This document shows, in pieces, positions 1 through 64,000 of a DNA stretch of 64,000 nucleotides. This stretch comes from Halanaerobium saccharolyticum subsp. saccharolyticum DSM 6643 (GTDB lineage: Bacteria; Bacillota; Halanaerobiia; Halanaerobiales; Halanaerobiaceae): the NCBI RefSeq assembly GCF_000350165.1, contig NZ_CAUI01000015.1, positions 1-64,000 on the forward strand. Reading direction: 5' to 3'. The position numbers and the translations under genes were made by a program. Numbering within the stretch: the stretch's first letter is position 1; each line of letters starts with the position of its first letter. The notes below the pieces were generated by a model, which had not been told where the DNA came from, did no database searches, and saw only the letters and a program-made list of their open reading frames with translations.

Positions 1-280
1 AAATAAGTTTCATGAAGATAGCAAATTCAATATATCAATGAGAAGCACTGCAGCAGATAATATTAAGTTTAATTAAAAGAAGAGAGATCTTAATTAAAAT
101 AGTTTTTGATTAATATTTTAAATGTTAAGTTTTTAATAAACTTACAAATATAAAAGCCTTATTGTCCATCATAAAGTTTTGTAAATCTATATGAAGTAAG
201 TTTCGGGAAGATCTAGAATTTTAAGTATCAATGAGAAGTATAACAGCAATAATAAATAATAGAGAAGTAAAGATTTTTAC

Positions 281-309
281 GCCTAACAGTCACAGTTGTG
301 ACATTAGGC
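281..309. repeat. Short two-stem hairpin resembling a collapsed attC
   Basis: A 6-base outer stem (GCCTAA/TTAGGC) and a 5-base inner stem (TCACA/TGTGA) are separated by a small unpaired bulge. The outer left arm matches the R'' end of the attC at 12811 (GCCTAAC). The right arm does not carry a clean GTT core. It could be a deletion derivative of an attC or an unrelated hairpin. Confidence 0.4.
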
Positions 310-394
310 TGGGTCAAGTGTCTTTATTGCTTAGAAGTTTCGAGATGGATTGACAAGATGCCCTTTAGAAAATCAAAAAAGAGAAATAATGATT

Positions 395-427
395 AAACCT
401 GTTACTATGCAGGTATTTTTTTCTTTT
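395..427 (+). terminator. Rho-independent terminator-like hairpin
   Basis: A five-base stem (ACCTG/CAGGT) with an eight-base loop is followed by a run of T. A closely related sequence, including the downstream CTTTTACATGAAGTA, recurs near 12360-12400. Confidence 0.5.
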
Positions 428-737
428 ACATGAAGTATATTAATAATAAATCGATTTCTGCAAGTAAAACTAAATTAATAGATTTTTATTCTGCAATAAT
501 AGGGAATTTTAGTTTGCAATTTACAGGAATATTAATTGCAATCCTTTAAAGTTGGTAAAAATATTATGAACTTAACTTCGTGAAGATCTAATAATTTAGT
601 GATAAAAGAACAATTAATTCAATTAAACATACTCATTAGAGCTTTAAATGAGTATGTTTAAGAGTTAATGACTATATTTATTCAGAAAATCAAAATAATA
701 AAAAAGAAAAAATTAAAAGAGCTGTCGTTTAACAGTC

Positions 738-869
738 GTATAACATGGGATTGGCGTCATGCCTTCTGTCACAAAGCTTGCAATAATAGCTGCAAGAAAT
801 TTGGAAGGCAAGCTTTCCGCCAGTTCCTGACGGAATCAGGCACGAGCGCAAATCCCAGTAACGTTATAC
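738..869 (+). repeat. Integron attC site 1 (long family)
   Basis: The site starts with R'' GTATAAC and ends with R' GTTATAC. Inside these, TGGGATT(G)GCG near the left end pairs with CGC(A)AATCCCA near the right end, with single unpaired bases as expected of extrahelical bases. The centre holds further pairing arms (AAAGCTTGC and GCAAGCTTT). Its sequence is near-identical to attC sites 2, 3 and 5. Confidence 0.88.
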
Positions 870-937
870 GCAATTCCCCTAGCTAAACTTTTAATTCTGG
901 AAGATAAAAATTTACAATTCAAAAGGAGGAAATATAT

Positions 938-1774
938 ATGGGAATTGATAAAAGTAAAGATGATAATGAGGAAAAATTTAAATCTTTAATAGAAAATATT
1001 GATCTAGAAGAAATTAATTTGGAGAATGAAGAAGCATTAGATAAAACAAAAGAACTTTTTAGAAATACTATTGATTTTTTTTCAGTTCAACAAAAACATC
1101 GTAATAAAAATAGAGAGAAAACTAAACAAGTATATGGAAAAATGGCATATGGACATATGGTCTGTTTAGGAGCAATTAATAGTTTAATAAAGCGCTACAA
1201 TTCAAAACCAGGAAAAACTAATGAAAAAATAACTAATTCTTTATCTTTATTATCTTCTTTTTTGCAAAGTATAGATATATGTGAAGTAACAATTACTGAG
1301 AGTACTTATGTTCAAGCTACAGCTTTATTAAAACAAGAAATGGAGATTATATCAGCTTTTGAAGAAATTTGGAAAGATAAAAGAGAAGATGGTATTACCC
1401 CGAATGTATCTCATTTAGAATTTGGTTTAAATGAATTATATGGAGATATAAATGATATTGCTCATACAGGTAAGCAAAAAATATTAAATGATTTCTATCA
1501 AGTTGATTTTCAAACTGGTAATAAAATTAATCCTACTAGTATTACTCCAGTTTTTGATAAAAAATTAGCAAGAAGGTTGTATGGATTACATTTAGCTTTG
1601 ATGATTCAAGGCGCTCTTTGTTTAGATCAACTTTTTAAAGAAATGTATGATGATGGATTTACAAAAGAAGAATATATATTTATCAGCTATGCAGGTGAAA
1701 CTTTGGTTAAAGAAGGTTGGCTTGTTTCAGAAGAAGAAAAAAATAAAAATCCAAAGTGGCCTGAACCTAAATAA
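938..1774 (+). CDS. Cassette gene: helical protein of unknown function (278 aa)
   Basis: This is the first intact cassette gene, lying between attC 1 and attC 2. The ATG follows a strong AAAGGAGG ribosome binding site. I do not recognise the family. The protein is acidic at its N-terminus and appears almost entirely alpha-helical, without signal peptide or membrane segment. Around residues 165-185 it has a G-D-I-N-D-I-A-H-T-G stretch that recalls the conserved histidine segment of DUF5677-type proteins, but this is only a weak resemblance. The 200 bases after the stop are non-coding before the attC begins. A defence or stress role is suggested only by the neighbouring cassettes. Confidence 0.8.
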   Translation: MGIDKSKDDNEEKFKSLIENIDLEEINLENEEALDKTKELFRNTIDFFSVQQKHRNKNREKTKQVYGKMAYGHMVCLGAINSLIKRYNSKPGKTNEKITNSLSLLSSFLQSIDICEVTITESTYVQATALLKQEMEIISAFEEIWKDKREDGITPNVSHLEFGLNELYGDINDIAHTGKQKILNDFYQVDFQTGNKINPTSITPVFDKKLARRLYGLHLALMIQGALCLDQLFKEMYDDGFTKEEYIFISYAGETLVKEGWLVSEEEKNKNPKWPEPK

Positions 1775-1977
1775 ATATTTTTATCAGATATTTCAATTTA
1801 AAATAAATAAGATATAAAGGTAAAAATTAGTTTATTTAATGTGATTAAATTTTTTGACAAACACCGATTTTGAGTTATGTTTTAATAAAAAACTGGAATA
1901 ATAAAAATTTAATCAAAATTAATTTTAAAATCATATATTGAGTGTTAAACAAAAACTGAAATCCTACGGGGAACAGC

Positions 1978-2110
1978 GTATAACATGGGATTGGCGTCAT
2001 GCCTTCTGTCATAAAGCTTGCAGGTTAACCAATTACGTATATGAAAAAGCAAGCTTTACGCCAGTTCCTAACGGAATCAGGCACGAGCGCAAATCCCAGA
2101 GACGTTATGT
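1978..2110 (+). repeat. Integron attC site 2 (long family)
   Basis: R'' GTATAAC and R' GTTATGT bound the site, and inner boxes TGGGATTGGCG and CGCAAATCCCA pair. The central part, which includes AAAGCTTGC/GCAAGCTTT and the small GTTCC..GGAAC hairpin, is shared with the other long-family sites. Confidence 0.9.
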
Positions 2111-2139
2111 GACATCGAAAAAGTTCTAGGGGGTATATT

Positions 2140-3195
2140 TTGAATAAAAAAGAAATGTTTTTAAAAGCAAAAAACGGTTATCTTTCATTATTAGGATTTG
2201 ACAATATTATTAATAAAGCTCCTAAAAATGTTGATGTTCCAAACACTGATTTTATTGTTTCAAATGATGAAAAGTCAATGATTATTGGATTTAAAAATAA
2301 AGACCCTCAATTTTTATTCAATTATTTAAAGAAGAATCCTAAAAAATTGAATGAATTTTATATTGGCTCAGATTTTTTTCTTGCTAAGAGTGATAATTTG
2401 AATGTGGATCTAATAATAAAAGCTTCAAATTTAAATATTTTTTATATTTTACTTGAAATTCTTGATGAAACAAAAGAAAGCATTACATATAAAGGAGCTC
2501 CATTTTATTTATATGCTGAAAGCCCTTCGGTTTGGTGTATAATTATGCATTATATAAATAATAAAAATGATCTAATAAATGAAGAATATAGAAATATTAA
2601 AAGTTATATGGGAGAAAAGCAATTTACAAATAAAGTTAAGTCTTTTATTAAAAACAAACAAAAACTAATTGTTTTTGTTGAAGGAGAAACAGATGAAAAA
2701 TATATAAATAAAGCATTAAAACTTCTAAAACCTGATTTATTAAAATATATTGAAATAAAATGGGTTGGAAAACTAAAAAGTAATGGAAGAACTTTTAATA
2801 CTGGAAAAAGAGGATTAGACTCATTAAAAAATGTGTTATCCGCTAACCCTGAGTTAATAAATAATAAAATAATTTTATTATATGATTCAGATACTAACAA
2901 ACCTAAAGAAAATTTTAAGAATTTATATGTTAGGAAAGTCCCATTTATTGAAAACCGAAAAATAACTAAAGGGATTGAAAACTTATTTGAAAATCATTTA
3001 ATAAGTGAAGAATTTTATTCAGAAAAAGAATATTTGAGTGAGTATGGCGAAAGGAAAAGAATAGAACAGTTAGATAAAATGAAATTATGTGATTATCTAT
3101 GTAACCAGACTGAAAAAGAAATATTTAAAGATTTCGAATCAATAATAAAAATATTTGAGAGAATACTTAGCAAGTATAAATTCGACGTCACATAA
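2140..3195 (+). CDS. Cassette gene: DUF4435/TOPRIM-like protein (351 aa)
   Basis: The gene lies between attC 2 and attC 3 and uses a TTG start behind AGGGGG. The C-terminal half has a TOPRIM-like core: a glutamate in F-V-E-G-E-T-D-E near residue 178 and an L-L-Y-D-S-D-T motif near residue 248. These are the metal-binding positions of DUF4435 and OLD-type nucleases. The N-terminal 170 residues contain no recognisable ATPase motif. DUF4435 proteins include AriB, the toxin nuclease of the PARIS anti-phage system. Here no AriA-type ATPase is adjacent, so it is either a stand-alone effector or works with something elsewhere. The stop codon lies inside the R'' box of attC 3. Confidence 0.78.
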   Translation: MNKKEMFLKAKNGYLSLLGFDNIINKAPKNVDVPNTDFIVSNDEKSMIIGFKNKDPQFLFNYLKKNPKKLNEFYIGSDFFLAKSDNLNVDLIIKASNLNIFYILLEILDETKESITYKGAPFYLYAESPSVWCIIMHYINNKNDLINEEYRNIKSYMGEKQFTNKVKSFIKNKQKLIVFVEGETDEKYINKALKLLKPDLLKYIEIKWVGKLKSNGRTFNTGKRGLDSLKNVLSANPELINNKIILLYDSDTNKPKENFKNLYVRKVPFIENRKITKGIENLFENHLISEEFYSEKEYLSEYGERKRIEQLDKMKLCDYLCNQTEKEIFKDFESIIKIFERILSKYKFDVT

Positions 3196-3321
3196 CATGG
3201 GATTGGCGTCATGCCTTCTGTCATAAAGCTTGCAATATTATGCAGCAAGAAATATTAAATCAAGCTTTACGCCAGTTCCTGACGGAACTAGGCACGAGCG
3301 CAAATCCCAGTAACGTTAAGC
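3190..3321 (+). repeat. Integron attC site 3 (long family)
   Basis: R'' ACATAAC overlaps the stop codon of the preceding gene, and R' is GTTAAGC. Inner boxes TGGGATTGGCG and CGCAAATCCCA pair. The central loop has diverged slightly from the other long-family sites. Confidence 0.9.
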
Positions 3322-3414
3322 AACATGATATCTTTCTGTTTGGTCCGGTATTTATAGAGAAATTAAGTATTTTTAATGACAATCGTAGAATCAAATTTTT
3401 TTAAGGAGGCATAT

Positions 3415-5007
3415 ATGGAGATAGATAACTTTGATATGGATAATAAGCCAAATGAATGGCCTGCAAATGCTATTGAGTGTCAATTAGATAACATTTATAC
3501 TCAGTTAACTAGTTTTAAAGAGGAGTCGTGTTATAAAAATAAGGAAGTCTTGTTATCATTAATTAGCGATTATGATTTAAATCAAAGCTCAATGTTGGGA
3601 CTTGTTCGAACTACTGATTATGAAGTAGCTCTAATAAATACACTTTTTTTTGAAGCTATGTTTTTAAATCTCAGTGCGTTAAAAACATATTTATATGAGC
3701 TAGTAGGTCATAAAACAAGAATGCAAAAAATGGCATCATTGGTTTCAGAAGGAGACATATCACTAGAAATAGAAGAATTCAAAGGATTATTTCATTCATT
3801 AAAGCTATATCATATCACATATCAACAATTTAATGTTGAAAAAAATGGTTCTTATACTGAAAATCTGGTTGAAGTTGTAGAAGAATTTATAGAATTCTCA
3901 AAAGAGAATGACCCGGAAAATATATTCGAAAAAAATATTGAAATGATTACAAAATCCTACATTTCACTACTTAATGATATAAGCTATTTCAGGTGTATAA
4001 AAAGAAATAAAATTTGGGCTTTTTCTCGTAATGAAATTTACAAGTTATTTAACTTAGCAGCAAAGCTTAGCAAACTCAATGGAGATTCTCCAGTAGTAAG
4101 TCCATTAAAAGGGGTACTTATGACAAGTATAAGTAATTATATCTTGAAATCACGTAATGACTACAATAAAGATTATATTTGCAAGTACATCAGTTCTGAA
4201 GTGGCTAAAAAAAGTATTGATAATCATGAAATATGGATGTCAAAAATTGAAAATTTAAATGATGAGAGGGAACAAAGAGTTGTTCCTGAATTGTTTGAAG
4301 AAGCTGAGTGGATTAACCATTCATGGGCAAATAATATTAATTTTGAATCTAAAAGAGAATATTATGTTTCATCATTTTCTAAGACATTGAATGATTCAAT
4401 TATGAAAAAAGAATATGGGGCGTGTATATATGGGTATAAAGATGATCGGATGGTAGAAGTGCTATCTCCGATAATGTATCGATATAAAAAAGATGATACA
4501 AAATCTCCAGCATTTTCTCAAGTTATTGCCTTTGATGTAATCTATGATAGAGAAGAAGCAAAAAAAGAAATTAAGTTTCTCTGTGATGTAATTGACTGTT
4601 TTGATATAAGTGATGTTGATAAGAATAGTTTTTTAGAAGAGATTCTACAATATTGGATATTATCAGTTAAAGATAAAAAATGGGCATATGAACGTGAACG
4701 CAGATATGTTTTATTTATGTATGATGATTATGATTATAAGGAAATAGATACAAAAAACCCTAGTTTTCTAAAGTTAAAAACATCACTATTTATTCAACCT
4801 GATTTTATTCTAGGTGAAAATCCAGTTAAGCCGTTTATTAGAAAGATGGTTGAAAATAAGAGAAAAGCAATTTATACAAAGCCTTATTTATTTTGTAATA
4901 ATTGTTTAAACAGAGATTTTGATATTGTTGCGGGAGGAATAAAAGAAATTAATTCATGTACAGTTTGTGGTTCTCAAAATATATCATTAAAAAAGCCGAG
5001 TAAATAA
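3415..5007 (+). CDS. Cassette gene: DUF2971-like protein with C-terminal zinc ribbon (530 aa)
   Basis: I chose the ATG at 3415 because it follows AAGGAGG at the right distance; an upstream in-frame ATG at 3376 lacks a ribosome binding site. The first 300 residues are helical and unrecognised. Residues from about 300 to 480 resemble DUF2971, with a F-S-K-T-L-N-D-S-I-M-like segment and the W-A-Y-E-R-E-R-R motif near residue 425. The C-terminus (about 494-520) carries C-N-N-C and C-T-V-C pairs typical of a zinc ribbon. DUF2971 proteins are often found in defence islands, but their activity is not settled. The combination with a terminal zinc ribbon is unusual to me. Confidence 0.72.
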   Translation: MEIDNFDMDNKPNEWPANAIECQLDNIYTQLTSFKEESCYKNKEVLLSLISDYDLNQSSMLGLVRTTDYEVALINTLFFEAMFLNLSALKTYLYELVGHKTRMQKMASLVSEGDISLEIEEFKGLFHSLKLYHITYQQFNVEKNGSYTENLVEVVEEFIEFSKENDPENIFEKNIEMITKSYISLLNDISYFRCIKRNKIWAFSRNEIYKLFNLAAKLSKLNGDSPVVSPLKGVLMTSISNYILKSRNDYNKDYICKYISSEVAKKSIDNHEIWMSKIENLNDEREQRVVPELFEEAEWINHSWANNINFESKREYYVSSFSKTLNDSIMKKEYGACIYGYKDDRMVEVLSPIMYRYKKDDTKSPAFSQVIAFDVIYDREEAKKEIKFLCDVIDCFDISDVDKNSFLEEILQYWILSVKDKKWAYERERRYVLFMYDDYDYKEIDTKNPSFLKLKTSLFIQPDFILGENPVKPFIRKMVENKRKAIYTKPYLFCNNCLNRDFDIVAGGIKEINSCTVCGSQNISLKKPSK

Positions 5008-5087
5008 ATTTTGTGTTTACATGAGTAAAACAAGATAGTTTTAGGGGGCTTTGTACATATTATTTTGAAGGCATCCGATATCACGTC

Positions 5088-5192
5088 GCTTAACAGCAAG
5101 GTTTACGGTTTCGCTTCGCTACACCCAAATTCATTCGGCAAGGGCAGTCGCCCTAAACCTCATGAACTTCGTAAACCTGCAGGACGTTATCT
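5088..5192 (+). repeat. Integron attC site 4 (short family)
   Basis: R'' GCTTAAC and R' GTTATCT bound a 105-bp site. Inner boxes GCA(A)GGTTTACG and CGTAAACCTGC pair with one extrahelical base. The central arms (AGGGC..GCCCT and flanks) are shared with sites 6 and 7 and differ from the long family. Confidence 0.88.
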
Positions 5193-5228
5193 GACATGCT
5201 TTGTTTATATAGAGAAAGGAGTTTTTAT

Positions 5229-7709
5229 ATGGATAATAAATTTGAAAAATTTAATGAGAAACTAAAAATATTCTCATGTTATTTAATTTTTGCATTAATC
5301 ATTCTAATATTAAGTGGTTTTATGGAAAAATTTATTATTGAATTTGGGTTTATAAGAAGTGTATATTTATCAGGAAACAACTTTTATCAGAGTTTTTTAT
5401 TAAGTTTATGGGGGATACAAACTACTATTTCTATATTAACTTTTACATTGATTCCTTTTATTCTTTCAAAGTTAGATATAAAAGTTTTAGGTATGAATTC
5501 ATTTAAATTTTTAAATACTGTAACTGTATTTAAAATCAGATATTGGGAAAGTTTAATTTATTCTTTAATTCTTATTTTATTAAATGGTTGGTTTGTTTTA
5601 GAAGAAAAATATTTGTCAGTTTTTTTGGTATTTGGATTCACAATATTATTTGTAAGTACTCTTACTAGAAAAACATTTAAATATATAATAAAACCAGATA
5701 AATTAGAATCTGAAATAAAAGAGATTATAAAAAAAGAATTAAAAGAATGTTTATCTGAAGAAAAAGAAACACTAAGTAGTAATATTATTAATTTAAATCA
5801 AGATTTTGAGGAAAATATAAAACGAGGTAATGTGATTAAAGCTATTAATGAATTGAATTTTATTAGAAAATTATTTTTTATATCAGACAAAAACGCTTCA
5901 TCAAGCAATAAGGAAATTACAAAAGTTTTACATGAATTATTAAAAGATAATGTAAATACTTTAATAAAAAATGATTATATTACTGAAGCAAAGGAGTTTA
6001 TTTTAGAAAGTTATAATAAATTTTTCGAATTAGAAGAACCTAAATTCAAATTAGATTTATATATAGAGGTTCAAAGTTGGATGGAAAAATTAAGATATTA
6101 TGATAGAGTCCAATTAAAAAAGATAAAACCAATTGATTTAATAAATTATTTTTATAAAAATCCTGTAAAAAGATTAAATTATGGATCATTGGATAAGGAT
6201 TTATTCTCAAGATATAGTTATATAATAACTCAGAACAGTAAATTAAATTTCAAAGAAAAGTATAATATATTTTATAGATTATTAGAAAGAAATATTTTAA
6301 TAAATAAAAATGAAAATATGCTGACAGCATTAGAAATATTAAAAACTCTGTTAGACTTTGAAGATATAAAAATGTTTGCAAGAGGTATAAATTATGTTTT
6401 AAATATGAGTGTTAGTAAGGAAAAAGAGAGTAATATTATAATATTAACTCTTTCTATATATTTTTATTATATTATTTATAAAAATGAAGAAATACATAAT
6501 GGATTTAGAAACAACTTAAAAAAAGTAGTTGAAGGAATTGAAATTATAGATTTTACAAGTCATTTTAGTAAAAATGTTGTATTCCCAAAGGAAATAATAT
6601 TAAACGAAAATATTTTTAAATATTATGAGAAAGTAAGAGATTTATTATTAAATCAACTTAAATGGGAAGAAACACCGACTATAAATTTTTCTGGAGAAGC
6701 TCATATTATGAAAATGCCTTTTGTTATTAAAGAATTTTTTGTTTTTTATGTTTTTACTTATGGCAATGTCTATTTGGAAAAAGATATAAATAATAATTTA
6801 AGTGAAGATGAACTATTTTCTATATTGGATAGTTTTTTTGATAATGAAGGTGAATTGAAAGAAAATATAAAATCAAATTACAATAATTTTTTAGAATTAT
6901 ATAAAACAGAAAAACAACAAGATAAGATCAAAGAATTTTATCAATTATTCAATAAAACATATAAAGAAAAACATCTTAATAGAGTTTTAGATTTATCTTA
7001 TAATATAAATAAGATAAATAATAATTTTAATGTTTTTCAAAAAGAAGAATTAAATTTACTTAATAGTATATCTTATTTAAATTTATCAGATAAAAATGTA
7101 AAAAGTAAATCAAAAACTTTTTCTCATAATATTACAGTTCCTACTCAATCTTTAGAAGAAGAGTATTCTCTAAAACAATTGAAAGGAAGTTGTAAAGATT
7201 TGGTGTTACAAACTATTAAGAAAAAGTTAATTAATATATTTGATGTGATTCTTATAGATGCAAGAACTGATTCGGGTTTAAAATCTATAATAACCAAATT
7301 AAAAGAATTAGAATCTAATATAGATGTTGCTTTTGAAAGCGATTTTTTATTAAGTTTTATATTTAGAAAATCAAATTTTGAAGGTGAATATTATCGGTTA
7401 ACAAAAAACATAAAAAGATATGAAAATAAATATAATTACAATTTTTATATAAATAGCAGTAAATTTAATTTTTATTTAGGTGATTTTAATATACAATTAT
7501 TAAATATTAAAGAAGAAATGATAAATAAAGATAATATTGATAAAGAAGATGGTTTATTTAAAATAGCGACTATGAATGATGTTAAAGTTTATTTATCTGA
7601 AGAAGAATTAAAAGAATATTTATGTAAGATGAATAGATTAATAAAATTAGAATATAAACTATTTATTTCTGACGAAAAAAATAACGGTTTTATTATTAAA
7701 ATGAATTAG
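5229..7709 (+). CDS. Cassette gene: large membrane-anchored protein of unknown function (826 aa)
   Basis: The ATG at 5229 follows AAAGGAG; an upstream in-frame start at 5196 would lie against the attC and lacks a ribosome binding site. The N-terminal 150 residues contain about four hydrophobic helices. A long cytoplasmic region follows, rich in Lys, Asn, Ile and Glu, with helical repeats. Near the C-terminus is a folded segment containing V-I-L-I-D-A-R-T-D-S-G. I recognise no family. The gene is more AT-rich than the rest of the window, consistent with foreign origin. Its place between two attC sites makes it a single-gene cassette, unusually long for one. Confidence 0.78.
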   Translation: MDNKFEKFNEKLKIFSCYLIFALIILILSGFMEKFIIEFGFIRSVYLSGNNFYQSFLLSLWGIQTTISILTFTLIPFILSKLDIKVLGMNSFKFLNTVTVFKIRYWESLIYSLILILLNGWFVLEEKYLSVFLVFGFTILFVSTLTRKTFKYIIKPDKLESEIKEIIKKELKECLSEEKETLSSNIINLNQDFEENIKRGNVIKAINELNFIRKLFFISDKNASSSNKEITKVLHELLKDNVNTLIKNDYITEAKEFILESYNKFFELEEPKFKLDLYIEVQSWMEKLRYYDRVQLKKIKPIDLINYFYKNPVKRLNYGSLDKDLFSRYSYIITQNSKLNFKEKYNIFYRLLERNILINKNENMLTALEILKTLLDFEDIKMFARGINYVLNMSVSKEKESNIIILTLSIYFYYIIYKNEEIHNGFRNNLKKVVEGIEIIDFTSHFSKNVVFPKEIILNENIFKYYEKVRDLLLNQLKWEETPTINFSGEAHIMKMPFVIKEFFVFYVFTYGNVYLEKDINNNLSEDELFSILDSFFDNEGELKENIKSNYNNFLELYKTEKQQDKIKEFYQLFNKTYKEKHLNRVLDLSYNINKINNNFNVFQKEELNLLNSISYLNLSDKNVKSKSKTFSHNITVPTQSLEEEYSLKQLKGSCKDLVLQTIKKKLINIFDVILIDARTDSGLKSIITKLKELESNIDVAFESDFLLSFIFRKSNFEGEYYRLTKNIKRYENKYNYNFYINSSKFNFYLGDFNIQLLNIKEEMINKDNIDKEDGLFKIATMNDVKVYLSEEELKEYLCKMNRLIKLEYKLFISDEKNNGFIIKMN

Positions 7710-7728
7710 ACATTTTATGACGCACGTC

Positions 7729-7861
7729 AGATAACATGGGATTGGCGTCATGCCTTCTGTCATAAAGCTTGCAGGTTAACCAATCACGAATACGAAAAAG
7801 CAAGCTTTACGCCAGTTCCTGGCGGAACCAGGCACGAGCGCAAATCCCAGGGACGTTATCC
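7729..7861 (+). repeat. Integron attC site 5 (long family)
   Basis: R'' AGATAAC and R' GTTATCC bound the site, with paired inner boxes TGGGATTGGCG and CGCAAATCCCA. The CAGGTTAACCAAT central loop is shared with site 2, and site 8 carries a variant of it. Confidence 0.9.
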
Positions 7862-7901
7862 GAAATCTAATTTAAAGATCTTTTTAAAGGAGAAATTTAA
7901 T

Positions 7902-8996
7902 ATGTATTGTTGTGAGGTATGTTTTAGTGATAAAAAAATAGTAGGTTATATTAAACAAAATGGTAGTAAAAATAATTGTGATTTTTGTGGTGCAAAAAAT
8001 GTTGCTTGTATAAATCCATTAGAATTACAAGATTTATTTGTAAATTTAATTGATTTATATACTCCTTATAAAGAAATAAATTATACAGAAAGGAATTTCA
8101 GCGGATCATTAGCAGAATTAATTCAATATGAATGGAATATATTTAATAATAATTTAACTAAAAATAATCAAAATAGTCTTTTAGATAAAATAAGAAATGA
8201 TAAAGGTAATGAAAATTTTTATAGTTCTTCTGAATTATGGATAGATTTTAAATATGATTTTCTCATAAATTCTGGAGTAGGTTATTGGAGTATTTTATCA
8301 GAAAAACTAAAATATCATACAAGATTTATAATAAATCAATCTACTAATAATGAACAACAATTTTTTGATTTATTAAATGAATCTATAGAGATCGCAAAAA
8401 CTATATTATCAGAAGGTTGTAAAATCTATAGAGCAAGAATCGGAAGTAAAAAAGAGAAAAATAATAAAATAAATCAAAAATATGTTCCGTATAAAGAAAT
8501 GGGGGTTCCTCCGAGAAATAAAGCAAGTGCTGGCAGGGCTAATCCATCTGGGATACCATTTTTATATTTAGCATCTGATAAAAAGACAGCTTTATCTGAA
8601 GTAAGACCTTGGAAAAAAGCAAAAGTTTCAATTGCAAGTTTTTTGACAAATCAACAGTTGAAAATTGTAGATCTAACTGATATTGATAATATAAAATCTC
8701 CTTTTGAATTTCAAGATAATCTAAAAAGAGAAATAGAGAAAAGATATTTTATAAAAAATTTAAGTTATAAATTAGCAAAACCAATAAATCCAAATAAATC
8801 TGATATAGAGTATATTCCGACTCAATTTATTACTGAATATATTAAGATGAAAAATTATGATGGTATAAAATTCAAAAGTGCTATGGGACCAGGTAATAAT
8901 ATAGTTTTATTTAATGAAAAAGTTGTTACTCAAAAAAATAGTAACCTGTTTGAAGTTGAAAATATTGATTATAAGTTTCATGAATATAAAAATTAG
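7902..8996 (+). CDS. Cassette gene: RES-domain protein with N-terminal zinc finger (364 aa)
   Basis: The ATG follows AAAGGAG. The N-terminus has cysteines at residues 3, 4 and 7 and a C-D-F-C pair near 27-30, as in the HEPN/RES N-terminal domain. A helical section follows. The RES domain occupies about residues 175-340, with Y-R-A-R-I-G, then R-N-K-A-S-A-G-R-A-N-P-S-G-I-P and L-Y-L-A-S-D...A-L-S-E-V-R-P-W. It ends with the Y-D-G-I-K-F-K-S segment typical of the family. Characterised RES toxins degrade NAD+ and arrest growth. No Xre-type antitoxin lies beside it in the cassette, which fits the stand-alone HEPN-RES architecture proposed as an abortive-infection effector. The defence role is inference. 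Confidence 0.86.
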   Translation: MYCCEVCFSDKKIVGYIKQNGSKNNCDFCGAKNVACINPLELQDLFVNLIDLYTPYKEINYTERNFSGSLAELIQYEWNIFNNNLTKNNQNSLLDKIRNDKGNENFYSSSELWIDFKYDFLINSGVGYWSILSEKLKYHTRFIINQSTNNEQQFFDLLNESIEIAKTILSEGCKIYRARIGSKKEKNNKINQKYVPYKEMGVPPRNKASAGRANPSGIPFLYLASDKKTALSEVRPWKKAKVSIASFLTNQQLKIVDLTDIDNIKSPFEFQDNLKREIEKRYFIKNLSYKLAKPINPNKSDIEYIPTQFITEYIKMKNYDGIKFKSAMGPGNNIVLFNEKVVTQKNSNLFEVENIDYKFHEYKN

Positions 8997-9028
8997 TTCT
9001 TAATATAGTGTTTATAAAATTAGACTTC

Positions 9029-9132
9029 GGATAACATGGGATTGAAGATTCCGCTGCGCTCCATGCAAATTTATTCGGCAAGGGCAGTCGCCCTAAGCCT
9101 CATAAACTTCTTAAATCCCAAGAACGTTATCC
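9029..9132 (+). repeat. Integron attC site 6 (short family)
   Basis: R'' GGATAAC and R' GTTATCC bound a 104-bp site. TGGGATT(G)AAG pairs with CTT(CTTA)AATCCCA. The central section with GGGCAGTCGCCC is shared with site 4. Confidence 0.9.
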
Positions 9133-9164
9133 GAAATAACTATATTCGAGAAAGGAGTTTAAAT

Positions 9165-10721
9165 ATGTATATTAAAAAAATAGCTATATCAGGTTATAAA
9201 ACTTTAGTAGATTTTAAATTTGAAGAGATACAAGAAGGTTTAAATATATTAGTTGGAAAAAATAATGTAGGGAAAAGTAATATTTTAAAAGCACTTGATA
9301 TATTTTTTACTCGGCAAGGCACATTAAAAGAAGATGAGATTGCCAATTCTTTTGATTCATTTTTAAATAATCGAGACAACATATATATGGAAGTAGTTTT
9401 TGCTGATGCTTCTGATATGTTTGGTAGTAACAGAAGTGAGATTACTTTAAAAATTAATTTAAATGAAAATAATAGGAAATATATGATTAAATTAAAAGGA
9501 AAATATAAAAACATGTCTAAAGATAGTTTTTTTAAAAATAATCCAAAATATATTTATTTTGGTGATTTAAATGAAATGAATTTTAATTCAAATGATTTGC
9601 AAGAACTATATTCTATAAATAATGCGAATGAAAGAAGAAAAATTGAAACTAATGCTTCCCAGTTTTTGCAATATATTTTAAACACTAATATTAATATTTC
9701 AATTAATTTGAATAACGATAGTTCTTATAGCATAGATGTAATTGATAGCTATGGAAACAGTAATTTGTTATCTAATAAAAGTTCTGGTCTACAGCAATTA
9801 GTTTATTTAGGGGTAGTTTTTTCTTTTAATTTGTTAAAAAAACCTAAAAATATTATTTTGGGTATTGAAGAACCTGAATCTAATTTACATACTTCTTTAC
9901 AAAAAAGACTTTTCAAAAGGATAAGAGAAATTTCTGAAGCGTATTCTGTACAGATTTTTTTGACAACACATTCTCCTGTTTTTATAGATAAATTTAATTA
10001 CGAATCTGTGCATCATGTAAAAAGAAACAATAATATGCATACGAAGGTCTTAAAAGAAAGTTATAGAAATAATTGGTTTAATATAAGAAAAGATTTAGGA
10101 TTAGGTATTAATGATTCTTTATTTGTCGGAGAGTTCAATTTGCTTGTAGAGGGACCTACTGAAAAAATTATTTTTCCAAAAATAATAAAGATATTACATG
10201 ATAAGGACTTAATTAGTTTTGGCGAAGAAGATATTAATTTATTGAGTGCTCAAGGAGCACCAAACTTGCATTATTTTTCAAAATTAATATCTCAAATGGG
10301 GTTACCAACTGTTATTTTAGTAGATAAAGATCAACAAGGAAATAATGCAAAAGAAAAAATTGAAGACGATAACCGTTTTAACAAATTAAAAGTCATCTCT
10401 TTAGATAAAGAAGGACATGATAAATGTGAAATTGAAGATTTAATAAATAATGACCTTTTATTAAATAGTATAAATGAGTTATATAATAGTTCACTGAATG
10501 AAGAGGATCTATTAAGAGCTCGAAAAAATGAATATCATGAAGAGTCAGGTTTAATAAAATTTTCAAAGGCATTTAAAAAATTTGATTTAGAAAAAAATAG
10601 AGATTTATCTAAATTAAATCTTGCAACAATAATAAAGAGTGGTTTAAATGAAGAATATGATTTAGAATTAATTAAAGAATTTTTTATGAAAATTGATAAT
10701 TTTTATAAAGAGTTTATGTAA
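9165..10721 (+). CDS. Cassette gene: OLD-family ATP-dependent endonuclease (518 aa)
   Basis: I chose the ATG at 9165, which follows AAAGGAG; the longer frame from 9036 begins inside attC 6. The ATPase half shows Walker A G-K-N-N-V-G-K-S-N near residue 31, an ABC-type signature S-S-G-L-Q-Q-L near 205, Walker B I-L-G-I-E-E-P-E-S-N near 231 and the T-T-H-S-P switch. The C-terminal TOPRIM domain has L-L-V-E-G-P-T-E near 326 and V-D-K-D-Q-Q-G near 385, the metal-binding residues of OLD nucleases. OLD proteins act in phage exclusion and pair with GajB in Gabija. No helicase partner lies in this cassette, so it resembles the single-gene class. Confidence 0.9.
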   Translation: MYIKKIAISGYKTLVDFKFEEIQEGLNILVGKNNVGKSNILKALDIFFTRQGTLKEDEIANSFDSFLNNRDNIYMEVVFADASDMFGSNRSEITLKINLNENNRKYMIKLKGKYKNMSKDSFFKNNPKYIYFGDLNEMNFNSNDLQELYSINNANERRKIETNASQFLQYILNTNINISINLNNDSSYSIDVIDSYGNSNLLSNKSSGLQQLVYLGVVFSFNLLKKPKNIILGIEEPESNLHTSLQKRLFKRIREISEAYSVQIFLTTHSPVFIDKFNYESVHHVKRNNNMHTKVLKESYRNNWFNIRKDLGLGINDSLFVGEFNLLVEGPTEKIIFPKIIKILHDKDLISFGEEDINLLSAQGAPNLHYFSKLISQMGLPTVILVDKDQQGNNAKEKIEDDNRFNKLKVISLDKEGHDKCEIEDLINNDLLLNSINELYNSSLNEEDLLRARKNEYHEESGLIKFSKAFKKFDLEKNRDLSKLNLATIIKSGLNEEYDLELIKEFFMKIDNFYKEFM

Positions 10722-10733
10722 TATAGTTACTTC

Positions 10734-10836
10734 GGATAACATGGGATTGAAGATTCCGCTGCGCTCCATACAAATTCATTCACTAAGCGCAGTCGCGCTA
10801 AGTTCATGAACTTCTTAAATCCCAGTAACGTTATAT
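10734..10836 (+). repeat. Integron attC site 7 (short family)
   Basis: R'' GGATAAC and R' GTTATAT bound the site. The inner boxes are as in site 6. The central arm reads AAGCGCAGTCGCGCT instead of AAGGGCAGTCGCCCT, a paired (compensated) change that supports selection on folded single strands. Confidence 0.9.
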
Positions 10837-10869
10837 GACATAATCGTTAATATTTAGGAGGAGTTTAAC

Positions 10870-11691
10870 ATGAAAAGTCAAGGTTTTAAATTTACTAAGG
10901 TTTTAAACCATGGAACTGATAATCCAATTATAAATAGATTGTCTTTTCAATTTTTTGAACTATTTAAAACAAATCTAATAAATTTATCTGATAAAAAAAT
11001 TGAAAAAATAAAAGAGCTACTTCATGAATGTACTTTAGATTTAATTAAAGCACAAGAATTATTTAACAATTATTTAGAAAAACAAAATAAAACCATTAAA
11101 GAAATTATTGATAATGAAAATTTTAAAATACAGGATAATATTATACAATATGATGATCCTTCATACGAACTAAATAAATATTTTGAAGATTTTTTAATAA
11201 GAAATGTTATAGCTTTAAGAAAAACAATTAAAATTGCAGAATGTGTTTTTGATCAAGAATTTGATGGACCTAAAGATTTATTAAAGCATTTACAAGAAGT
11301 ATTTGTTGATAAAGAAGAATACATAAAAATGTTAGAAGAAGATAGCAAATGGTTTAAGGAATTATATGATTTTAGAGGAGAAGTTGAACATTCAAAATTA
11401 GAAATAACAAACTTTGAACTCTTCTTAGATAAAAATGATAAACCATTAGTAAAGAAACAAATTCTTGTTGATAAAAATTGTACACTAGAAAAATATATGG
11501 ATGTTACATTATATAATGTTTTTTCTTATTGTGAAGATTTTACAGCAATGTTATTAAAATTACATTGTTCCGAAAAAGTAAGAATTATTCAAATACCTGA
11601 AGAGCAAAGAAAGAATAATAAAAATTTCAAATATACTTTTGATCTTTGCGAAGATTTAAAAAGTAAAATATTTAATGATGATAAAGGTTAA
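10870..11691 (+). CDS. Cassette gene: helical protein with HEPN-like RxxxxH motif (273 aa)
   Basis: The ATG follows TAGGAGG. The protein is helical and highly charged, with no signal peptide or membrane segment. Near residue 175 it carries F-R-G-E-V-E-H-S, which matches the R-x4-H catalytic motif of HEPN ribonucleases. The surroundings (preceding helix ending W-F-K-E-L-Y-D, following S-K-L-E) fit a HEPN fold. I do not recognise a specific family, so the RNase assignment is a motif-level inference. It is the cargo of the cassette between attC 7 and attC 8, downstream of the OLD nuclease cassette. Confidence 0.78.
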   Translation: MKSQGFKFTKVLNHGTDNPIINRLSFQFFELFKTNLINLSDKKIEKIKELLHECTLDLIKAQELFNNYLEKQNKTIKEIIDNENFKIQDNIIQYDDPSYELNKYFEDFLIRNVIALRKTIKIAECVFDQEFDGPKDLLKHLQEVFVDKEEYIKMLEEDSKWFKELYDFRGEVEHSKLEITNFELFLDKNDKPLVKKQILVDKNCTLEKYMDVTLYNVFSYCEDFTAMLLKLHCSEKVRIIQIPEEQRKNNKNFKYTFDLCEDLKSKIFNDDKG

Positions 11692-11707
11692 ATTAAACGA
11701 TTACGTC

Positions 11708-11840
11708 ATATAACATGTGATTGGCATCATGCCCTCTGTCATAAAGCTTGCAGGTTAACTAATCAAGGATATGAAAAAGCAAGCTTTACGCCAGTTCCTG
11801 ACGGAACCAGGCACGATTGTAAATCCAAGTAACGTTATAT
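11708..11840 (+). repeat. Integron attC site 8 (long family, partly degenerate)
   Basis: R'' ATATAAC and R' GTTATAT are intact. The left inner box is TGTGATTGGCAT and the right one AAATCCA, so one G has changed to T and pairing is weaker than in the other sites. The central loop is a variant of that in site 5. Confidence 0.82.
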
Positions 11841-11879
11841 GAAACCGTAGCAAAAAATTTAATAACTAAAAACTTGACA

Positions 11880-11914
11880 CATAAAAAAATAGTGCTGCAA
11901 AACTTTCAGCACTG
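11880..11914 (-). terminator. Terminator of the antisense toxin-antitoxin remnant
   Basis: On the minus strand a seven-base stem (AGTGCTG/CAGCACT) is followed by ATTTTTTT. It sits just past the stop of the decayed antitoxin gene. Confidence 0.7.
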
Positions 11915-12199
11915 TTAATTAAATCTAATTTCAAGTTTTTTACCAAGTGCGTGAGCAACTTTATCAAGAAATTAAACACTCGGATTATAATCATCATTTT
12001 CTAGTCTGGAAATAGCAGACTGTTTAGTTCCTATTCTATCTGCTAATTCTTTCTGAGTTAAATCATTTTCTATTCTATACCTAATTATTTGTTTTTTTAT
12101 TTCATACATAACATTCAGCTTTTCATATTCTTCTTTAACTTTTTCAGATTCAAAAAGCTAATTCTTAAGATCTTTGTGATCTATAAATTTCTTTTTGTT
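11915..12199 (-). pseudogene. Decayed HigA-type Xre antitoxin, antisense in its cassette
   Basis: Reading the minus strand gives a segment beginning K-F-I-D-H-K-D-L-K-N, then a stop, then a long frame with L-T-Q-K-E-L-A-D-R-I-G-T-K-Q-S-A-I-S-R-L, the helix-turn-helix of HigA-like antitoxins. A second in-frame stop follows N-P-S-V, and the frame resumes through F-L-D-K-V-A-H-A-L-G-K-K-L-E-I-R-F-N to the natural end. No ATG is left at the expected start. Two internal stops and a lost start mean it is not functional. It opposes the direction of the other cassette genes, as toxin-antitoxin cassettes with their own promoter often do. Confidence 0.82.
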
Positions 12200-12204
12200 T
12201 CACC

Positions 12205-12342
12205 TCACTTGATAGAGTCAAGTCTGTTAAGAGCAATATCTATTTCTCTTAGAATTTTAGCCTTTGCTTTAGCTGGCTGTTCTTTAATAAATTCAATTAC
12301 TGGAGATTTATTATTTTTTGCATAATACTTAATCTTATACAT
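12205..12342 (-). pseudogene. Truncated HigB/RelE-type toxin remnant
   Basis: A 45-residue frame on the minus strand reads M-Y-K-I-K-Y-Y-A-K-N-N-K-S-P-V-I-E-F-I-K-E-Q, the N-terminus of the HigB/Gp49-like toxin family. It ends after L-D-S-I-K, where intact members continue for roughly 60 more residues. It lies directly upstream of the decayed HigA antitoxin, which is the usual HigB-HigA order. The conserved C-terminal catalytic residues are missing, so it should be inactive. Confidence 0.75.
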
Positions 12343-12354
12343 AATCTATTCACT

Positions 12355-12410
12355 TATTGCTGTATAAATGCAGGATTTTTTTTCTTTTACATGAAGTAAG
12401 TTAATAATTA
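12355..12410 (+). repeat. Copy of the 395-445 leader/terminator sequence
   Basis: The sequence ATGCAGG(T/A)TTTTTTT...CTTTTACATGAAGTA followed by TTAATAAT is shared with positions 408-450, with a few differences. In both places it lies upstream of an attC. Its role is unknown; it may be the 3' part of a cassette transcript or a remnant of a mobile element end. Confidence 0.5.
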
Positions 12411-12438
12411 ATAAATTAATAGATAAAGCTACGGCATC

Positions 12439-12563
12439 ATGTAACATGGGTTTGGCGACATACCTTCTGTCACAAAACTTACAATTTAAATAATTATTGA
12501 TGCTGAAAAATAATTTTTTTGCCAGTTCCTGGCGGAAAAAAGTAAATCGCAGTAACGTTATAC
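12439..12563 (+). repeat. Integron attC site 9 (long family, diverged)
   Basis: R'' ATGTAAC and R' GTTATAC bound the site. TGGGTTTGGCG faces AAATCGCA, so the inner pairing is imperfect. The central part still shows ACCTTCTGTCA and GCCAGTTCCTGGCGGAA from the long family. Confidence 0.8.
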
Positions 12564-12585
12564 GAAAGAATGCACACAAGATAGG

Positions 12586-12798
12586 GTGATTAAAAATGAA
12601 GAGAAGGGGTATGGTCTACCTAAAATAGCTAATATTTTCAAGAATAAAGATGTTATGAATCAAACTAATAAGTTAATTAGGTTACTTTCATTTCAAGAAA
12701 AAGATAACTTAATTGAAAGAGTTTGTAAACTTAATTTATCAGATGATAAGAAAGACATGATTTTAGGAAATAATCTTCAAATAATATTAGATAACTAA
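12586..12798 (+). CDS. Cassette gene: small protein or gene tail (70 aa)
   Basis: This short frame lies between attC 9 and attC 10. No clear Shine-Dalgarno sequence precedes its ATG (GGGTGATTAAA is the nearest). The C-terminal half, with N-L-S-D-D-K-K-D-M-I-L-G-N-N, resembles the end of amidohydrolase-type enzymes, where a final helix follows L-S-x-x-x-K-x-x-I-x-x-x-N. It may therefore be the tail of a longer deleted gene. As an independent small protein it has no recognisable function. Confidence 0.45.
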   Translation: MIKNEEKGYGLPKIANIFKNKDVMNQTNKLIRLLSFQEKDNLIERVCKLNLSDDKKDMILGNNLQIILDN

Positions 12799-12810
12799 AA
12801 AAAGAACTTC

Positions 12811-12941
12811 GCCTAACAGCAGATTAGCTACATCCCATTTTGATAGGATGAATGAAAGCGGGGATTACTGATGTGCAGATGTGAGTTTTAATTATGAGTT
12901 GGAGCGATACGTGGATGTCTCGAATCTGCGGGACTTTATAT
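12811..12941 (+). repeat. Integron attC site 10 (third type, R' mutated)
   Basis: R'' GCCTAAC is followed by AGCAGATT, which pairs with AATCTGC near the right end. The centre differs from both other families. R' reads TTTATAT where the others have GTTATNN, so the conserved G of the GTT core is lost. The following TGACAT matches the other sites. Confidence 0.7.
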
Positions 12942-13165
12942 GACATTGAGCTAACTGAAAATATTATTTTTTTCTTACCCGGGTCAATTTTCAATTAATA
13001 AAAGGGTCTAATAGTTGGCATAATTTCATCATCTTTCTCATTTAATGGATTGATGCAGATACCAGAGAGAAAAAATAGAATTAAAGCATTAAAAGAGATA
13101 AAAGAACTTATGAATATGGAGATAAGATTCTGCCATCAGATAATGTTTTTAAATTTAAAAAAAAG
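12942..13165. other. Intercassette remnant without an intact gene
   Basis: Only fragments are seen. On the minus strand around 12995-13060 a short open segment reads C-I-N-P-L-N-E-K-D-D-E-I-M-P-T-I-R-P-F-Y and then stops, as if it were a gene tail. On the plus strand a 38-codon frame starts at 13053. Neither can be assigned. Confidence 0.4.
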
Positions 13166-13371
13166 GTGATGATAATGAAAATAATTAATTTTAATAAGAA
13201 TATTTCAGAAGAGTTTTATTGGTTTAATGAAGCAAGAGAATATTATTGTGATGAGGGATTAGTAATTAAAACTAAATCTGATACTGATTTTTGGCAGAGA
13301 ACTCATTATGGTTTTAAAAGAGATAATGGGCACTGTTTATTAACTAAACTTAGAGGAGATTTTTCTTTTAC
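13166..13371 (+). pseudogene. DUF1349 gene, 5' part (split by a TnpB element)
   Basis: The frame starts with ATG behind AAAAAGGTG and reads as the N-terminal half of DUF1349, a concanavalin-like beta-sandwich domain. It shows F-Y-W-F-N-E-A near the start and the hallmark T-D-F-W-Q-R-T-H-Y-G-F-K-R-D-N-G-H, ending at G-D-F-S-F-T. At that point the TnpB element begins, directly after TTTTAC. The matching C-terminal half lies at 14827-15195. The gene is therefore interrupted and presumably inactive. Confidence 0.8.
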
Positions 13372-13421
13372 ATACAAACATATGTATTGTATAATTATAG
13401 TAGAAAGGAGGTGAAAAATCA

Positions 13422-14675
13422 ATGCGGTTATCATTTAAATTTAAGCCTAAATTAAACCATAAGCAGTTAGTGATAATTAGGGAATTAGCCTGGCATTGCT
13501 CTAAATTATATAATACAATTAATTATAAAGTAAAAAATAATAAAGAGCAAAAACCTGTCTATACTCAATTAGAAAAACAGTTTAAAAATAACTGGCATAA
13601 TGAATACCTTCATTCTCATAACAGACAGCAGGCATTAAAACAATTAGCTCAGGACTGGAAAAGTTTTTTTGCTTCTCTCAAAGATTATAATAAGAATCCT
13701 CAAAAATATAAAGGGCAGCCAGGACCGCCAAATTTTAAACATCTAAACAGCAACCCCTGCGAAATAATATTTACCAACTTAGCTATTAGAATTAGAAATG
13801 ATAAATTGCTTTTGTCCTTATCTAAAAGAATACAATCTAAATATAATGTGAAAGCTCTTAATTTTGAGCTGCCTGAAGCAGTTCAAAGCATTATAGATTT
13901 AGATGCTGTTCAGCAGATAAAGATCAAGCAGGATCACATCTCTAAAAAATGGTATCTTTTAATTATCTACAAAGTTAAAGAAGCAAAAGAAAGTAAGAAA
14001 TCCAACATGATGGCAGTAGATTTGGGGCTTGATAATTTAGCTACCTTAACATTTAAAAATAATTCTGAGTGTTATATTATCAATGGTAAAACTATTAAAT
14101 CTAAAAACGCTTACTTCAATAAAAAAATTGCTAGACTGCAGAGTATCAGAATGAAACAGCAGAGTACCAGCAAAATTAAAGATACCAGCGAGATAAAAAG
14201 ACTCAGATTAAAGAGAAGAAATTATATTAGAGATTATCTCCATAAAGCAAGTTGGAAAATAGTTGATTTAGCAGTTGGAAATAAGGTGTCTGCTATTGTA
14301 ATTGGAGATATAAAAAATATTAAGCAAAGCAGCAAGCTTAAGTCTTTTGTCCAAATACCAATTCAGAGATTAGTTGAACTAATTGAATATAAAGCTAAAT
14401 TAAATGGTATCAAGGTTGTTAAAATTAATGAAAGTTATACCTCTGGCTGTAGTGCACTAGATCTAGAAAAAATAAATAAAAGCAACTATAATAAATCCAG
14501 AAGAATTACAAGAGGTCTCTTTAAAACTAATCAAGGTCTATTAATTAATGCAGATCAGAATGGCAGTCTTAACATTCTTCGCAAATACCTAAAAAATAAA
14601 TGTATTCTCAGACCTATTAAACAGGCGAGAGATAATGGATATGTGGCCAATCCTTCAAGATTAAGGGTATCCTAA
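13422..14675 (+). CDS. tnpB: TnpB RNA-guided nuclease (417 aa)
   Basis: The ATG follows AAAGGAGGTG. TnpB is the RuvC-type nuclease of IS200/IS605 elements, cutting DNA next to a target-adjacent motif under guidance of an omega-RNA made from the element's right end. The RuvC aspartate is in A-V-D-L-G-L-D near residue 199, the second acidic position in V-I-G-D-I near 292, and the last in I-N-A-D-Q-N-G-S-L-N-I-L near 375. This copy has the T-S-x-C-S-x-L-D form without the usual CxxC zinc pairs, as in a known IS1341-type subgroup. The frame is full length and looks intact. Confidence 0.92.
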   Translation: MRLSFKFKPKLNHKQLVIIRELAWHCSKLYNTINYKVKNNKEQKPVYTQLEKQFKNNWHNEYLHSHNRQQALKQLAQDWKSFFASLKDYNKNPQKYKGQPGPPNFKHLNSNPCEIIFTNLAIRIRNDKLLLSLSKRIQSKYNVKALNFELPEAVQSIIDLDAVQQIKIKQDHISKKWYLLIIYKVKEAKESKKSNMMAVDLGLDNLATLTFKNNSECYIINGKTIKSKNAYFNKKIARLQSIRMKQQSTSKIKDTSEIKRLRLKRRNYIRDYLHKASWKIVDLAVGNKVSAIVIGDIKNIKQSSKLKSFVQIPIQRLVELIEYKAKLNGIKVVKINESYTSGCSALDLEKINKSNYNKSRRITRGLFKTNQGLLINADQNGSLNILRKYLKNKCILRPIKQARDNGYVANPSRLRVS

Positions 14676-14826
14676 TAACTTAGGAGGCGACTTAAAAACC
14701 AAACATCTTGTAAACTAACCTAGTAATATAGGTTGAAGTTTAATCTATATGAAGTAGTTAGAAGCACCATCCGACGCGAAGCTAGTATCTTTGATGAAAA
14801 TCTATAATTTAGGTGGTGAGGTTCAC
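14676..14826 (+). ncRNA. Predicted omega-RNA / right end of the intact TnpB element
   Basis: The 150 bases after tnpB are nearly identical to those after the decayed second copy, although the two differ completely beyond. They contain a stem CCTA..TAGG, ATCTATATGAAGTAG, a CCGACGCGAAGC segment and the end GGTGGTGAGGTTCAC, as expected of an omega-RNA scaffold. The guide would begin at about 14827 (GATCAATGTGG). Confidence 0.65.
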
Positions 14827-15195
14827 GATCAATGTGGATTAATTGTAAGAATAGATCAAGATAATTGGATTAAGGTCTCTACAGAATATGAAAACGAAAA
14901 TATAAGTAGATTAGAATCAGTTGTTACGAATTTAGGTTATTCTGATTGGGCAACAACAGATATATCTTCGGAGATTAAATCAATGTGGTATCGAATTAGT
15001 AAAAATGGTAATGATTTTTTAATTGAGAATTCTAGGGGTGGAGAAAATTGGAAACAAATTAGAATAACTCACCTTCACCAAGAAATAGAAGAGTTAGAAG
15101 TAGGTATTTATGCTTGTAGCCCTCAAGATAGTAGTTTTCAATGTAAGGCAGATAAAATAATAATAGACAAAAACAAATGGGGGATAGATAAATAA
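14827..15195 (+). pseudogene. DUF1349 gene, 3' part
   Basis: The frame reads D-Q-C-G-L-I-V-R-I-D...W-I-K-V-S-T-E-Y, then V-V-T-N-L-G-Y-S-D-W-A-T and G-I-Y-A-C-S-P-Q, all in the order found in the C-terminal half of DUF1349. It continues the gene broken at 13371. An in-frame ATG at 14791 exists, but it lies in the sequence shared with the second TnpB copy and so belongs to the element end. It could in principle still produce a half-domain. Confidence 0.8.
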
Positions 15196-15391
15196 TTATT
15201 TTGGTAACTTCACATAACATTCAGCTTTTCATAATCTGACATGGCACAAGTTCAGAAAATGTTTTCTTGAAAGTATCTCGTGTAACAATTTTTAGTTCTT
15301 TTTAAAGTTGGAGATATATCACAGAAAAATAGTTTTAGAGTAAGAAGTGTATGATGATAATAAAATATTATAAAAAAAGGTGGTATAAACA

Positions 15392-16075
15392 TTGAAATTT
15401 ATTGATTTAAGTCATTATTTTGAGAATAATATGCCAGGATTTAAGATGAAAAATGAAGATGGTACTTATACTAAATATACTGCAAATATAAAACCATTTT
15501 TAACTCATGAAGAATCAAAACCTAAATATCAGGGAAAAGCTTCTTTTGAAATAACAGAAATTTTATTTCAAACTTCAATTGGTACTTATATTGATTCACC
15601 TTATCATAGATACCCAGATGGTAGAGATATTAGTGAAATTAAAATTAATGAGGTAATTCTAGCGGGGGTTGTTATAGATGTCCGAGGAAGAAATGAATTT
15701 GAATCAGTAGATTCAGATATTATTCCAAATGATTTAGAGTTAGAAGATAAAGCGGTTTTATTTAATTTTGGATGGGATAAATATTGGGGTGATGATAAAT
15801 ATCATTCATATCCATATATATCAGAAGAATTAATCGAATATTTAATTGATAGAGGAGTAAGACTTGTTGGGGTTGATACATTAAATATTGATAGTTCAAG
15901 GAAAATGAAACGTCCTGCTCATACTTTATTACTTAAGAATGAAATTTTTATAGTAGAGAATTTAACAGGATTAGAAGAATTATATGGGAAAAAATTTAGA
16001 TTTTTTGCAGTTCCTTTAAAAGCTAAAAATGTTGCTGCTTTATCAATTAGAGCTTTTGCAGAAATTTTAGAGTAA
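15392..16075 (+). CDS. Cyclase-family (kynurenine formamidase-like) protein (227 aa)
   Basis: A TTG start follows AAAAAAAGGTGG. The protein has the PF04199 cyclase/arylformamidase fold: I-D-L-S-H-Y-F near the start, a metal-site region T-S-I-G-T-Y-I-D-S-P-Y-H near residue 72, and V-G-V-D-T-L-N-I-D near 162. In classical members the metal site is H-x-G-T-H-x-D-x-P-x-H. Here the first histidine is serine and the second tyrosine, so metal binding and catalysis may be altered. The substrate cannot be told. It lies within the eroded end of the cassette region, with no attC directly following. Confidence 0.8.
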   Translation: MKFIDLSHYFENNMPGFKMKNEDGTYTKYTANIKPFLTHEESKPKYQGKASFEITEILFQTSIGTYIDSPYHRYPDGRDISEIKINEVILAGVVIDVRGRNEFESVDSDIIPNDLELEDKAVLFNFGWDKYWGDDKYHSYPYISEELIEYLIDRGVRLVGVDTLNIDSSRKMKRPAHTLLLKNEIFIVENLTGLEELYGKKFRFFAVPLKAKNVAALSIRAFAEILE

Positions 16076-16208
16076 TTATAGGTAATAAAATATATGTGAT
16101 ATAGAGAATATGCTTGTTAAGCTCACTTATTCTTAGTGTCCCATTTTCTTTATCTAAAACTGCCAAGAAAAATCCATCCAAGCTATGCATTGGGTTGAGA
16201 TGAATTGG

Positions 16209-16310
16209 CTATTTACTTTGATTTTCAATATATTTTTTGATTATCTCAATAGTAGCATCACCCGTAGATACAATATAGTAGCTCCTAGACCAAAAATTAA
16301 ACCTCCATTT
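16209..16310 (-). pseudogene. C-terminal stump of an IS200/IS605 tnpA (Y1 transposase)
   Basis: The minus strand reads K-W-R-F-N-F-W-S-R-S-Y-Y-I-V-S-T-G-D-A-T-I and continues I-K-K-Y-I-E-N-Q, the conserved end of the IS200-type transposase TnpA. The N-terminal part with the catalytic HUH motif is gone. The homology stops where the second tnpB element begins, so either that element inserted into tnpA or a deletion joined them. Confidence 0.8.
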
Positions 16311-16330
16311 TTCTTTTACATACAAACATA

Positions 16331-17329
16331 GCGGTTATCATTTAAATTTAAGCCTAAATTAAACCATAAGCAGTTAGTGATAATTAGGGAATTAGCCTGG
16401 CATTGCTCTAAATTATATAATACAGTTAATTATAAAGTAAAAAATAATAAAGAGCAAAAACCTGTCTATACTCAATTAGAAAAACAGTTTAAAAATAACT
16501 GGCATAATGAATACCTTCATTATCATAATAGACAGCAGGCATTAAAACAATTAGCTCAGGACTGGAAAAGTTTTTTTGCTTCTCTCAAAGATTATAAAAA
16601 GAATCCTCAAAAATATAAAGGGCAGCCAGGACCACCAAATTTTAAACATCTGAACAGCAACCCCTGTGAAATAATATTTACCAACTTAGCTATTAGAATT
16701 AGAGATAATAAATTGCTTTTGTCCTTATCTAAAAAGATACAATCTAAATATAATGTGAAGGCTCTTAATTTTGAGCTGCCTGAAGCAGTTCAAAGCATTG
16801 TAGATTTAGATGCTGTTCAGCAGATAAAGATCAAGCAGGATCACATCTCTAAAAAATGGTATCTTTTAATTATCTACAAAGTTAAAGAAGCAAAAGAAAG
16901 TAAGAAATCCAACATGATGGCAGTAGATAATGAAACAGCTGGGTACCAGTAAAATTAAAGATACCAGCGAGATAAAAAGACTAAGATTAAAGAGAAGAAA
17001 TTATATTAGAGATTATCTCCATAAAGCAAGTTGGGAAATAGTTGATTTAGCAGTTGAAAATAAGGTGTCTGCTATTGTAATCGGAGATATAAAAATATTA
17101 AGCAAAGCAGCAAGTTTAAGTCTTTTGTCCAAATACCAATTCAGAGATTAAAAGAATTAATTGAATATAAAGCTAAATTAAATGGTATCAAGGTTGTTAA
17201 AATTAATGAAAGTTATACCTCTGGCTGTAGTGCACTAGATCTAGAAAAAACAAATGTATTCTCAGACCTATTAAACAGGCGAGAGATAATGGATATGTGG
17301 CCAATCCTTCAAAATTAAGGGTATCCTAA
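16331..17329 (+). pseudogene. tnpB: Decayed tnpB
   Basis: This copy matches the intact tnpB closely but carries at least four lesions. The ATG is lost. About 130 bases are deleted after A-V-D, removing the region after the first RuvC aspartate. One A is missing in the A-run near 17093, which shifts the frame. A further deletion of about 130 bases near 17250 removes the T-S-C-S-x-L-D to N-A-D region. No active nuclease can be made. Confidence 0.9.
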
Positions 17330-17480
17330 TAACTTAGGTGGCGACTTAAAAACCAAACATCTTGTAAACTAACCTAGTATTATAGGTTGAGTTTTAATCT
17401 ATATGAAGTAGTTAGAAGCACCATCCGACGCGAAGCTAGTATCTTTGATGAAAATCTATGATTTAGGTGGTGAGGTTCAC
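17330..17480 (+). ncRNA. Predicted omega-RNA / right end of the decayed copy
   Basis: The sequence matches 14676-14826 with only a few substitutions, including the CCGACGCGAAGC core and the GGTGGTGAGGTTCAC end. The guide region starting at 17481 (GTTCTATCATCCC) differs from that of the intact copy. If transcribed, it could load onto the intact TnpB. Confidence 0.6.
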
Positions 17481-17481
17481 G

Positions 17482-17592
17482 TTCTATCATCCCGAATTAG
17501 ATACTTATTTAATTGGAAATTTTAATGATACTTCATATATAAGAAAAGGTCTTAAGTTTATGAAAAATATTATTAAAGAATTATTAAAATAA
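17482..17592 (+). pseudogene. C-terminal tail of a serine hydrolase (beta-lactamase family)
   Basis: A 36-residue open tail starts F-Y-H-P-E-L-D-T-Y-L-I-G-N-F-N and ends in L-L-K followed by the stop. This pattern is typical of the C-terminus of class C beta-lactamase-like serine hydrolases. The rest of the gene has been removed by the TnpB element. The stop is followed directly by remains of an attC site, so this was probably a cassette gene. Confidence 0.6.
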
Positions 17593-17604
17593 CAGATAAT
17601 AAAA

Positions 17605-17668
17605 AACACAAGATTTACGCCAGTTACTGGCAGAATTAGGTACAAGCAAATATCCCAGGGACATCGAT
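17605..17668 (+). repeat. 3' half of a degenerate long-family attC
   Basis: The segment TTTACGCCAGTTACTGGCAGAATTAGGTACAAGCAAATATCCCAGGG in the main aligns with the right half of the long-family attC sites. The R' GTTA core is replaced by ACATCG. It marks the former right-hand extent of the cassette array. Confidence 0.7.
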
Positions 17669-17716
17669 GTTAGCACTAAAAATAACTAGGCTATTTTAAA
17701 AAAGGGGGAATCATGA

Positions 17717-18649
17717 ATGAAGAAAAGAAGAATGGGAAGTACCGGTTTAAAGGTATCAGAAGTTGGTTTTGGAGCCTGGCAGTTGGGTAATACAAAGAAT
17801 TGGAAAGGCGCCACAGATAGAGAGGCGATCAAACTTGTTCATAAAGCTATAGATTTAGGATGTAATTTTTTTGATACTGCTCCAAACTATGCAGGTGGGA
17901 AGAGTGAAGAACTTTTAGGTAAGGCTTTAAAGGGGAAAAGAGAGCAAGTAATAATCAGTACTAAGTTTGGCCATTTCGCTGATGGACATACAGATTATCG
18001 CCCTTCTTTAATCAAGAATTCGGTCGAGAACAGTTTGAGAAAGCTTCAGACAGACTACCTTGACTCCCTATTGCTACATAGTCCACCTCATGGAATTATG
18101 AGAGGGGAGCAGAATCATTATCAAATTTTAGAGGAATTGAAACAGTCTGGTAAGATTAAAAGTTATGGTGTATCTGTTGATACTAGTACAGAAATGAAAT
18201 ATGTTTTAGAAAATAGTGATTCAGAAATCTTGGAGATATTTTTTAATATTTTTCATCAAGATACTAAAGATGCTTTCCCTTTAGTTAAAGAAAAGGATGT
18301 CGGGCTAATAGTAAAAGTTCCTTTAGATTCAGGTTGGTTAACTGGTAAATATGATCACAATAGTGAATTTTCAGGTATAAGAGAACGCTGGTCACCTCAG
18401 GTTATTAAAAGAAGGGCAGATTTGGTTGAGAGGGTGAAGGAAATAAAGAGTGAAAGTAATAGTATGGTTCAAGAAGCTTTAGAATATATATTGAGTTATC
18501 CCGAGGTTTCGACAGTTATTCCGGGTGTTAGGAATGAGAAACAGTTAAAGGAAAATTTGAGTGCATCTGATAATATAACTTCAGAGAGGGTTAAAGAGTA
18601 TGAGAAACTCTATAGTGAAAATATAGAGGATAATTTATTGCCTTGGTAA
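17717..18649 (+). CDS. Aldo/keto reductase (310 aa)
   Basis: This is an NAD(P)H-dependent oxidoreductase of the AKR superfamily with the TIM-barrel fold. The catalytic tetrad is visible: Asp in F-F-D-T-A-P-N, Tyr in N-Y-A-G-G-K-S-E, Lys in I-S-T-K-F-G-H and His in L-L-L-H-S-P-P. The C-terminal V-I-P-G-V-R segment is part of the cofactor site. Length is normal for the family. The start follows GGGGGAATC. It is the first intact gene beyond the eroded cassette region, stands alone and ends in a terminator. Its substrate cannot be predicted. Confidence 0.93.
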   Translation: MKKRRMGSTGLKVSEVGFGAWQLGNTKNWKGATDREAIKLVHKAIDLGCNFFDTAPNYAGGKSEELLGKALKGKREQVIISTKFGHFADGHTDYRPSLIKNSVENSLRKLQTDYLDSLLLHSPPHGIMRGEQNHYQILEELKQSGKIKSYGVSVDTSTEMKYVLENSDSEILEIFFNIFHQDTKDAFPLVKEKDVGLIVKVPLDSGWLTGKYDHNSEFSGIRERWSPQVIKRRADLVERVKEIKSESNSMVQEALEYILSYPEVSTVIPGVRNEKQLKENLSASDNITSERVKEYEKLYSENIEDNLLPW

Positions 18650-18655
18650 GGAAGA

Positions 18656-18687
18656 TAGGGTTGGCCTAGCGCTGACCCTTTTTTTTG
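18656..18687 (+). terminator. Terminator after the aldo/keto reductase
   Basis: A stem AGGGT/ACCCT with additional GGC/GC pairing is followed by TTTTTTTTG, just past the stop codon. Confidence 0.8.
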
Positions 18688-19122
18688 TTTAAGGCACAGT
18701 CACATTGGAATCCTAGGGAGCTTATGTAATATTATGCTAAGTAATCACTGCTACTGTAACATCAATTTCCACCCATGACTACTTCAACAGCATCAATGTG
18801 TGTATAATGTTTTTGATGTTGATGCAGGTGTTTTTTCCTATTAAAAGAATTATATTATTAATGTCTTTAATTAATAAAGATATAATAATCTTAAAGGAAA
18901 TAGAAAAATGGTACAATAAGGATCTAATTTAAGAAAATTTATATCTTGATTTATCTTCAATTTATCAAAATTGCTTACTTTCATAAAAGGTTTAATTTTT
19001 CTATACCAAAATCATTTATCAGAACTTATTATTCTTTTGGGTTATTATTTCTTGACCCTTCCCTTAGTGGAGCATTTATACTTATATTTACAAGAACAGA
19101 TGTGTGAAAGGAGCTAGTATTT
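18688..19122. other. Long intergenic stretch without a gene
   Basis: About 430 bases carry no convincing frame. There is a GCATCAA...TTGATGC inverted repeat near 18790-18830 followed by GTTTTTTCC, which could be a terminator, and otherwise AT-rich sequence leading to the MerR gene. No clear promoter stands out. Confidence 0.5.
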
Positions 19123-19926
19123 ATGTATCAAATAGGAGAATTCTCTAAAATAAACAGAATAACTGTTAAAACACTAAGATATTATGACAGAGTAGGATTA
19201 TTGAAACCAGCATTTGTAAATGATGATAATGGATACCGTTATTATACTTCTGAACAATTACCAATAATACACAAAATTATTGCTTTAAGGCAGATGGACT
19301 TTTCCATTAATGAAATTCTAGATTTACTTAAAGGTGAAAATGATAATATTATTTTTGAGAACAAGAAAGAAAAAATCCTAAATGATATTCAAGAAAAGAA
19401 AAAACAATTAACACAAATCACACATTATCTTGAAAAAAATAGGGAGGGATTTAAGATGAGTTATGAAGTTTTATTAAAAGAATTACCAGAGGTTATTGTT
19501 TATGCAAAAAGAATGATGATACCTAATTATGATTATTATTTTGAGGCTGTACCTAAGATTGGTAAAGAAATTAGTGAAGTAAATCCTGGTTTAAAATGTG
19601 CTAAGCCAAACTATTGTTTTACAATTTATCTTGATGGAGAGTACAAAGAAAAAGACTTTAAGGTAGAGATTTGCGAGGCAGTTACTAGTTTTGGGAAAGA
19701 AACTGATGAGATTAAATTTAAAAAGATTAATAAAGTTGATAATGCTGCTTGTGTCTTTCACAAAGGTTCTTATGATAAGATAGGGGAGGCATATGCTCAT
19801 CTCTTTAAATGGATTGAAGATAATAACTATATTGCTAGTAATAAACCAAGAGAATCATATATTGATGGCATTTGGAATAAAGAAAATGTATCAGATTGGT
19901 TAACAGAAATACAAGTACCTCTTTAG
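19123..19926 (+). CDS. MerR-family regulator with GyrI-like effector domain (267 aa)
   Basis: The start follows AAAGGAGC. Residues 1-70 form a MerR winged helix: I-G-E-F-S-K-I-N, then T-L-R-Y-Y-D-R-V-G-L-L-K-P and G-Y-R-Y-Y. A coiled-coil dimer helix follows to about residue 105. The C-terminal 155 residues look like a GyrI/AraC-type effector-binding domain, which puts the protein in the BmrR class that binds hydrophobic or cationic drugs. No efflux pump gene is adjacent. It may regulate itself or the DUF924 gene 45 bases downstream. Confidence 0.88.
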   Translation: MYQIGEFSKINRITVKTLRYYDRVGLLKPAFVNDDNGYRYYTSEQLPIIHKIIALRQMDFSINEILDLLKGENDNIIFENKKEKILNDIQEKKKQLTQITHYLEKNREGFKMSYEVLLKELPEVIVYAKRMMIPNYDYYFEAVPKIGKEISEVNPGLKCAKPNYCFTIYLDGEYKEKDFKVEICEAVTSFGKETDEIKFKKINKVDNAACVFHKGSYDKIGEAYAHLFKWIEDNNYIASNKPRESYIDGIWNKENVSDWLTEIQVPL

Positions 19927-19970
19927 AAATTATAATATAATATCTAAAATCAAAAGGAGCTAAGATTAAA

Positions 19971-20516
19971 ATGACTAATAAAAGTAGAGAAATAATAAAG
20001 TTCTGGTTTGAAGAATTAAGTCCAAAACAGTGGTTTATTTCATCTGAAGAGCTTGATGCCCAAATTTTTGAACGTTTCGGTGAGATTCATGATGCTGCAG
20101 TTAGGGGAGAACTGGAATCTTGGCGAGCGACTCCAGAAGGAAGCCTTGCAGAAATAATTGTGCTGGATCAATTCTCGCGAAACATTTATCGAGGACAGCC
20201 TGGCGCCTTTGCAAATGACCTTGCCGCTTTAGTTCTGGCCCAGGAAGCTATTAGAAAAGACTTCCACACTGAGGTTGAAACTTTTAAGCGCAGTTTCTTC
20301 TATATGCCATTTATGCACAGTGAATCCTCCAAAATACACGAAAGAGCAGTTAAACTTTTCGATGAGCCGGGTATGGAGGAATACTTAGATTATGAATTCA
20401 AGCACAAAAAAATAATAGAACGATTTGGAAGATATCCACACCGCAATCAAATACTCGGACGCAGTTCTACTTCCGAAGAAATTGAATTCCTTTCTCAGCC
20501 AGGCTCTTCCTTTTAA
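19971..20516 (+). CDS. DUF924 family protein (181 aa)
   Basis: The start follows AAAAGGAGC. The whole length matches DUF924, an all-helical TPR-like family of unknown biochemical role: I-I-K-F-W-F near the start, then L-D-Q-F-S-R-N-I-Y-R-G-Q near residue 65, F-M-H-S-E near 120 and F-G-R-Y-P-H-R-N near 155. The codon use is more GC-rich (GCC, CTG, CGC, GAG) than that of its neighbours, suggesting recent acquisition. Confidence 0.88.
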   Translation: MTNKSREIIKFWFEELSPKQWFISSEELDAQIFERFGEIHDAAVRGELESWRATPEGSLAEIIVLDQFSRNIYRGQPGAFANDLAALVLAQEAIRKDFHTEVETFKRSFFYMPFMHSESSKIHERAVKLFDEPGMEEYLDYEFKHKKIIERFGRYPHRNQILGRSSTSEEIEFLSQPGSSF

Positions 20517-20592
20517 CTGTATTTAAGAAATGATATTGTTTTTTGGCAGAAAATAGATGCCTATTCTAATTTAATTATTAAATAAGTAATGG

Positions 20593-20598
20593 TATAAT
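20593..20598 (+). promoter_or_regulatory. Extended -10 promoter element before the UbiA-family gene
   Basis: TGGTATAAT forms an extended -10 about 33 bases before the start codon. The -35 region is poor, as is common with extended -10 promoters. Confidence 0.45.
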
Positions 20599-20630
20599 AA
20601 AAGAAACTAGAAACCAAAAAGGTGAATACT

Positions 20631-21488
20631 ATGCCTAATTATAAAAAAATAAAGGGACTAATAGAATTATTACGGCCAGAATTGCCTTTTGCTGCAGGAA
20701 TCTCTGTAATTATAGGAGAAATTATCACACTTGGTAAATTACCTTCTTTATCAGAATTATTTTTGGGTTTTATGTGGGGTTTTTTACTATCTGGATCGGC
20801 AATGATTTTAAATGACTTTTTTGATATTGAAGTGGATAAAATTAATGCACCAAATAGACCTCTACCCTCAGGATTGGTTTCTTCAAATACTGCTATAGTC
20901 TTTACTATTATTATAAGCTTGCTTGGATTGGTCATATCTTTTTTTATTAATAAAGCAGCTATTTTATTATATATAATTTTTTGGTTTATTGGTTTCCTAT
21001 ATAATTGGAAGTTAAAAGAAAAAGGTTTGTTGGGTAATTTATTTGTTAGTTCCTCAGTTGCAGTTACTATTATTCTTGGAGCGATAGCAGTTGGTAATCC
21101 CTGGAATGAGGCTGTTCTGATTTTTAGTCTAATGCTTTTTGTTTTTGACCTTGGAGAAGAAATTGCAGCAGATGCAATGGATATTGAGGGAGACAAAAAG
21201 AGAAATATAAAATCAATTGCAATACTTATTGGGAGACAAAAAGCCCTTAATATTTCATTCTTATTATTTATGATTTATATTATCTTAAGTTTTATACCAG
21301 TAATTTTAAATTTATTTGGAATCAGTTATTTAATTATTATTTCTTTAACAAATAGTATGATCTTAATTTGGGGGATAAAACTCATTAAAAGTTCAACTAT
21401 CAAAGAAGGTCGGATTTATGTTCGCAGATTATATCTTAGTGGCCTTTTGGGATTTCTTTTAATTATTATAAGTATGATTGTTATATAG
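20631..21488 (+). CDS. UbiA-family prenyltransferase (285 aa)
   Basis: I prefer the ATG at 20631, which AAAAGGTG precedes; an in-frame GTG lies at 20622. The protein has about eight membrane helices. The prenyl-diphosphate and Mg binding motifs of UbiA enzymes are present: N-D-F-F-D-I-E-V-D near residue 63 with N-R-P-L-P-S-G after it, and D-A-M-D-I-E-G-D near 180. UbiA enzymes attach prenyl chains to aromatic or glycerol-phosphate acceptors in the membrane. The likely acceptor here is unknown; geranylgeranylglyceryl-phosphate-type and quinone-type members are both possible. Confidence 0.88.
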   Translation: MPNYKKIKGLIELLRPELPFAAGISVIIGEIITLGKLPSLSELFLGFMWGFLLSGSAMILNDFFDIEVDKINAPNRPLPSGLVSSNTAIVFTIIISLLGLVISFFINKAAILLYIIFWFIGFLYNWKLKEKGLLGNLFVSSSVAVTIILGAIAVGNPWNEAVLIFSLMLFVFDLGEEIAADAMDIEGDKKRNIKSIAILIGRQKALNISFLLFMIYIILSFIPVILNLFGISYLIIISLTNSMILIWGIKLIKSSTIKEGRIYVRRLYLSGLLGFLLIIISMIVI

Positions 21489-21582
21489 ATTTACAGGGAC
21501 TAAAGCGATTTAATATAAAAATAATTTAAAGTCTAACTAGAAACACTTAAATCTTATTTTTTAAAAAACAAGGAGAGAAAAG

Positions 21583-21999
21583 ATGAATATTCCAAAAGAT
21601 ATCATAGAATTGATAGAAAATGAAAATTTATGTGCAATGGCTACCTGTTTGGAGAATAAACCCTACTTATCACTAATGAATTTTACCTATTTAGAAAACG
21701 AAAATAAAATTATTTTAAGCAGTAGAAAAAATAGCAGAAAATATTCTAATATTCAAAAAAACAAAAACATATCCTTGCTGATATCCTCAAGTTCTAATAA
21801 ACAGAGTGCAACTCTTTTAGGAACTGCTGTGACAATAGATGATAAAAACGAAAAGAAATATACAGAAATGCATAAGGAAAATATTAATATGCCTCAATTC
21901 ATCTCAGGTAATAATATAGGTTTAATTGTTTTTAGCATTGAAGAAATTATTATTTCAGACAGTCAGGATCAGGTTAAATATATTAAAGAGGATGAGTAA
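21583..21999 (+). CDS. Pyridoxamine 5'-phosphate oxidase-like flavoprotein (138 aa)
   Basis: The start follows AAGGAGAG. The protein has the split beta-barrel pattern of the PNPOx-like family: C-A-M-A-T-C near residue 18, then a strand-rich region with L-S-S-R-K-N-S-R-K-Y and S-L-L-I-S. Members bind FMN or F420, and many have no known substrate. The stop overlaps the start region of the next flavoprotein gene, so the two are probably co-translated. Confidence 0.82.
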   Translation: MNIPKDIIELIENENLCAMATCLENKPYLSLMNFTYLENENKIILSSRKNSRKYSNIQKNKNISLLISSSSNKQSATLLGTAVTIDDKNEKKYTEMHKENINMPQFISGNNIGLIVFSIEEIIISDSQDQVKYIKEDE

Positions 22000-22000
22000 A

Positions 22001-22522
22001 ATGAAAATTGAAGTTGATTATTTGGAATTTATGTGGCCAATGAGGCACTTTCTGATAACTTGTGGAGATATTGAAGGTAAATCAAATATAATTGCTGTTA
22101 GTTTTTGTATGCCAGTAGCAAAAGAGCCTCCACTTATTGCTTGTGCAATAGGCAAAGACTTCTATTCTTCTAAATTAATCGAAGACACAAAAGAATTTAT
22201 AGTAAATGTTCCTTCAAAAGAACTTAAAAAAGAAATATATTATTGTGGTTTTCACTCAGGCTATCAAGTGGATAAATTTAAGGAAACTGCTTTAACTAAA
22301 AAACCAGCTGTAAAAGTAAAGGTCCCTATTATTGATGAATGTATAGCTTATATGGAATGTAAGGTTACACAAAAAATAATAACAGGAGATAAAAATCTGT
22401 TTATAGGTGAAGTAATAGAAGCAAAAGCTGATGAAGATATAGTCAAGGGAGAAAGAAAAATTGAATATGCAAAAGGGGATTTCCCGAGAAAAGTATATGC
22501 TACACGATTTAATAAAAAATAA
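22001..22522 (+). CDS. Flavin reductase-like domain protein (173 aa)
   Basis: Two starts are possible, ATG at 21992 and ATG at 22001. The latter is better spaced from AAAGAGG. The sequence matches the flavin reductase-like FMN-binding family: W-P-M-R-H-F-L-I-T-C, then I-I-A-V-S-F-C-M-P-V, P-P-L-I-A-C-A-I and F-I-V-N-V-P. It likely binds FMN non-covalently and uses it for electron transfer. It follows the PNPOx-like gene without a gap and precedes msrA by 11 bases, which suggests one operon. Confidence 0.87.
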   Translation: MKIEVDYLEFMWPMRHFLITCGDIEGKSNIIAVSFCMPVAKEPPLIACAIGKDFYSSKLIEDTKEFIVNVPSKELKKEIYYCGFHSGYQVDKFKETALTKKPAVKVKVPIIDECIAYMECKVTQKIITGDKNLFIGEVIEAKADEDIVKGERKIEYAKGDFPRKVYATRFNKK

Positions 22523-22533
22523 AGGAGTCGATT

Positions 22534-23001
22534 ATGAAAGTAATATATTTTGCAGGAGGATGTCTATGGGGTGTACAGGCTTTCATTAAAACTTTGCCTG
22601 GGGTTAAAATGACTGAAGCTGGCAGAGCAAATGGAAAAACTAAAACGCTTGCTGTTGATTACGATGGTTATGCTGAATGTGTAAAAACCAAATATGATCC
22701 AAACATAGTGTCTTTGGAGCAATTGATAGATTATTTCTTTGAAATTATTAACCCCTATAGTTTAAATAAACAGGGTAGTGATGTTGGCAAAAAATATCGC
22801 ACAGGTATCTACAGCAAAAATCCAAATGATTTGAAAAAAGCAAAAGAACATATTGGAAAAAGAAATGATTGTGACAGAATTGTTGTAGAAGTACTACCGC
22901 TGACTAATTATGTAAAAAGTGCTGAAGAACATCAAGATAGATTGGAAAAATGTCCGGATGATTACTGTCATATTCCTAAAAAATTACTGAATAAATACTA
23001 A
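22534..23001 (+). CDS. msrA: Peptide methionine-S-sulfoxide reductase MsrA (155 aa)
   Basis: The enzyme repairs oxidised methionine. The active-site motif is G-G-C-L-W-G-V-Q near residue 9, where most MsrA proteins have G-C-F-W-G. The catalytic cysteine and tryptophan are kept, and the phenylalanine is leucine. Further family segments are present: D-P-N-I-V-S-L-E-Q-L, then Y-R-T-G-I-Y and A-E-E-H-Q-D. It lies 11 bases after the flavin reductase-like gene behind AAAGGAG. At 155 residues it is typical for the stand-alone form. Confidence 0.92.
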   Translation: MKVIYFAGGCLWGVQAFIKTLPGVKMTEAGRANGKTKTLAVDYDGYAECVKTKYDPNIVSLEQLIDYFFEIINPYSLNKQGSDVGKKYRTGIYSKNPNDLKKAKEHIGKRNDCDRIVVEVLPLTNYVKSAEEHQDRLEKCPDDYCHIPKKLLNKY

Positions 23002-23082
23002 TTTTATTTATAAATAAATGATGACATCATCTATCCTAACCAGATTAATAATTGCTTTAAAATAAGAATAGCTCTCATATGC

Positions 23083-23111
23083 TTGACATTAAGCTTGTTT
23101 TTTCCTATAAT
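23083..23111 (+). promoter_or_regulatory. Consensus sigma-A promoter before the GNAT gene
   Basis: TTGACA and TATAAT, both perfect, are separated by exactly 17 bases. Transcription would begin near 23118, giving an untranslated leader of about 155 bases. Confidence 0.88.
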
Positions 23112-23275
23112 CTTTATTAGAAGATCAAGCCTAAGTTTTCTGCAGTATTTAAAAAAATAATAAATTTGATCAAAGTTTGATTTTATTTGTTTAAACTGGA
23201 ATTTGATACAATTTTAGGAATTGTTTCGAATTGCAGTTTTTCTATTTTACAAAACAAATCCAGGGGGAGAAAACT

Positions 23276-23773
23276 ATGGAGATTAGAATAATTGAAGATT
23301 TTGATCAAGAATTACTTGATAAGTTAGTAGAACTTGAAACTAGAACTTTTCGAGAATGTGGTTTATCAAAATGGGAGTTAGTTCCTTTGATTCAACACGG
23401 AAAACTAATAGTGCTATTTGATGATCAGGATCCAGTTGGGTTTTTAGAACTTATGAATGATTGGGATGATGAAGATACAGCTTATTTATATGCTTTAGCT
23501 ATAGAAGAAGATTATAGAAATCAGGGATTAGGAACTAAACTTATTAAATCAGGTATGGAATTATTAATTGAAGATGGTTATTCTAAAGCAAGTCTGACAG
23601 TTGATCCTGATAATGAGCCGGCTATTCATGTTTACAAAGATAAATTAGGATTTGAAAAGAAAAAACACGAAAATGATGTTTATGGAGAAGGAGTAGATCG
23701 CTATTATATGGAATTAGATTTAGCTGAATATGCTAAAAATAAAGATAATGATTTTATGAAAATAGCTTCATAA
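23276..23773 (+). CDS. GNAT-family N-acetyltransferase (165 aa)
   Basis: I chose the ATG at 23276 because GGGGGAG precedes it; the longer frame from 23231 lacks a ribosome binding site. The acetyl-CoA binding region is Y-A-L-A-I-E-E-D-Y-R-N-Q-G-L-G-T-K-L near residues 77-94. It is followed by S-L-T-V-D-P-D-N-E-P-A and Y-K-D-K-L-G-F. The substrate is unknown. The gene is monocistronic, with a strong promoter and its own terminator. Confidence 0.9.
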   Translation: MEIRIIEDFDQELLDKLVELETRTFRECGLSKWELVPLIQHGKLIVLFDDQDPVGFLELMNDWDDEDTAYLYALAIEEDYRNQGLGTKLIKSGMELLIEDGYSKASLTVDPDNEPAIHVYKDKLGFEKKKHENDVYGEGVDRYYMELDLAEYAKNKDNDFMKIAS

Positions 23774-23784
23774 GTTATATTTTT

Positions 23785-23816
23785 ACCCTTCCACTCTGGA
23801 AGGGTTTTTATATTTT
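23785..23816 (+). terminator. Terminator after the GNAT gene
   Basis: A perfect eight-base stem (ACCCTTCC/GGAAGGGT) with a five-base loop is followed by TTTT and an AT-rich tail. Confidence 0.92.
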
Positions 23817-23907
23817 TGATAAAAATGATGATCACATTATTATGTGTTATAATATAATAAACATAGAGCCTAAAAAACTGATCCTATACTAAAAGGGGAA
23901 TAAAATA

Positions 23908-24585
23908 ATGAAAAATGAAAAGAAAATAGAAAAAGAAGTTTTAAATAAACAATCTCAACACTGGGAAAATACCTTTAGTAGAAAAAAAGATATGTTTGGT
24001 CTAAAAGCAAGTTATTCTGCCCAAGCTGCAGCAAAAAAATTCAAAAATGAAGGAAAAAAGAAGATTCTTGAATTAGGGGGAGGACAGGGAAGAGATACAA
24101 TTTTCTTGGCTCAAAATGGCTTTGAAGTTTACGTTTTAGATTATTGTGAGACTGGAGTTGAAGCTATTAATGAAAAAACAGAGGCAATGAATTTATCAGA
24201 TTCCATTACCGCAAAATGTCATGATCTAAGAGATCCACTTCCTTTTGCAGATCAAGAATTTGATGCTTGTTATTCTCACATGTTGTATTGCATGGCTTTT
24301 ACAACTGCAGAATTGGAATTTCTTTCAAGTGAAATAAACCGAATATTAAAGCCAAATGGTTTAAATATATATACAGCTAGAAATACAAATGATGCTGATT
24401 ACGGGACAGGCATTCACTGTGGAGAGGATATGTATAAAGTTGGCGGCTTTGTGGTTCACTTTTTTAGCAGGGATAAAGTAGAACACTTAGCAAAAGGGTT
24501 TGAGATAGATGAGATTAGTGAGTTTGAAGAAGGAGGACTTCCCAGAAAATTATTTTTAGTGACACTTAGAAAAAATAATAATTAA
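23908..24585 (+). CDS. Class I SAM-dependent methyltransferase (225 aa)
   Basis: The start follows AAAAGGGG. The SAM-binding glycine motif is I-L-E-L-G-G-G-Q-G-R-D near residue 52, followed by a V-L-D-Y motif for the ribose. The rest shows D-L-R-D-P-L-P-F and L-K-P-N-G of Rossmann methyltransferases. It most resembles the TehB/small-molecule thiol or metalloid methyltransferase group. The cysteine and histidine residues around C-Y-S-H-M-L-Y-C are notable, but the substrate cannot be assigned. Confidence 0.88.
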   Translation: MKNEKKIEKEVLNKQSQHWENTFSRKKDMFGLKASYSAQAAAKKFKNEGKKKILELGGGQGRDTIFLAQNGFEVYVLDYCETGVEAINEKTEAMNLSDSITAKCHDLRDPLPFADQEFDACYSHMLYCMAFTTAELEFLSSEINRILKPNGLNIYTARNTNDADYGTGIHCGEDMYKVGGFVVHFFSRDKVEHLAKGFEIDEISEFEEGGLPRKLFLVTLRKNNN

Positions 24586-24660
24586 AATGATTATCTATAA
24601 TCTTATCAAGATCAAATGGCCTGATCTATAATCAGTCAAAACAATAGGAGGAAGTAAATA

Positions 24661-25296
24661 TTGAATTTGACAGAAATTAATAATTTAACACCTGACTGCT
24701 GTGCTGCTGCAAAAATAGATATCAATGATTGTTATAAAGATGAAAAAAGACCTTTAAAAAATATTTCAGCTGCTGTTAAATCTATTATTGTTGTGGCACA
24801 TCACATTGAAAATTCTCAGGAATGGATCTGGACTCAAATGAGATCCGAACGAGGAAATTCAACCTGTATAGCTGATTTACATACAAAGGATACTATAAGA
24901 GATATAAAAGATTATCTTAAATTAAAAGGATTTAATACAAAAATTGTAGCTTATCCAGGAGTTAGTGGGGTAAGATTTAAAGAACTTGCTAATAAAACAA
25001 GTCTCGGTGAAATAGGAGATAATAACTTATTTTTGCATAAAGAATGGGGTCCTTGGGTTCATTTAAGAGTTTTGTTAACTGATGCTGAAATATATAATTC
25101 TGAGCCGACTTATTCAAGTGAAGTCTGTATTCATTGTGGAAAATGTATTGAAGCTTGTCCAGTAAATGCTTTGAGTCAAAATGATTTTAATATCCAGCGA
25201 TGTAAAGAAAGACATAAAAAATTAAACTCTGCTCACAGTTGCGAAATATGTGCACGAATATGCCCAATTGGAGAAGAACCTCCAAAAATTGAATAG
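24661..25296 (+). CDS. Short epoxyqueuosine-reductase-like 4Fe-4S protein (211 aa)
   Basis: A TTG start follows AGGAGGAAG. The C-terminal half has two ferredoxin-type clusters: C-I-H-C-G-K-C-I-E-A-C-P-V near residue 157 and C-E-I-C-A-R-I-C-P near 195, arranged as in QueG. The N-terminal part contains the S-I-I-V-V-A-H-H segment common to this group. QueG enzymes are about 300-380 residues with a cobalamin-binding domain, so this 211-residue protein is a shorter relative whose reaction is unknown. It is probably cytoplasmic and redox-active. Confidence 0.82.
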   Translation: MNLTEINNLTPDCCAAAKIDINDCYKDEKRPLKNISAAVKSIIVVAHHIENSQEWIWTQMRSERGNSTCIADLHTKDTIRDIKDYLKLKGFNTKIVAYPGVSGVRFKELANKTSLGEIGDNNLFLHKEWGPWVHLRVLLTDAEIYNSEPTYSSEVCIHCGKCIEACPVNALSQNDFNIQRCKERHKKLNSAHSCEICARICPIGEEPPKIE

Positions 25297-25374
25297 ATTT
25301 CTTAAAAGTCTACAAGTTATAATAAAATTTATATAGTTTTTATTTTCACAATATTAACAGTATTCTTAATAATC

Positions 25375-25403
25375 TTTACAAATATTTTTTTCTATGGTAT
25401 AAT
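25375..25403 (+). promoter_or_regulatory. Promoter of the formamidase/ABC transporter operon
   Basis: TTTACA and TATAAT are separated by 17 bases, and TGG before the -10 adds an extended -10. It lies about 50 bases before the formamidase start. Confidence 0.8.
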
Positions 25404-25453
25404 ATATCAAACTTTAGGAGGCTAAAGTTAATGAATTTAAAGGGGGTGTATTT

Positions 25454-26353
25454 ATGAAAATAAGTTCTGAAAATGTTGTTTACAGTATGTCTTCAGAAAA
25501 TGAACCTGCAGCATCTTGTCAGCCAGGAGAAACCGTTACCTTCGAAACAAAAGATTGTTTCAGTGACCAAATTCAAAGTGAAAATGTTTTATTTGAAACT
25601 ACTGATTGGGATACGGTTAATCCTGCTACAGGTCCCTTAAAAGTTGAAGGAGCAGAACCAGGTGATACCTTAAAGGTTGAAATCAAAAAAATGACTTTAA
25701 ATAATCAGGGAGTTATGGTGGCTGTTCCAGAAATGGGATTTTTAGCAGAATTTATCGAAGAATCAGAAACTAAAATTATTCCTATTGAAAATAACAAAGT
25801 AGTTTTTAATGATAAAATTAAGATTGATTTAAATCCTATGATAGGAGTAATTGGTTGTTCTCCAGGTGAAGATGAAGAAGCAGTGCCTTGTGGTACTCCT
25901 GGTTCTCACGGTGGTAATATGGATACAAAAGTTATTACAGAAGACTCTATATTATATTTTCCAGTTAAGGTTTCTGGCGCCATGCTTGCAATGGGTGATC
26001 TTCATGCTGCAATGGGTGATGGTGAAGTAGTTATTAGTGGAGTAGAAATAGCTGGTGAAGTAACTGTTAAAGTTGATGTTATTAAAGGAAAATCAATTAC
26101 TGATCCGATGGTAGAAAGAGATGATGCATTTTATACGATTGCCTCTGGGCCAACCCTTGATGCAGCAGCAAAGAAAGCAAGTAATAACATGTTTAAATTT
26201 CTGAAGCAGAGGTTAAATTTAGAAAATAATCAAATTGCAATGTTGATGAGTATAATTTGTGATCTACAGGTTTCTCAAGTAGTCGACCCAGAAAAAACTG
26301 CAAGAATGCGTGTTGATAAAAAAGCTCTAACAGAATATAATATTGAGTTTTAG
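25454..26353 (+). CDS. Acetamidase/formamidase family protein (299 aa)
   Basis: The start follows AAAGGGGGTG. The enzyme family hydrolyses short amides to ammonia and a carboxylate. Family features include A-S-C-Q-P-G-E-T-V near residue 18, N-P-A-T-G-P-L near 56, G-V-I-G-C-S-P near 133 and the H-G-G-N-M-D-T segment near 155, then G-D-L-H-A-A-M-G-D-G-E near 185. The invariant cysteine and histidines of the metal and active sites are present. It heads an operon with a branched-chain-type ABC transporter, which suggests that the imported solute is the amide substrate. Confidence 0.92.
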   Translation: MKISSENVVYSMSSENEPAASCQPGETVTFETKDCFSDQIQSENVLFETTDWDTVNPATGPLKVEGAEPGDTLKVEIKKMTLNNQGVMVAVPEMGFLAEFIEESETKIIPIENNKVVFNDKIKIDLNPMIGVIGCSPGEDEEAVPCGTPGSHGGNMDTKVITEDSILYFPVKVSGAMLAMGDLHAAMGDGEVVISGVEIAGEVTVKVDVIKGKSITDPMVERDDAFYTIASGPTLDAAAKKASNNMFKFLKQRLNLENNQIAMLMSIICDLQVSQVVDPEKTARMRVDKKALTEYNIEF

Positions 26354-26383
26354 TCTAACATAAAATATTAGGGGGATAATAGT

Positions 26384-27574
26384 ATGAAGAAGAGAGTATT
26401 AAGTATTTTATTTATAACCTTTTTGTTGTTAGCGCAGTTTTCTATTTTTACATTAGCAGCTGATCCAATAAAAATTGGTGGTACATCAAGTATGGTTGGG
26501 ATATTAGGATCAATCGGGGAAATGGTTTTACGGGGAGCTCAACTTGCTGTTGATATGGCAAATGAAGATGGTGGAATCCACGGTCAAGAAATTGAATATA
26601 CCAATATTGATGGTCAAAGTAATCAAACTGTTATTTCTAATGCTTCTATAAGATTGATAGAAGAAGAAAATGTTATTGCAGGAATCGGCCCAGTTGATAT
26701 AAATTATTTATCAGCAGCAGCACCAATCTTTGAGAATAATAAAACTGTTTTAATGGATCCAACAGCTACAACACCTAGTATAGCAGAAATGGGCGACTAT
26801 ATTTTTATGACCCCCTTTGGTGATGATGCACAGGCACGAGCACTGGCAAAATATGTTGCCGAAGAACTTGGATTTGATAATATTGCAATTATTAAAGATG
26901 TAAATGCTGATTACAGTATTACTTTAGCAGAACATTTTGTGGAAGCGTTTAAAGAGTTTACAGGTAAAGAAAACCCTATAGCTGTAGAAGAAAATTATCA
27001 AACTGGTGATCAAGATTATACAGCTCAGATGACAAGAATTAGACAGTATAATGATATTGATGCACTATTTATTATTCCACCTTTACCACAAGATGCACCT
27101 GTAATTGCAAACCAAGCAAGACGTTTTGGAATTAATGTTCCAATTATTTATCCAGATGCAGGAGATTTTGATGAAGTAATAGAAATTGGAGGCGATTCTG
27201 TAGAAGGCGCTTATATCTCATCTCACTTTGCTATAGAAGAAGCTATGACTGATATTGCAAATGATTTTGTAACAGAATTCGAAGCAAAACATGGCTACAC
27301 ACCAGGTGGATTTGAAGGCCTTGGCTTTGATTCTGCTCAAATTATTTTAGAAGCAATTAAAAAAATAGATAAAGATGAATGGATGTCAATGGACTTAGCT
27401 GAGCAAAGAATGGCTGTTCAGAAATCATTAATTAATAATGAATTTAATAATTTAATTGTACCTATAAAATATGAGCCTAACCTTCCACCTACTAAACCAG
27501 TCGTCATAAAGCAAATTAAAAACGGAGAAAGAGTATATGTAAAGACAATGTGGCCGGAAGATTTTGAAAAATAA
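26384..27574 (+). CDS. ABC transporter substrate-binding protein, type 1 periplasmic (396 aa)
   Basis: A signal peptide of about 26 residues ends at L-A-A-D. The mature part matches the Leu/Ile/Val/amide-binding group: I-K-I-G-G-T-S-S near residue 29, then A-V-D-M-A-N-E-D-G-G-I-H-G and the N-Y-Q-T-G-D-Q-D-Y-T segment near 205. It captures the solute outside the inner membrane and delivers it to the permeases downstream. The link to formamidase, 30 bases upstream, suggests an amide or urea-like ligand rather than an amino acid. Confidence 0.92.
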   Translation: MKKRVLSILFITFLLLAQFSIFTLAADPIKIGGTSSMVGILGSIGEMVLRGAQLAVDMANEDGGIHGQEIEYTNIDGQSNQTVISNASIRLIEEENVIAGIGPVDINYLSAAAPIFENNKTVLMDPTATTPSIAEMGDYIFMTPFGDDAQARALAKYVAEELGFDNIAIIKDVNADYSITLAEHFVEAFKEFTGKENPIAVEENYQTGDQDYTAQMTRIRQYNDIDALFIIPPLPQDAPVIANQARRFGINVPIIYPDAGDFDEVIEIGGDSVEGAYISSHFAIEEAMTDIANDFVTEFEAKHGYTPGGFEGLGFDSAQIILEAIKKIDKDEWMSMDLAEQRMAVQKSLINNEFNNLIVPIKYEPNLPPTKPVVIKQIKNGERVYVKTMWPEDFEK

Positions 27575-27586
27575 AAATTATTATTG

Positions 27587-27614
27587 GGAGGTGAACAGTT
27601 CGCTGTTCACCTCA
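27587..27614 (+). promoter_or_regulatory. Intergenic mRNA hairpin with TTCG loop
   Basis: An 11-base perfect stem (GAGGTGAACAG/CTGTTCACCTC) closes a TTCG loop between the binding-protein gene and the ATPase genes. It lacks a following T-run, so it is more likely an mRNA 3'-end stabiliser or partial attenuator than a full terminator. Confidence 0.7.
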
Positions 27615-27642
27615 TCTATTAGCTTATCAGAAAGGAGCTGCA

Positions 27643-28419
27643 ATGAGTAAACAGTTATTAAAACTTGATAAATTAACAAAAAAATTCGGCGGTTTAACTG
27701 CCGTAGAAAATTTTTCTATGACTTTAGAAGAAGGAGAACTATTAGGATTGATTGGTCCAAACGGTGCTGGTAAAACTACTACGTTTAATCTGATAAGCGG
27801 AAACTTGGCTGTAACTTCAGGTAATATTGTTTATAAAGATGATGATATTACTGATTTAAGGCCAGATCAGATTGCAGATATAGGCATTGCTAGAACTTTT
27901 CAGAATATAAGACTGATGACTGGAATGACTGTTTTAGAAAACATGCAATTAGCTTTTCATATTTGGAATGATTATAATATTTTAGATACAATTTTCAGAA
28001 CAAATAGATTTTTAGGTAAAGAAGATCAGTATTTAAAAGAAATTGATGAGACTCTAAAACATTTTAATATCTCACAGTATAAAGATGAAAAGGTTGATGA
28101 TCTTCCTCCAGGAATTCAGCGTAAAGCTGATATTGCCAGAGCGATTCTGCTTAAACCTAATTTAATATTATTAGATGAACCGACTGCAGGCATGAACCCT
28201 TCCGAAACAGATGAACTTGTTAATATAATTAAGTGGATTAATAAAGATTTAAATATCTCAACAATTTTAGTTGAACATGATATGAGGGTAATAATGAATA
28301 TTTGTCCCAGAATTATTGTCATGGAACAGGGAGATATTATTGCAGAAGGAAATCCAGAACATGTTCAATCGAATCAAAAAGTTATTGAGGCTTATTTAGG
28401 TAAAAGCTATCAAATATAA
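27643..28419 (+). CDS. livG: LivG-type ABC transporter ATPase (258 aa)
   Basis: The start follows AAAGGAGC. Walker A is G-P-N-G-A-G-K-T near residue 38 and Walker B L-I-L-L-D-E-P near 170. The Q-loop and the H-loop (V-E-H-D) are present. The ABC signature reads L-P-P-G-I-Q instead of L-S-x-G-Q, losing the serine. In such transporters LivG and LivF form the ATPase heterodimer. LivF keeps a canonical signature, so the pair may have one weak site. It is part of the formamidase operon. Confidence 0.93.
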   Translation: MSKQLLKLDKLTKKFGGLTAVENFSMTLEEGELLGLIGPNGAGKTTTFNLISGNLAVTSGNIVYKDDDITDLRPDQIADIGIARTFQNIRLMTGMTVLENMQLAFHIWNDYNILDTIFRTNRFLGKEDQYLKEIDETLKHFNISQYKDEKVDDLPPGIQRKADIARAILLKPNLILLDEPTAGMNPSETDELVNIIKWINKDLNISTILVEHDMRVIMNICPRIIVMEQGDIIAEGNPEHVQSNQKVIEAYLGKSYQI

Positions 28420-28448
28420 TTGCCGAGTATTGAGAAGGGAGCAGACTA

Positions 28449-29183
28449 ATGGTTAAAGATTCTACCAATAATCAAAATTTATTAACATTAAAAAATATAG
28501 AATCAGGGTATGGTCATGTTAAGGTTCTACATAATGTTTCACTTAAAGTAAAAAAAGGACAGATTGTAACAATAGTTGGGGCAAATGGAGTAGGTAAATC
28601 AACAACTATTAAAACAATTTTGGGTTTAATTAAAGCAAATGCTGGGGAAATAAAATTCAAAGGTGAAACTATAAATGGCCTTGAAACATATGAAATTGTT
28701 GCAAGCGGGATTGGATATTCACCTGAAGGAAGAGAAGTTTTTGGTAATTTAAATGTTTATGAAAATCTTCGTATTGGTGCATATACAGTTGATAAAAAAG
28801 ATTTTAGTGAAAGGTTGGAAGAAGTCTATAAGCTTTTTCCCAGACTCAAAGAACGTAAAAATCAGGAAGCAAGTTCTTTGTCAGGGGGAGAACAGCAAAT
28901 GCTGGCTATTGCAAGAGCTTTAATGCAGGATCCAGATCTACTTATTCTCGATGAACCTTCTTTAGGGCTTGCACCAATAATAGCAGAAGAAATTTTTAAT
29001 AGACTTGCAGAAATTAATCAAATGGGAACAACTATCTTATTAATTGAACAAAATGTAAGTCTGGCACTGCAGCTTTCAGATCATGCTTACGTTATGGAAA
29101 AAGGTAAGTTTGTATTAGATGAAAAAGCTTCGGTATTAGCAGAAAATGACTATGTTCAAAAAACATATATGGGAATTGCGTAG
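28449..29183 (+). CDS. livF: LivF-type ABC transporter ATPase (244 aa)
   Basis: The start follows AAGGGAGC. Walker A is G-A-N-G-V-G-K-S-T near residue 43, the signature L-S-G-G-E-Q-Q near 145 and Walker B L-L-I-L-D-E-P near 165. The ending, with L-A-E-N-D-Y-V-Q-K-T-Y-M-G, is characteristic of LivF. It pairs with the LivG-type ATPase just upstream. Confidence 0.94.
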   Translation: MVKDSTNNQNLLTLKNIESGYGHVKVLHNVSLKVKKGQIVTIVGANGVGKSTTIKTILGLIKANAGEIKFKGETINGLETYEIVASGIGYSPEGREVFGNLNVYENLRIGAYTVDKKDFSERLEEVYKLFPRLKERKNQEASSLSGGEQQMLAIARALMQDPDLLILDEPSLGLAPIIAEEIFNRLAEINQMGTTILLIEQNVSLALQLSDHAYVMEKGKFVLDEKASVLAENDYVQKTYMGIA

Positions 29184-29201
29184 TTAGAAGGGAGTATTTT
29201 A

Positions 29202-30095
29202 ATGGACTTAACATATATTTTACAACAAATTTTAAATGCTTTAAGCTTGGGGAGTATGCTGGCACTATTAGCTGTTGGTTATACTATGATTTATGGTGTT
29301 TTAGGGCTAATAAATTTTGCTCATGGAGAAGTTTTTATGATTGGTGCCTTTGCTGCTATGTATGCAATTACAGGTTTAGGATTCTCTCTTCCTATTGCAC
29401 TTATAATAGCTATTATTGCCTCAGTACTTGTAGGAGTTATCTTAGAAAGATTTTGTTATCGTCCAGTACAGGGTTCTGGAGATATAACTTTATTTATTAC
29501 TTCACTTGCTGCTTCAATAGGAATTAGAAGTTTATTTATTATGTTTTTTGGCAGCCGTTCACTTCAATTTCCAATGCCTGAATATTTACAAGGAATCCGT
29601 TTTTGGGGAGATATTTTAATTACAGATTTAAATTTAATAATTTTTATATTTACAGTTTTAATAACTTTAGCTTTAAGCTTATTTATTAGAAATACTAAGT
29701 TGGGAATTGCAATGAGAGGAGTTTCTTACAATAAAGAAACTGCTGAAGCAATGGGAATTAATAGTAACTCAATAATTGTTGCAACATTTGTTATTGGTTC
29801 TGCACTTGCTGCAGTAGCTGGAGTTGCTTGGGGCTTACAATATGGAAATGTTAGGCCAGCAATGGGATATCATCCTGGTATAAGTGGTTTTATTGCTGCA
29901 GTGCTTGGTGGAATAGGGAATATCACAGGTGCAGCAATAAGTGGCTTTTTATTAGGAGTAGGACAGGTATTGTTTGTAGCATTTTTACCTTCTGTATATT
30001 CGGGGCTGCGACCACTTTTTGTATGGATAGTACTATTTATTATTCTTTTCTATAAACCAACTGGTCTTTTTAGATCTAATATTAAATGGGAGTAG
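29202..30095 (+). CDS. livH: LivH-type permease (297 aa)
   Basis: The protein has about eight membrane helices and the LivH signature G-Y-T-M-I-Y-G-V-L-G-L-I-N-F-A-H-G-E near residues 26-43. The cytoplasmic coupling loop T-A-E-A-M-G-I-N near 182 contacts the ATPases. It starts 18 bases after livF behind AGAAGGGAG. With LivM it forms the membrane channel of the transporter. Confidence 0.95.
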   Translation: MDLTYILQQILNALSLGSMLALLAVGYTMIYGVLGLINFAHGEVFMIGAFAAMYAITGLGFSLPIALIIAIIASVLVGVILERFCYRPVQGSGDITLFITSLAASIGIRSLFIMFFGSRSLQFPMPEYLQGIRFWGDILITDLNLIIFIFTVLITLALSLFIRNTKLGIAMRGVSYNKETAEAMGINSNSIIVATFVIGSALAAVAGVAWGLQYGNVRPAMGYHPGISGFIAAVLGGIGNITGAAISGFLLGVGQVLFVAFLPSVYSGLRPLFVWIVLFIILFYKPTGLFRSNIKWE

Positions 30096-30101
30096 ATATA
30101 T

Positions 30102-31133
30102 ATGAAATCATACGAAGATTACAGTGATCAATTTTGGGCAAACCGCAAAAAAGCTACAATAATTATTTTAGTTCTTTTTTTTATATTACTTTTTTTATTA
30201 TCAAATATATTAAGCGGCTATTATTACAGAATACTACTTTTGTTTGGTATCAATGTTATTTTAACTCTAAGTTTAAATATAACTAATGGCTATGCTAATA
30301 TTTTTTCTTTAGGTCATGGTGGACTAATGCTTGCTGGAGGTTACACAACTGCTCTTTTAACTTTACCAGTAGAGTTTAAAGCAAACACTTTACAACTTCC
30401 ACTCTGGTTAGAACAAGCACAATTCCCTTTTGTTTTATCTATTATATTTGCTGGTATAATAGCGATGCTTGTAGGTTTAACTATTCTTCTGCCAGCATTT
30501 AGATTAAAAGGTCACTATTTTATTCTGGCATCACTTGGAATTAATATTATTATGATTAATATTGCAGAAAATATTCGACCAATTACAAATGGTGCAACCG
30601 GTTTAAGAGGAGCACCCCCTTATACAAATATTTGGTGGATTTTTGGAATAGCTGTTTTTCTTGTTTACCTTATTTGGACTCTACTTACTTCTAGATTTGG
30701 AAGAGCAATTAAAGCGATTGGTAAAGATGAAGGATTAGCAGAAGCAATGGGAGTAAATAGTGCTAAATATAAAGCTTATGCTTTTATGATAAGCAGTTTT
30801 TTTACTGGAATTGGAGGCGCTCTCTGGACTCATCTTATTCTTACAATAAGTCCTTCTTCCTTTGACCTTCTTGTTGTTTTTCAAATTATTATGATGCTTG
30901 TTATTGGTGGAGTTTCTAGTATAAGTGGTTCAATACTTGGAGCAGCTATTATTACAACCATTCTCGAACTTCTACAGCCTTTACAGGAAGGCATGAATAT
31001 TATGGGACTGGAAATACCAAGAATGTTTGGTTTAACTCAGGTACTACTTGCATTATTTTTAATAATAGTTATGATTTACAAACCTAAAGGTATAATGGGA
31101 GAAAAAGAAATTAAACTTTTATCAGTTGAATAA
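30102..31133 (+). CDS. livM: LivM-type permease (343 aa)
   Basis: The protein begins with a charged N-terminal stretch and then has about nine membrane helices. Family motifs include L-S-L-N-I-T-N-G-Y-A-N-I-F-S-L-G-H-G near residue 50 and the coupling loop L-A-E-A-M-G-V-N near 212. It starts six bases after livH, so the two are translationally linked. It ends the formamidase-transporter operon. Confidence 0.95.
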   Translation: MKSYEDYSDQFWANRKKATIIILVLFFILLFLLSNILSGYYYRILLLFGINVILTLSLNITNGYANIFSLGHGGLMLAGGYTTALLTLPVEFKANTLQLPLWLEQAQFPFVLSIIFAGIIAMLVGLTILLPAFRLKGHYFILASLGINIIMINIAENIRPITNGATGLRGAPPYTNIWWIFGIAVFLVYLIWTLLTSRFGRAIKAIGKDEGLAEAMGVNSAKYKAYAFMISSFFTGIGGALWTHLILTISPSSFDLLVVFQIIMMLVIGGVSSISGSILGAAIITTILELLQPLQEGMNIMGLEIPRMFGLTQVLLALFLIIVMIYKPKGIMGEKEIKLLSVE

Positions 31134-31258
31134 AAATAAGTGTTATTATGAATCCTTCTTGTGGTGTTTTTATTTTCCTAATAAAAATATTTTAACCATT
31201 TAAGATGGATTCTTTTTTTAATTTGATGTATCATTATCTTAAGATAGGAGGAATAGAA

Positions 31259-32452
31259 ATGAAAAAACCATTTTGCTTTATCTTGTTTTTTATATTAGTT
31301 TTAGCTTTGACGATGACTGTCAGCGCCCAAAATATTTCGGAAATTAAAATTGCCGAATTAAATAGAAGCAGTGAAGAATTAATATTAAAACAACTGCCTT
31401 TTAAGAAGGGAGATCTTTATCAGCAGCAATATTTAGATCTAAGCAGAAAGCGGCTCTTAAATAGTGATCTGTTAAATCCACTAACTCTTAAAATTAGCAG
31501 TATTAAAACTGAAGATAATAACTATCAAATTTTAATTGATGGCAGAGATAGTGGAATATTTATGATTCACCCCTGGGAATTTGCAATTAGAAAAACAACC
31601 GGATTATTAGGAGAAAGTTTTGAACAAAAAATAAGAAATCCTCATGGTAATGGCCTTAGTTATTTAATCGGCTTCGATTGGAGTGATAATTCTTATCAAG
31701 AATATGGTCTGGAATATGTTGCAGAAAAAGCTAATATTTATAGCTTTAATTATAGAAATTTTGACAGTAAATTAGATTTCAACCAAAAAGAATTTAAAGC
31801 TGATGGAAATTTTTATCAGTTTAATTTAGAGACTATTCCTTCCTCAAAAATAAAAAATAATTATAATTTTAAATTTCAGGAAAATGATTATACAATTAAT
31901 AACATAACTCAAAAACAAGAATATCTAATTCCAGCTTATACCCTAAACTATAATAATAATTTTGAATTTGAAATTGAACTAAGCAGAGCTTTTTCTTTAA
32001 ATGATAATTTTGATGATTTTAATAGTCTTAAACTAAAACTCAATAAGTCATATAATTTAAGTAAAAATTCTCGAATTATTGCAGATTTTAAAGGTGGCTT
32101 TGCTTCTGAAGAAACACCTTTTAACTATCAATTTAGAGCTGGTTCATTTAGTAAAAATGATGGTGGAATCCCAATTAGAGGTCAGGATTATGAATTTGCA
32201 GGTAATAAATATGTAAAAACTACCTTAGAATATCAAAGAAAACTTTGGCGAAGAGATTTATGGGGAGTTATTTTCATTGATAGTGCTAAAATTGCAGCAG
32301 TTGATAAGGAATTAGGAGAGCTTGACTGGGAAAATGATGGAGGTTTAGGATTAATCTATTATTCATTTTTGGGCCCAATTAGAGCCGATATTGCTTTTGA
32401 TAATGCAAATAGTTCACCCCAATTTAATATAGGCTTTGGCAGCTCATTTTAG
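31259..32452 (+). CDS. Omp85/BamA-like outer-membrane beta-barrel protein (397 aa)
   Basis: I chose the ATG at 31259, which follows AGGAGG and opens with a signal peptide ending T-V-S-A-Q; the frame from 31205 is longer but has no signal. Residues 25-95 look like one POTRA-type domain. The rest is rich in alternating strands with aromatic residues and ends in S-S-F, as outer-membrane barrels do. The R-G-Q-D-Y segment near residue 320 corresponds to the conserved R-G motif of the Omp85 L6 loop. It is shorter than BamA, nearer to a single-POTRA form. It implies an outer membrane in this organism. Confidence 0.78.
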   Translation: MKKPFCFILFFILVLALTMTVSAQNISEIKIAELNRSSEELILKQLPFKKGDLYQQQYLDLSRKRLLNSDLLNPLTLKISSIKTEDNNYQILIDGRDSGIFMIHPWEFAIRKTTGLLGESFEQKIRNPHGNGLSYLIGFDWSDNSYQEYGLEYVAEKANIYSFNYRNFDSKLDFNQKEFKADGNFYQFNLETIPSSKIKNNYNFKFQENDYTINNITQKQEYLIPAYTLNYNNNFEFEIELSRAFSLNDNFDDFNSLKLKLNKSYNLSKNSRIIADFKGGFASEETPFNYQFRAGSFSKNDGGIPIRGQDYEFAGNKYVKTTLEYQRKLWRRDLWGVIFIDSAKIAAVDKELGELDWENDGGLGLIYYSFLGPIRADIAFDNANSSPQFNIGFGSSF

Positions 32453-32544
32453 ACTCTTATAACTGTATTTATAGGGAACTGGATTGTAATTTTATATATT
32501 TGCAAGATTATTTAAATTAAAATAAAAAAAGAGGTGATTTAATA

Positions 32545-33639
32545 ATGTCTGGTTCAATATTGGGAGATATATTTAAAATATCAACCTGGGGAGAATCACA
32601 TGGAAAAGCACTGGGAGTAGTAATAGATGGTTGTCCAGCAGGACTTAAAATTTCAGAAGCAGATATTCAAAAGGACTTAGATCGTAGAAAACCGGGCCAG
32701 TCTCCCTTTGCAACTCCAAGAAAAGAAGGAGATGAAGTTGAGATTTTGTCTGGAATATTTGAAGGAAAAACAACAGGAACCCCGATTTCAATGATTATAT
32801 TTAATAAAAATCAAAAATCTAAAGACTATTCCGCGCTAAAGGATGTCTATCGGCCAGCTCAATCTGATTACAGTTATGACTTAAAATATGGTTTTAGAGA
32901 TCATCGTGGAAGTGGACGCGCTTCAGGCAGAGAAACTGCTGCCAGAGTTGCTGCAGGTGCTATCGCTAAAAAAATATTAGCTGCTCTAGAACTCAAAATT
33001 ACAGCCTATACTTCTTCAATCGGACCAATTGAGATTGATCCTAAAAATTATGACGAAGATTATATTATGCAAAACTTCTTATACATGCCTGATCCAGAAG
33101 CTTTAAAAAAAGCAGAGAGTTACTTAAGAAAGTTAATTAAAAAAAATAATTCATCTGGTGGAACAATAGAATGTGTTGTTAAAAATGTTCCAGAAGGATT
33201 AGGTGATCCGGTATTTGATAAATGTGATGCTTTGTTAGCAAGAGCGGTTATGTCAATTGGAGCAGTAAAAGGAGTAGAAATCGGTAGTGGTTTTGAAGCT
33301 GCAGAAATGACTGGTTATGAACACAATGATTTTTATAGATATAACGAAAATGAAATAAATAAAACAACTAATAATGCAGGAGGTACTCTGGGTGGCATTA
33401 CTGATGGTAGTGATATTTTTCTAAAAGCTGCTGTTAAACCAACCCCTTCAATAGAAAAAACTCAGCAGGCAGTTAGTAAATCCGGAGAAAATATTGATTT
33501 AAGTATTCAGGGAAGACATGATCCAGTTATAGTTCCGAGAGCTGTTGTTGTAGTAGAGGCGATGGTTGCTTTAACTTTAGTTGATCTCCTATTAAAAAAT
33601 ATGACAGCTAGAATGGAATATCTTGAAAAAATCTATTAA
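32545..33639 (+). CDS. aroC: Chorismate synthase AroC (364 aa)
   Basis: AroC converts 5-enolpyruvylshikimate-3-phosphate to chorismate, the last shikimate-pathway step, using reduced FMN. The start S-G-S-I-L-G-D-I-F, then W-G-E-S-H-G near residue 17, R-P-G-Q near 50, R-G-S-G-R-A-S-G-R-E-T near 126 and the Q-G-R-H-D-P segment near 325 are all family signatures. Length is normal. It stands apart from other aromatic amino-acid genes, between two envelope-protein genes. Confidence 0.97.
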   Translation: MSGSILGDIFKISTWGESHGKALGVVIDGCPAGLKISEADIQKDLDRRKPGQSPFATPRKEGDEVEILSGIFEGKTTGTPISMIIFNKNQKSKDYSALKDVYRPAQSDYSYDLKYGFRDHRGSGRASGRETAARVAAGAIAKKILAALELKITAYTSSIGPIEIDPKNYDEDYIMQNFLYMPDPEALKKAESYLRKLIKKNNSSGGTIECVVKNVPEGLGDPVFDKCDALLARAVMSIGAVKGVEIGSGFEAAEMTGYEHNDFYRYNENEINKTTNNAGGTLGGITDGSDIFLKAAVKPTPSIEKTQQAVSKSGENIDLSIQGRHDPVIVPRAVVVVEAMVALTLVDLLLKNMTARMEYLEKIY

Positions 33640-33665
33640 CTAAGGTTAAAAACAAGGAGGTTATT

Positions 33666-34613
33666 ATGAAAAATTTAAAAATTATATTTATTACATTACT
33701 TCTTCTTACTTTAAGCTTTTCAATATTTGCTCAGGATAAAGAAGGGATTATTTCTATTTATGAAGGAAGTGAAATTATATATGATGACCAGTTTGGTTAT
33801 GATGAGCTTCCAGTAATAATTAATACGGATGAACTAAAGCTAATAGAAGGAAATATTAGAAGACAGTGGTGTCAGGCTCCTGAAGGACGATCTGCTTTAG
33901 AAGTAATAAAAAATTATGAAAACACAATTAAAAATATGGGAGGAGAAGTCTTATTTCTGACAAGAGATCCACAATCAATTGTAATTGATGAAGTTTATTT
34001 TGAAGATTATTTCCAAAGAGTTAGAACAAAACATGGATTAGCAAATGGAACTCAGATTTCCCAGAGTTATTTTCCAGGTGAAGTAAGTGAATATCTTGTT
34101 GGGAAAGTAAAAACTTCAGACACAGATATTTATAACATTATTGCAGTTGGAAAAGGCCAAAAAGCATTAGATTTAGGTAACACTATTTTTTATGAATTAA
34201 TCACCCTGGAAGCAGAAGCTATGGAGATGGATATGATAACTATAGATTCGTTGGAACAGGAAATAGAAGCATCAGGGCGAGTAGCAATTTATAATATTTA
34301 TTTTGACACTGGAGAAGCAAACATTAAAGAAGAGTCAGCACAAGCATTAGCAACTACTGCAGATTTCTTGAAAGAAAATACAGATAAAAGATATCTTGTA
34401 GTTGGACATACAGATAATACCGGTAGTTATATGATAAATATGAATTTATCTAATTTAAGAGCTGAAGCAGTAGTCGATAAGCTAATAGCTGAGTATGATA
34501 TTAATCAAGAACAATTAATTCCTGTTGGAGTGGGTCCTGCCTCACCTTTATTTAGTAATTCTACTGAAGAAGGAAGAAGTAAAAATAGAAGGGTTGAAAT
34601 TGTCGAGATGTAG
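33666..34613 (+). CDS. OmpA-family protein (315 aa)
   Basis: A signal peptide ends near S-I-F-A-Q. The C-terminal domain, about residues 210-315, is OmpA/MotB-like: Y-F-D-T-G-E-A-N-I near 216, V-V-G-H-T-D-N-T-G near 255, and N-L-S-x-x-R-A-E-A-V with the final N-R-R-V-E-I. This domain binds peptidoglycan non-covalently. The middle part is a DUF4892-like region without a barrel. It follows aroC by 27 bases behind AAGGAGG and is closed by a terminator. It supports a diderm cell envelope. Confidence 0.93.
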   Translation: MKNLKIIFITLLLLTLSFSIFAQDKEGIISIYEGSEIIYDDQFGYDELPVIINTDELKLIEGNIRRQWCQAPEGRSALEVIKNYENTIKNMGGEVLFLTRDPQSIVIDEVYFEDYFQRVRTKHGLANGTQISQSYFPGEVSEYLVGKVKTSDTDIYNIIAVGKGQKALDLGNTIFYELITLEAEAMEMDMITIDSLEQEIEASGRVAIYNIYFDTGEANIKEESAQALATTADFLKENTDKRYLVVGHTDNTGSYMINMNLSNLRAEAVVDKLIAEYDINQEQLIPVGVGPASPLFSNSTEEGRSKNRRVEIVEM

Positions 34614-34661
34614 TTAAAAAACATTTTCAAATTTTAATAGTTTTATTTTATCTGATTATCC

Positions 34662-34694
34662 AAACTCTGATGCTTGTTGATCAGGTTTTTTTCT
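34662..34694 (+). terminator. Terminator after the OmpA-family gene
   Basis: Stem AAAC(T)CTGAT/ATCAGGTTT with a short loop is followed by TTTTTTTC. Confidence 0.82.
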
Positions 34695-34721
34695 TTCGAT
34701 TGTTAGATTTCTAACAGAACT

Positions 34722-35714
34722 ATGATCAAAGTGAGAGTAGAATTAAAACAAGAGGTGATGATTATAAAACGTTTAACTATAATTTTATTAATTGCTGTCT
34801 TAATAGCAGTCACAACCGCAAATGTTTTTGGAGCTGATGAGGAAAAAATTAAACTTTTATCTGAAAATATTGTTTCAGGTGGACCACCACCGGACGGTAT
34901 TCCACCTATTGAAAACCCTAACTATATATCTATAGAAGAGGCAGATCAGTTTTTAGAAGCTGAAGATGCAGTATTTTTGGCAGAATTAGAAGAAGAAATA
35001 TATGTATTTCCACAGAGTATAATGGTCTGGCATGAAATTGTTAATGAAGAAATTGACGGAGAAAAATTAAGCATAACCTACTGTCCGTTAACCGGTTCAG
35101 CTATCGGGTATTATGGCGATCTTTCAATAGGAAGTTCAGATTTTGGTACATCAGGAAAACTAGTTAATAGTAATTTGATTATGTACGATCGACAGACTGA
35201 AAGCTACTGGTCACAGATTTTAGGTCAGGCAATAAGCGGACCCTTAGCTGGAGAAAAATTAGATAGATTTCAGCTCACCTGGACTAGTTGGAGTAATATT
35301 AAAGCTAAATATGAAAGAGCAAATATTCTTTCTAACAAAACAGGTTTTAATAGAGATTATACAAGTGATCCCTATGGATCCTATCGCAATAATCAATCAG
35401 GAAATTATTATCGTGATGAAAATTTATATTTCGACGTTTTATCTGAAAATGACAGCCTTAATAGAAAAGATATTGTTACTGCAGGCGAATATAAAGGTCA
35501 GCACTTTGCTGTAGAAAAAGAGTTTGTAGTTAGAGAAAAAGAAATCAGCTTTAATATAGATGAAGAGCAACTAACCGCTATTTATGAGCCTGAATTAGAT
35601 ACAGTTAGGATTAGAAAAGATGATGAGGAGCTGATCGTTTTTGATGTAATGTGGTTTGGCTGGCATGCTTTTTATCCAGATTTTAGTGAAAATTTAATCA
35701 AAAGTCCTGAATAA
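34722..35714 (+). CDS. DUF3179 family secreted protein (up to 330 aa)
   Basis: The protein has a hydrophobic N-terminal helix ending T-A-N-V-F-G-A, so it is exported. DUF3179 features include G-G-P-P-P-D-G-I-P near residue 58, T-Y-C-P-L-T-G-S-A-I near 120 and the S-x-W-S-Q segment near 165. The family is of unknown function. The start is uncertain: the ATG at 34722 has no good ribosome binding site, while AGAGGTG ends directly at an ATG at 34758, leaving little spacing. A start just after it would give an ordinary signal peptide. Confidence 0.82.
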   Translation: MIKVRVELKQEVMIIKRLTIILLIAVLIAVTTANVFGADEEKIKLLSENIVSGGPPPDGIPPIENPNYISIEEADQFLEAEDAVFLAELEEEIYVFPQSIMVWHEIVNEEIDGEKLSITYCPLTGSAIGYYGDLSIGSSDFGTSGKLVNSNLIMYDRQTESYWSQILGQAISGPLAGEKLDRFQLTWTSWSNIKAKYERANILSNKTGFNRDYTSDPYGSYRNNQSGNYYRDENLYFDVLSENDSLNRKDIVTAGEYKGQHFAVEKEFVVREKEISFNIDEEQLTAIYEPELDTVRIRKDDEELIVFDVMWFGWHAFYPDFSENLIKSPE

Positions 35715-35861
35715 TAAGGAAGTGAATGTGGTGGTTAAGAGAAATATTTTCATAATGAATCTTAATTATTTTTCAATATTAAATAGAAAGATAGATAAAA
35801 GATGATATTGAAAAGGAATCGCGAATAGATTATAGAAGTAATTAATTTGAGGTGATTATTT

Positions 35862-36455
35862 TTGAAACTTGACTATGATTTTTATCAAAATGATGCAGTT
35901 ACAGCAGCTAAAGATCTTTTAGGTAAAATTATTGTTAGAGAAATTAATGGGCAAAAAATAATGACTAAAATCGTTGATACAGAAGCATATATGGGTGCAG
36001 AAGATAAAGCTTCTCATGCTTATAATAATAAGAAAACTAAAAGAACTAAAACGATGTTTGGAAAAGGTGGATTGGCTTATATTTATTTAATCTACGGTAT
36101 GTACCACTGCTTTAATGTAGTAACTGCAGTCAAAGATGATCCACATGCTGTATTAATTAGAGCCGTTGAACCAGTTGCTGGTTTAGAGCTGATAAAGAAA
36201 AATAGAGGTATTAAAAGCAGCAATATAGAAGATTTAACTAATGGCCCTGGTAAATTGTCACAGGCATTAAAGATTGACAAAAGTTTAGATGGTTGTGACC
36301 TGGTTAAAAGCAATAAATTATATCTATTAGATCAAGAAAATTATGATTTTAAAATAGAAGCAGCTCCTAGAGTAAATATAGATTATGCAGAAGAATATAA
36401 AGATAAGCTGTGGAGATTTTATATTAGAGGAAACAAATTCATATCTAAAAATTGA
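35862..36455 (+). CDS. DNA-3-methyladenine glycosylase, MPG/AAG family (197 aa)
   Basis: A TTG start follows GAGGTGATT. The enzyme excises alkylated and deaminated purines from DNA. The catalytic glutamate is in V-D-T-E-A-Y-M-G near residue 42. S-H-A-Y-N and Y-I-Y-L-I-Y-G-M-Y-H-C-F-N-V near 70-85 line the nucleotide-flipping pocket, and N-G-P-G-K-L is near 127. Length is normal for bacterial AAG-type glycosylases. Confidence 0.95.
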   Translation: MKLDYDFYQNDAVTAAKDLLGKIIVREINGQKIMTKIVDTEAYMGAEDKASHAYNNKKTKRTKTMFGKGGLAYIYLIYGMYHCFNVVTAVKDDPHAVLIRAVEPVAGLELIKKNRGIKSSNIEDLTNGPGKLSQALKIDKSLDGCDLVKSNKLYLLDQENYDFKIEAAPRVNIDYAEEYKDKLWRFYIRGNKFISKN

Positions 36456-36547
36456 GCTTTTATTAGTTATAAATAATAAAATAATGCAGGATTATTCTAC
36501 TTTTTGTTTAATATTATTAATAATATGACTAAGGAGGGATTCTTTTT

Positions 36548-37072
36548 ATGAAAATTATTAATTTCTTTGAGTTAGATGAAAAGGCTAATATAGTAAAGGA
36601 AAAGAAATTTGAAAGTGATTCTGATAAACAAATTGAAGTACCTTCTGACGATTTTTTCAAAGAAACAGAGATCACTGATATTTTAGGACAATGGCTGGTT
36701 ATTGATGAACTTTTAGAAGTTGATAACATTTATGTAGATCATTTTGCAAATAAAGAAACAGAAATTACCTGGATTAAATTACCTGAAAAATATGTTAAAG
36801 AAAATTATATGGCCAATTATGAGGCTGAAGATGAGTGTCCTTTAGGGGTCGATGCTCTAATTAAAGAAGATGGCTATCCTATTGGTGTTGTAACAGGATG
36901 TGATTCTATAAAGCAGGCTAAAGTAGATAATAATTTAGATGGCCATAAATATAAGGGTGAATTAGGAATTAAACTTAATAATGATAATTTTTTAGTTTAT
37001 AAGCAGGGTGATGAGGAATTTAAATTAGTTAAAACACATAAAAACTGGGATCGAGGCAGAAGAACTATTTAA
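36548..37072 (+). CDS. Hypothetical protein (174 aa)
   Basis: The start follows AAGGAGGG. I do not recognise the family. The protein is acidic, has no signal peptide or membrane segment and contains a W-L-V-I-D-E-L-L-E-V segment, then C-P-L-G-V-D-A-L and G-V-V-T-G-C-D-S-I-K-Q-A-K. The gene stands alone with its own terminator. It uses the same codons as its neighbours, so there is no sign of transfer. Confidence 0.8.
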   Translation: MKIINFFELDEKANIVKEKKFESDSDKQIEVPSDDFFKETEITDILGQWLVIDELLEVDNIYVDHFANKETEITWIKLPEKYVKENYMANYEAEDECPLGVDALIKEDGYPIGVVTGCDSIKQAKVDNNLDGHKYKGELGIKLNNDNFLVYKQGDEEFKLVKTHKNWDRGRRTI

Positions 37073-37107
37073 ACAGAATTATAAAAATTAATAAATATAC
37101 TTGATCT

Positions 37108-37133
37108 TAAAGGGCTGTTTTAACAGCCCTTTA
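37108..37133. terminator. Symmetric terminator hairpin
   Basis: TAAAGGGCTGTT and AACAGCCCTTTA form a 12-base perfect stem with a two-base loop excess. The T-run is short, and the structure could act in either direction. Confidence 0.72.
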
Positions 37134-37232
37134 AATATTATTGATACTTATTAAACATATTATTTATTATTGAAAATCACTTAAGTTATTACTGAAAGTA
37201 ATAATTACAAAAAAACAGGAGGATTTATTTTA

Positions 37233-37562
37233 ATGGCAGAATTTAAAGATTTTATGAAATTAGATATTAGAGTGGGAAAAATTATTAAAGTTGAAAACTT
37301 TGAAAAAGCTAATGATCCAGCCTATAAACTCTGGCTTGATTTTGGTGAGGATATTGGCAAAAAGAAATCAAGTGCCCAAATTACTGATCTATATGAACCC
37401 AAAGATTTAATCAATAAACAGGTACTTGCAATAATAAACTTTCCTCAAAAGCAGATAGCAGATTTCATGTCAGAAGTTTTAGTTTTAGGTGTTTATGGAA
37501 AAGAAGGCGTAGTTTTAATTGAGCCAGAGCAGGAAGTAGATCTTGGCTCAAGACTCGGATAA
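37233..37562 (+). CDS. csaA: CsaA-type tRNA-binding-domain protein (109 aa)
   Basis: The start follows CAGGAGG. The whole protein is one OB-fold tRNA-binding domain, with D-I-R-V-G-K-I near residue 11, then K-S-S-A-Q-I-T near 49 and the N-F-P-x-K-Q segment near 72. CsaA is described as a dimeric chaperone with export-related activity. It is 18 bases upstream of folA and may be cotranscribed with folA-thyA. Confidence 0.9.
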   Translation: MAEFKDFMKLDIRVGKIIKVENFEKANDPAYKLWLDFGEDIGKKKSSAQITDLYEPKDLINKQVLAIINFPQKQIADFMSEVLVLGVYGKEGVVLIEPEQEVDLGSRLG

Positions 37563-37579
37563 ATAAATGAGGTGTAGAG

Positions 37580-38083
37580 ATGAGTTTATCAATTATTGCA
37601 GCAATGGATAAAAATCAATTAATTGGCAATCAGGGAGATATCCCCTGGAAACTGCCTGCTGATTTACAGCATTTTAAGCAGATTACTATGGGTTCACCAA
37701 TTATTATGGGCAGAAAAACTTTTGAATCTCTTGCTCGGCCTTTACCTGGAAGAACCAATATTATTATGACCAAAAATAAAAATTATTCTGCTGATGGGTG
37801 TTTAATCGTTCATTCAGCGGCAGAAATATTCAGAAAGTTTTTGAACAAAGAAGAAGAGGCTTTTATTATTGGAGGAGAAGAAATTTATAAAACATTTTTA
37901 CCTTATAGTAATAAATTATATTTAACAATGATTGATAATGAGTTTTCTGGTGATACTTATTTCCCAGAAATCAATTGGCAAAATTGGATTAAGCTGTCTG
38001 AAGAAAAAGGTACTACTGACAGCAATAATCCATATTCATATTCTTATCATGTGTATCAGCGAAAACAAAATTTTCAGGAGTGA
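37580..38083 (+). CDS. folA: Dihydrofolate reductase (167 aa)
   Basis: The enzyme reduces dihydrofolate to tetrahydrofolate with NADPH. Family motifs are S-I-I-A-A-M-D-K-N-Q-L-I-G near the start, P-W-K-L-P-A-D near 24, M-G-R-K-T-F-E-S near 43 and I-I-G-G-E-E near 96. It lies six bases before thyA, the usual partner that regenerates its substrate. Confidence 0.96.
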   Translation: MSLSIIAAMDKNQLIGNQGDIPWKLPADLQHFKQITMGSPIIMGRKTFESLARPLPGRTNIIMTKNKNYSADGCLIVHSAAEIFRKFLNKEEEAFIIGGEEIYKTFLPYSNKLYLTMIDNEFSGDTYFPEINWQNWIKLSEEKGTTDSNNPYSYSYHVYQRKQNFQE

Positions 38084-38089
38084 TCTAAA

Positions 38090-38881
38090 ATGAAAAAATA
38101 TCTAGAAATGTGTCAGCATATTTTAGACAACGGAGTGGACCGCGAGGATCGAACAGGTACAGGTACCAGAAGTATCTTTGGTTATCAGTTGAGATTTGAT
38201 CTAGAGAAGGGTTTTCCTTTAATGACTACTAAAAAAATTTACTGGAAAGCTGTTGTTCACGAACTGCTCTGGTTTTTAAAGGGAGACACCAATATCAAAT
38301 ATTTAAATGATAATAATGTGCATATTTGGGATGAGTGGGCTGATGAAAATGGAGATTTAGGTAATGTTTACGGCCACCAATGGCGCAGCTGGGAAGGCAG
38401 AGATGGGACAATAGATCAAATTTCTAAGGTGATTGACCAGATAAGAGAAAATCCATATTCCAGAAGGTTAATTGTAAATGCCTGGAATGTTGGTGATTTA
38501 GATAAGATGGCCCTACCTCCCTGTCACCTCTTATTTCAGTTTTATGTAGCAGAAGGAAAGCTATCCTGTCAATTATATCAGCGATCTTGTGATACCTTCT
38601 TGGGAGTTCCCTTCAACATTGCCAGTTACAGTTTATTAACCCATATGATTGCTCAAGTAGTTGGACTTGAAGTTGGGGAATTTGTCTGGACAGGTGGAGA
38701 TGTGCATATTTATCAAAATCACTTTGATCAAGTCAAAGAACAGCTGAGTAGAAAACCAAGATCTTTACCACAGTTAAAAATTAATACAGACACAGAGAAC
38801 ATTTTTGAAATTGACTTTGAAGATATAGAATTGATAGGTTATGATCCTCATCCTACTATTAAAGGAGAAATTTCAGTGTAG
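38090..38881 (+). CDS. thyA: Thymidylate synthase ThyA (263 aa)
   Basis: ThyA methylates dUMP to dTMP using methylenetetrahydrofolate. The catalytic cysteine lies in L-P-P-C-H near residue 146. Other landmarks are D-R-T-G-T-G-T near 21, E-L-L-W-F-L-K-G near 57 and [14 protein letters not shown] near 163. At 263 residues it is the standard short form. Confidence 0.98.
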
Positions 38882-38963
38882 TACATTATAATCGAGATGA
38901 AATATTAATTACAACCATTAATTAATTCCCGAATTCGTAAAAATTAAAAAAAGGGGTAAAAAC

Positions 38964-39638
38964 ATGAGTAAAATTATTAAACAAATAAAACTGGGGAAAT
39001 CTAATGCATATCTCATAGAAACTGAAAAAGGATTTATTTTAATTGATGCAGGGATGCCGGATAAAGTCGGGAAAATCAAAAAAATTCTAGTTGAAAAGAA
39101 TGCTGACTTAAAAGATATTACTCTTATAATAATAACTCATGTTCATTATGATCATGTAGGAAGTTTATCTGCTCTGAAAGAAAAAACAGGTGCTAAAATA
39201 CTGGTTCATGAAACTGAAAAAGAATTTTTAGAAAAAGGAAAAACTGATTTTCCTGCAGGAACAGTTCTTATCTCTAAATTAATTTCTAAACTGAGCAATC
39301 TGATCTCTGAAGGGAAGTTTGAAGCAGTAAGCCCAGATATTACAATAAAAGATAATTATGATTTGAAACAGCATGGGATTGAAGGTGAAATTATTCATAC
39401 TCCAGGCCATACTAATGGTTCTATATGTGTGATAATAAATGAAGAAGATATCATCTGTGGTGATACATTATTTAACTTTATGCCTCATTCAGTATATCCT
39501 CCATTTGCAAATGATAAAAAGCAGCTAATCAAAAGTTGGAAGAAAATAAAACAATATAACTGCAAAAGATTTCATCCCGGTCACGGAAGTGTTTTTGGAA
39601 AAGATAAATTTATTAAAACATTAAATAAAAAATCATAA
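38964..39638 (+). CDS. Metallo-beta-lactamase-fold hydrolase (224 aa)
   Basis: The start follows AAAAGGGG. The zinc-binding motif T-H-V-H-Y-D-H-V-G is near residue 56. The remaining ligands are in H-T-P-G-H-T near 143, G-D-T-L-F near 165 and H-P-G-H near 205. It is a glyoxalase-II-like soluble hydrolase; the substrate is unknown. It precedes an esterase gene by 30 bases. Confidence 0.92.
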   Translation: MSKIIKQIKLGKSNAYLIETEKGFILIDAGMPDKVGKIKKILVEKNADLKDITLIIITHVHYDHVGSLSALKEKTGAKILVHETEKEFLEKGKTDFPAGTVLISKLISKLSNLISEGKFEAVSPDITIKDNYDLKQHGIEGEIIHTPGHTNGSICVIINEEDIICGDTLFNFMPHSVYPPFANDKKQLIKSWKKIKQYNCKRFHPGHGSVFGKDKFIKTLNKKS

Positions 39639-39668
39639 AAATTATTTGAAATAATGGAGGTTATCTTT

Positions 39669-40520
39669 ATGCTTTTGTGGCAGCTAGAAGATTATATAAC
39701 AACTCTTTTATTAATTATTCGGGCTAAATTTAAAAATTGGAAACTGGCTGACAGCCTGGAATTAGAAAAATATTATTATGGAGATAATAAAAAACAATAT
39801 CTATTATGGTATAACTCTCAAGCTAAAATAAAACGTAATAATATAATTTTCTTTATCCATGGAGGTGGCTGGAACAAAGGAAATCCTTATTTTTTCAAAT
39901 TTATTGCAGATTTCTTTACCAAACTTGGTTTTATTACAGTTATGCCAAGCTACAGACTGGCTCCAGATTATCAATATCCAGATCAAAAAATTGATGTTTT
40001 TAAAGCACTAAATAAGACTCAAATAATTATAGATGATTTAAATTTAAGAAAAAATATAATTATTGTCGGTCAATCAGCTGGTGCACAGCTGGGAGCTCTG
40101 GTGCTTTTAAATCAAAAATTACAAAAAGAATATAAAATTAATAATGAATTTTTGAAAGGTTTTTTATCTATTAGTGGACCCCTTGATCTTTCGAGACCCT
40201 GCAGAACTATAAGAGCTGAAAAATATTTATACGGCTTTGTTCCGACAGCTCAAAAAAGAAAAAAAGCCAATCCCAGTAATTATATATATTCAGACTTTAA
40301 TACTCCCGTTTTCTGTCTTCACGGGGCAAAAGACCCTTTGGTTCCTAAAGATCACTCTATTGATTTTATAAAGGAAATCAAAGTAAAAACTCAGGCAGCA
40401 GCAAAATTAAAAATTTATAAAAATAAACATCACTCTGATCTTACTGAATTATTTTTTGAAAAAGGACCTGCAAATCAGGCAGTAAAGGAATGGCTATTAG
40501 ATATAGATAATTTAAATTAA
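39669..40520 (+). CDS. Alpha/beta-hydrolase, esterase/lipase type (283 aa)
   Basis: I chose the ATG at 39669, which follows TGGAGG; the frame from 39654 starts on top of that ribosome binding site. The oxyanion motif is H-G-G-G-W-N near residue 64, the nucleophile serine is in G-Q-S-A-G near 135, and the acid and histidine are probably in H-G-A-K-D-P near 215 and K-H-H-S-D near 255. A weakly hydrophobic N-terminus may associate with the membrane. It resembles carboxylesterases of the BD-FAE/hormone-sensitive-lipase-like group. Confidence 0.88.
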   Translation: MLLWQLEDYITTLLLIIRAKFKNWKLADSLELEKYYYGDNKKQYLLWYNSQAKIKRNNIIFFIHGGGWNKGNPYFFKFIADFFTKLGFITVMPSYRLAPDYQYPDQKIDVFKALNKTQIIIDDLNLRKNIIIVGQSAGAQLGALVLLNQKLQKEYKINNEFLKGFLSISGPLDLSRPCRTIRAEKYLYGFVPTAQKRKKANPSNYIYSDFNTPVFCLHGAKDPLVPKDHSIDFIKEIKVKTQAAAKLKIYKNKHHSDLTELFFEKGPANQAVKEWLLDIDNLN

Positions 40521-40575
40521 TTGATATATAATTGTCTTAAATTATAATTCAGAAATTAATTAACCCCCTCATAAG

Positions 40576-40604
40576 TTGACAGTTGGCGTTATTTCTGCTA
40601 AACT
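40576..40604 (+). promoter_or_regulatory. Promoter of trpB
   Basis: TTGACA and TAAACT are separated by 17 bases, 40 bases before the start. No T-box or leader peptide could be recognised. Confidence 0.7.
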
Positions 40605-40643
40605 TTTATTAAATTCAAAAAATTTGAGATGGAGGATGAGAGA

Positions 40644-41852
40644 ATGAATAAGAAGAGTAGAGAAGAGAATAGAGATGGTTTTTTTGGTGATTTTGGTGGC
40701 AGTATAGTACCACCTGAGTTATCTGACGTTTTAAAGGATTTAAAAGAAGCTTTTTATGAAATTAAAGATGAAGAAGAATTTAGAGATGAACTCGCATATT
40801 TATTTAAAGACTATGTTGGTAAGCCCAGCCCTTTATATTTTGCTAAAAGCTTAACTGAAGAGGTTGGCGGAGCAAAGATTTATCTAAAAAGAGAAGATCT
40901 TAATCATACCGGTGCTCATAAGATTAATAACTGTATTGGTCAAGCACTACTTGCCCGTAAAATGGGTAAAAAAAGAATTATTGCTGAAACTGGAGCTGGC
41001 CAGCATGGTGTAGCAACAGCAACAGCCTGTGCCTTATTTGATATGGACTGTATCGTCTACATGGGTGAAGTTGATATTAAAAGACAAGAATTAAATGTAT
41101 TTAGAATGAAACTTTTAGGAGCTGAAGTTAGGCCAGTAACAGCTGGTGATGCAACTTTAAAAGATGCAGTTGATGAGGCATTAAAAGATTTTGTTCAAAA
41201 TGCAGATGATACTTTTTACATGTTAGGTTCTGCAGTAGGACCTGACCCTTATCCAACTATGGTTAAGGAATTTCAATCAATTATTGGTGAAGAGGCCAGA
41301 AAACAGATTTTAGAAAAAGAGGGTAAATTACCGGATTATATCGTAGCCTGTGTTGGTGGAGGTAGTAATGCAATTGGTCTATTTGCACCATTTGTGGATG
41401 ATGAAGAAGTAAATATCTTAGGTATTGAGCCAGGAGGTAAAGGTGATAAGCCGGGTGAAAACGCAGCTCCTTTAACCTATGGTAAGCCTGGAGAACTGCA
41501 TGGTTTTAAAAGTTATGTCTTATATGATGATGGTGATGTTGTTTCCCATACCCATTCTATAGCTGCAGGTTTAGATTATCCTGGAGTTGGACCAGAACAT
41601 AGTTTTCTAAAGGATTCAGGTAGAGCTAATTATACTACAGCAAATGATCAAGAAGCTTTAGATGCTTTTCATTTATTATCAGAAAAAGAAGGAATTATTC
41701 CTGCTTTAGAAAGTGCTCATGCTATTGCAGGAGGAATGAAAGTAGCTGCTGAATTAGATGAAGACCAAATAGTTATTATCAATCTTTCCGGACGTGGAGA
41801 TAAAGATGTAGTTCAAATAAAATCATTACATGAAAATGGAAATTTAAAATAA
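40644..41852 (+). CDS. trpB: Tryptophan synthase beta chain (402 aa)
   Basis: I chose the ATG at 40644, which GGAGGATGAG precedes. TrpB condenses indole with serine to tryptophan using PLP. The PLP lysine is in H-T-G-A-H-K-I-N-N near residue 94, the phosphate loop is G-G-G-S-N-A near 238, and the C-terminus has S-G-R-G-D-K-D. The F-G-D-F-G-G start is the TrpB1 type. No trpA or other trp gene lies nearby, and a terminator follows, so it is monocistronic here. Confidence 0.96.
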
Positions 41853-41915
41853 TTATTGTATAAAATAATTATAGTAAAAGTAAACTAATTATAAAAAAAT
41901 TAAATTTAACAATTA

Positions 41916-41955
41916 AGGCTGAATATTTCTTGATAGTGATATTCAGCTTTTTGTT
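41916..41955 (+). terminator. Terminator after trpB
   Basis: A nine-base stem GCTGAATAT/ATATTCAGC with a loop of about 12 bases is followed by TTTTTG. Confidence 0.85.
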
Positions 41956-41991
41956 TAAAATTTTAGCTAAAATTAAAAAGAGGTGTCGAAA

Positions 41992-42495
41992 ATGAAAAAA
42001 GTAGATTTTAATCAAGTTTTAAACGATTATAATGAAGTCTTGCCTAAAGGAGTATTTTTAACAACAAAAGCTAAGGGAGAAGTTAACACAATGACAATGG
42101 GCTGGGGAACTGCTGGTTTTATCTGGAATCAAAATATTTTAATGGCTCCAGTTAGAAAATCACGTTATACACATCAACTAATTGAAAATAGTGAGTTTTT
42201 TACAGTCAGTGTGCCTTTAAATGGTCAGTTAAAAAAAGAGCTGCAGTTTTGTGGAACTAAGTCAGGCAGAGATTATAATAAAGTTGAAGAATTAAATTTA
42301 GAACTTGGAGAAGTTGAAGAATGCAATGTACCAATCATCAAAGGAAATGATCTGCATTTTATCTGTAAGATTAAATATCAGCAGGATATGGTTAAAGAAA
42401 ATTTAGCTGAAGATATTTTAGAAAATAAATATCCTGACAAAGATATGCACACATTTTATTATGCAGAGGTAGCTGCAGTTTATCAAGAAGAATAA
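41992..42495 (+). CDS. Flavin reductase family protein (167 aa)
   Basis: The ATG at 41992 follows AAAGAGGTG; an in-frame GTG at 41983 is part of that ribosome binding site. The sequence matches the flavin reductase-like FMN-binding fold: M-T-M-G-W-G-T-A-G-F near residue 32, V-R-K-S-R-Y-T-H near 53 and F-F-T-V-S-V-P near 70. This subgroup is a stand-alone flavoprotein of unknown partner. It is a distant paralogue of the protein at 22001. Confidence 0.88.
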   Translation: MKKVDFNQVLNDYNEVLPKGVFLTTKAKGEVNTMTMGWGTAGFIWNQNILMAPVRKSRYTHQLIENSEFFTVSVPLNGQLKKELQFCGTKSGRDYNKVEELNLELGEVEECNVPIIKGNDLHFICKIKYQQDMVKENLAEDILENKYPDKDMHTFYYAEVAAVYQEE

Positions 42496-42660
42496 AACAC
42501 AGGATATATAAATATAGCAGAGGCTCTAGAAGCAAAAAGTTTTCGCTATGATGGGTATTTGATCAGCTTTTTAATTTATGAGGCTTTATCAAAAGCAGTA
42601 ATAAAAGATAAAAATTGCTGATTTTAACTCATTTTAGTGAAAACTATTGATTTTAAGTAA

Positions 42661-42884
<224 letters not shown>

Positions 42885-42891
42885 CTGCTAA

Positions 42892-43845
42892 TTAAATATC
42901 TAATTCTGTTATATTATCTTTTAAATGTTGAGCTGAATCTTTAAAAGCTTTTTCTTCTGCTTCAGAAAGTGGCAGTTCTAAAACATTTTTAATCCCATTA
43001 GAATTGATTAAAGTTGGTAGACTTAAACTCATATCTTCAACTCCATAATACCCTTTCATTAAGGATGAAACTGTTAAAACTGCATTCTCATCTCTCAAAA
43101 TAGCTCTTGCTATTCTTGAAACAGCTAAAGCTACAGCATAAAATGTAGATCCTTTTTTATCTATTATCTCATAACCAGCATTTTTAACCTGATCACTAAT
43201 ATCTTTAAAATGATTATCCTTACAGTCTTTTTTGCAAATTGGACAGTAATTATCTATTTGAGTACCAGCAATATTAGTTAAACTCCAGACTGGAACTTCA
43301 CTATCTCCATGTTCTCCAATAATATAACCATGGACATTACTTGCGGCTACCCCACAATTTTTGCTTAATAATGATCTAAAACGTGAACTATCAAGCACAG
43401 TTCCCGATCCAAGCACTCTATTAGCAGGAAAGTCCGATATCTTATAAGTTAAATAAGTTAAAATATCAACCGGGTTTGTTACAACTAATAATATCCCATC
43501 CTTATTATATTTAGTTATAGAAGGTATTATCTTTTTAAAAATACCTGTATTCTTTTTAATTAAATCTAGTCTAGTTTCTCCTGGTTTCTGAGCTGCACCA
43601 GCAGTTATAATTATTAATTTAGCATCTGCTAAATCCTCATAATCCCCAGCATAAATATCGACTGGATTGACAAAAGAAGCTCCATGCCTTAAATCCATTG
43701 CTTCTCCTTCAGCTTTATCCTTGTTAAGATCAATTAAAACTATTTCGGAACCCACTCCTTGAACCATTAAAGCATAAGCTGTAGTTGCACCAACACCACC
43801 AGCTCCAATAACAGCGATTTTATTTGGGTTTATATTCTTATTCAT
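42892..43845 (-). CDS. ldh: L-lactate dehydrogenase (317 aa)
   Basis: The enzyme reduces pyruvate to L-lactate with NADH, a main fermentation step. The NAD motif G-A-G-G-V-G-A-T-T is near residue 15. The specificity loop is A-Q-K-P-G-E-T-R near 95, whose glutamine indicates lactate rather than malate dehydrogenase. The catalytic histidine is in G-E-H-G-D-S-E near 182. A segment with C-P-I-C-K-K-D-C near 209 has three closely spaced cysteines, which is unusual. The start follows GAGGTG, and the gene is monocistronic. Confidence 0.94.
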   Translation of the reverse strand: MNKNINPNKIAVIGAGGVGATTAYALMVQGVGSEIVLIDLNKDKAEGEAMDLRHGASFVNPVDIYAGDYEDLADAKLIIITAGAAQKPGETRLDLIKKNTGIFKKIIPSITKYNKDGILLVVTNPVDILTYLTYKISDFPANRVLGSGTVLDSSRFRSLLSKNCGVAASNVHGYIIGEHGDSEVPVWSLTNIAGTQIDNYCPICKKDCKDNHFKDISDQVKNAGYEIIDKKGSTFYAVALAVSRIARAILRDENAVLTVSSLMKGYYGVEDMSLSLPTLINSNGIKNVLELPLSEAEEKAFKDSAQHLKDNITELDI

Positions 43846-44023
43846 TTTATTTCACCTCATTAAAAGTTTTCCTCTTGTTTTATATTTATAGCAGTATATT
43901 TAAATCTTAAAGTTTATTCGATATTAAGTATATCATTTTCATCAAGAATAAAAGTAAAATAAATAACAATAAAGCTAGTCTATAGATCCTATTTAAATCT
44001 AACTCATATTTTTGAATTTAATC

Positions 44024-44824
<801 letters not shown>

Positions 44825-44926
44825 TCAAATTATATCATTTTATATCAAAAAATATATTTGTATTAAATTTTTATTAATTAGCTATTAATTAAAAGATAAT
44901 CAAAAAATAAAGCTTCAATTTGCTAT

Positions 44927-45316
44927 TTAATCTAAAGGAATAATTAATTCTCTACCAGGATTAATTACAGCAGAATCTATATTATTTATCTTTTTAATTT
45001 CAAAAATTATTTTTCTTAAATCAACATTATTTTTATTATAATATTGAGAAGCAATAGACCAGAGAGATTCTCCACTTTTAATCTCATGGTTAATAAAATT
45101 ACTGCTATTTTCTCCAAAACCAATTAATGAAAAAAGTGAAATGAATAAAATACTTAAAAATAAAATTCCCATTAAAGCACTAAATAATTTAATAAATGTT
45201 GTCTTTTTCTGCCTAGTTTTCGATTTAACTCCTTGATAATTTATAGTATAAGTATTTAAATTGTTCATAAATAACCCCTCCTGTTTCATTTTTAAAAAAA
45301 CATCTGTACTAAACAA
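44927..45316 (-). CDS. LysM-domain protein, YneA-like cell-division inhibitor (up to 129 aa)
   Basis: The likely start is the ATG at 45268 behind GGAGGGG, giving 113 residues; an upstream in-frame ATG at 45316 overlaps a LexA-box-like sequence. After a basic N-terminus there is one membrane helix (near F-I-K-L-F-S-A-L-M-G-I-L-F) and a C-terminal LysM domain with G-E-S-L-W-S-I-A-S-Q-Y and P-G-R-E-L. This architecture and the position divergent from lexA match YneA, which blocks division during the SOS response. LexA-like boxes lie upstream. Confidence 0.85.
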   Translation of the reverse strand: MFSTDVFLKMKQEGLFMNNLNTYTINYQGVKSKTRQKKTTFIKLFSALMGILFLSILFISLFSLIGFGENSSNFINHEIKSGESLWSIASQYYNKNNVDLRKIIFEIKKINNIDSAVINPGRELIIPLD

Positions 45317-45323
45317 CTGTTTG
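45311..45323. promoter_or_regulatory. LexA-box-like site (yneA side)
   Basis: AAACAACTGTTTG resembles the Gram-positive LexA box CGAACNNNNGTTCG with imperfect half-sites. It lies in the leader of the LysM-protein gene. Confidence 0.5.
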
Positions 45324-45339
45324 TATTTATATTATAGCA

Positions 45340-45351
45340 GTACGTATGTTC
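45340..45351. promoter_or_regulatory. LexA-box-like site (middle)
   Basis: GTACGTATGTTC reads GAACATACGTAC on the other strand, differing from GAAC-N4-GTTC at one position. Confidence 0.6.
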
Positions 45352-45367
45352 ATTGTCAAGGGTTGTT

Positions 45368-45407
45368 TGAACGATTGTTTGTCTATTTTTGAAATTTATG
45401 TTATAAT
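45368..45407 (+). promoter_or_regulatory. lexA promoter with overlapping LexA box
   Basis: TTGTCT (45379-45384) and TATAAT (45402-45407) are 17 bases apart. The box TGAACGATTGTTTG (45368-45381) overlaps the -35, so LexA binding would block its own transcription. Confidence 0.78.
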
Positions 45408-45434
45408 AAAAGAAATATGAATGGAGGAAATATT

Positions 45435-46058
45435 ATGGAAAATCTATCTGAAAGACAACAAAGTATACTTCAATTTATTATAGATGAAATTAAATCCAAA
45501 GGTTATCCACCTTCTGTAAGAGAAATTGGAAAGGCGGTAGGACTTAAGTCTCCTGCTTCTGTTCATAGTCATTTAAAAACTTTAGAAAAACTTGATTATT
45601 TACGCAGAGATCCTTCTAAACCTAGGGCTATTGAGGTTATATATAATAATGATAAGGATAATAAAACTGATAAAGAAATGATTAACATACCAGTGGTTGG
45701 TAAAGTTACAGCAGGGGCACCTATTCTTGCAGAAGAAAATATTGAAGACTATTTCCCTCTTCCCTTGAGTTATTTAAAGGTAGGTAATAATGATTTATTT
45801 ATGCTAAAAGTTAGTGGAAATAGCATGATTGAGGCAGGAATTCATGATGGTGACTATGTAATTGCAGAAAAGCAAAGTTATGCTCAAAATAATGAAATTG
45901 TAATTGCTTTACTTGATGATGAAGCAACTGTAAAGCGTTTTTTCAAAGAGGAAGACCACATTAGACTACAACCAGAAAATCCAGCTTATGAACCTATTAT
46001 TTCTAAGAATGTAAAGATCTTAGGTAAAGTTACTGGTTTATTTAGAAAGTTTGATTAA
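45435..46058 (+). CDS. lexA: SOS repressor LexA (207 aa)
   Basis: I chose the ATG at 45435, which follows TGGAGG. The N-terminal winged helix reads L-S-E-R-Q-Q-S-I-L, then [18 protein letters not shown] near residues 25-45. The self-cleavage bond is Ala-Gly in T-A-G-A-P near residue 92. The catalytic serine is in G-N-S-M-I near 130 and the lysine in A-T-V-K-R-F-F near 167. LexA represses DNA-damage genes until activated RecA stimulates cleavage. Confidence 0.97.
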
Positions 46059-46081
46059 TCTTTAATTTAAATTTCTATAAA

Positions 46082-46113
46082 AAATAAAAAAACTAAGCAA
46101 ATAAATGCTTAGC
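46082..46113 (-). terminator. Terminator of the miaB-to-UDG gene run
   Basis: On the minus strand CTAAGC/GCTTAG with an eight-base loop is followed by a T-run. It lies 105 bases beyond the uracil-DNA glycosylase stop, between it and convergent lexA. Confidence 0.75.
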
Positions 46114-46217
46114 TGGATTTATAATTTACAAATATAATAATTAAATTTTTATTTTATTTTTATTTTGCTTCATTAATAATTAGCTTCTGATATTTTAAAA
46201 TTACATTTAATAAAACT

Positions 46218-46850
46218 TTATATTTTTCCGCTGTTGGATAATTCATTTATCCTGTCAGCGGCTTTTTTTATTAATTTAAAGTCATACCAGCTGTATTTTT
46301 TCATCTTTTCATTTCTCAATAAATAGGCAGGGTGAAAGGTCGGGAGTATAAAAATATCTCCTCTTTCAAACCATTTTCCCCTAACATTAGTAATTGATTC
46401 TTCTGGATTAATTAAATATTTGGTAGCTGTTGAGCCTAAAGTAACAATAACCTTTGGTTTAATTAATTCAATTTCTGCTCTTAAAATTGAAACACAGGCC
46501 TCAAATTCATTTTGGCGAGGTACTCTGTTTCCGGGTGGACGACACTTTATCACATTTGTAATATAGAGATCTTCCCTTTTTAATTTAACAGATGCCAATA
46601 TTTTATCCATTAATTTACCAGCTCTACCAACAAAGGGACGTCCTAAACGATCTTCATTTGCTCCAGGTCCCTCTCCAATTAGCATAATTTTATTATTAAG
46701 ATTCCCTTCCCCCATTACAACACCATTAGCTTCTTCGCGCAGCTGACAGCGTCTGCATTTTAATGCTTCTTTTTTTAATTTTTGATAATTATCATTAGGA
46801 TAAGAAAATAACTGCTGTATTTTAAAATTACCATCCTGATCAAATAACAT
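46218..46850 (-). CDS. Family 4 uracil-DNA glycosylase (210 aa)
   Basis: The ATG at 46850 follows GGGAGG. The enzyme removes uracil from DNA. Motif A is I-G-E-G-P-G-A-N-E-D near residue 58, motif B is L-P-T-F-H-P-A-Y-L near 172. The iron-sulfur cysteines are in C-R-R-C near 33, K-C-R-P-P-G near 103 and E-A-C-V near 118. These features define the thermostable-type UdgA/family 4 group. It is the last gene of the repair-rich minus-strand run. Confidence 0.95.
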   Translation of the reverse strand: MLFDQDGNFKIQQLFSYPNDNYQKLKKEALKCRRCQLREEANGVVMGEGNLNNKIMLIGEGPGANEDRLGRPFVGRAGKLMDKILASVKLKREDLYITNVIKCRPPGNRVPRQNEFEACVSILRAEIELIKPKVIVTLGSTATKYLINPEESITNVRGKWFERGDIFILPTFHPAYLLRNEKMKKYSWYDFKLIKKAADRINELSNSGKI

Positions 46851-46881
46851 CAAATTCCTCCCAGCTATAACTAGATAAATT

Positions 46882-47523
46882 TCACTCTATAAAATCTTGG
46901 TATTCTTCATCTGCTAAAGCTTTAAACAATTTTCTGGCACTTGCAGCTTCAAATATTGCTCGAACATAATTCCCATTTTCATAATAAGCATATCCTTTAA
47001 TCAAATGAGAATATTCATTTTCCTGCATAGATAGGGCTTGGTTAGCGTAATCTAAAGCCTTATCATATTTTTTTATTTCTACTAAAGCTGCAGCTGCATG
47101 ATTTAAAGCCCACAAATTATTAGGATCAATTTCAAAAATATACTCAAATAATGATACAGCTTCTTGATAATCTTTGTTTATTACCTCTTTAAAAGCAGCA
47201 TAATTTAAAAGTAATAAATTATCATGATCCCTATAGTTTTGCCAATCTGATAAATATGGAGAAACAGCAGCGTTAAAATCTTTGCGCCTCACACTGCTGC
47301 CGAAAACATCTATAATATTATATGCATTCTTGATATCCCCAATATTCGCATAGGCTACCGCTAGTGTATAATTTAAAATAATATCACTTTTATTTTGCTG
47401 CAGCTGATCGCTAGTTGTCTTTATTAATTGATCCCAGTTATATTTTGATTCAGCTGCTGTATTTAAAGAAAATGTTGTTATTAATACTATAAAAATTATT
47501 AAAATCAAAAACTTATTCTTCAA
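46882..47523 (-). CDS. TPR-repeat protein with signal peptide (213 aa)
   Basis: A signal peptide of about 24 residues is followed by three or four tetratricopeptide-like helix pairs, clearest at N-N-L-W-A-L-N-H-A-A-A-A-L and Y-D-K-A-L-D-Y-A-N-Q-A-L near residues 135-165. It is predicted to be exported and to act as a protein-protein scaffold. No specific role can be assigned. It lies between hfq and the UDG gene. Confidence 0.85.
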   Translation of the reverse strand: MKNKFLILIIFIVLITTFSLNTAAESKYNWDQLIKTTSDQLQQNKSDIILNYTLAVAYANIGDIKNAYNIIDVFGSSVRRKDFNAAVSPYLSDWQNYRDHDNLLLLNYAAFKEVINKDYQEAVSLFEYIFEIDPNNLWALNHAAAALVEIKKYDKALDYANQALSMQENEYSHLIKGYAYYENGNYVRAIFEAASARKLFKALADEEYQDFIE

Positions 47524-47587
47524 GAATAAACCAACTTTCTTTGTCTGTAAATTAAGATAGTCTTGTTTTTAAAAATTTTGAATATTA

Positions 47588-47821
47588 TTAATCTAAATCA
47601 AGAAGACCGGTAATTTTTTCAACTGGAGCAATAGTAGAAATGGCATGTTTATAAATCATCTGGTCTCGCTGATCACTTCTCAAAATGACTGTAAAGTTAT
47701 CATAAGCTGTAATTTTGCCCTTTAATTGATAACCATTTACAAAATAAACAATGACCTCAATATCCTTCTCATGAACATGTTTCAAAATGTGATCTTGATA
47801 ATTAATATTATTGTTGTTCAT
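47588..47821 (-). CDS. hfq: RNA chaperone Hfq (77 aa)
   Basis: Hfq forms hexamers that bind small RNAs and poly(A) stretches. The Sm1 motif is around V-I-V-Y-F-V-N-G-Y-Q-L-K-G near residue 22, and Sm2 is Y-K-H-A-I-S-T near 56. The start follows AGGAGGC. The miaA-hfq order is common, but here a thioredoxin-like gene lies between the two. Confidence 0.97.
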   Translation of the reverse strand: MNNNNINYQDHILKHVHEKDIEVIVYFVNGYQLKGKITAYDNFTVILRSDQRDQMIYKHAISTIAPVEKITGLLDLD

Positions 47822-47917
47822 CTCTGCAGCCTCCTTTTATATTTTTAAAAGCTCTATATTAATTAAATTCAATATTATTTTGAAAATTCCTGCAAAGATG
47901 GATTAAATAAATGATTA

Positions 47918-48298
47918 TTAATTATTTTTATCAGCTAAATCTTGAAAATACGAGTTTCCTCCATCAAAATATGATTTAAGCTGATAATATATATCATTAG
48001 GTGAACGAACTCCAAAACCAGTATAAACTGCCTCTCCTGCTTTAAAAACTTTTGAAACTGGAACAGAATTGATTCCATAGCGTTCAAAAATTTCGGGGGC
48101 ATCATTTAATTTTAGCTGATAAAGATCTAATTGCGGAAAAGAGTCAATAACTTGATTTATATTATTTTCTGCCATCTGACAGTAACCACAGCTATCGTTA
48201 GAAAACAAGACAAAAAAAGCCTCCTTTTCCTCTAGTAAACGGTCAAATTCTTCTCCATTAGAAATCAATTTTTTTTCGTTTCCTGTATTCTTGCTCAT
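47918..48298 (-). CDS. Thioredoxin-like protein (126 aa)
   Basis: The protein has a thioredoxin fold with redox pair S-C-G-Y-C near residues 36-40 and the cis-proline region I-N-S-V-P-V near 77. It is probably a cytoplasmic thiol-disulfide reductase, since no signal peptide is seen. The start lies 41 bases inside the end of miaA in another frame, so its translation is coupled to miaA. A family member between miaA and hfq is unusual. Confidence 0.85.
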   Translation of the reverse strand: MSKNTGNEKKLISNGEEFDRLLEEKEAFFVLFSNDSCGYCQMAENNINQVIDSFPQLDLYQLKLNDAPEIFERYGINSVPVSKVFKAGEAVYTGFGVRSPNDIYYQLKSYFDGGNSYFQDLADKNN

Positions 48299-49229
48299 AA
48301 TCTTTTTCTCCTTTTATTAATTTAAGCATGTTATTTAAAATCTCATCTTTACTTTCTTTTTCCATATTAAAAACAATTAAATCATTTTCTTTTCTCAACC
48401 AGGTTAATTGTCTTTTAGCAAAATGTCTGCTTCTTTTTTTAATCTCATAAACTGCTTCCTCCAAGCTAATATTACCTTTAAGATGTGATATTAATTCTTT
48501 ATATCCCAAAGCCTGGTGGGCAGTATCACTTAAATTATCATGTTTATTTAAAAGAGACTTAACTTCTTCTAAAAGACCTGCTTCCATCATTAGATCCACT
48601 CTTTTATTAATTCTCTGATATAAATTTTCTCTGCTTCTGATTAAAGCAAATTTATAAGCGGAATAACGTGGTGGACGCTGTTTTTGTTGTTTTTTAAAAT
48701 AACTTTTTGTTTTTCCAGTCTGTTCATAAATTTCTATAGCCCTAATAACTCTTCTTAAATCATTTGGATGCAGTTTTTCTGCTGTTATCGTATCTTTTTC
48801 AGCAAGAATTCGATGTACTGCTTCTGTTCCTTGAGCTTCAGCTAAATTTTCTAATTGATTACGCAGTTCGTAATCCGGTTCTATTTCAGGCAGCATAAAT
48901 CCTTCCAAAACAGCTCTTAAATATAGATGTGTACCACCGACGAGAAAGGGAATTTTACCTTTAGCTTTTATTTCAGAAATAAGCTGATCACAGTCATCCT
49001 GAAATTGAGATACAGAATAATCTGCTTCTGGGCTTAAAAAATCAATTAAATGATGTTGAATTTCATTTCTTTCTGCTTCAGAAGCTTTTGCAGTCCCAAT
49101 ATCCATTTCTTTATAAATTTGCATTGAATCTGCTGAAATTATTTCAGCCTCAATTTGGGCTGCTAATTCAAGCGATAATTCAGTTTTACCAACTGCTGTT
49201 GGTCCTGTTAAAACAACTAAATCTCTCAT
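48258..49229 (-). CDS. miaA: tRNA dimethylallyltransferase MiaA (323 aa)
   Basis: MiaA adds the isopentenyl group to A37 of tRNAs reading U-starting codons. The P-loop is T-G-P-T-A-V-G-K-T near residue 8. Other motifs are D-S-M-Q-I-Y near 35, G-G-T-H-L-Y near 97, R-R-V-I-R-A near 160 and the R-x-F-A-K-R-Q-x-T-W end region. Its start overlaps the end of mutL by four bases. Its partner MiaB is encoded at the head of the same gene run. Confidence 0.97.
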   Translation of the reverse strand: MRDLVVLTGPTAVGKTELSLELAAQIEAEIISADSMQIYKEMDIGTAKASEAERNEIQHHLIDFLSPEADYSVSQFQDDCDQLISEIKAKGKIPFLVGGTHLYLRAVLEGFMLPEIEPDYELRNQLENLAEAQGTEAVHRILAEKDTITAEKLHPNDLRRVIRAIEIYEQTGKTKSYFKKQQKQRPPRYSAYKFALIRSRENLYQRINKRVDLMMEAGLLEEVKSLLNKHDNLSDTAHQALGYKELISHLKGNISLEEAVYEIKKRSRHFAKRQLTWLRKENDLIVFNMEKESKDEILNNMLKLIKGEKDYEQEYRKRKKIDF

Positions 49230-51142
49230 TTTCTACCAAGTCCTTTTTCTATTTCTTCACGGCTGATATTAATCATAACTGGCCTACTGTGAGGACAGCG
49301 GTATGGATTTTCAGTTTTATATAAATCTTTAATCAGCTGGATGCTTTCTTTTTTTGTTAAAGGCTGTCCTGCTTTAATGGAAGATCTACAGGCTAAATAT
49401 TCGAGCATACTTTTTTGTACTTCAGCTGCCGATTTTGTTTTACCAGCCTCTGCTAGTTCTGCTATCAGCTCTTCTATAATATTTCTAGTTGACATATTTT
49501 TCAGTAAAACAGGAACTTCCTGAATTAAAATAGTTTTATTACCAAAATCACTAAAATCAATGCCAATCTCTTTAATTTCTTCTTCATATTGACGTACAAC
49601 TTCCCTCTCTTCTGCTGAAAGTTCTATTTTTACAGGTAAGAGAAGTGATTGTGAGGCTTTATCTTTTTTATTATATTCAGCATAAAATCTTTCGTATAAA
49701 ATTCTTTCCTGTGCATTATGCTGATCGACAATTTTTAGACCCTGATCAGTTTCAATTAATAGGTAACTGTTAAAAATCTGACCTAAAAATTTGAAATAAC
49801 TTTCTTCAGCTTCTACATTTTCTAATGAGTATTCATTATTTTCATTTTCTTTTATTAGCTGCTTAAAATCTTTCTTATAATCTGAATTATTTTGATCTAA
49901 ATTTTGCTGATTTGAATTATAATTTTTATTATCAGCATTACTGCCATAATTAATATTTTTTTGATAGTCTCTTTTATTAGATGAATTTGAAAAAGATTTA
50001 TGATAATTATTTCTTTCAGATTTATTTTTTTTAGTTTTTTGATTATCTTTATGATTATCTTTAAATAACTGTTCTCTCTCTACTTCTTCATCATTTTTCT
50101 GATTTTCTTTAGCATAATTTTGACTTTGATTTAATTTAATTCTTGTAGTAGGGTCATTTTCCCTAAGAGTATTCCGCACAGCTTTTTTTATTACATCAAA
50201 GATAATCTGACTGCGGGAGAATTTAACTTCTCTCTTAGCCGGATGGACATTTACATCAACTAAAATTGGATTTACTTTAATAAATAGAAAAACAATAGGT
50301 CTTCTGCCTGGATCAATTAATTTATTATAGGCAGTTTCTACTGCTTTAGCAGTTAAATTATTAAAAATTGGTCTACCGTTAACAAAAAAGAGCTCATGGC
50401 TCCTGCTGGAGCGGCTTAATTCGGGTCTGCAGAGATACCCACTTAGTTTGATGTATCTATCCTCAATATCTATAGGAATTAGATTCTCAGCTATTTCACT
50501 GCCGTATACTGCATAAATAGTATCCTTAAGCTTGCCATTACCAGGTGTTGATAAAATCTGGCGGCCATTATGATAAAGTTTAAAACTTAAATCACTATTG
50601 GCAGTTGCTTCTGCACTAACTATTTTACTAATATGAGAAAACTCAGTTGTTGTAGTTTTTAAGTATTTGTAACGGGCAGGAGTATTAAAAAATAAATCTC
50701 TTACAATAATTTCTGTACCTATTGTTGATCCAACAGGTTTTTTATCTAAAATTTCTCCCCCTTTTAATTTAATTTTAACTGCCTGATCACTATCTTGATG
50801 CCGGCTGATCATCTCTATTTCTGCTACCGAAGCAATACTAGCCAAAGCCTCACCTCTAAAGCCAAGACTATAAAGAGAATAAAGATCATCAATATTTTCG
50901 ATTTTACTGGTAGCATAGCGATTAAAAGCAGATTCTATATCATCAGCTAAAATACCATGACCATCATCTTTAACTTTAATTAAATCTCTTCCACCATCTT
51001 CGATTTTTATTTCAATATTTTTAGCTCCAGCGTCGATAGAATTCTCAATTAATTCTTTAACAATTGAGGCCGGTCTTTCTATAACCTCTCCTGCTGAAAT
51101 CTGATTAGCTACATTTTGAGGAAGCTGTTTTATAACACCCAT
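49226..51142 (-). CDS. mutL: DNA mismatch repair protein MutL (638 aa)
   Basis: MutL links mismatch recognition by MutS to strand removal. The GHKL ATPase shows E-L-I-E-N-S-I-D-A-G-A near residue 31, D-D-G-H-G-I near 59 and F-R-G-E-A-L near 94. The C-terminal endonuclease motif is D-Q-H-N-A-Q-E-R, where the usual form is D-Q-H-A-x-x-E, with C-R-S-S-I-K and C-P-H-S-R-P zinc ligands near the end. The linker, about residues 345-430, is very rich in Asn, Lys and Ser. Confidence 0.97.
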   Translation of the reverse strand: MGVIKQLPQNVANQISAGEVIERPASIVKELIENSIDAGAKNIEIKIEDGGRDLIKVKDDGHGILADDIESAFNRYATSKIENIDDLYSLYSLGFRGEALASIASVAEIEMISRHQDSDQAVKIKLKGGEILDKKPVGSTIGTEIIVRDLFFNTPARYKYLKTTTTEFSHISKIVSAEATANSDLSFKLYHNGRQILSTPGNGKLKDTIYAVYGSEIAENLIPIDIEDRYIKLSGYLCRPELSRSSRSHELFFVNGRPIFNNLTAKAVETAYNKLIDPGRRPIVFLFIKVNPILVDVNVHPAKREVKFSRSQIIFDVIKKAVRNTLRENDPTTRIKLNQSQNYAKENQKNDEEVEREQLFKDNHKDNQKTKKNKSERNNYHKSFSNSSNKRDYQKNINYGSNADNKNYNSNQQNLDQNNSDYKKDFKQLIKENENNEYSLENVEAEESYFKFLGQIFNSYLLIETDQGLKIVDQHNAQERILYERFYAEYNKKDKASQSLLLPVKIELSAEEREVVRQYEEEIKEIGIDFSDFGNKTILIQEVPVLLKNMSTRNIIEELIAELAEAGKTKSAAEVQKSMLEYLACRSSIKAGQPLTKKESIQLIKDLYKTENPYRCPHSRPVMINISREEIEKGLGRK

Positions 51143-51143
51143 T

Positions 51144-53750
51144 TTAATTCTCCTCTTCTTTTAAATCCTTTTTTAAATTATATAAAAAGTTCATAGCATC
51201 CATTGGAGTCATCTCTAAAATATCTTGTTCATCTAATTTTTTTAAAATCGGACTTTTTTCTGGATTAAATAAGGGCAGCTGCTGGTGTTTATCATCAGTC
51301 ACAGTTCTTTCGAGTTTGCGAACTGGCATCTTATTATTTTTTTCAAGCCGCTCTAATATTTTCTGAGCACTAATTATAATTTCCTCCGGCAAGCCTGCCA
51401 ATCGGGCAACTTCTATTCCATAACTATCATTTGCTCTACCTTCAACAATACGGTGTAAAAAGTGTACCCCATCACTATCTTCTTTAACCAATACATTGTA
51501 ATTTTTTATACCCTGATATTCATCTTCTAATCTAGTTAATTCATGGTAGTGTGTTGCAAATAATGTTCGCGCACCAATACGCTCTGGATTATTGAGGTAT
51601 TCACTGACAGACCAGGCAATAGAGACTCCATCATAAGTGCTTGTACCTCTTCCTACCTCATCTAAAATGATTAAACTTTTATCAGTACTATTGTTGACAA
51701 TATTAGCTACCTCATTCATTTCTACCATAAAAGTACTCTGGCCAGTGGTCAAATCATCACTAGCACCAACTCTAGTAAAAATTCTATCTGTTAAACCGAT
51801 AACTGCCTCTTCTGCAGGTACATAAGAACCTATCTGAGCCATTAATACTATTAGAGCTACCTGACGCATATAAGTTGATTTACCAGACATATTTGGACCA
51901 GTAATGATAATAAAACGCTGATCACTCTGATTTAAATAACAATCATTTGGTACAAACTGTTCTGCAAACATTTTTTCTACAACTGGATGGCGCCCATCTT
52001 TAATTTTTATTTCTGTTCCATCATTAATTTCTGGCCGATTATAATTATTTTCTATAGCTAAATAAGAAAATGATAGTAAAACGTCTATTTTAGCTATAAT
52101 AGCTGCTGTTTTATTAATTCTTTCAACTTCAGCTGCTATTTCTTCTCTGATTTCTACAAATAATTTATATTCAAGATCGTTCATTTTCTCTTCTGCACCT
52201 AAGACTTCAGATTCCTTTTCTTTTAACTCCGGTATAATATAACGCTCACTATTACTTAAAGTCTGTTTTCTTTCATAACGTTCAGGAACTTTATCAGTGT
52301 GAGAATTAGTAACTTCTAAATAATAACCAAAGACTTTATTGAAACCAACTTTCAAAGTATTAATACCTGTTTTTTCTCTTTCTTCTTTCTGCAGAGCCGA
52401 AATCCAGTCTTTGCCGCTGCTGACTAAGTTTCTTAATTCATCCAGCTTAGAATCATATCCTTTTTTAATTATTCCACCTTCAGTAATAGTTGTAGGCGGT
52501 TCTTCTTTGATTGAATTATCAATTAAAGAATGGATATCTTCTAAGAGGTCGAAATCCTGCTGCATTTCTAAAAGTAAGTCGCTTTCAAATTCAGTCAATA
52601 ATTCTTTAACTGCTGGTAATTTAGCCAGAGAATTTCTTAAAGCAATCATATCCCTTGCATTAGCAGAGTGATAGGTTATTTTGCTCATTATTCTTTCTAA
52701 ATCATAGATTTCTGTTAACTCATCTCTTAGTTTTTCTAAAGTCATATAATTATCTATAATTTCTGCAAGAGCAGTATGCCTCTTTACTATATTTTCTTTT
52801 TGAATCAAGGGCTGATTAATCCATTTCTTTATTTCTCTGCCTCCCATAGAAGTCACAGTTTGATCTACTATTGAGAGCAGAGAACCTGAACGCTGATTAT
52901 CTCTAATAGTTGAAGTTAATTCTAAATTTCTGCGGCTTGCTGAGTCTAAAACCATATAGTCTTCTAAATGATAGGCCTTTAAAGCTGTTATTTGATTAAC
53001 TGTTCTTTTTTGAGTTTCAGCTAAATAAGATAAAACCTGGCCTGCAGCATAAACTGCTGCCCTCATTTCTTCACAACCAAAGCCTTCAAGTGATTTAAGC
53101 TTAAAATGATCTAATAATCCTTGATAAAGTCGATCAAACTTTTTATCTTTTAAAATATTTAAAGTGAAATTATATTGATTATGCAGTTCTTTAATTACTT
53201 TTGAGCCTGCTGTTTTTTCATCTAAAAGTATTTCTCGAGGAGAAATTCTATTAATTTCATCCTTAAGTTTATTTTTATCAGCTGCAGAAAATTCCGTTAA
53301 GTAAAATTCTCCAGTTGAAATATCAGTATAAGAAAAACCATAATAATCCCCAAATTTAAAGGCTGCAGCCAGGTAGTTGTTTTCATTTTCTGATAATATT
53401 TCATTTTCTATTACAGTACCAGGAGTTACAACTCTAATAACATCTCTTTCTACAATTCCGCTGCTGTCTGATGGATCTTCTAACTGTTCACAGATTGCAA
53501 CTTTGATACCACTTTTTATTAATTTTTCGATATATGAAGCAGCAGAATGATAAGGTACTCCTGCCATTGGTATCTTTTCTCCACCACCCTTATTACGAGC
53601 AGTTAGAGCAATATCTAATATTTTTGCTGCTTTTTTAGCATCATCACCAAACATTTCGTAAAAATCACCCAGGCGAAAAAATAACATTGCATCCTGATAT
53701 TTATTTTTTAAATCATGATACTGCTGCATCATTGGTGTTAACTCTGCCAA
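51144..53750 (-). CDS. mutS: DNA mismatch repair protein MutS (868 aa)
   Basis: MutS recognises mismatches and small loops. The mismatch-contacting Phe-x-Glu is in R-L-G-D-F-Y-E-M-F near residue 29. The ATPase has Walker A G-P-N-M-S-G-K-S-T near 618, Walker B I-I-L-D-E-V-G-R-G near 695, and T-H-Y-H-E-L. The start follows GAGGGATTAATTTGGC, and mutL begins one base after the mutS stop. The C-terminal tail keeps the M-T-P-M-D-A-M-N tetramerisation-like segment. Confidence 0.98.
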   Translation of the reverse strand: MAELTPMMQQYHDLKNKYQDAMLFFRLGDFYEMFGDDAKKAAKILDIALTARNKGGGEKIPMAGVPYHSAASYIEKLIKSGIKVAICEQLEDPSDSSGIVERDVIRVVTPGTVIENEILSENENNYLAAAFKFGDYYGFSYTDISTGEFYLTEFSAADKNKLKDEINRISPREILLDEKTAGSKVIKELHNQYNFTLNILKDKKFDRLYQGLLDHFKLKSLEGFGCEEMRAAVYAAGQVLSYLAETQKRTVNQITALKAYHLEDYMVLDSASRRNLELTSTIRDNQRSGSLLSIVDQTVTSMGGREIKKWINQPLIQKENIVKRHTALAEIIDNYMTLEKLRDELTEIYDLERIMSKITYHSANARDMIALRNSLAKLPAVKELLTEFESDLLLEMQQDFDLLEDIHSLIDNSIKEEPPTTITEGGIIKKGYDSKLDELRNLVSSGKDWISALQKEEREKTGINTLKVGFNKVFGYYLEVTNSHTDKVPERYERKQTLSNSERYIIPELKEKESEVLGAEEKMNDLEYKLFVEIREEIAAEVERINKTAAIIAKIDVLLSFSYLAIENNYNRPEINDGTEIKIKDGRHPVVEKMFAEQFVPNDCYLNQSDQRFIIITGPNMSGKSTYMRQVALIVLMAQIGSYVPAEEAVIGLTDRIFTRVGASDDLTTGQSTFMVEMNEVANIVNNSTDKSLIILDEVGRGTSTYDGVSIAWSVSEYLNNPERIGARTLFATHYHELTRLEDEYQGIKNYNVLVKEDSDGVHFLHRIVEGRANDSYGIEVARLAGLPEEIIISAQKILERLEKNNKMPVRKLERTVTDDKHQQLPLFNPEKSPILKKLDEQDILEMTPMDAMNFLYNLKKDLKEEEN

Positions 53751-53824
53751 ATTAATCCCTCCAAATCTAAAAAATCATCTTTATAAAAATTGAACTATCA
53801 AATTTGAAAATTTAAATTAATAAG

Positions 53825-53868
53825 ATAAAACCTGAAAGATCTATTAAATTATCCTCCAGGTTTAAAAT
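53825..53868 (-). terminator. Possible terminator between miaB and mutS
   Basis: On the minus strand AAACCTG and CAGGTTT, separated by a 22-base loop, are followed by TTATCTTATT. It may partly separate miaB transcription from mutS. Confidence 0.5.
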
Positions 53869-53919
53869 CCAAAGAAAGTTTTAATTAACTAAAAAGCTCT
53901 CTTTTAATCTGATTAAACT

Positions 53920-55251
53920 TTACTCTTCTATAATTTTTCCTTCTAAGGTCCAACTCTTAGCAGATTCTACTTTAATTTTAACTATTTCTCCAACTAAATC
54001 CTCTCTCATATCTATAAAACAGATTTTATTTGTTGAAGTTCTGCCTTCATATACTTCTGGATCATTATTGCTGGGACCTGTTACTAAAATTTCTTGAGTA
54101 GTTCCTATCAGTTTTTGATTTTTATCATAACTAATTTTATTTTGCAGTTCCATTAAGCGGTTTAAACGCTCTTTTTTAACATCATCATCTATCTGATCAT
54201 CCCTGCGAGCTGCTGGTGTACCACTGCGGGGAGAATAGATAAAAGTATAAGCCATATCAAATTTCAATTCTTTAACTAAGTCAATAGTCTTTTGAAAATC
54301 TTCTTCACTTTCACCAGGAAAACCAACTATAAAGTCTGTTGATACTGAAGCACCTGGAATTTCTTCCTGAATATTTTTAACACGCTCAATATAGTATTCG
54401 CGAGTATATCCACGATTCATTTCCTTTAGCACTTTATTGCTGCCGGATTGAACCGGTAGATGAATATGATTAGCCACTTTATTTAAATTTTTAATTTTAT
54501 CTAAAAGAGCATCAGAAAAATCTCGAGGATGTGAGGTCATAAAACGAATTCTTTTTAGTTTTTCTACCTTATTTAATTCTTCCAGTAATTTTGGAAAAGT
54601 AATATCTTTATCCAGATCATTACCAAATGAATTAACATTTTGACCTAAAAGAGTGATTTCTTTAACTCCATCTTCGGCTAATCTCTCTGCCTCATTTACA
54701 ATAGAAGCTATGGGGCGGCTGCGCTCTCGACCTCGTACATAAGGAACTATACAATAAGTACAGAAGTTATCACAGCCCTGAATGATTGAAATCCAGGCTG
54801 AATATTCTGATTCTCGTTGAGAAGGCAGGTCAGGAATTAGTCCTTCTTCCTCATCCCAAACTTCAACAACTCTATCTCTTGTTTCTTCAATTTTTCTTAT
54901 TAAATCTGGTAAATGATGAATATTGTGGGTACCAAAAATAAGATCAACATGACGATATTTTTTATAAACTTCATCAACTGGTGCATCCTGCTGCATCATA
55001 CAGCCACCAATACCAATAATTAAATCTGGGTTTTCTCTTTTATATCTTTTTAGCTCACCTAATTTACCATATACTTTAAGTTCAGCATTTTCTCTAATGA
55101 TACAGGTATTTAACAAAATAATATCTGCATTTTTATATTCTTCTGTATGCTGATAACCCATTTCTTCCAGCATACCTGCTAATCTTTCAGAATCATGTTC
55201 ATTCATCTGACAGCCGTAAGTTATTATATTGTAATATTTATTTTTACTCAT
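53920..55251 (-). CDS. miaB: tRNA-2-methylthio-N6-dimethylallyladenosine synthase MiaB (443 aa)
   Basis: MiaB is a radical-SAM enzyme that methylthiolates the i6A37 made by MiaA. The N-terminal domain has G-C-Q-M-N-E-H-D-S-E near residue 14 with two further cysteines for the auxiliary cluster. The radical-SAM motif is C-D-N-F-C-T-Y-C near 160, and a TRAM domain occupies the last 65 residues. It lies upstream of mutS and about 20 bases downstream of ktrA. Confidence 0.97.
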   Translation of the reverse strand: MSKNKYYNIITYGCQMNEHDSERLAGMLEEMGYQHTEEYKNADIILLNTCIIRENAELKVYGKLGELKRYKRENPDLIIGIGGCMMQQDAPVDEVYKKYRHVDLIFGTHNIHHLPDLIRKIEETRDRVVEVWDEEEGLIPDLPSQRESEYSAWISIIQGCDNFCTYCIVPYVRGRERSRPIASIVNEAERLAEDGVKEITLLGQNVNSFGNDLDKDITFPKLLEELNKVEKLKRIRFMTSHPRDFSDALLDKIKNLNKVANHIHLPVQSGSNKVLKEMNRGYTREYYIERVKNIQEEIPGASVSTDFIVGFPGESEEDFQKTIDLVKELKFDMAYTFIYSPRSGTPAARRDDQIDDDVKKERLNRLMELQNKISYDKNQKLIGTTQEILVTGPSNNDPEVYEGRTSTNKICFIDMREDLVGEIVKIKVESAKSWTLEGKIIEE

Positions 55252-55270
55252 TATTCCACTCCTAAATTAC

Positions 55271-55936
55271 TTAAAAATCTTTACTTTCATCATAATCTTT
55301 CAGTGATTCTAGACTTTCATTTTTACCCATTACTACCAATCTATCGCCTTCTAAAACCTTGTCACCTGCTCCTGGAGAAACATTTAAATTTTCCCCTCTT
55401 TTAATTGCCATCACATTAACATTAAACTTGGATCTAAACTCAAGTTCTTTTAAAGTTTTACCGATCATTTTATCTGTAGCAATAATTTCTATAACACCAT
55501 ATTCAGGTGCAAATTCTATATAATCTAATACATTCGAAGAAATTAAATTATGAGCAATTCGAGCCCCCATATCTCTTTCGGGGTAAACAACTCTATCTGC
55601 TCCTACTTTAGTTAAAACCTTACCATGTAAAGTATCTGGAGCCTTAACTATTACATAAGGAACTCCTAGTTCTTTTAAAATTAATGTACATAATATATTT
55701 GCTGAAACATTATCTCCAATACTGACTACTGCAACATCAAAATTTCTAACTCCTAAAGTTTTTAAAGCTTCTTCATCAGTTGCATCAGCTTCAACTGCAT
55801 GAGTTACTTTGTTAGAAATTGACTGTACTCTTTCTTCATCTTTATCAATTGCTAGTACATCATAATTATTATCAGCTAATGTTGTCGCAACACTTGAACC
55901 AAAACGCCCTAATCCAATTACAACAAACTGTTTCAT
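55271..55936 (-). CDS. ktrA: KtrA-type potassium channel regulatory subunit (221 aa)
   Basis: An RCK/TrkA-N domain has the nucleotide motif V-I-G-L-G-R-F-G-S-S near residue 5 and an acidic ribose-binding residue in A-I-D-K-D near 32. A TrkA-C domain occupies about residues 140-215. Such cytoplasmic octamers gate the KtrB channel in response to ATP or ADP. It lies 35 bases downstream of ktrB. Confidence 0.94.
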   Translation of the reverse strand: MKQFVVIGLGRFGSSVATTLADNNYDVLAIDKDEERVQSISNKVTHAVEADATDEEALKTLGVRNFDVAVVSIGDNVSANILCTLILKELGVPYVIVKAPDTLHGKVLTKVGADRVVYPERDMGARIAHNLISSNVLDYIEFAPEYGVIEIIATDKMIGKTLKELEFRSKFNVNVMAIKRGENLNVSPGAGDKVLEGDRLVVMGKNESLESLKDYDESKDF

Positions 55937-55971
55937 CTATATTTCCTCCTGTCACATAAACCTTTATTTAG

Positions 55972-57294
55972 TTAACCTACCATAACTTTTTCTGTTGGAT
56001 AGTGATAAGTTCCTTTACGCTGCTTTTCCCCGATTGCAACTGCCAGAGTTAAAGGACCAACTCTCCCGGCAAACATAGTAACAGTTATTAAAACTCTACT
56101 AATATCTGAAAGCTCACCTGTGATTCCAGTTGATAATCCAACAGTACCAAAAGCAGAAACCGTTTCGAATAAAGCATCTATAAATTGAAAATCTTCTATT
56201 ATTAATAACAGGGTTGTAACTAATATAATTAATCCTGCTGCAAGCATAGTAATTGTAAAGGCTTTATAGACAATCTGTTTTTCAAATCTTCGATTATATA
56301 TTTCCATATCTTCTTTACCAGTTATCATATTTTTCATGGTCACTAAAATAACCCCAAAAGTAGTTGTTTTAATACCGCCACCGGTTGAACCAGGTGAAGC
56401 TCCAATAAACATTAAAACAATAATTAAAAATAATGATGAATGCTTTAAAGCCCCGGTTGGAACTGTATTAAAGCCAGCGGTCCTTGGAGTAACTGATAAA
56501 AACATTGCTCCTAAAGTTTTATCTAATAATGGTAATCCAGCTAAAGTATTATTATATTCTAAAATGAAAAATACAAAAAATCCAAAAAGTAATAAGGCTA
56601 AGGTCATTACTACTACAATTTTAGTCTGTAGGGTAGTTTTTTTGAATTTAATTCTATTATAGGCTTCCATCATTACTCCAAAACCTATACCACCTAAAAT
56701 AATTAAAGCCATAATAACAAAATTAACTGTAATATCTCCAGTGAAATTTTCTAGACTATTTCCAAAAAGATCAAAACCAGCATTATTAAAAGCAGAAACA
56801 GCATGGAATATTGATAAATATATCGAGCGCCAGAATGGATAATCCTGACTAAAGCGCAAAAATAAAATTGCAGCTGCAGTACCCTCAATGGCAAAGGTAA
56901 AACCTAAAAGGTACTGGACCAGTCTTACCATTCCAGAGATCTGATACTGATTTAAATCTTCCTGAATAATTAATCTTTCTTTTAAACTTATTTTTTTACC
57001 AACTATAAAAGCAAATAAAGTAGACATCGACATAATCCCGAGTCCACCAATCTGGATTAAAAGCATAATTACTGTAGAACCAAAAATTGTAAAAGCTTCT
57101 TTTGTATTTACTACAATCAAACCGGTAACGCAAGTTGCCGAGGTAGCAGTAAAAACTGCATCTACAGCCTTTAGTCCCTGACCATCAGTTGTTGCAGCTG
57201 GCAGCATTAATAACAGAGACCCAATCATAATAATTACAAAATAGCCGCTAACTAAATATTGAGCTGGTGTTAAGTTTTTTTTCTTTAAATTCAT
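55972..57294 (-). CDS. ktrB: KtrB-type potassium uptake channel (440 aa)
   Basis: The protein has the four membrane-pore-membrane repeats of the TrkH/KtrB family. The four filter regions are visible: T-C-V-T-G-L near residue 57, N-N-A-G-F-D near 172, R-T-A-G-F-N near 285 and G-T-V-G-L-S near 395. It imports K+ together with Na+ and is important for osmoadaptation, fitting a halophile. It is cotranscribed with ktrA. Confidence 0.95.
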   Translation of the reverse strand: MNLKKKNLTPAQYLVSGYFVIIMIGSLLLMLPAATTDGQGLKAVDAVFTATSATCVTGLIVVNTKEAFTIFGSTVIMLLIQIGGLGIMSMSTLFAFIVGKKISLKERLIIQEDLNQYQISGMVRLVQYLLGFTFAIEGTAAAILFLRFSQDYPFWRSIYLSIFHAVSAFNNAGFDLFGNSLENFTGDITVNFVIMALIILGGIGFGVMMEAYNRIKFKKTTLQTKIVVVMTLALLLFGFFVFFILEYNNTLAGLPLLDKTLGAMFLSVTPRTAGFNTVPTGALKHSSLFLIIVLMFIGASPGSTGGGIKTTTFGVILVTMKNMITGKEDMEIYNRRFEKQIVYKAFTITMLAAGLIILVTTLLLIIEDFQFIDALFETVSAFGTVGLSTGITGELSDISRVLITVTMFAGRVGPLTLAVAIGEKQRKGTYHYPTEKVMVG

Positions 57295-57351
57295 TTTTAC
57301 CCCGCCCTTATTTCTTATTCGAAGTAATTATACTATAATTAAATTTGATTG

Positions 57352-57381
57352 TAAAATAAAAACTGGGGATAAGACCCCAGC
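57352..57381 (-). terminator. Terminator of the rubredoxin gene
   Basis: On the minus strand CTGGGG/CCCCAG with a six-base loop is followed by TTTTTATTTT. Confidence 0.9.
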
Positions 57382-57410
57382 TTTTAGAAAATATTTAAAT
57401 ATAAGTATTA

Positions 57411-57575
57411 TTAGCCATCATATGGTTCGAACATATCTTTACCTACACCACATTCAGGGCAGGTCCAATCATCTGGAAGATCTTCAAAAGATGTTCCTGG
57501 CTCAATTCCTCCTACAGGATCTCCTTCTTCTGGATCATAAATGTACATACAAACTGTGCACTGATACTTCTGCAT
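57411..57575 (-). CDS. Rubredoxin (54 aa)
   Basis: This short gene reads [16 protein letters not shown] and continues to [11 protein letters not shown], the two CxxC pairs that bind the single iron of rubredoxin. The start follows GAGAGGAGAG. Rubredoxin is a small electron carrier used in anaerobes for oxygen and peroxide detoxification. The gene is monocistronic, with its own terminator. Confidence 0.96.
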
Positions 57576-57661
57576 ATTAAGTCTCTCCTCTCTAATTTAA
57601 GTATTGATTTTATCTACTTAATTATAAAACATATCTAACTTAATTGTCAAGTTTTTACTAT

Positions 57662-58930
57662 TTACAGACGCTCAAAATAAGTAGGTGAATAAGCTGACTC
57701 TAAACCGCTCATGCTGGCTGCCCTTTCAGCAATTAAAGAGGCAATTAAAAGTGGAATTATTAAGCTGTAGTTATGTGTAAACTCAAGTATAATAAAAGTT
57801 GCAGTTAAAGGGGCTCTAATTACTGCGCTAATAACAGCAGCCATCCCTATTAAAGCATATAAAGAAGCTGAACCTGCTAAAAATGGTAAAAGCTGATGTG
57901 ATAAAATACCAATAATAATTCCGGTTAAACTGCCAATAAAAAGTGCCGGCGAAAAAATACCTCCTGAGCCACCAGAGCCCAGGGTTAATCCAGTAGCTAA
58001 AATCTTAAAAATTAAAAGCAGAAATAAAAAACTAAGATCATATTCTCTTTGATTAAATAAAGAAACAATAATTCTATTTCCTGATCCCATTATTTCGGGA
58101 ATCTTAAATGCGATCATTCCCAATAATAGACCACCTAAAGCAGGCTTTAAAATTATATTGATTTTTAACTTATCAAATATATTGGATAAATTACGCAGAG
58201 TATAAATAAAAGCCACAGCAAAAAACGCTGCAAAAAGCCCTATTACAGCTGCAGTTATAAAGTTATAGACATTTCCAACCTGACCTAAATTTATATGTGC
58301 TAAAAAAAGATCTTCTCCACTCCAACGAATAATCATATCAGCGGAAATAGCACTAATAGCAACCATCATCAAACGATTTTTATCAATTTTATTAAATAAA
58401 ATTTCCGTAACAAACATTATTCCACCTAATGGTGCATGAAATAAGCCTGCAATTCCAGCTGCAGCACCACAACCTAAAAAGGTCTGATAGTCAAAAAGAT
58501 CAAGATCTAATTTATAGGCAATTAAATCTCCCATACCTGCTCCAATTTCAACTATAGGACCGATTCTACCACCAGAACCTCCAGTAGAAATTGTAATTGC
58601 TGAGGCAAAGCCTTCAGTTAATAAATCACGATAAGTCAGGTGTCTTTCCTTAGTTTCAATTGAAGATAAAATAGCTGGAATACCATGCCCCTTTGCTGAC
58701 ATACTTCCATATTTAATAATAAAACCTACCACAAGTCCTCCAATTGCTGGTAAAAATAAAAATGTAAGGCGGTTAAAAATTGTCAGCTCCATGCCAATAT
58801 CAATTAAAGAAAAAGTAAAATAATCTAAAATATTATTGTAGACTAAAGCTATAAAACCAACAATTAGTCCGATAACAAAAGCTAATAATATTTTTGCATA
58901 TCTATTATTAAACCCTTTATGTGCTGACAA
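57662..58930 (-). CDS. CLC-family chloride channel/transporter (422 aa)
   Basis: The protein has the helical-repeat CLC architecture. Selectivity-filter motifs are K-G-H-G-I-P near residue 80, G-S-G-G-R-I-G-P near 118 and G-S-G-G-S-G-G-I-F-S-P near 318. In proton-coupled CLC exchangers the second motif is G-R-E-G-P, whose glutamate gates the pore. Here that residue is isoleucine, so coupling to protons is probably lost and the protein may be a passive channel. No C-terminal CBS domains are present. Confidence 0.9.
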   Translation of the reverse strand: MSAHKGFNNRYAKILLAFVIGLIVGFIALVYNNILDYFTFSLIDIGMELTIFNRLTFLFLPAIGGLVVGFIIKYGSMSAKGHGIPAILSSIETKERHLTYRDLLTEGFASAITISTGGSGGRIGPIVEIGAGMGDLIAYKLDLDLFDYQTFLGCGAAAGIAGLFHAPLGGIMFVTEILFNKIDKNRLMMVAISAISADMIIRWSGEDLFLAHINLGQVGNVYNFITAAVIGLFAAFFAVAFIYTLRNLSNIFDKLKINIILKPALGGLLLGMIAFKIPEIMGSGNRIIVSLFNQREYDLSFLFLLLIFKILATGLTLGSGGSGGIFSPALFIGSLTGIIIGILSHQLLPFLAGSASLYALIGMAAVISAVIRAPLTATFIILEFTHNYSLIIPLLIASLIAERAASMSGLESAYSPTYFERL

Positions 58931-58960
58931 ATTATCACCACCTTCAATTATAATTTAATT

Positions 58961-60877
58961 TTAAACATCAATAGTCTGAGCAAGCTCGGCATTATTAAAA
59001 ATAAATTCTTTTCTTAAAGAAGCATTTGAACCCATTAAGCGGGTGAAAATATCATCAGCTTCAATTTCGTCATCAATTTCAACTTTTTGCAGAACTCTAT
59101 TTTCAGGATCCATGGTTGTTTTCCAGAGCTGATCTGGATTCATTTCGCCAAGCCCCTTATATCTCTGCAGTGAAAAACTGCTGTTCTCGTTTTCAGCCCT
59201 AAATTTTTCTAGTTCCTGATCACTGTATAAATAGTGACTCTTACCACGCTTTGTTACTTTATATAAAGGTGGTTTGGCAAGATAAATGTGGCCGTTTTCA
59301 ATTAATTCCGGCATATAGCGATAAAATAACGTTAAAATTAAAGTTGCAATATGAGCACCATCCACATCAGCATCAGTCATAATTATAATTTTGTGGTAGC
59401 GAAGTTTTTTTAAATCAAATTCTTCCCCAATTCCGGCTCCTAAGGCAGTTATAATCGAAGCAACCTCATTATTACTTAAAATTTTATCAAGTCTAGCTCG
59501 TTCTACATTCAATATTTTACCTTTCAAAGGCAAAATCGCTTGAAATTTACGCTCTCTTCCCTGTTTAGCAGAACCACCAGCAGAATCACCCTCAACTATA
59601 AATAGTTCACTTTTTTCGGCCTTTTTACTGCTGCAGTCGGAAAGCTTTCCTGGCAATGAATTCGAAGAAAGAGCAGTTTTTCTTTTAGTAAGCTCTCTTG
59701 CTTTTTTAGAAGCTTTACGCGCTCTTACTGCCTGAACTGCCTTATCAATTACCTTTTTTGCTAATTCAGGGTTTGTATCAAAATAGAGGCTCAAATATTC
59801 ATAAACTTCGCTTTCTACAATACTGCGAATCTCACTATTACCCAGCTTAGTTTTAGTTTGCCCTTCAAACTGAGGCTCAGGCAATTTAACATTAATTATT
59901 GCTGTAATTCCTTCTCTAACATCTTTTCCATTTAAAGAAGAAATCTTAGCAGGCAGCTGATTATTTTTTTTAGCAAAATTATTAATAGCTCTGGTTAATG
60001 CAGTTTTAAAACCAGTTAAATGATAACCACCATCAATCGTATTAATATTATTTGCATAAGAAAAAATACGCTCATTGTAGCCATCGTTGTATTGAACTGC
60101 AATCTCTACTTCATAATCATCTGGTTTTGATTCAAAATAGATAATATCATTATTCAATACATTACGATCTTTGTTTAAAAATTCTACAAAAGCTTTAATC
60201 CCTCCATCATATTGGAATTCTTCTTCTACTACTTCCTCTCCTCGTTCATCTTTTAAAATAAGAGTAAGTTCCTTATTTAAATAGGCTGACTCCTGCAGGC
60301 GGTGAGCCAGATTTTCATATTTAAATTTTTGAGCTGAAAAAATTTCTGGATCAGGTTTAAAACGAATTACTGTACCACTGCGGTCACTGCTTCCTATTTT
60401 CTTAAGTTTATCAACAGGAATTCCTTTTTGATAATGTTGTTGATATTTATTACCCTTCCAGTGAGTTGTAATAGTTAATTTTGAAGAAAGTGCATTAACT
60501 ACTGAAACACCAACACCATGTAAGCCTCCAGAAACTTTATAACTATTATTATTAAACTTACCTCCGGCATGCAGAGTAGTTAAAACTACCTGTACAGCTG
60601 GTAAACCCGTATCTTTATGGGTATCAGCAGGTATACCCCGTCCAAAATCCTCAACACTAATTTCTTCACCTTCATGAATAGTAACCTTAATTTGATCACC
60701 ATTGCCAGCTAAAAATTCATCTATACTGTTATCTACTACTTCCCAGACAAGATGATGCAAACCTCTAATCCCAGTACTTCCTATATACATTCCAGGTCTT
60801 TTACGAACTGCTTCTAAACCTTCTAAAACTTGTATTTGATCTGCATTATAATCTACATTATTGAAAAGTGTATCCAT
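58961..60877 (-). CDS. gyrB: Type II topoisomerase subunit B, gyrase type (638 aa)
   Basis: The ATPase half shows E-V-V-D-N-S-I-D-E near residue 45, D-F-G-R-G-I-P near 77 and G-G-L-H-G-V-G near 118. The TOPRIM half has V-E-G-D-S-A-G-G-S-A-K-Q-G-R near 427, P-L-K-G-K-I-L-N near 450 and D-A-D-V-D-G-A-H-I near 506. Gyrase is favoured over topoisomerase IV by K-I-L-N-V-E-R-A-R, but this is not decisive. It is transcribed away from the A subunit next door, unlike the usual gyrB-gyrA operon. Confidence 0.9.
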   Translation of the reverse strand: MDTLFNNVDYNADQIQVLEGLEAVRKRPGMYIGSTGIRGLHHLVWEVVDNSIDEFLAGNGDQIKVTIHEGEEISVEDFGRGIPADTHKDTGLPAVQVVLTTLHAGGKFNNNSYKVSGGLHGVGVSVVNALSSKLTITTHWKGNKYQQHYQKGIPVDKLKKIGSSDRSGTVIRFKPDPEIFSAQKFKYENLAHRLQESAYLNKELTLILKDERGEEVVEEEFQYDGGIKAFVEFLNKDRNVLNNDIIYFESKPDDYEVEIAVQYNDGYNERIFSYANNINTIDGGYHLTGFKTALTRAINNFAKKNNQLPAKISSLNGKDVREGITAIINVKLPEPQFEGQTKTKLGNSEIRSIVESEVYEYLSLYFDTNPELAKKVIDKAVQAVRARKASKKARELTKRKTALSSNSLPGKLSDCSSKKAEKSELFIVEGDSAGGSAKQGRERKFQAILPLKGKILNVERARLDKILSNNEVASIITALGAGIGEEFDLKKLRYHKIIIMTDADVDGAHIATLILTLFYRYMPELIENGHIYLAKPPLYKVTKRGKSHYLYSDQELEKFRAENENSSFSLQRYKGLGEMNPDQLWKTTMDPENRVLQKVEIDDEIEADDIFTRLMGSNASLRKEFIFNNAELAQTIDV

Positions 60878-61020
60878 GAGTCTTCACCATCCTCCATTTC
60901 CTTATTATAACAAAGAGATTCTTAGAATGCCAGTATTTCGGGTTTTAAATTTGCAAATTCTATCATAAGAATGATATTATAAATTAGCAGAATACGATTA
61001 AATCTGAAAGGAGATAGATA

Positions 61021-63402
61021 ATGAAAGAAGAAATTTACCCAATTGCAATTGAAGATAAAATGAAAGATGCATATTTGAATTATTCCTTAAGTGTTATTAT
61101 TGGTAGAGCTCTACCTGATGTTAGAGATGGTTTAAAACCTGTACATAGACGAATACTTTTTGCAGCTAAAGAATTAGGTCTACTTCATAATAGACCTCAT
61201 AAAAAATCAGCTCGTTTAGTAGGTGAAGTTTTAGGTAAGTTTCATCCACATGGTGATAGTGCTGTTTATGAAGCCATGGTTAGGATGGCCCAGCACTTTA
61301 ATCAAAGATATCAGCTAATTGATGGTCAAGGTAATTATGGTTCAATTGATGGTGATAGTGCTGCTGCAATGCGTTATACAGAAACTAAACTTACAGAAAT
61401 AGCAGAGGCACTTTTAGATAATATAGATGAAGAAACTGTAAATTTTATTGATAATTTTGACGGAAGTCTACAGGAACCAGAGGTATTACCTTCTAAAATC
61501 CCTAATCTCTTAGTAAATGGTTCTAGCGGAATTGCAGTTGGAATGAGTACCTCAATCCCTCCTCACAATTTAGGAGAGGTTATAGATGCTTCAATCCATC
61601 TTCTAGACTATCCTAATGCCAGACTAGATACAATAATTAAAAATCATCTACCAGGTCCTGATTTCCCTACTGGAGCGATGATTGTTGGTGATGATGGAAT
61701 TAAGTCTGCTTATGAGAACGGTAAAGGTAAAATCACTTTAAGAGCTAAAAGCAAAATTGAAAAAGAAGGCAGACACAAAAATTTAATTATTACTGAAATT
61801 CCTTATCAGGTCAATAAGGCTAAATTAATTGAAGAAATTGCTGGCCTTGTAAATAAGGGTAAAATATCAGAAGTATCAGATTTAAGAGATGAGTCTGCTA
61901 AAAAAGGAATTCGAATAGTAATCGAATTAAAAAGCAATGCTGATCCAGAATTAATTTTAAATAGATTGTATAAATATACTTCTCTCCAGAACAATTTTAG
62001 AATTAATCTGCTGGCCCTAAATGATAAAAAGCCAGTAGTTATGGGACTTTTAGAGATTTTAGAACATTTTTTAGATTTCCGTAAAGAAGTTATCAGAAAT
62101 CATACAAAATATAATTTAAATAAATCAGAAAATCGTTATCATATTTTAGAAGGTCTCAAAAGAGCAATTGATGAACTGGATATAGTAATTCAGGTTATAA
62201 GAAATTCACAATCTAAACAAGAAGCTAGAGAAAAATTAATGGATGAGCTAAATATTTCAGAAAAACAGGCTCAGTCAATATTAGAAATGCAGCTGCAGCG
62301 GCTGGTAGGAATGGAATTCGAAAAATTAGAGGCTGAACGAAAAGATTTAGAAGAAAAAATAAAATATTATAAAAATATCTTAAATAATGAAGAAGAACTA
62401 AATTCAGTTCTCAGAGATGAGTTAAAAGATATTAAAAAACGTTTTTCAGATAAAAGAAGAACAGAAATTATTAGTGATGACAGTAAAGCCGAAATTACAA
62501 AAGATGATCTAATTAAAGAAAAAAATGCTGTTTTATCACTTTCCTATCGTGGAATTATCAAAAGAAATGAGGAATATAAAAATTTACGTGAAGCTAAAAA
62601 TGACTATTTAATTTCTACTGTTGAAGGTTCATCTTTAGATCAACTTCTCTTCTTTAGTAATCAGGGTGAAGTTTATAATTTACAGGTTCATGATATTGAT
62701 GAGCATCACGGTCTAGCTACAGGGGATAACCTAAGTAAATATCTTCAGATACCTATTAAAGAAAATATAATTTCACTTAATATTTTAGCAAAAGAAGAAA
62801 GTGACAGCAAAAATGAATATTATACTTTTGTCACAGAAAGCGGCTTAATTAAACGAAGTACTGCAGATGAATATAGAACTAATTATAGTCATATTAGAGC
62901 TATTAAATTGGATAATGACCAGTTAATAAATGTTGAAAAAACTGATGCTGAACAGGATCTGTTTGTTGTTAGTAAAAATGGTTATATAATCCGTTTTAGT
63001 GGAAATAGCTTCTCTACTACTGGACGAAATACTCTTGGAAGTAAAGCAATTAATTTAAGTAAAAACGATAAAACAATTTATTTTAATACCTATTCACCAG
63101 ATGATTACTTAATTTCAATTTCTGAAGATGGTAGAGCAAATAAAATTAAACTCAGTAATTTTAAAGCTCAAAAAAGAAATGGTAAGGGGATTAGAATATT
63201 CTCAAATACAAATTATAAGTTAGCAGGCGCTGTTAAAGCTGCCAAAAATGATAAATTACTGATAGCTGCCAAAAATGGTGAGATTAATGAAATAAATGTT
63301 AATGATGTACCAGAGACATCTCCAGGAGGAAATATGTATAAAGTTACGCAAGAGCTTGAATTCGAAAAAATTGTAGCAGTAGAAAAAATAATTGAAGTTT
63401 AA
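61021..63402 (+). CDS. gyrA: Type II topoisomerase subunit A, gyrase type (793 aa)
   Basis: The start follows AAAGGAG. The DNA-cleaving tyrosine is residue 119 in A-A-M-R-Y-T-E. The quinolone-resistance region H-P-H-G-D-S-A-V-Y has the sensitive serine. A coiled coil spans about 380-480, and the C-terminal beta-pinwheel begins near 500. The gyrase-specific GyrA box (Q-R-R-G-G-K-G) appears as Q-K-R-N-G-K-G near residue 720, so it is present in altered form and late in the pinwheel. It may be a gyrase or a second, topoisomerase-IV-like enzyme with the divergent B subunit. Confidence 0.9.
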
Positions 63403-63420
63403 TAAATAAGCTAAAACAAG

Positions 63421-63466
63421 AAAACCCTTCCGAATAGTTATTAAAAACTAACCGGAAGGGTTTTTA
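63421..63466. terminator. Bidirectional terminator between gyrA and the cell-wall hydrolase gene
   Basis: ACCCTTCCG and CGGAAGGGT form a nine-base stem. It is followed by TTTTT on the plus side, and AAAA precedes it, so it can serve both convergent genes. Confidence 0.88.
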
Positions 63467-63488
63467 TAATTATTTTAAACTATTTTTA

Positions 63489-64000
63489 TTATTTCAAAAA
63501 TACATGGTTACCAATTGTTACTACTTTGGTTCTGCCAGCGAAAAAATCCGGATTCCTTGATTTTACAGGATTATAAAAATAAAGACTACCCTGACTAGGA
63601 TCCATACCGCTAACGGCATCATAAGCAGCTTTAAAAGCATCATTATTTGGCGAAAGATTTATCATTCCATTTTCTACAGGTGTAAACTGTCCTGATTGGA
63701 ATACAACCCCTTTAATAGAATTAGGAAAAGAGGGATGATAGACTCTATTAATTATAACAGCCCCTACAGCAACTTTGCCCTCATAACTCTCTCCTCTTGC
63801 CTCTGCATTAATTATACTGGCCAATATTTCCATTTCCTCAGCATTAAAGTTTTTGTAATTATAAAAATTATCGGGTGCAGCTTCTTGATTTTTGTCACTT
63901 CCACTACCCAGAACTACCATTAAAAACATTAAGCCCAGACCAGTATAAATATCTTCTTTCTCAATTGAAGCAGCTTTTACTTCAGGCGCTGGCACCAGAA
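63489..64000 (-). CDS. SleB-type cell-wall hydrolase, 5' end beyond the window
   Basis: The frame is open to the right edge of the window, so the true start lies outside; the visible V-P-A-P-E-V-K-A-A-S looks like the end of a signal peptide. The C-terminal 120 residues are a Hydrolase_2/SleB domain: I-I-N-A-E-A-R-G-E-S with the likely catalytic glutamate, then A-V-G-A-V-I-I-N-R-V, Q-F-T-P-V and the Y-F-Y-N-P segment. Such enzymes cleave cortex or vegetative peptidoglycan. The domain between signal and catalytic part is short. Confidence 0.88.
   Translation of the reverse strand, partial: LVPAPEVKAASIEKEDIYTGLGLMFLMVVLGSGSDKNQEAAPDNFYNYKNFNAEEMEILASIINAEARGESYEGKVAVGAVIINRVYHPSFPNSIKGVVFQSGQFTPVENGMINLSPNNDAFKAAYDAVSGMDPSQGSLYFYNPVKSRNPDFFAGRTKVVTIGNHVFLK

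Follow-up and report, generated by a model that had tools for sequence, protein, structure and literature searches.

Membrane-anchored proteins such as PifA, RexB and ZorA are examples of abortive-infection or effector proteins. The integrons of Vibrio are known as reservoirs of defence genes, with anti-phage activity in at least 16 of 179 integron cassettes from V. cholerae (about 10%), and the defence genes of integrons are reported as reduced in size (PMC12409362). Integron-bearing phyla include Firmicutes (PMC8618304), and we found no open-access literature linking Halanaerobium and integrons. The window analysed here (64,000 nucleotides) is the first 64 kb of a contig of the 2.87 Mb genome of Halanaerobium saccharolyticum subsp. 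saccharolyticum DSM 6643. It contains a gene whose product, P0001, combines membrane helices with a soluble part in the manner of PifA, RexB and ZorA, but shows no detectable sequence similarity to proteins of this type in Pfam or PADLOC. As in the sedentary chromosomal integrons of Vibrio, the gene lies among single-gene attC cassettes, with several likely defence genes per array. In contrast to integron defence genes, which are reported to be streamlined, P0001 is very large, its array belongs to Halanaerobium, and in five genomes with such arrays an XerA-type recombinase gene precedes attC sites. The features of the locus are listed below in window coordinates; P0002 and P0003 are the remote relatives described further on.

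5084-5197, + strand: upstream attC-type site, divergent, with core ACGTTA and boundary G5186^T5187; resembles the sites at 9027 and 10732
5187-7855, + strand: gene cassette of 2669 bp with one gene; boundaries taken from both attC cores
5214-5221, + strand: ribosome-binding site GAAAGGAG, read from the sequence, seven bases upstream of the ATG at 5229
5229-7709, + strand: gene of P0001, an 826-residue membrane-anchored protein (open reading frame, composition, hydropathy)
5229-5750, + strand: module at the N terminus (residues 1-174) with about four membrane helices, common to P0002 and P0003
5751-7145, + strand: central region predicted as all-helical and cytoplasmic (low-confidence model), residues 175-639, colinear with P0002
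7146-7706, + strand: C-terminal region, residues 640-826, ending DGLFK...GFIIK; found in P0002, not in P0003
7727-7864, + strand: downstream attC-type site; bottom-strand fold of -33.9 kcal/mol with R and L boxes

The open reading frame is a real gene of 826 codons, because a stop-free stretch of this length is not expected by chance (log10 P about -43 for a composition of 44% A and 37% T), the other five frames of 5229-7709 are filled with stops (40-116), and the GC content at codon positions 1, 2 and 3 follows a gene-like gradient (27, 19 and 11.5%). Its coordinates, from the ATG at 5229 to 7709 on the + strand, and its length had been given correctly in the preliminary description. An alternative start at 5196 (837 codons) was rejected, as it lies at the end of the attC site and has no ribosome-binding site. 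The gene is as extremely AT-rich as first described, with a GC content of 19.3% versus 30% for the window.

P0001 is encoded by the sole gene between two attC sites of the same orientation, the arrangement expected of an integron cassette. The bottom strand of the upstream site forms a long hairpin (-20 kcal/mol). The array spans positions 1-12600 of the window, and nearly all of its sites give a bottom-strand hairpin in which the R and L boxes can pair; the site at 12437, the last of the array, folds poorly. A strict attC pattern searched over 84,980 genomes returned 32 stretches, all of them from Halanaerobium. The window and 32 loci together gave about 92 cassettes (91 intervals were counted, the divergent upstream attC site having merged the P0001 cassette with the preceding one), with a median size of 1.33 kb. 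The P0001 open reading frame is the largest of them all, the runner-up having 610 codons, so that its size is indeed unusual for a single cassette, as had been remarked. The start codon lies only 42 bases inside the cassette edge, and a promoter scan found sites no more numerous than in shuffled sequences. Expression is therefore probably driven from upstream or by a promoter in the attC region.

The initial designation as an integron cassette is supported by the attC sites, but not by the recombinase found at the head of such arrays. A canonical IntI integrase was not found in the genome as assembled, and no recombinase in 12 Halanaerobium genomes scored above the IntI cut-off. The nearest recombinase, of 361-368 residues, is of the XerA type: it reaches 236 bits with NF040815 (cut-off 220) and at best 191 bits with TIGR02249 (cut-off 265), leaving model positions 181-230 unmatched. 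In five genomes, including the source genome, this recombinase is encoded upstream of attC sites and on the same strand; its gene does not head the array on the contig end that carries P0001. The genes are located as follows:

L087:8839-9933 (- strand numbering): XerA-type recombinase gene
L088:3461-4546: XerA-type recombinase gene
L089:3639-4724: XerA-type recombinase gene
L091:3743-4828: XerA-type recombinase gene
L092:3415-4521: XerA-type recombinase gene

Given an XerA-type enzyme at array heads in five genomes and no recombinase of IntI grade, the safe description of the P0001 gene is a cassette in an integron-like array rather than in a strictly defined integron. The XerA-type recombinase, which lacks the IntI-specific stretch, may be the integron integrase of these Halanaerobium genomes.

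The protein was described at the outset as unrecognised, and it matches no named family in any library searched. P0001 has no match in Pfam, NCBIfam, PADLOC, PHROGs or PDB, in a tblastn search of phages and plasmids, or in direct searches of 59 genomes of the class and 398 genomes of the phylum. Scans of genome contigs and viral contigs for close relatives likewise yielded nothing for the family. Clear homology to an ordinary membrane enzyme or transporter, which would tell against a membrane-acting effector, was looked for in Pfam, NCBIfam and PDB and is absent. Matches with low E-values to a type I restriction helicase, an AcrB-like pump, MFS, FtsX-like, BCCT, ComEC, TRAP-like and other proteins were judged on reading to be due to chance, an ABC permease was rejected on the same ground, and two more matches were rejected as unrelated genes or frames. 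A 560-residue membrane protein of another cassette (L042:1560-3239, also in L043), in which N-terminal helices likewise precede a long soluble region, gave an unconvincing alignment.

A remote-homology search, which the preliminary description had proposed together with structure prediction, yielded two remote relatives:

L077:3442-5853: P0002, 804 aa (806-codon open reading frame), found with a hand-written probe
L081:480-2121: P0003, 547 aa, found with a profile of P0001 and P0002

The probe, of 112 residues, was composed by hand, loosely after clostridial proteins and with the N terminus of P0001 in view, and is thus biased. It matched 3 of 398 genomes, the matches being P0001 itself, P0002 and a prenyltransferase, rejected as a chance match. 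Because of this bias the relation between P0001 and P0002 was tested apart from the probe. The two proteins are colinear over nearly their full length with 23% identity. Outside the probe region their alignment scores 137, versus maxima of 116 and 88 (in the two directions) for 66 other long open reading frames, and among 1286 segments their C-terminal 120 residues take third or first place. Their N termini alone score 75, level with selected false positives (74-78). P0003 shares the membrane module with P0001 at 27% identity, and this segment scores 106, whereas no unrelated membrane segment exceeds 78. When Hidden Markov Models of the module were built leaving out one member at a time, each member came first among 422 open reading frames (E 5e-6, 2e-4 and 7e-6), the best non-member match having an E-value of 0.005-0.012; family searches gave false matches down to E 9e-5.

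Like P0001, both relatives have an N-terminal module of about four helices, the pattern W..Q..IS..F..I...LD..yGMs...F and a long soluble helical part. P0002 further resembles P0001 in its colinear soluble part, its C-terminal region and its total length, whereas P0003 has no match outside the membrane module and lacks the last part. In contrast to these common traits, identities are only about 16-27% and the genomic settings differ. Neither relative belongs to a named family (Pfam was run on P0002 only). These comparisons place P0001 in a divergent family that has no name in the libraries searched.

The architecture noted initially, about four N-terminal helices followed by a long part without recognisable motif, agrees with hydropathy and the library searches. 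Hydrophobic segments of P0001 are located at residues 14-32, 57-84, 106-124 and 128-146, and the charges of the loops (positive-inside rule) favour an N-in/C-in topology. About 660 soluble residues follow; residues 161-826 include no hydrophobic segment of membrane length, and acidic and basic residues are equal in number. Single-sequence AlphaFold2 prediction gave nearly all helix for P0001, with a mean pLDDT of only 39, and the C-terminal 187 residues alone reached 38. At these confidence values we claim neither a fold nor an active site.

The gene of P0003 lies in a prophage, after genes for tail tube, minor tail protein, holin-like protein and amidase. It is followed by a D12-class (Dam-type) adenine methylase, an unnamed membrane protein, a PH-domain protein and host genes. 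Accessory genes, defence genes among them, are commonly encountered at the edge of a prophage beside the lysis genes. The unnamed membrane protein adjoining P0003 and the methylase at this edge has 296 residues (L082:6321-7211). P0002 is encoded within a dTDP-rhamnose gene cluster, beside a PRiA4_ORF3 protein and in no defence island, a setting which does not speak for defence. The cassettes near P0001 include the following:

2140: TOPRIM-like protein with weak similarity to the retron-Ec67 nuclease
3376: weak PDC-S31 match
7902-8996: HEPN-RES domain protein of toxin-like architecture
9156-10721: OLD/GajA-like ATPase-TOPRIM protein

Since each cassette of an array is a separate gene, these neighbours are weak evidence. 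At the level of the genus, 62 Halanaerobium cassette open reading frames (L031-L062) are rich in defence genes, with clear PADLOC or Pfam matches to SIR2, SEFIR, ThsB-TIR, HerA, PD-Lambda-5 A/B, UzuA, Stk2, Abi_C, HEPN_AbiU2 and type II methyltransferase. Elsewhere in the window, a TnpB-family gene (13417-14833) and a broken second copy (16324-17487, 96-98% identical) enclose a cyclase-family gene.

Taken with the architecture of the protein, the defence-rich arrays and the prophage-borne relative suggest that P0001 is probably a defence protein. The more precise reading that we prefer, a single-gene, membrane-anchored anti-phage protein of the abortive-infection type on a mobile attC cassette, is proposed tentatively, at somewhat less than an even chance. 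The likeness to anti-phage effectors put forward in the preliminary description draws its support from context, that is, from the arrays and the accessory position of P0003 in its prophage. Patchy occurrence and fast divergence around a common membrane module also count in its favour. Against it count the lack of any PADLOC match for P0001, P0002 and P0003, the low-confidence fold, and our finding neither a catalytic nor a sensor motif in P0001. In the proposed mechanism, both the N terminus and the long C-terminal part would be cytoplasmic, as would the loop connecting helix 2 to helix 3. The soluble helical part may sense a phage-made signal or bind a phage protein, upon which the four-helix bundle would oligomerise or open, and the resulting depolarisation would stop the infected cell.

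Other explanations have to be weighed against this one. P0001 could be an ordinary envelope or housekeeping membrane protein (a scaffold, or an accessory factor of polysaccharide synthesis or secretion) captured as a cassette, as the position of P0002 among dTDP-rhamnose biosynthesis genes might suggest; it is however missing from all other genomes of the class that were searched, whereas core envelope factors are conserved, and we regard this origin as unlikely. The prophage accessory position of P0003 adjoining lysis genes and the membrane anchoring of P0001 are also compatible with superinfection exclusion, in which the membrane module would block phage DNA entry or an envelope step, the soluble part would be a scaffold and the cell would survive. 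Typical superinfection-exclusion proteins are nevertheless far smaller than P0001, which makes this role rather improbable.

Toxin-antitoxin genes are often present in cassette arrays, and a HEPN-RES protein is encoded in the adjoining cassette. A toxin or membrane effector without a role against phages, for example a stress-triggered growth inhibitor stabilising the array, is still quite improbable, as the cassette has no second gene that could serve as antitoxin. Finally, extreme AT content and the failure to find close relatives would fit a decaying or selfish orphan open reading frame without selected function. We consider this very unlikely in view of the 826 intact codons, the ribosome-binding site, the codon-position GC gradient and the existence of remote relatives of like architecture.

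If the preferred reading of P0001 as an anti-phage protein is extended to its relatives, they may represent a widespread family, as yet without a name, of large anti-phage proteins anchored in the membrane, whose members are hidden from libraries by identities below about 27% and travel with prophages and with cassette arrays whose recombinase has no IntI-specific domain; this extension is possible but rather doubtful. With P0002 and P0003, profile searches and structure prediction have a starting point. If P0001 protects against phages, it would add a large membrane-anchored defence family that homology-based finders have missed, and cassette arrays in a Bacillota lineage too would prove to be reservoirs of defence genes, some of them unusually large.
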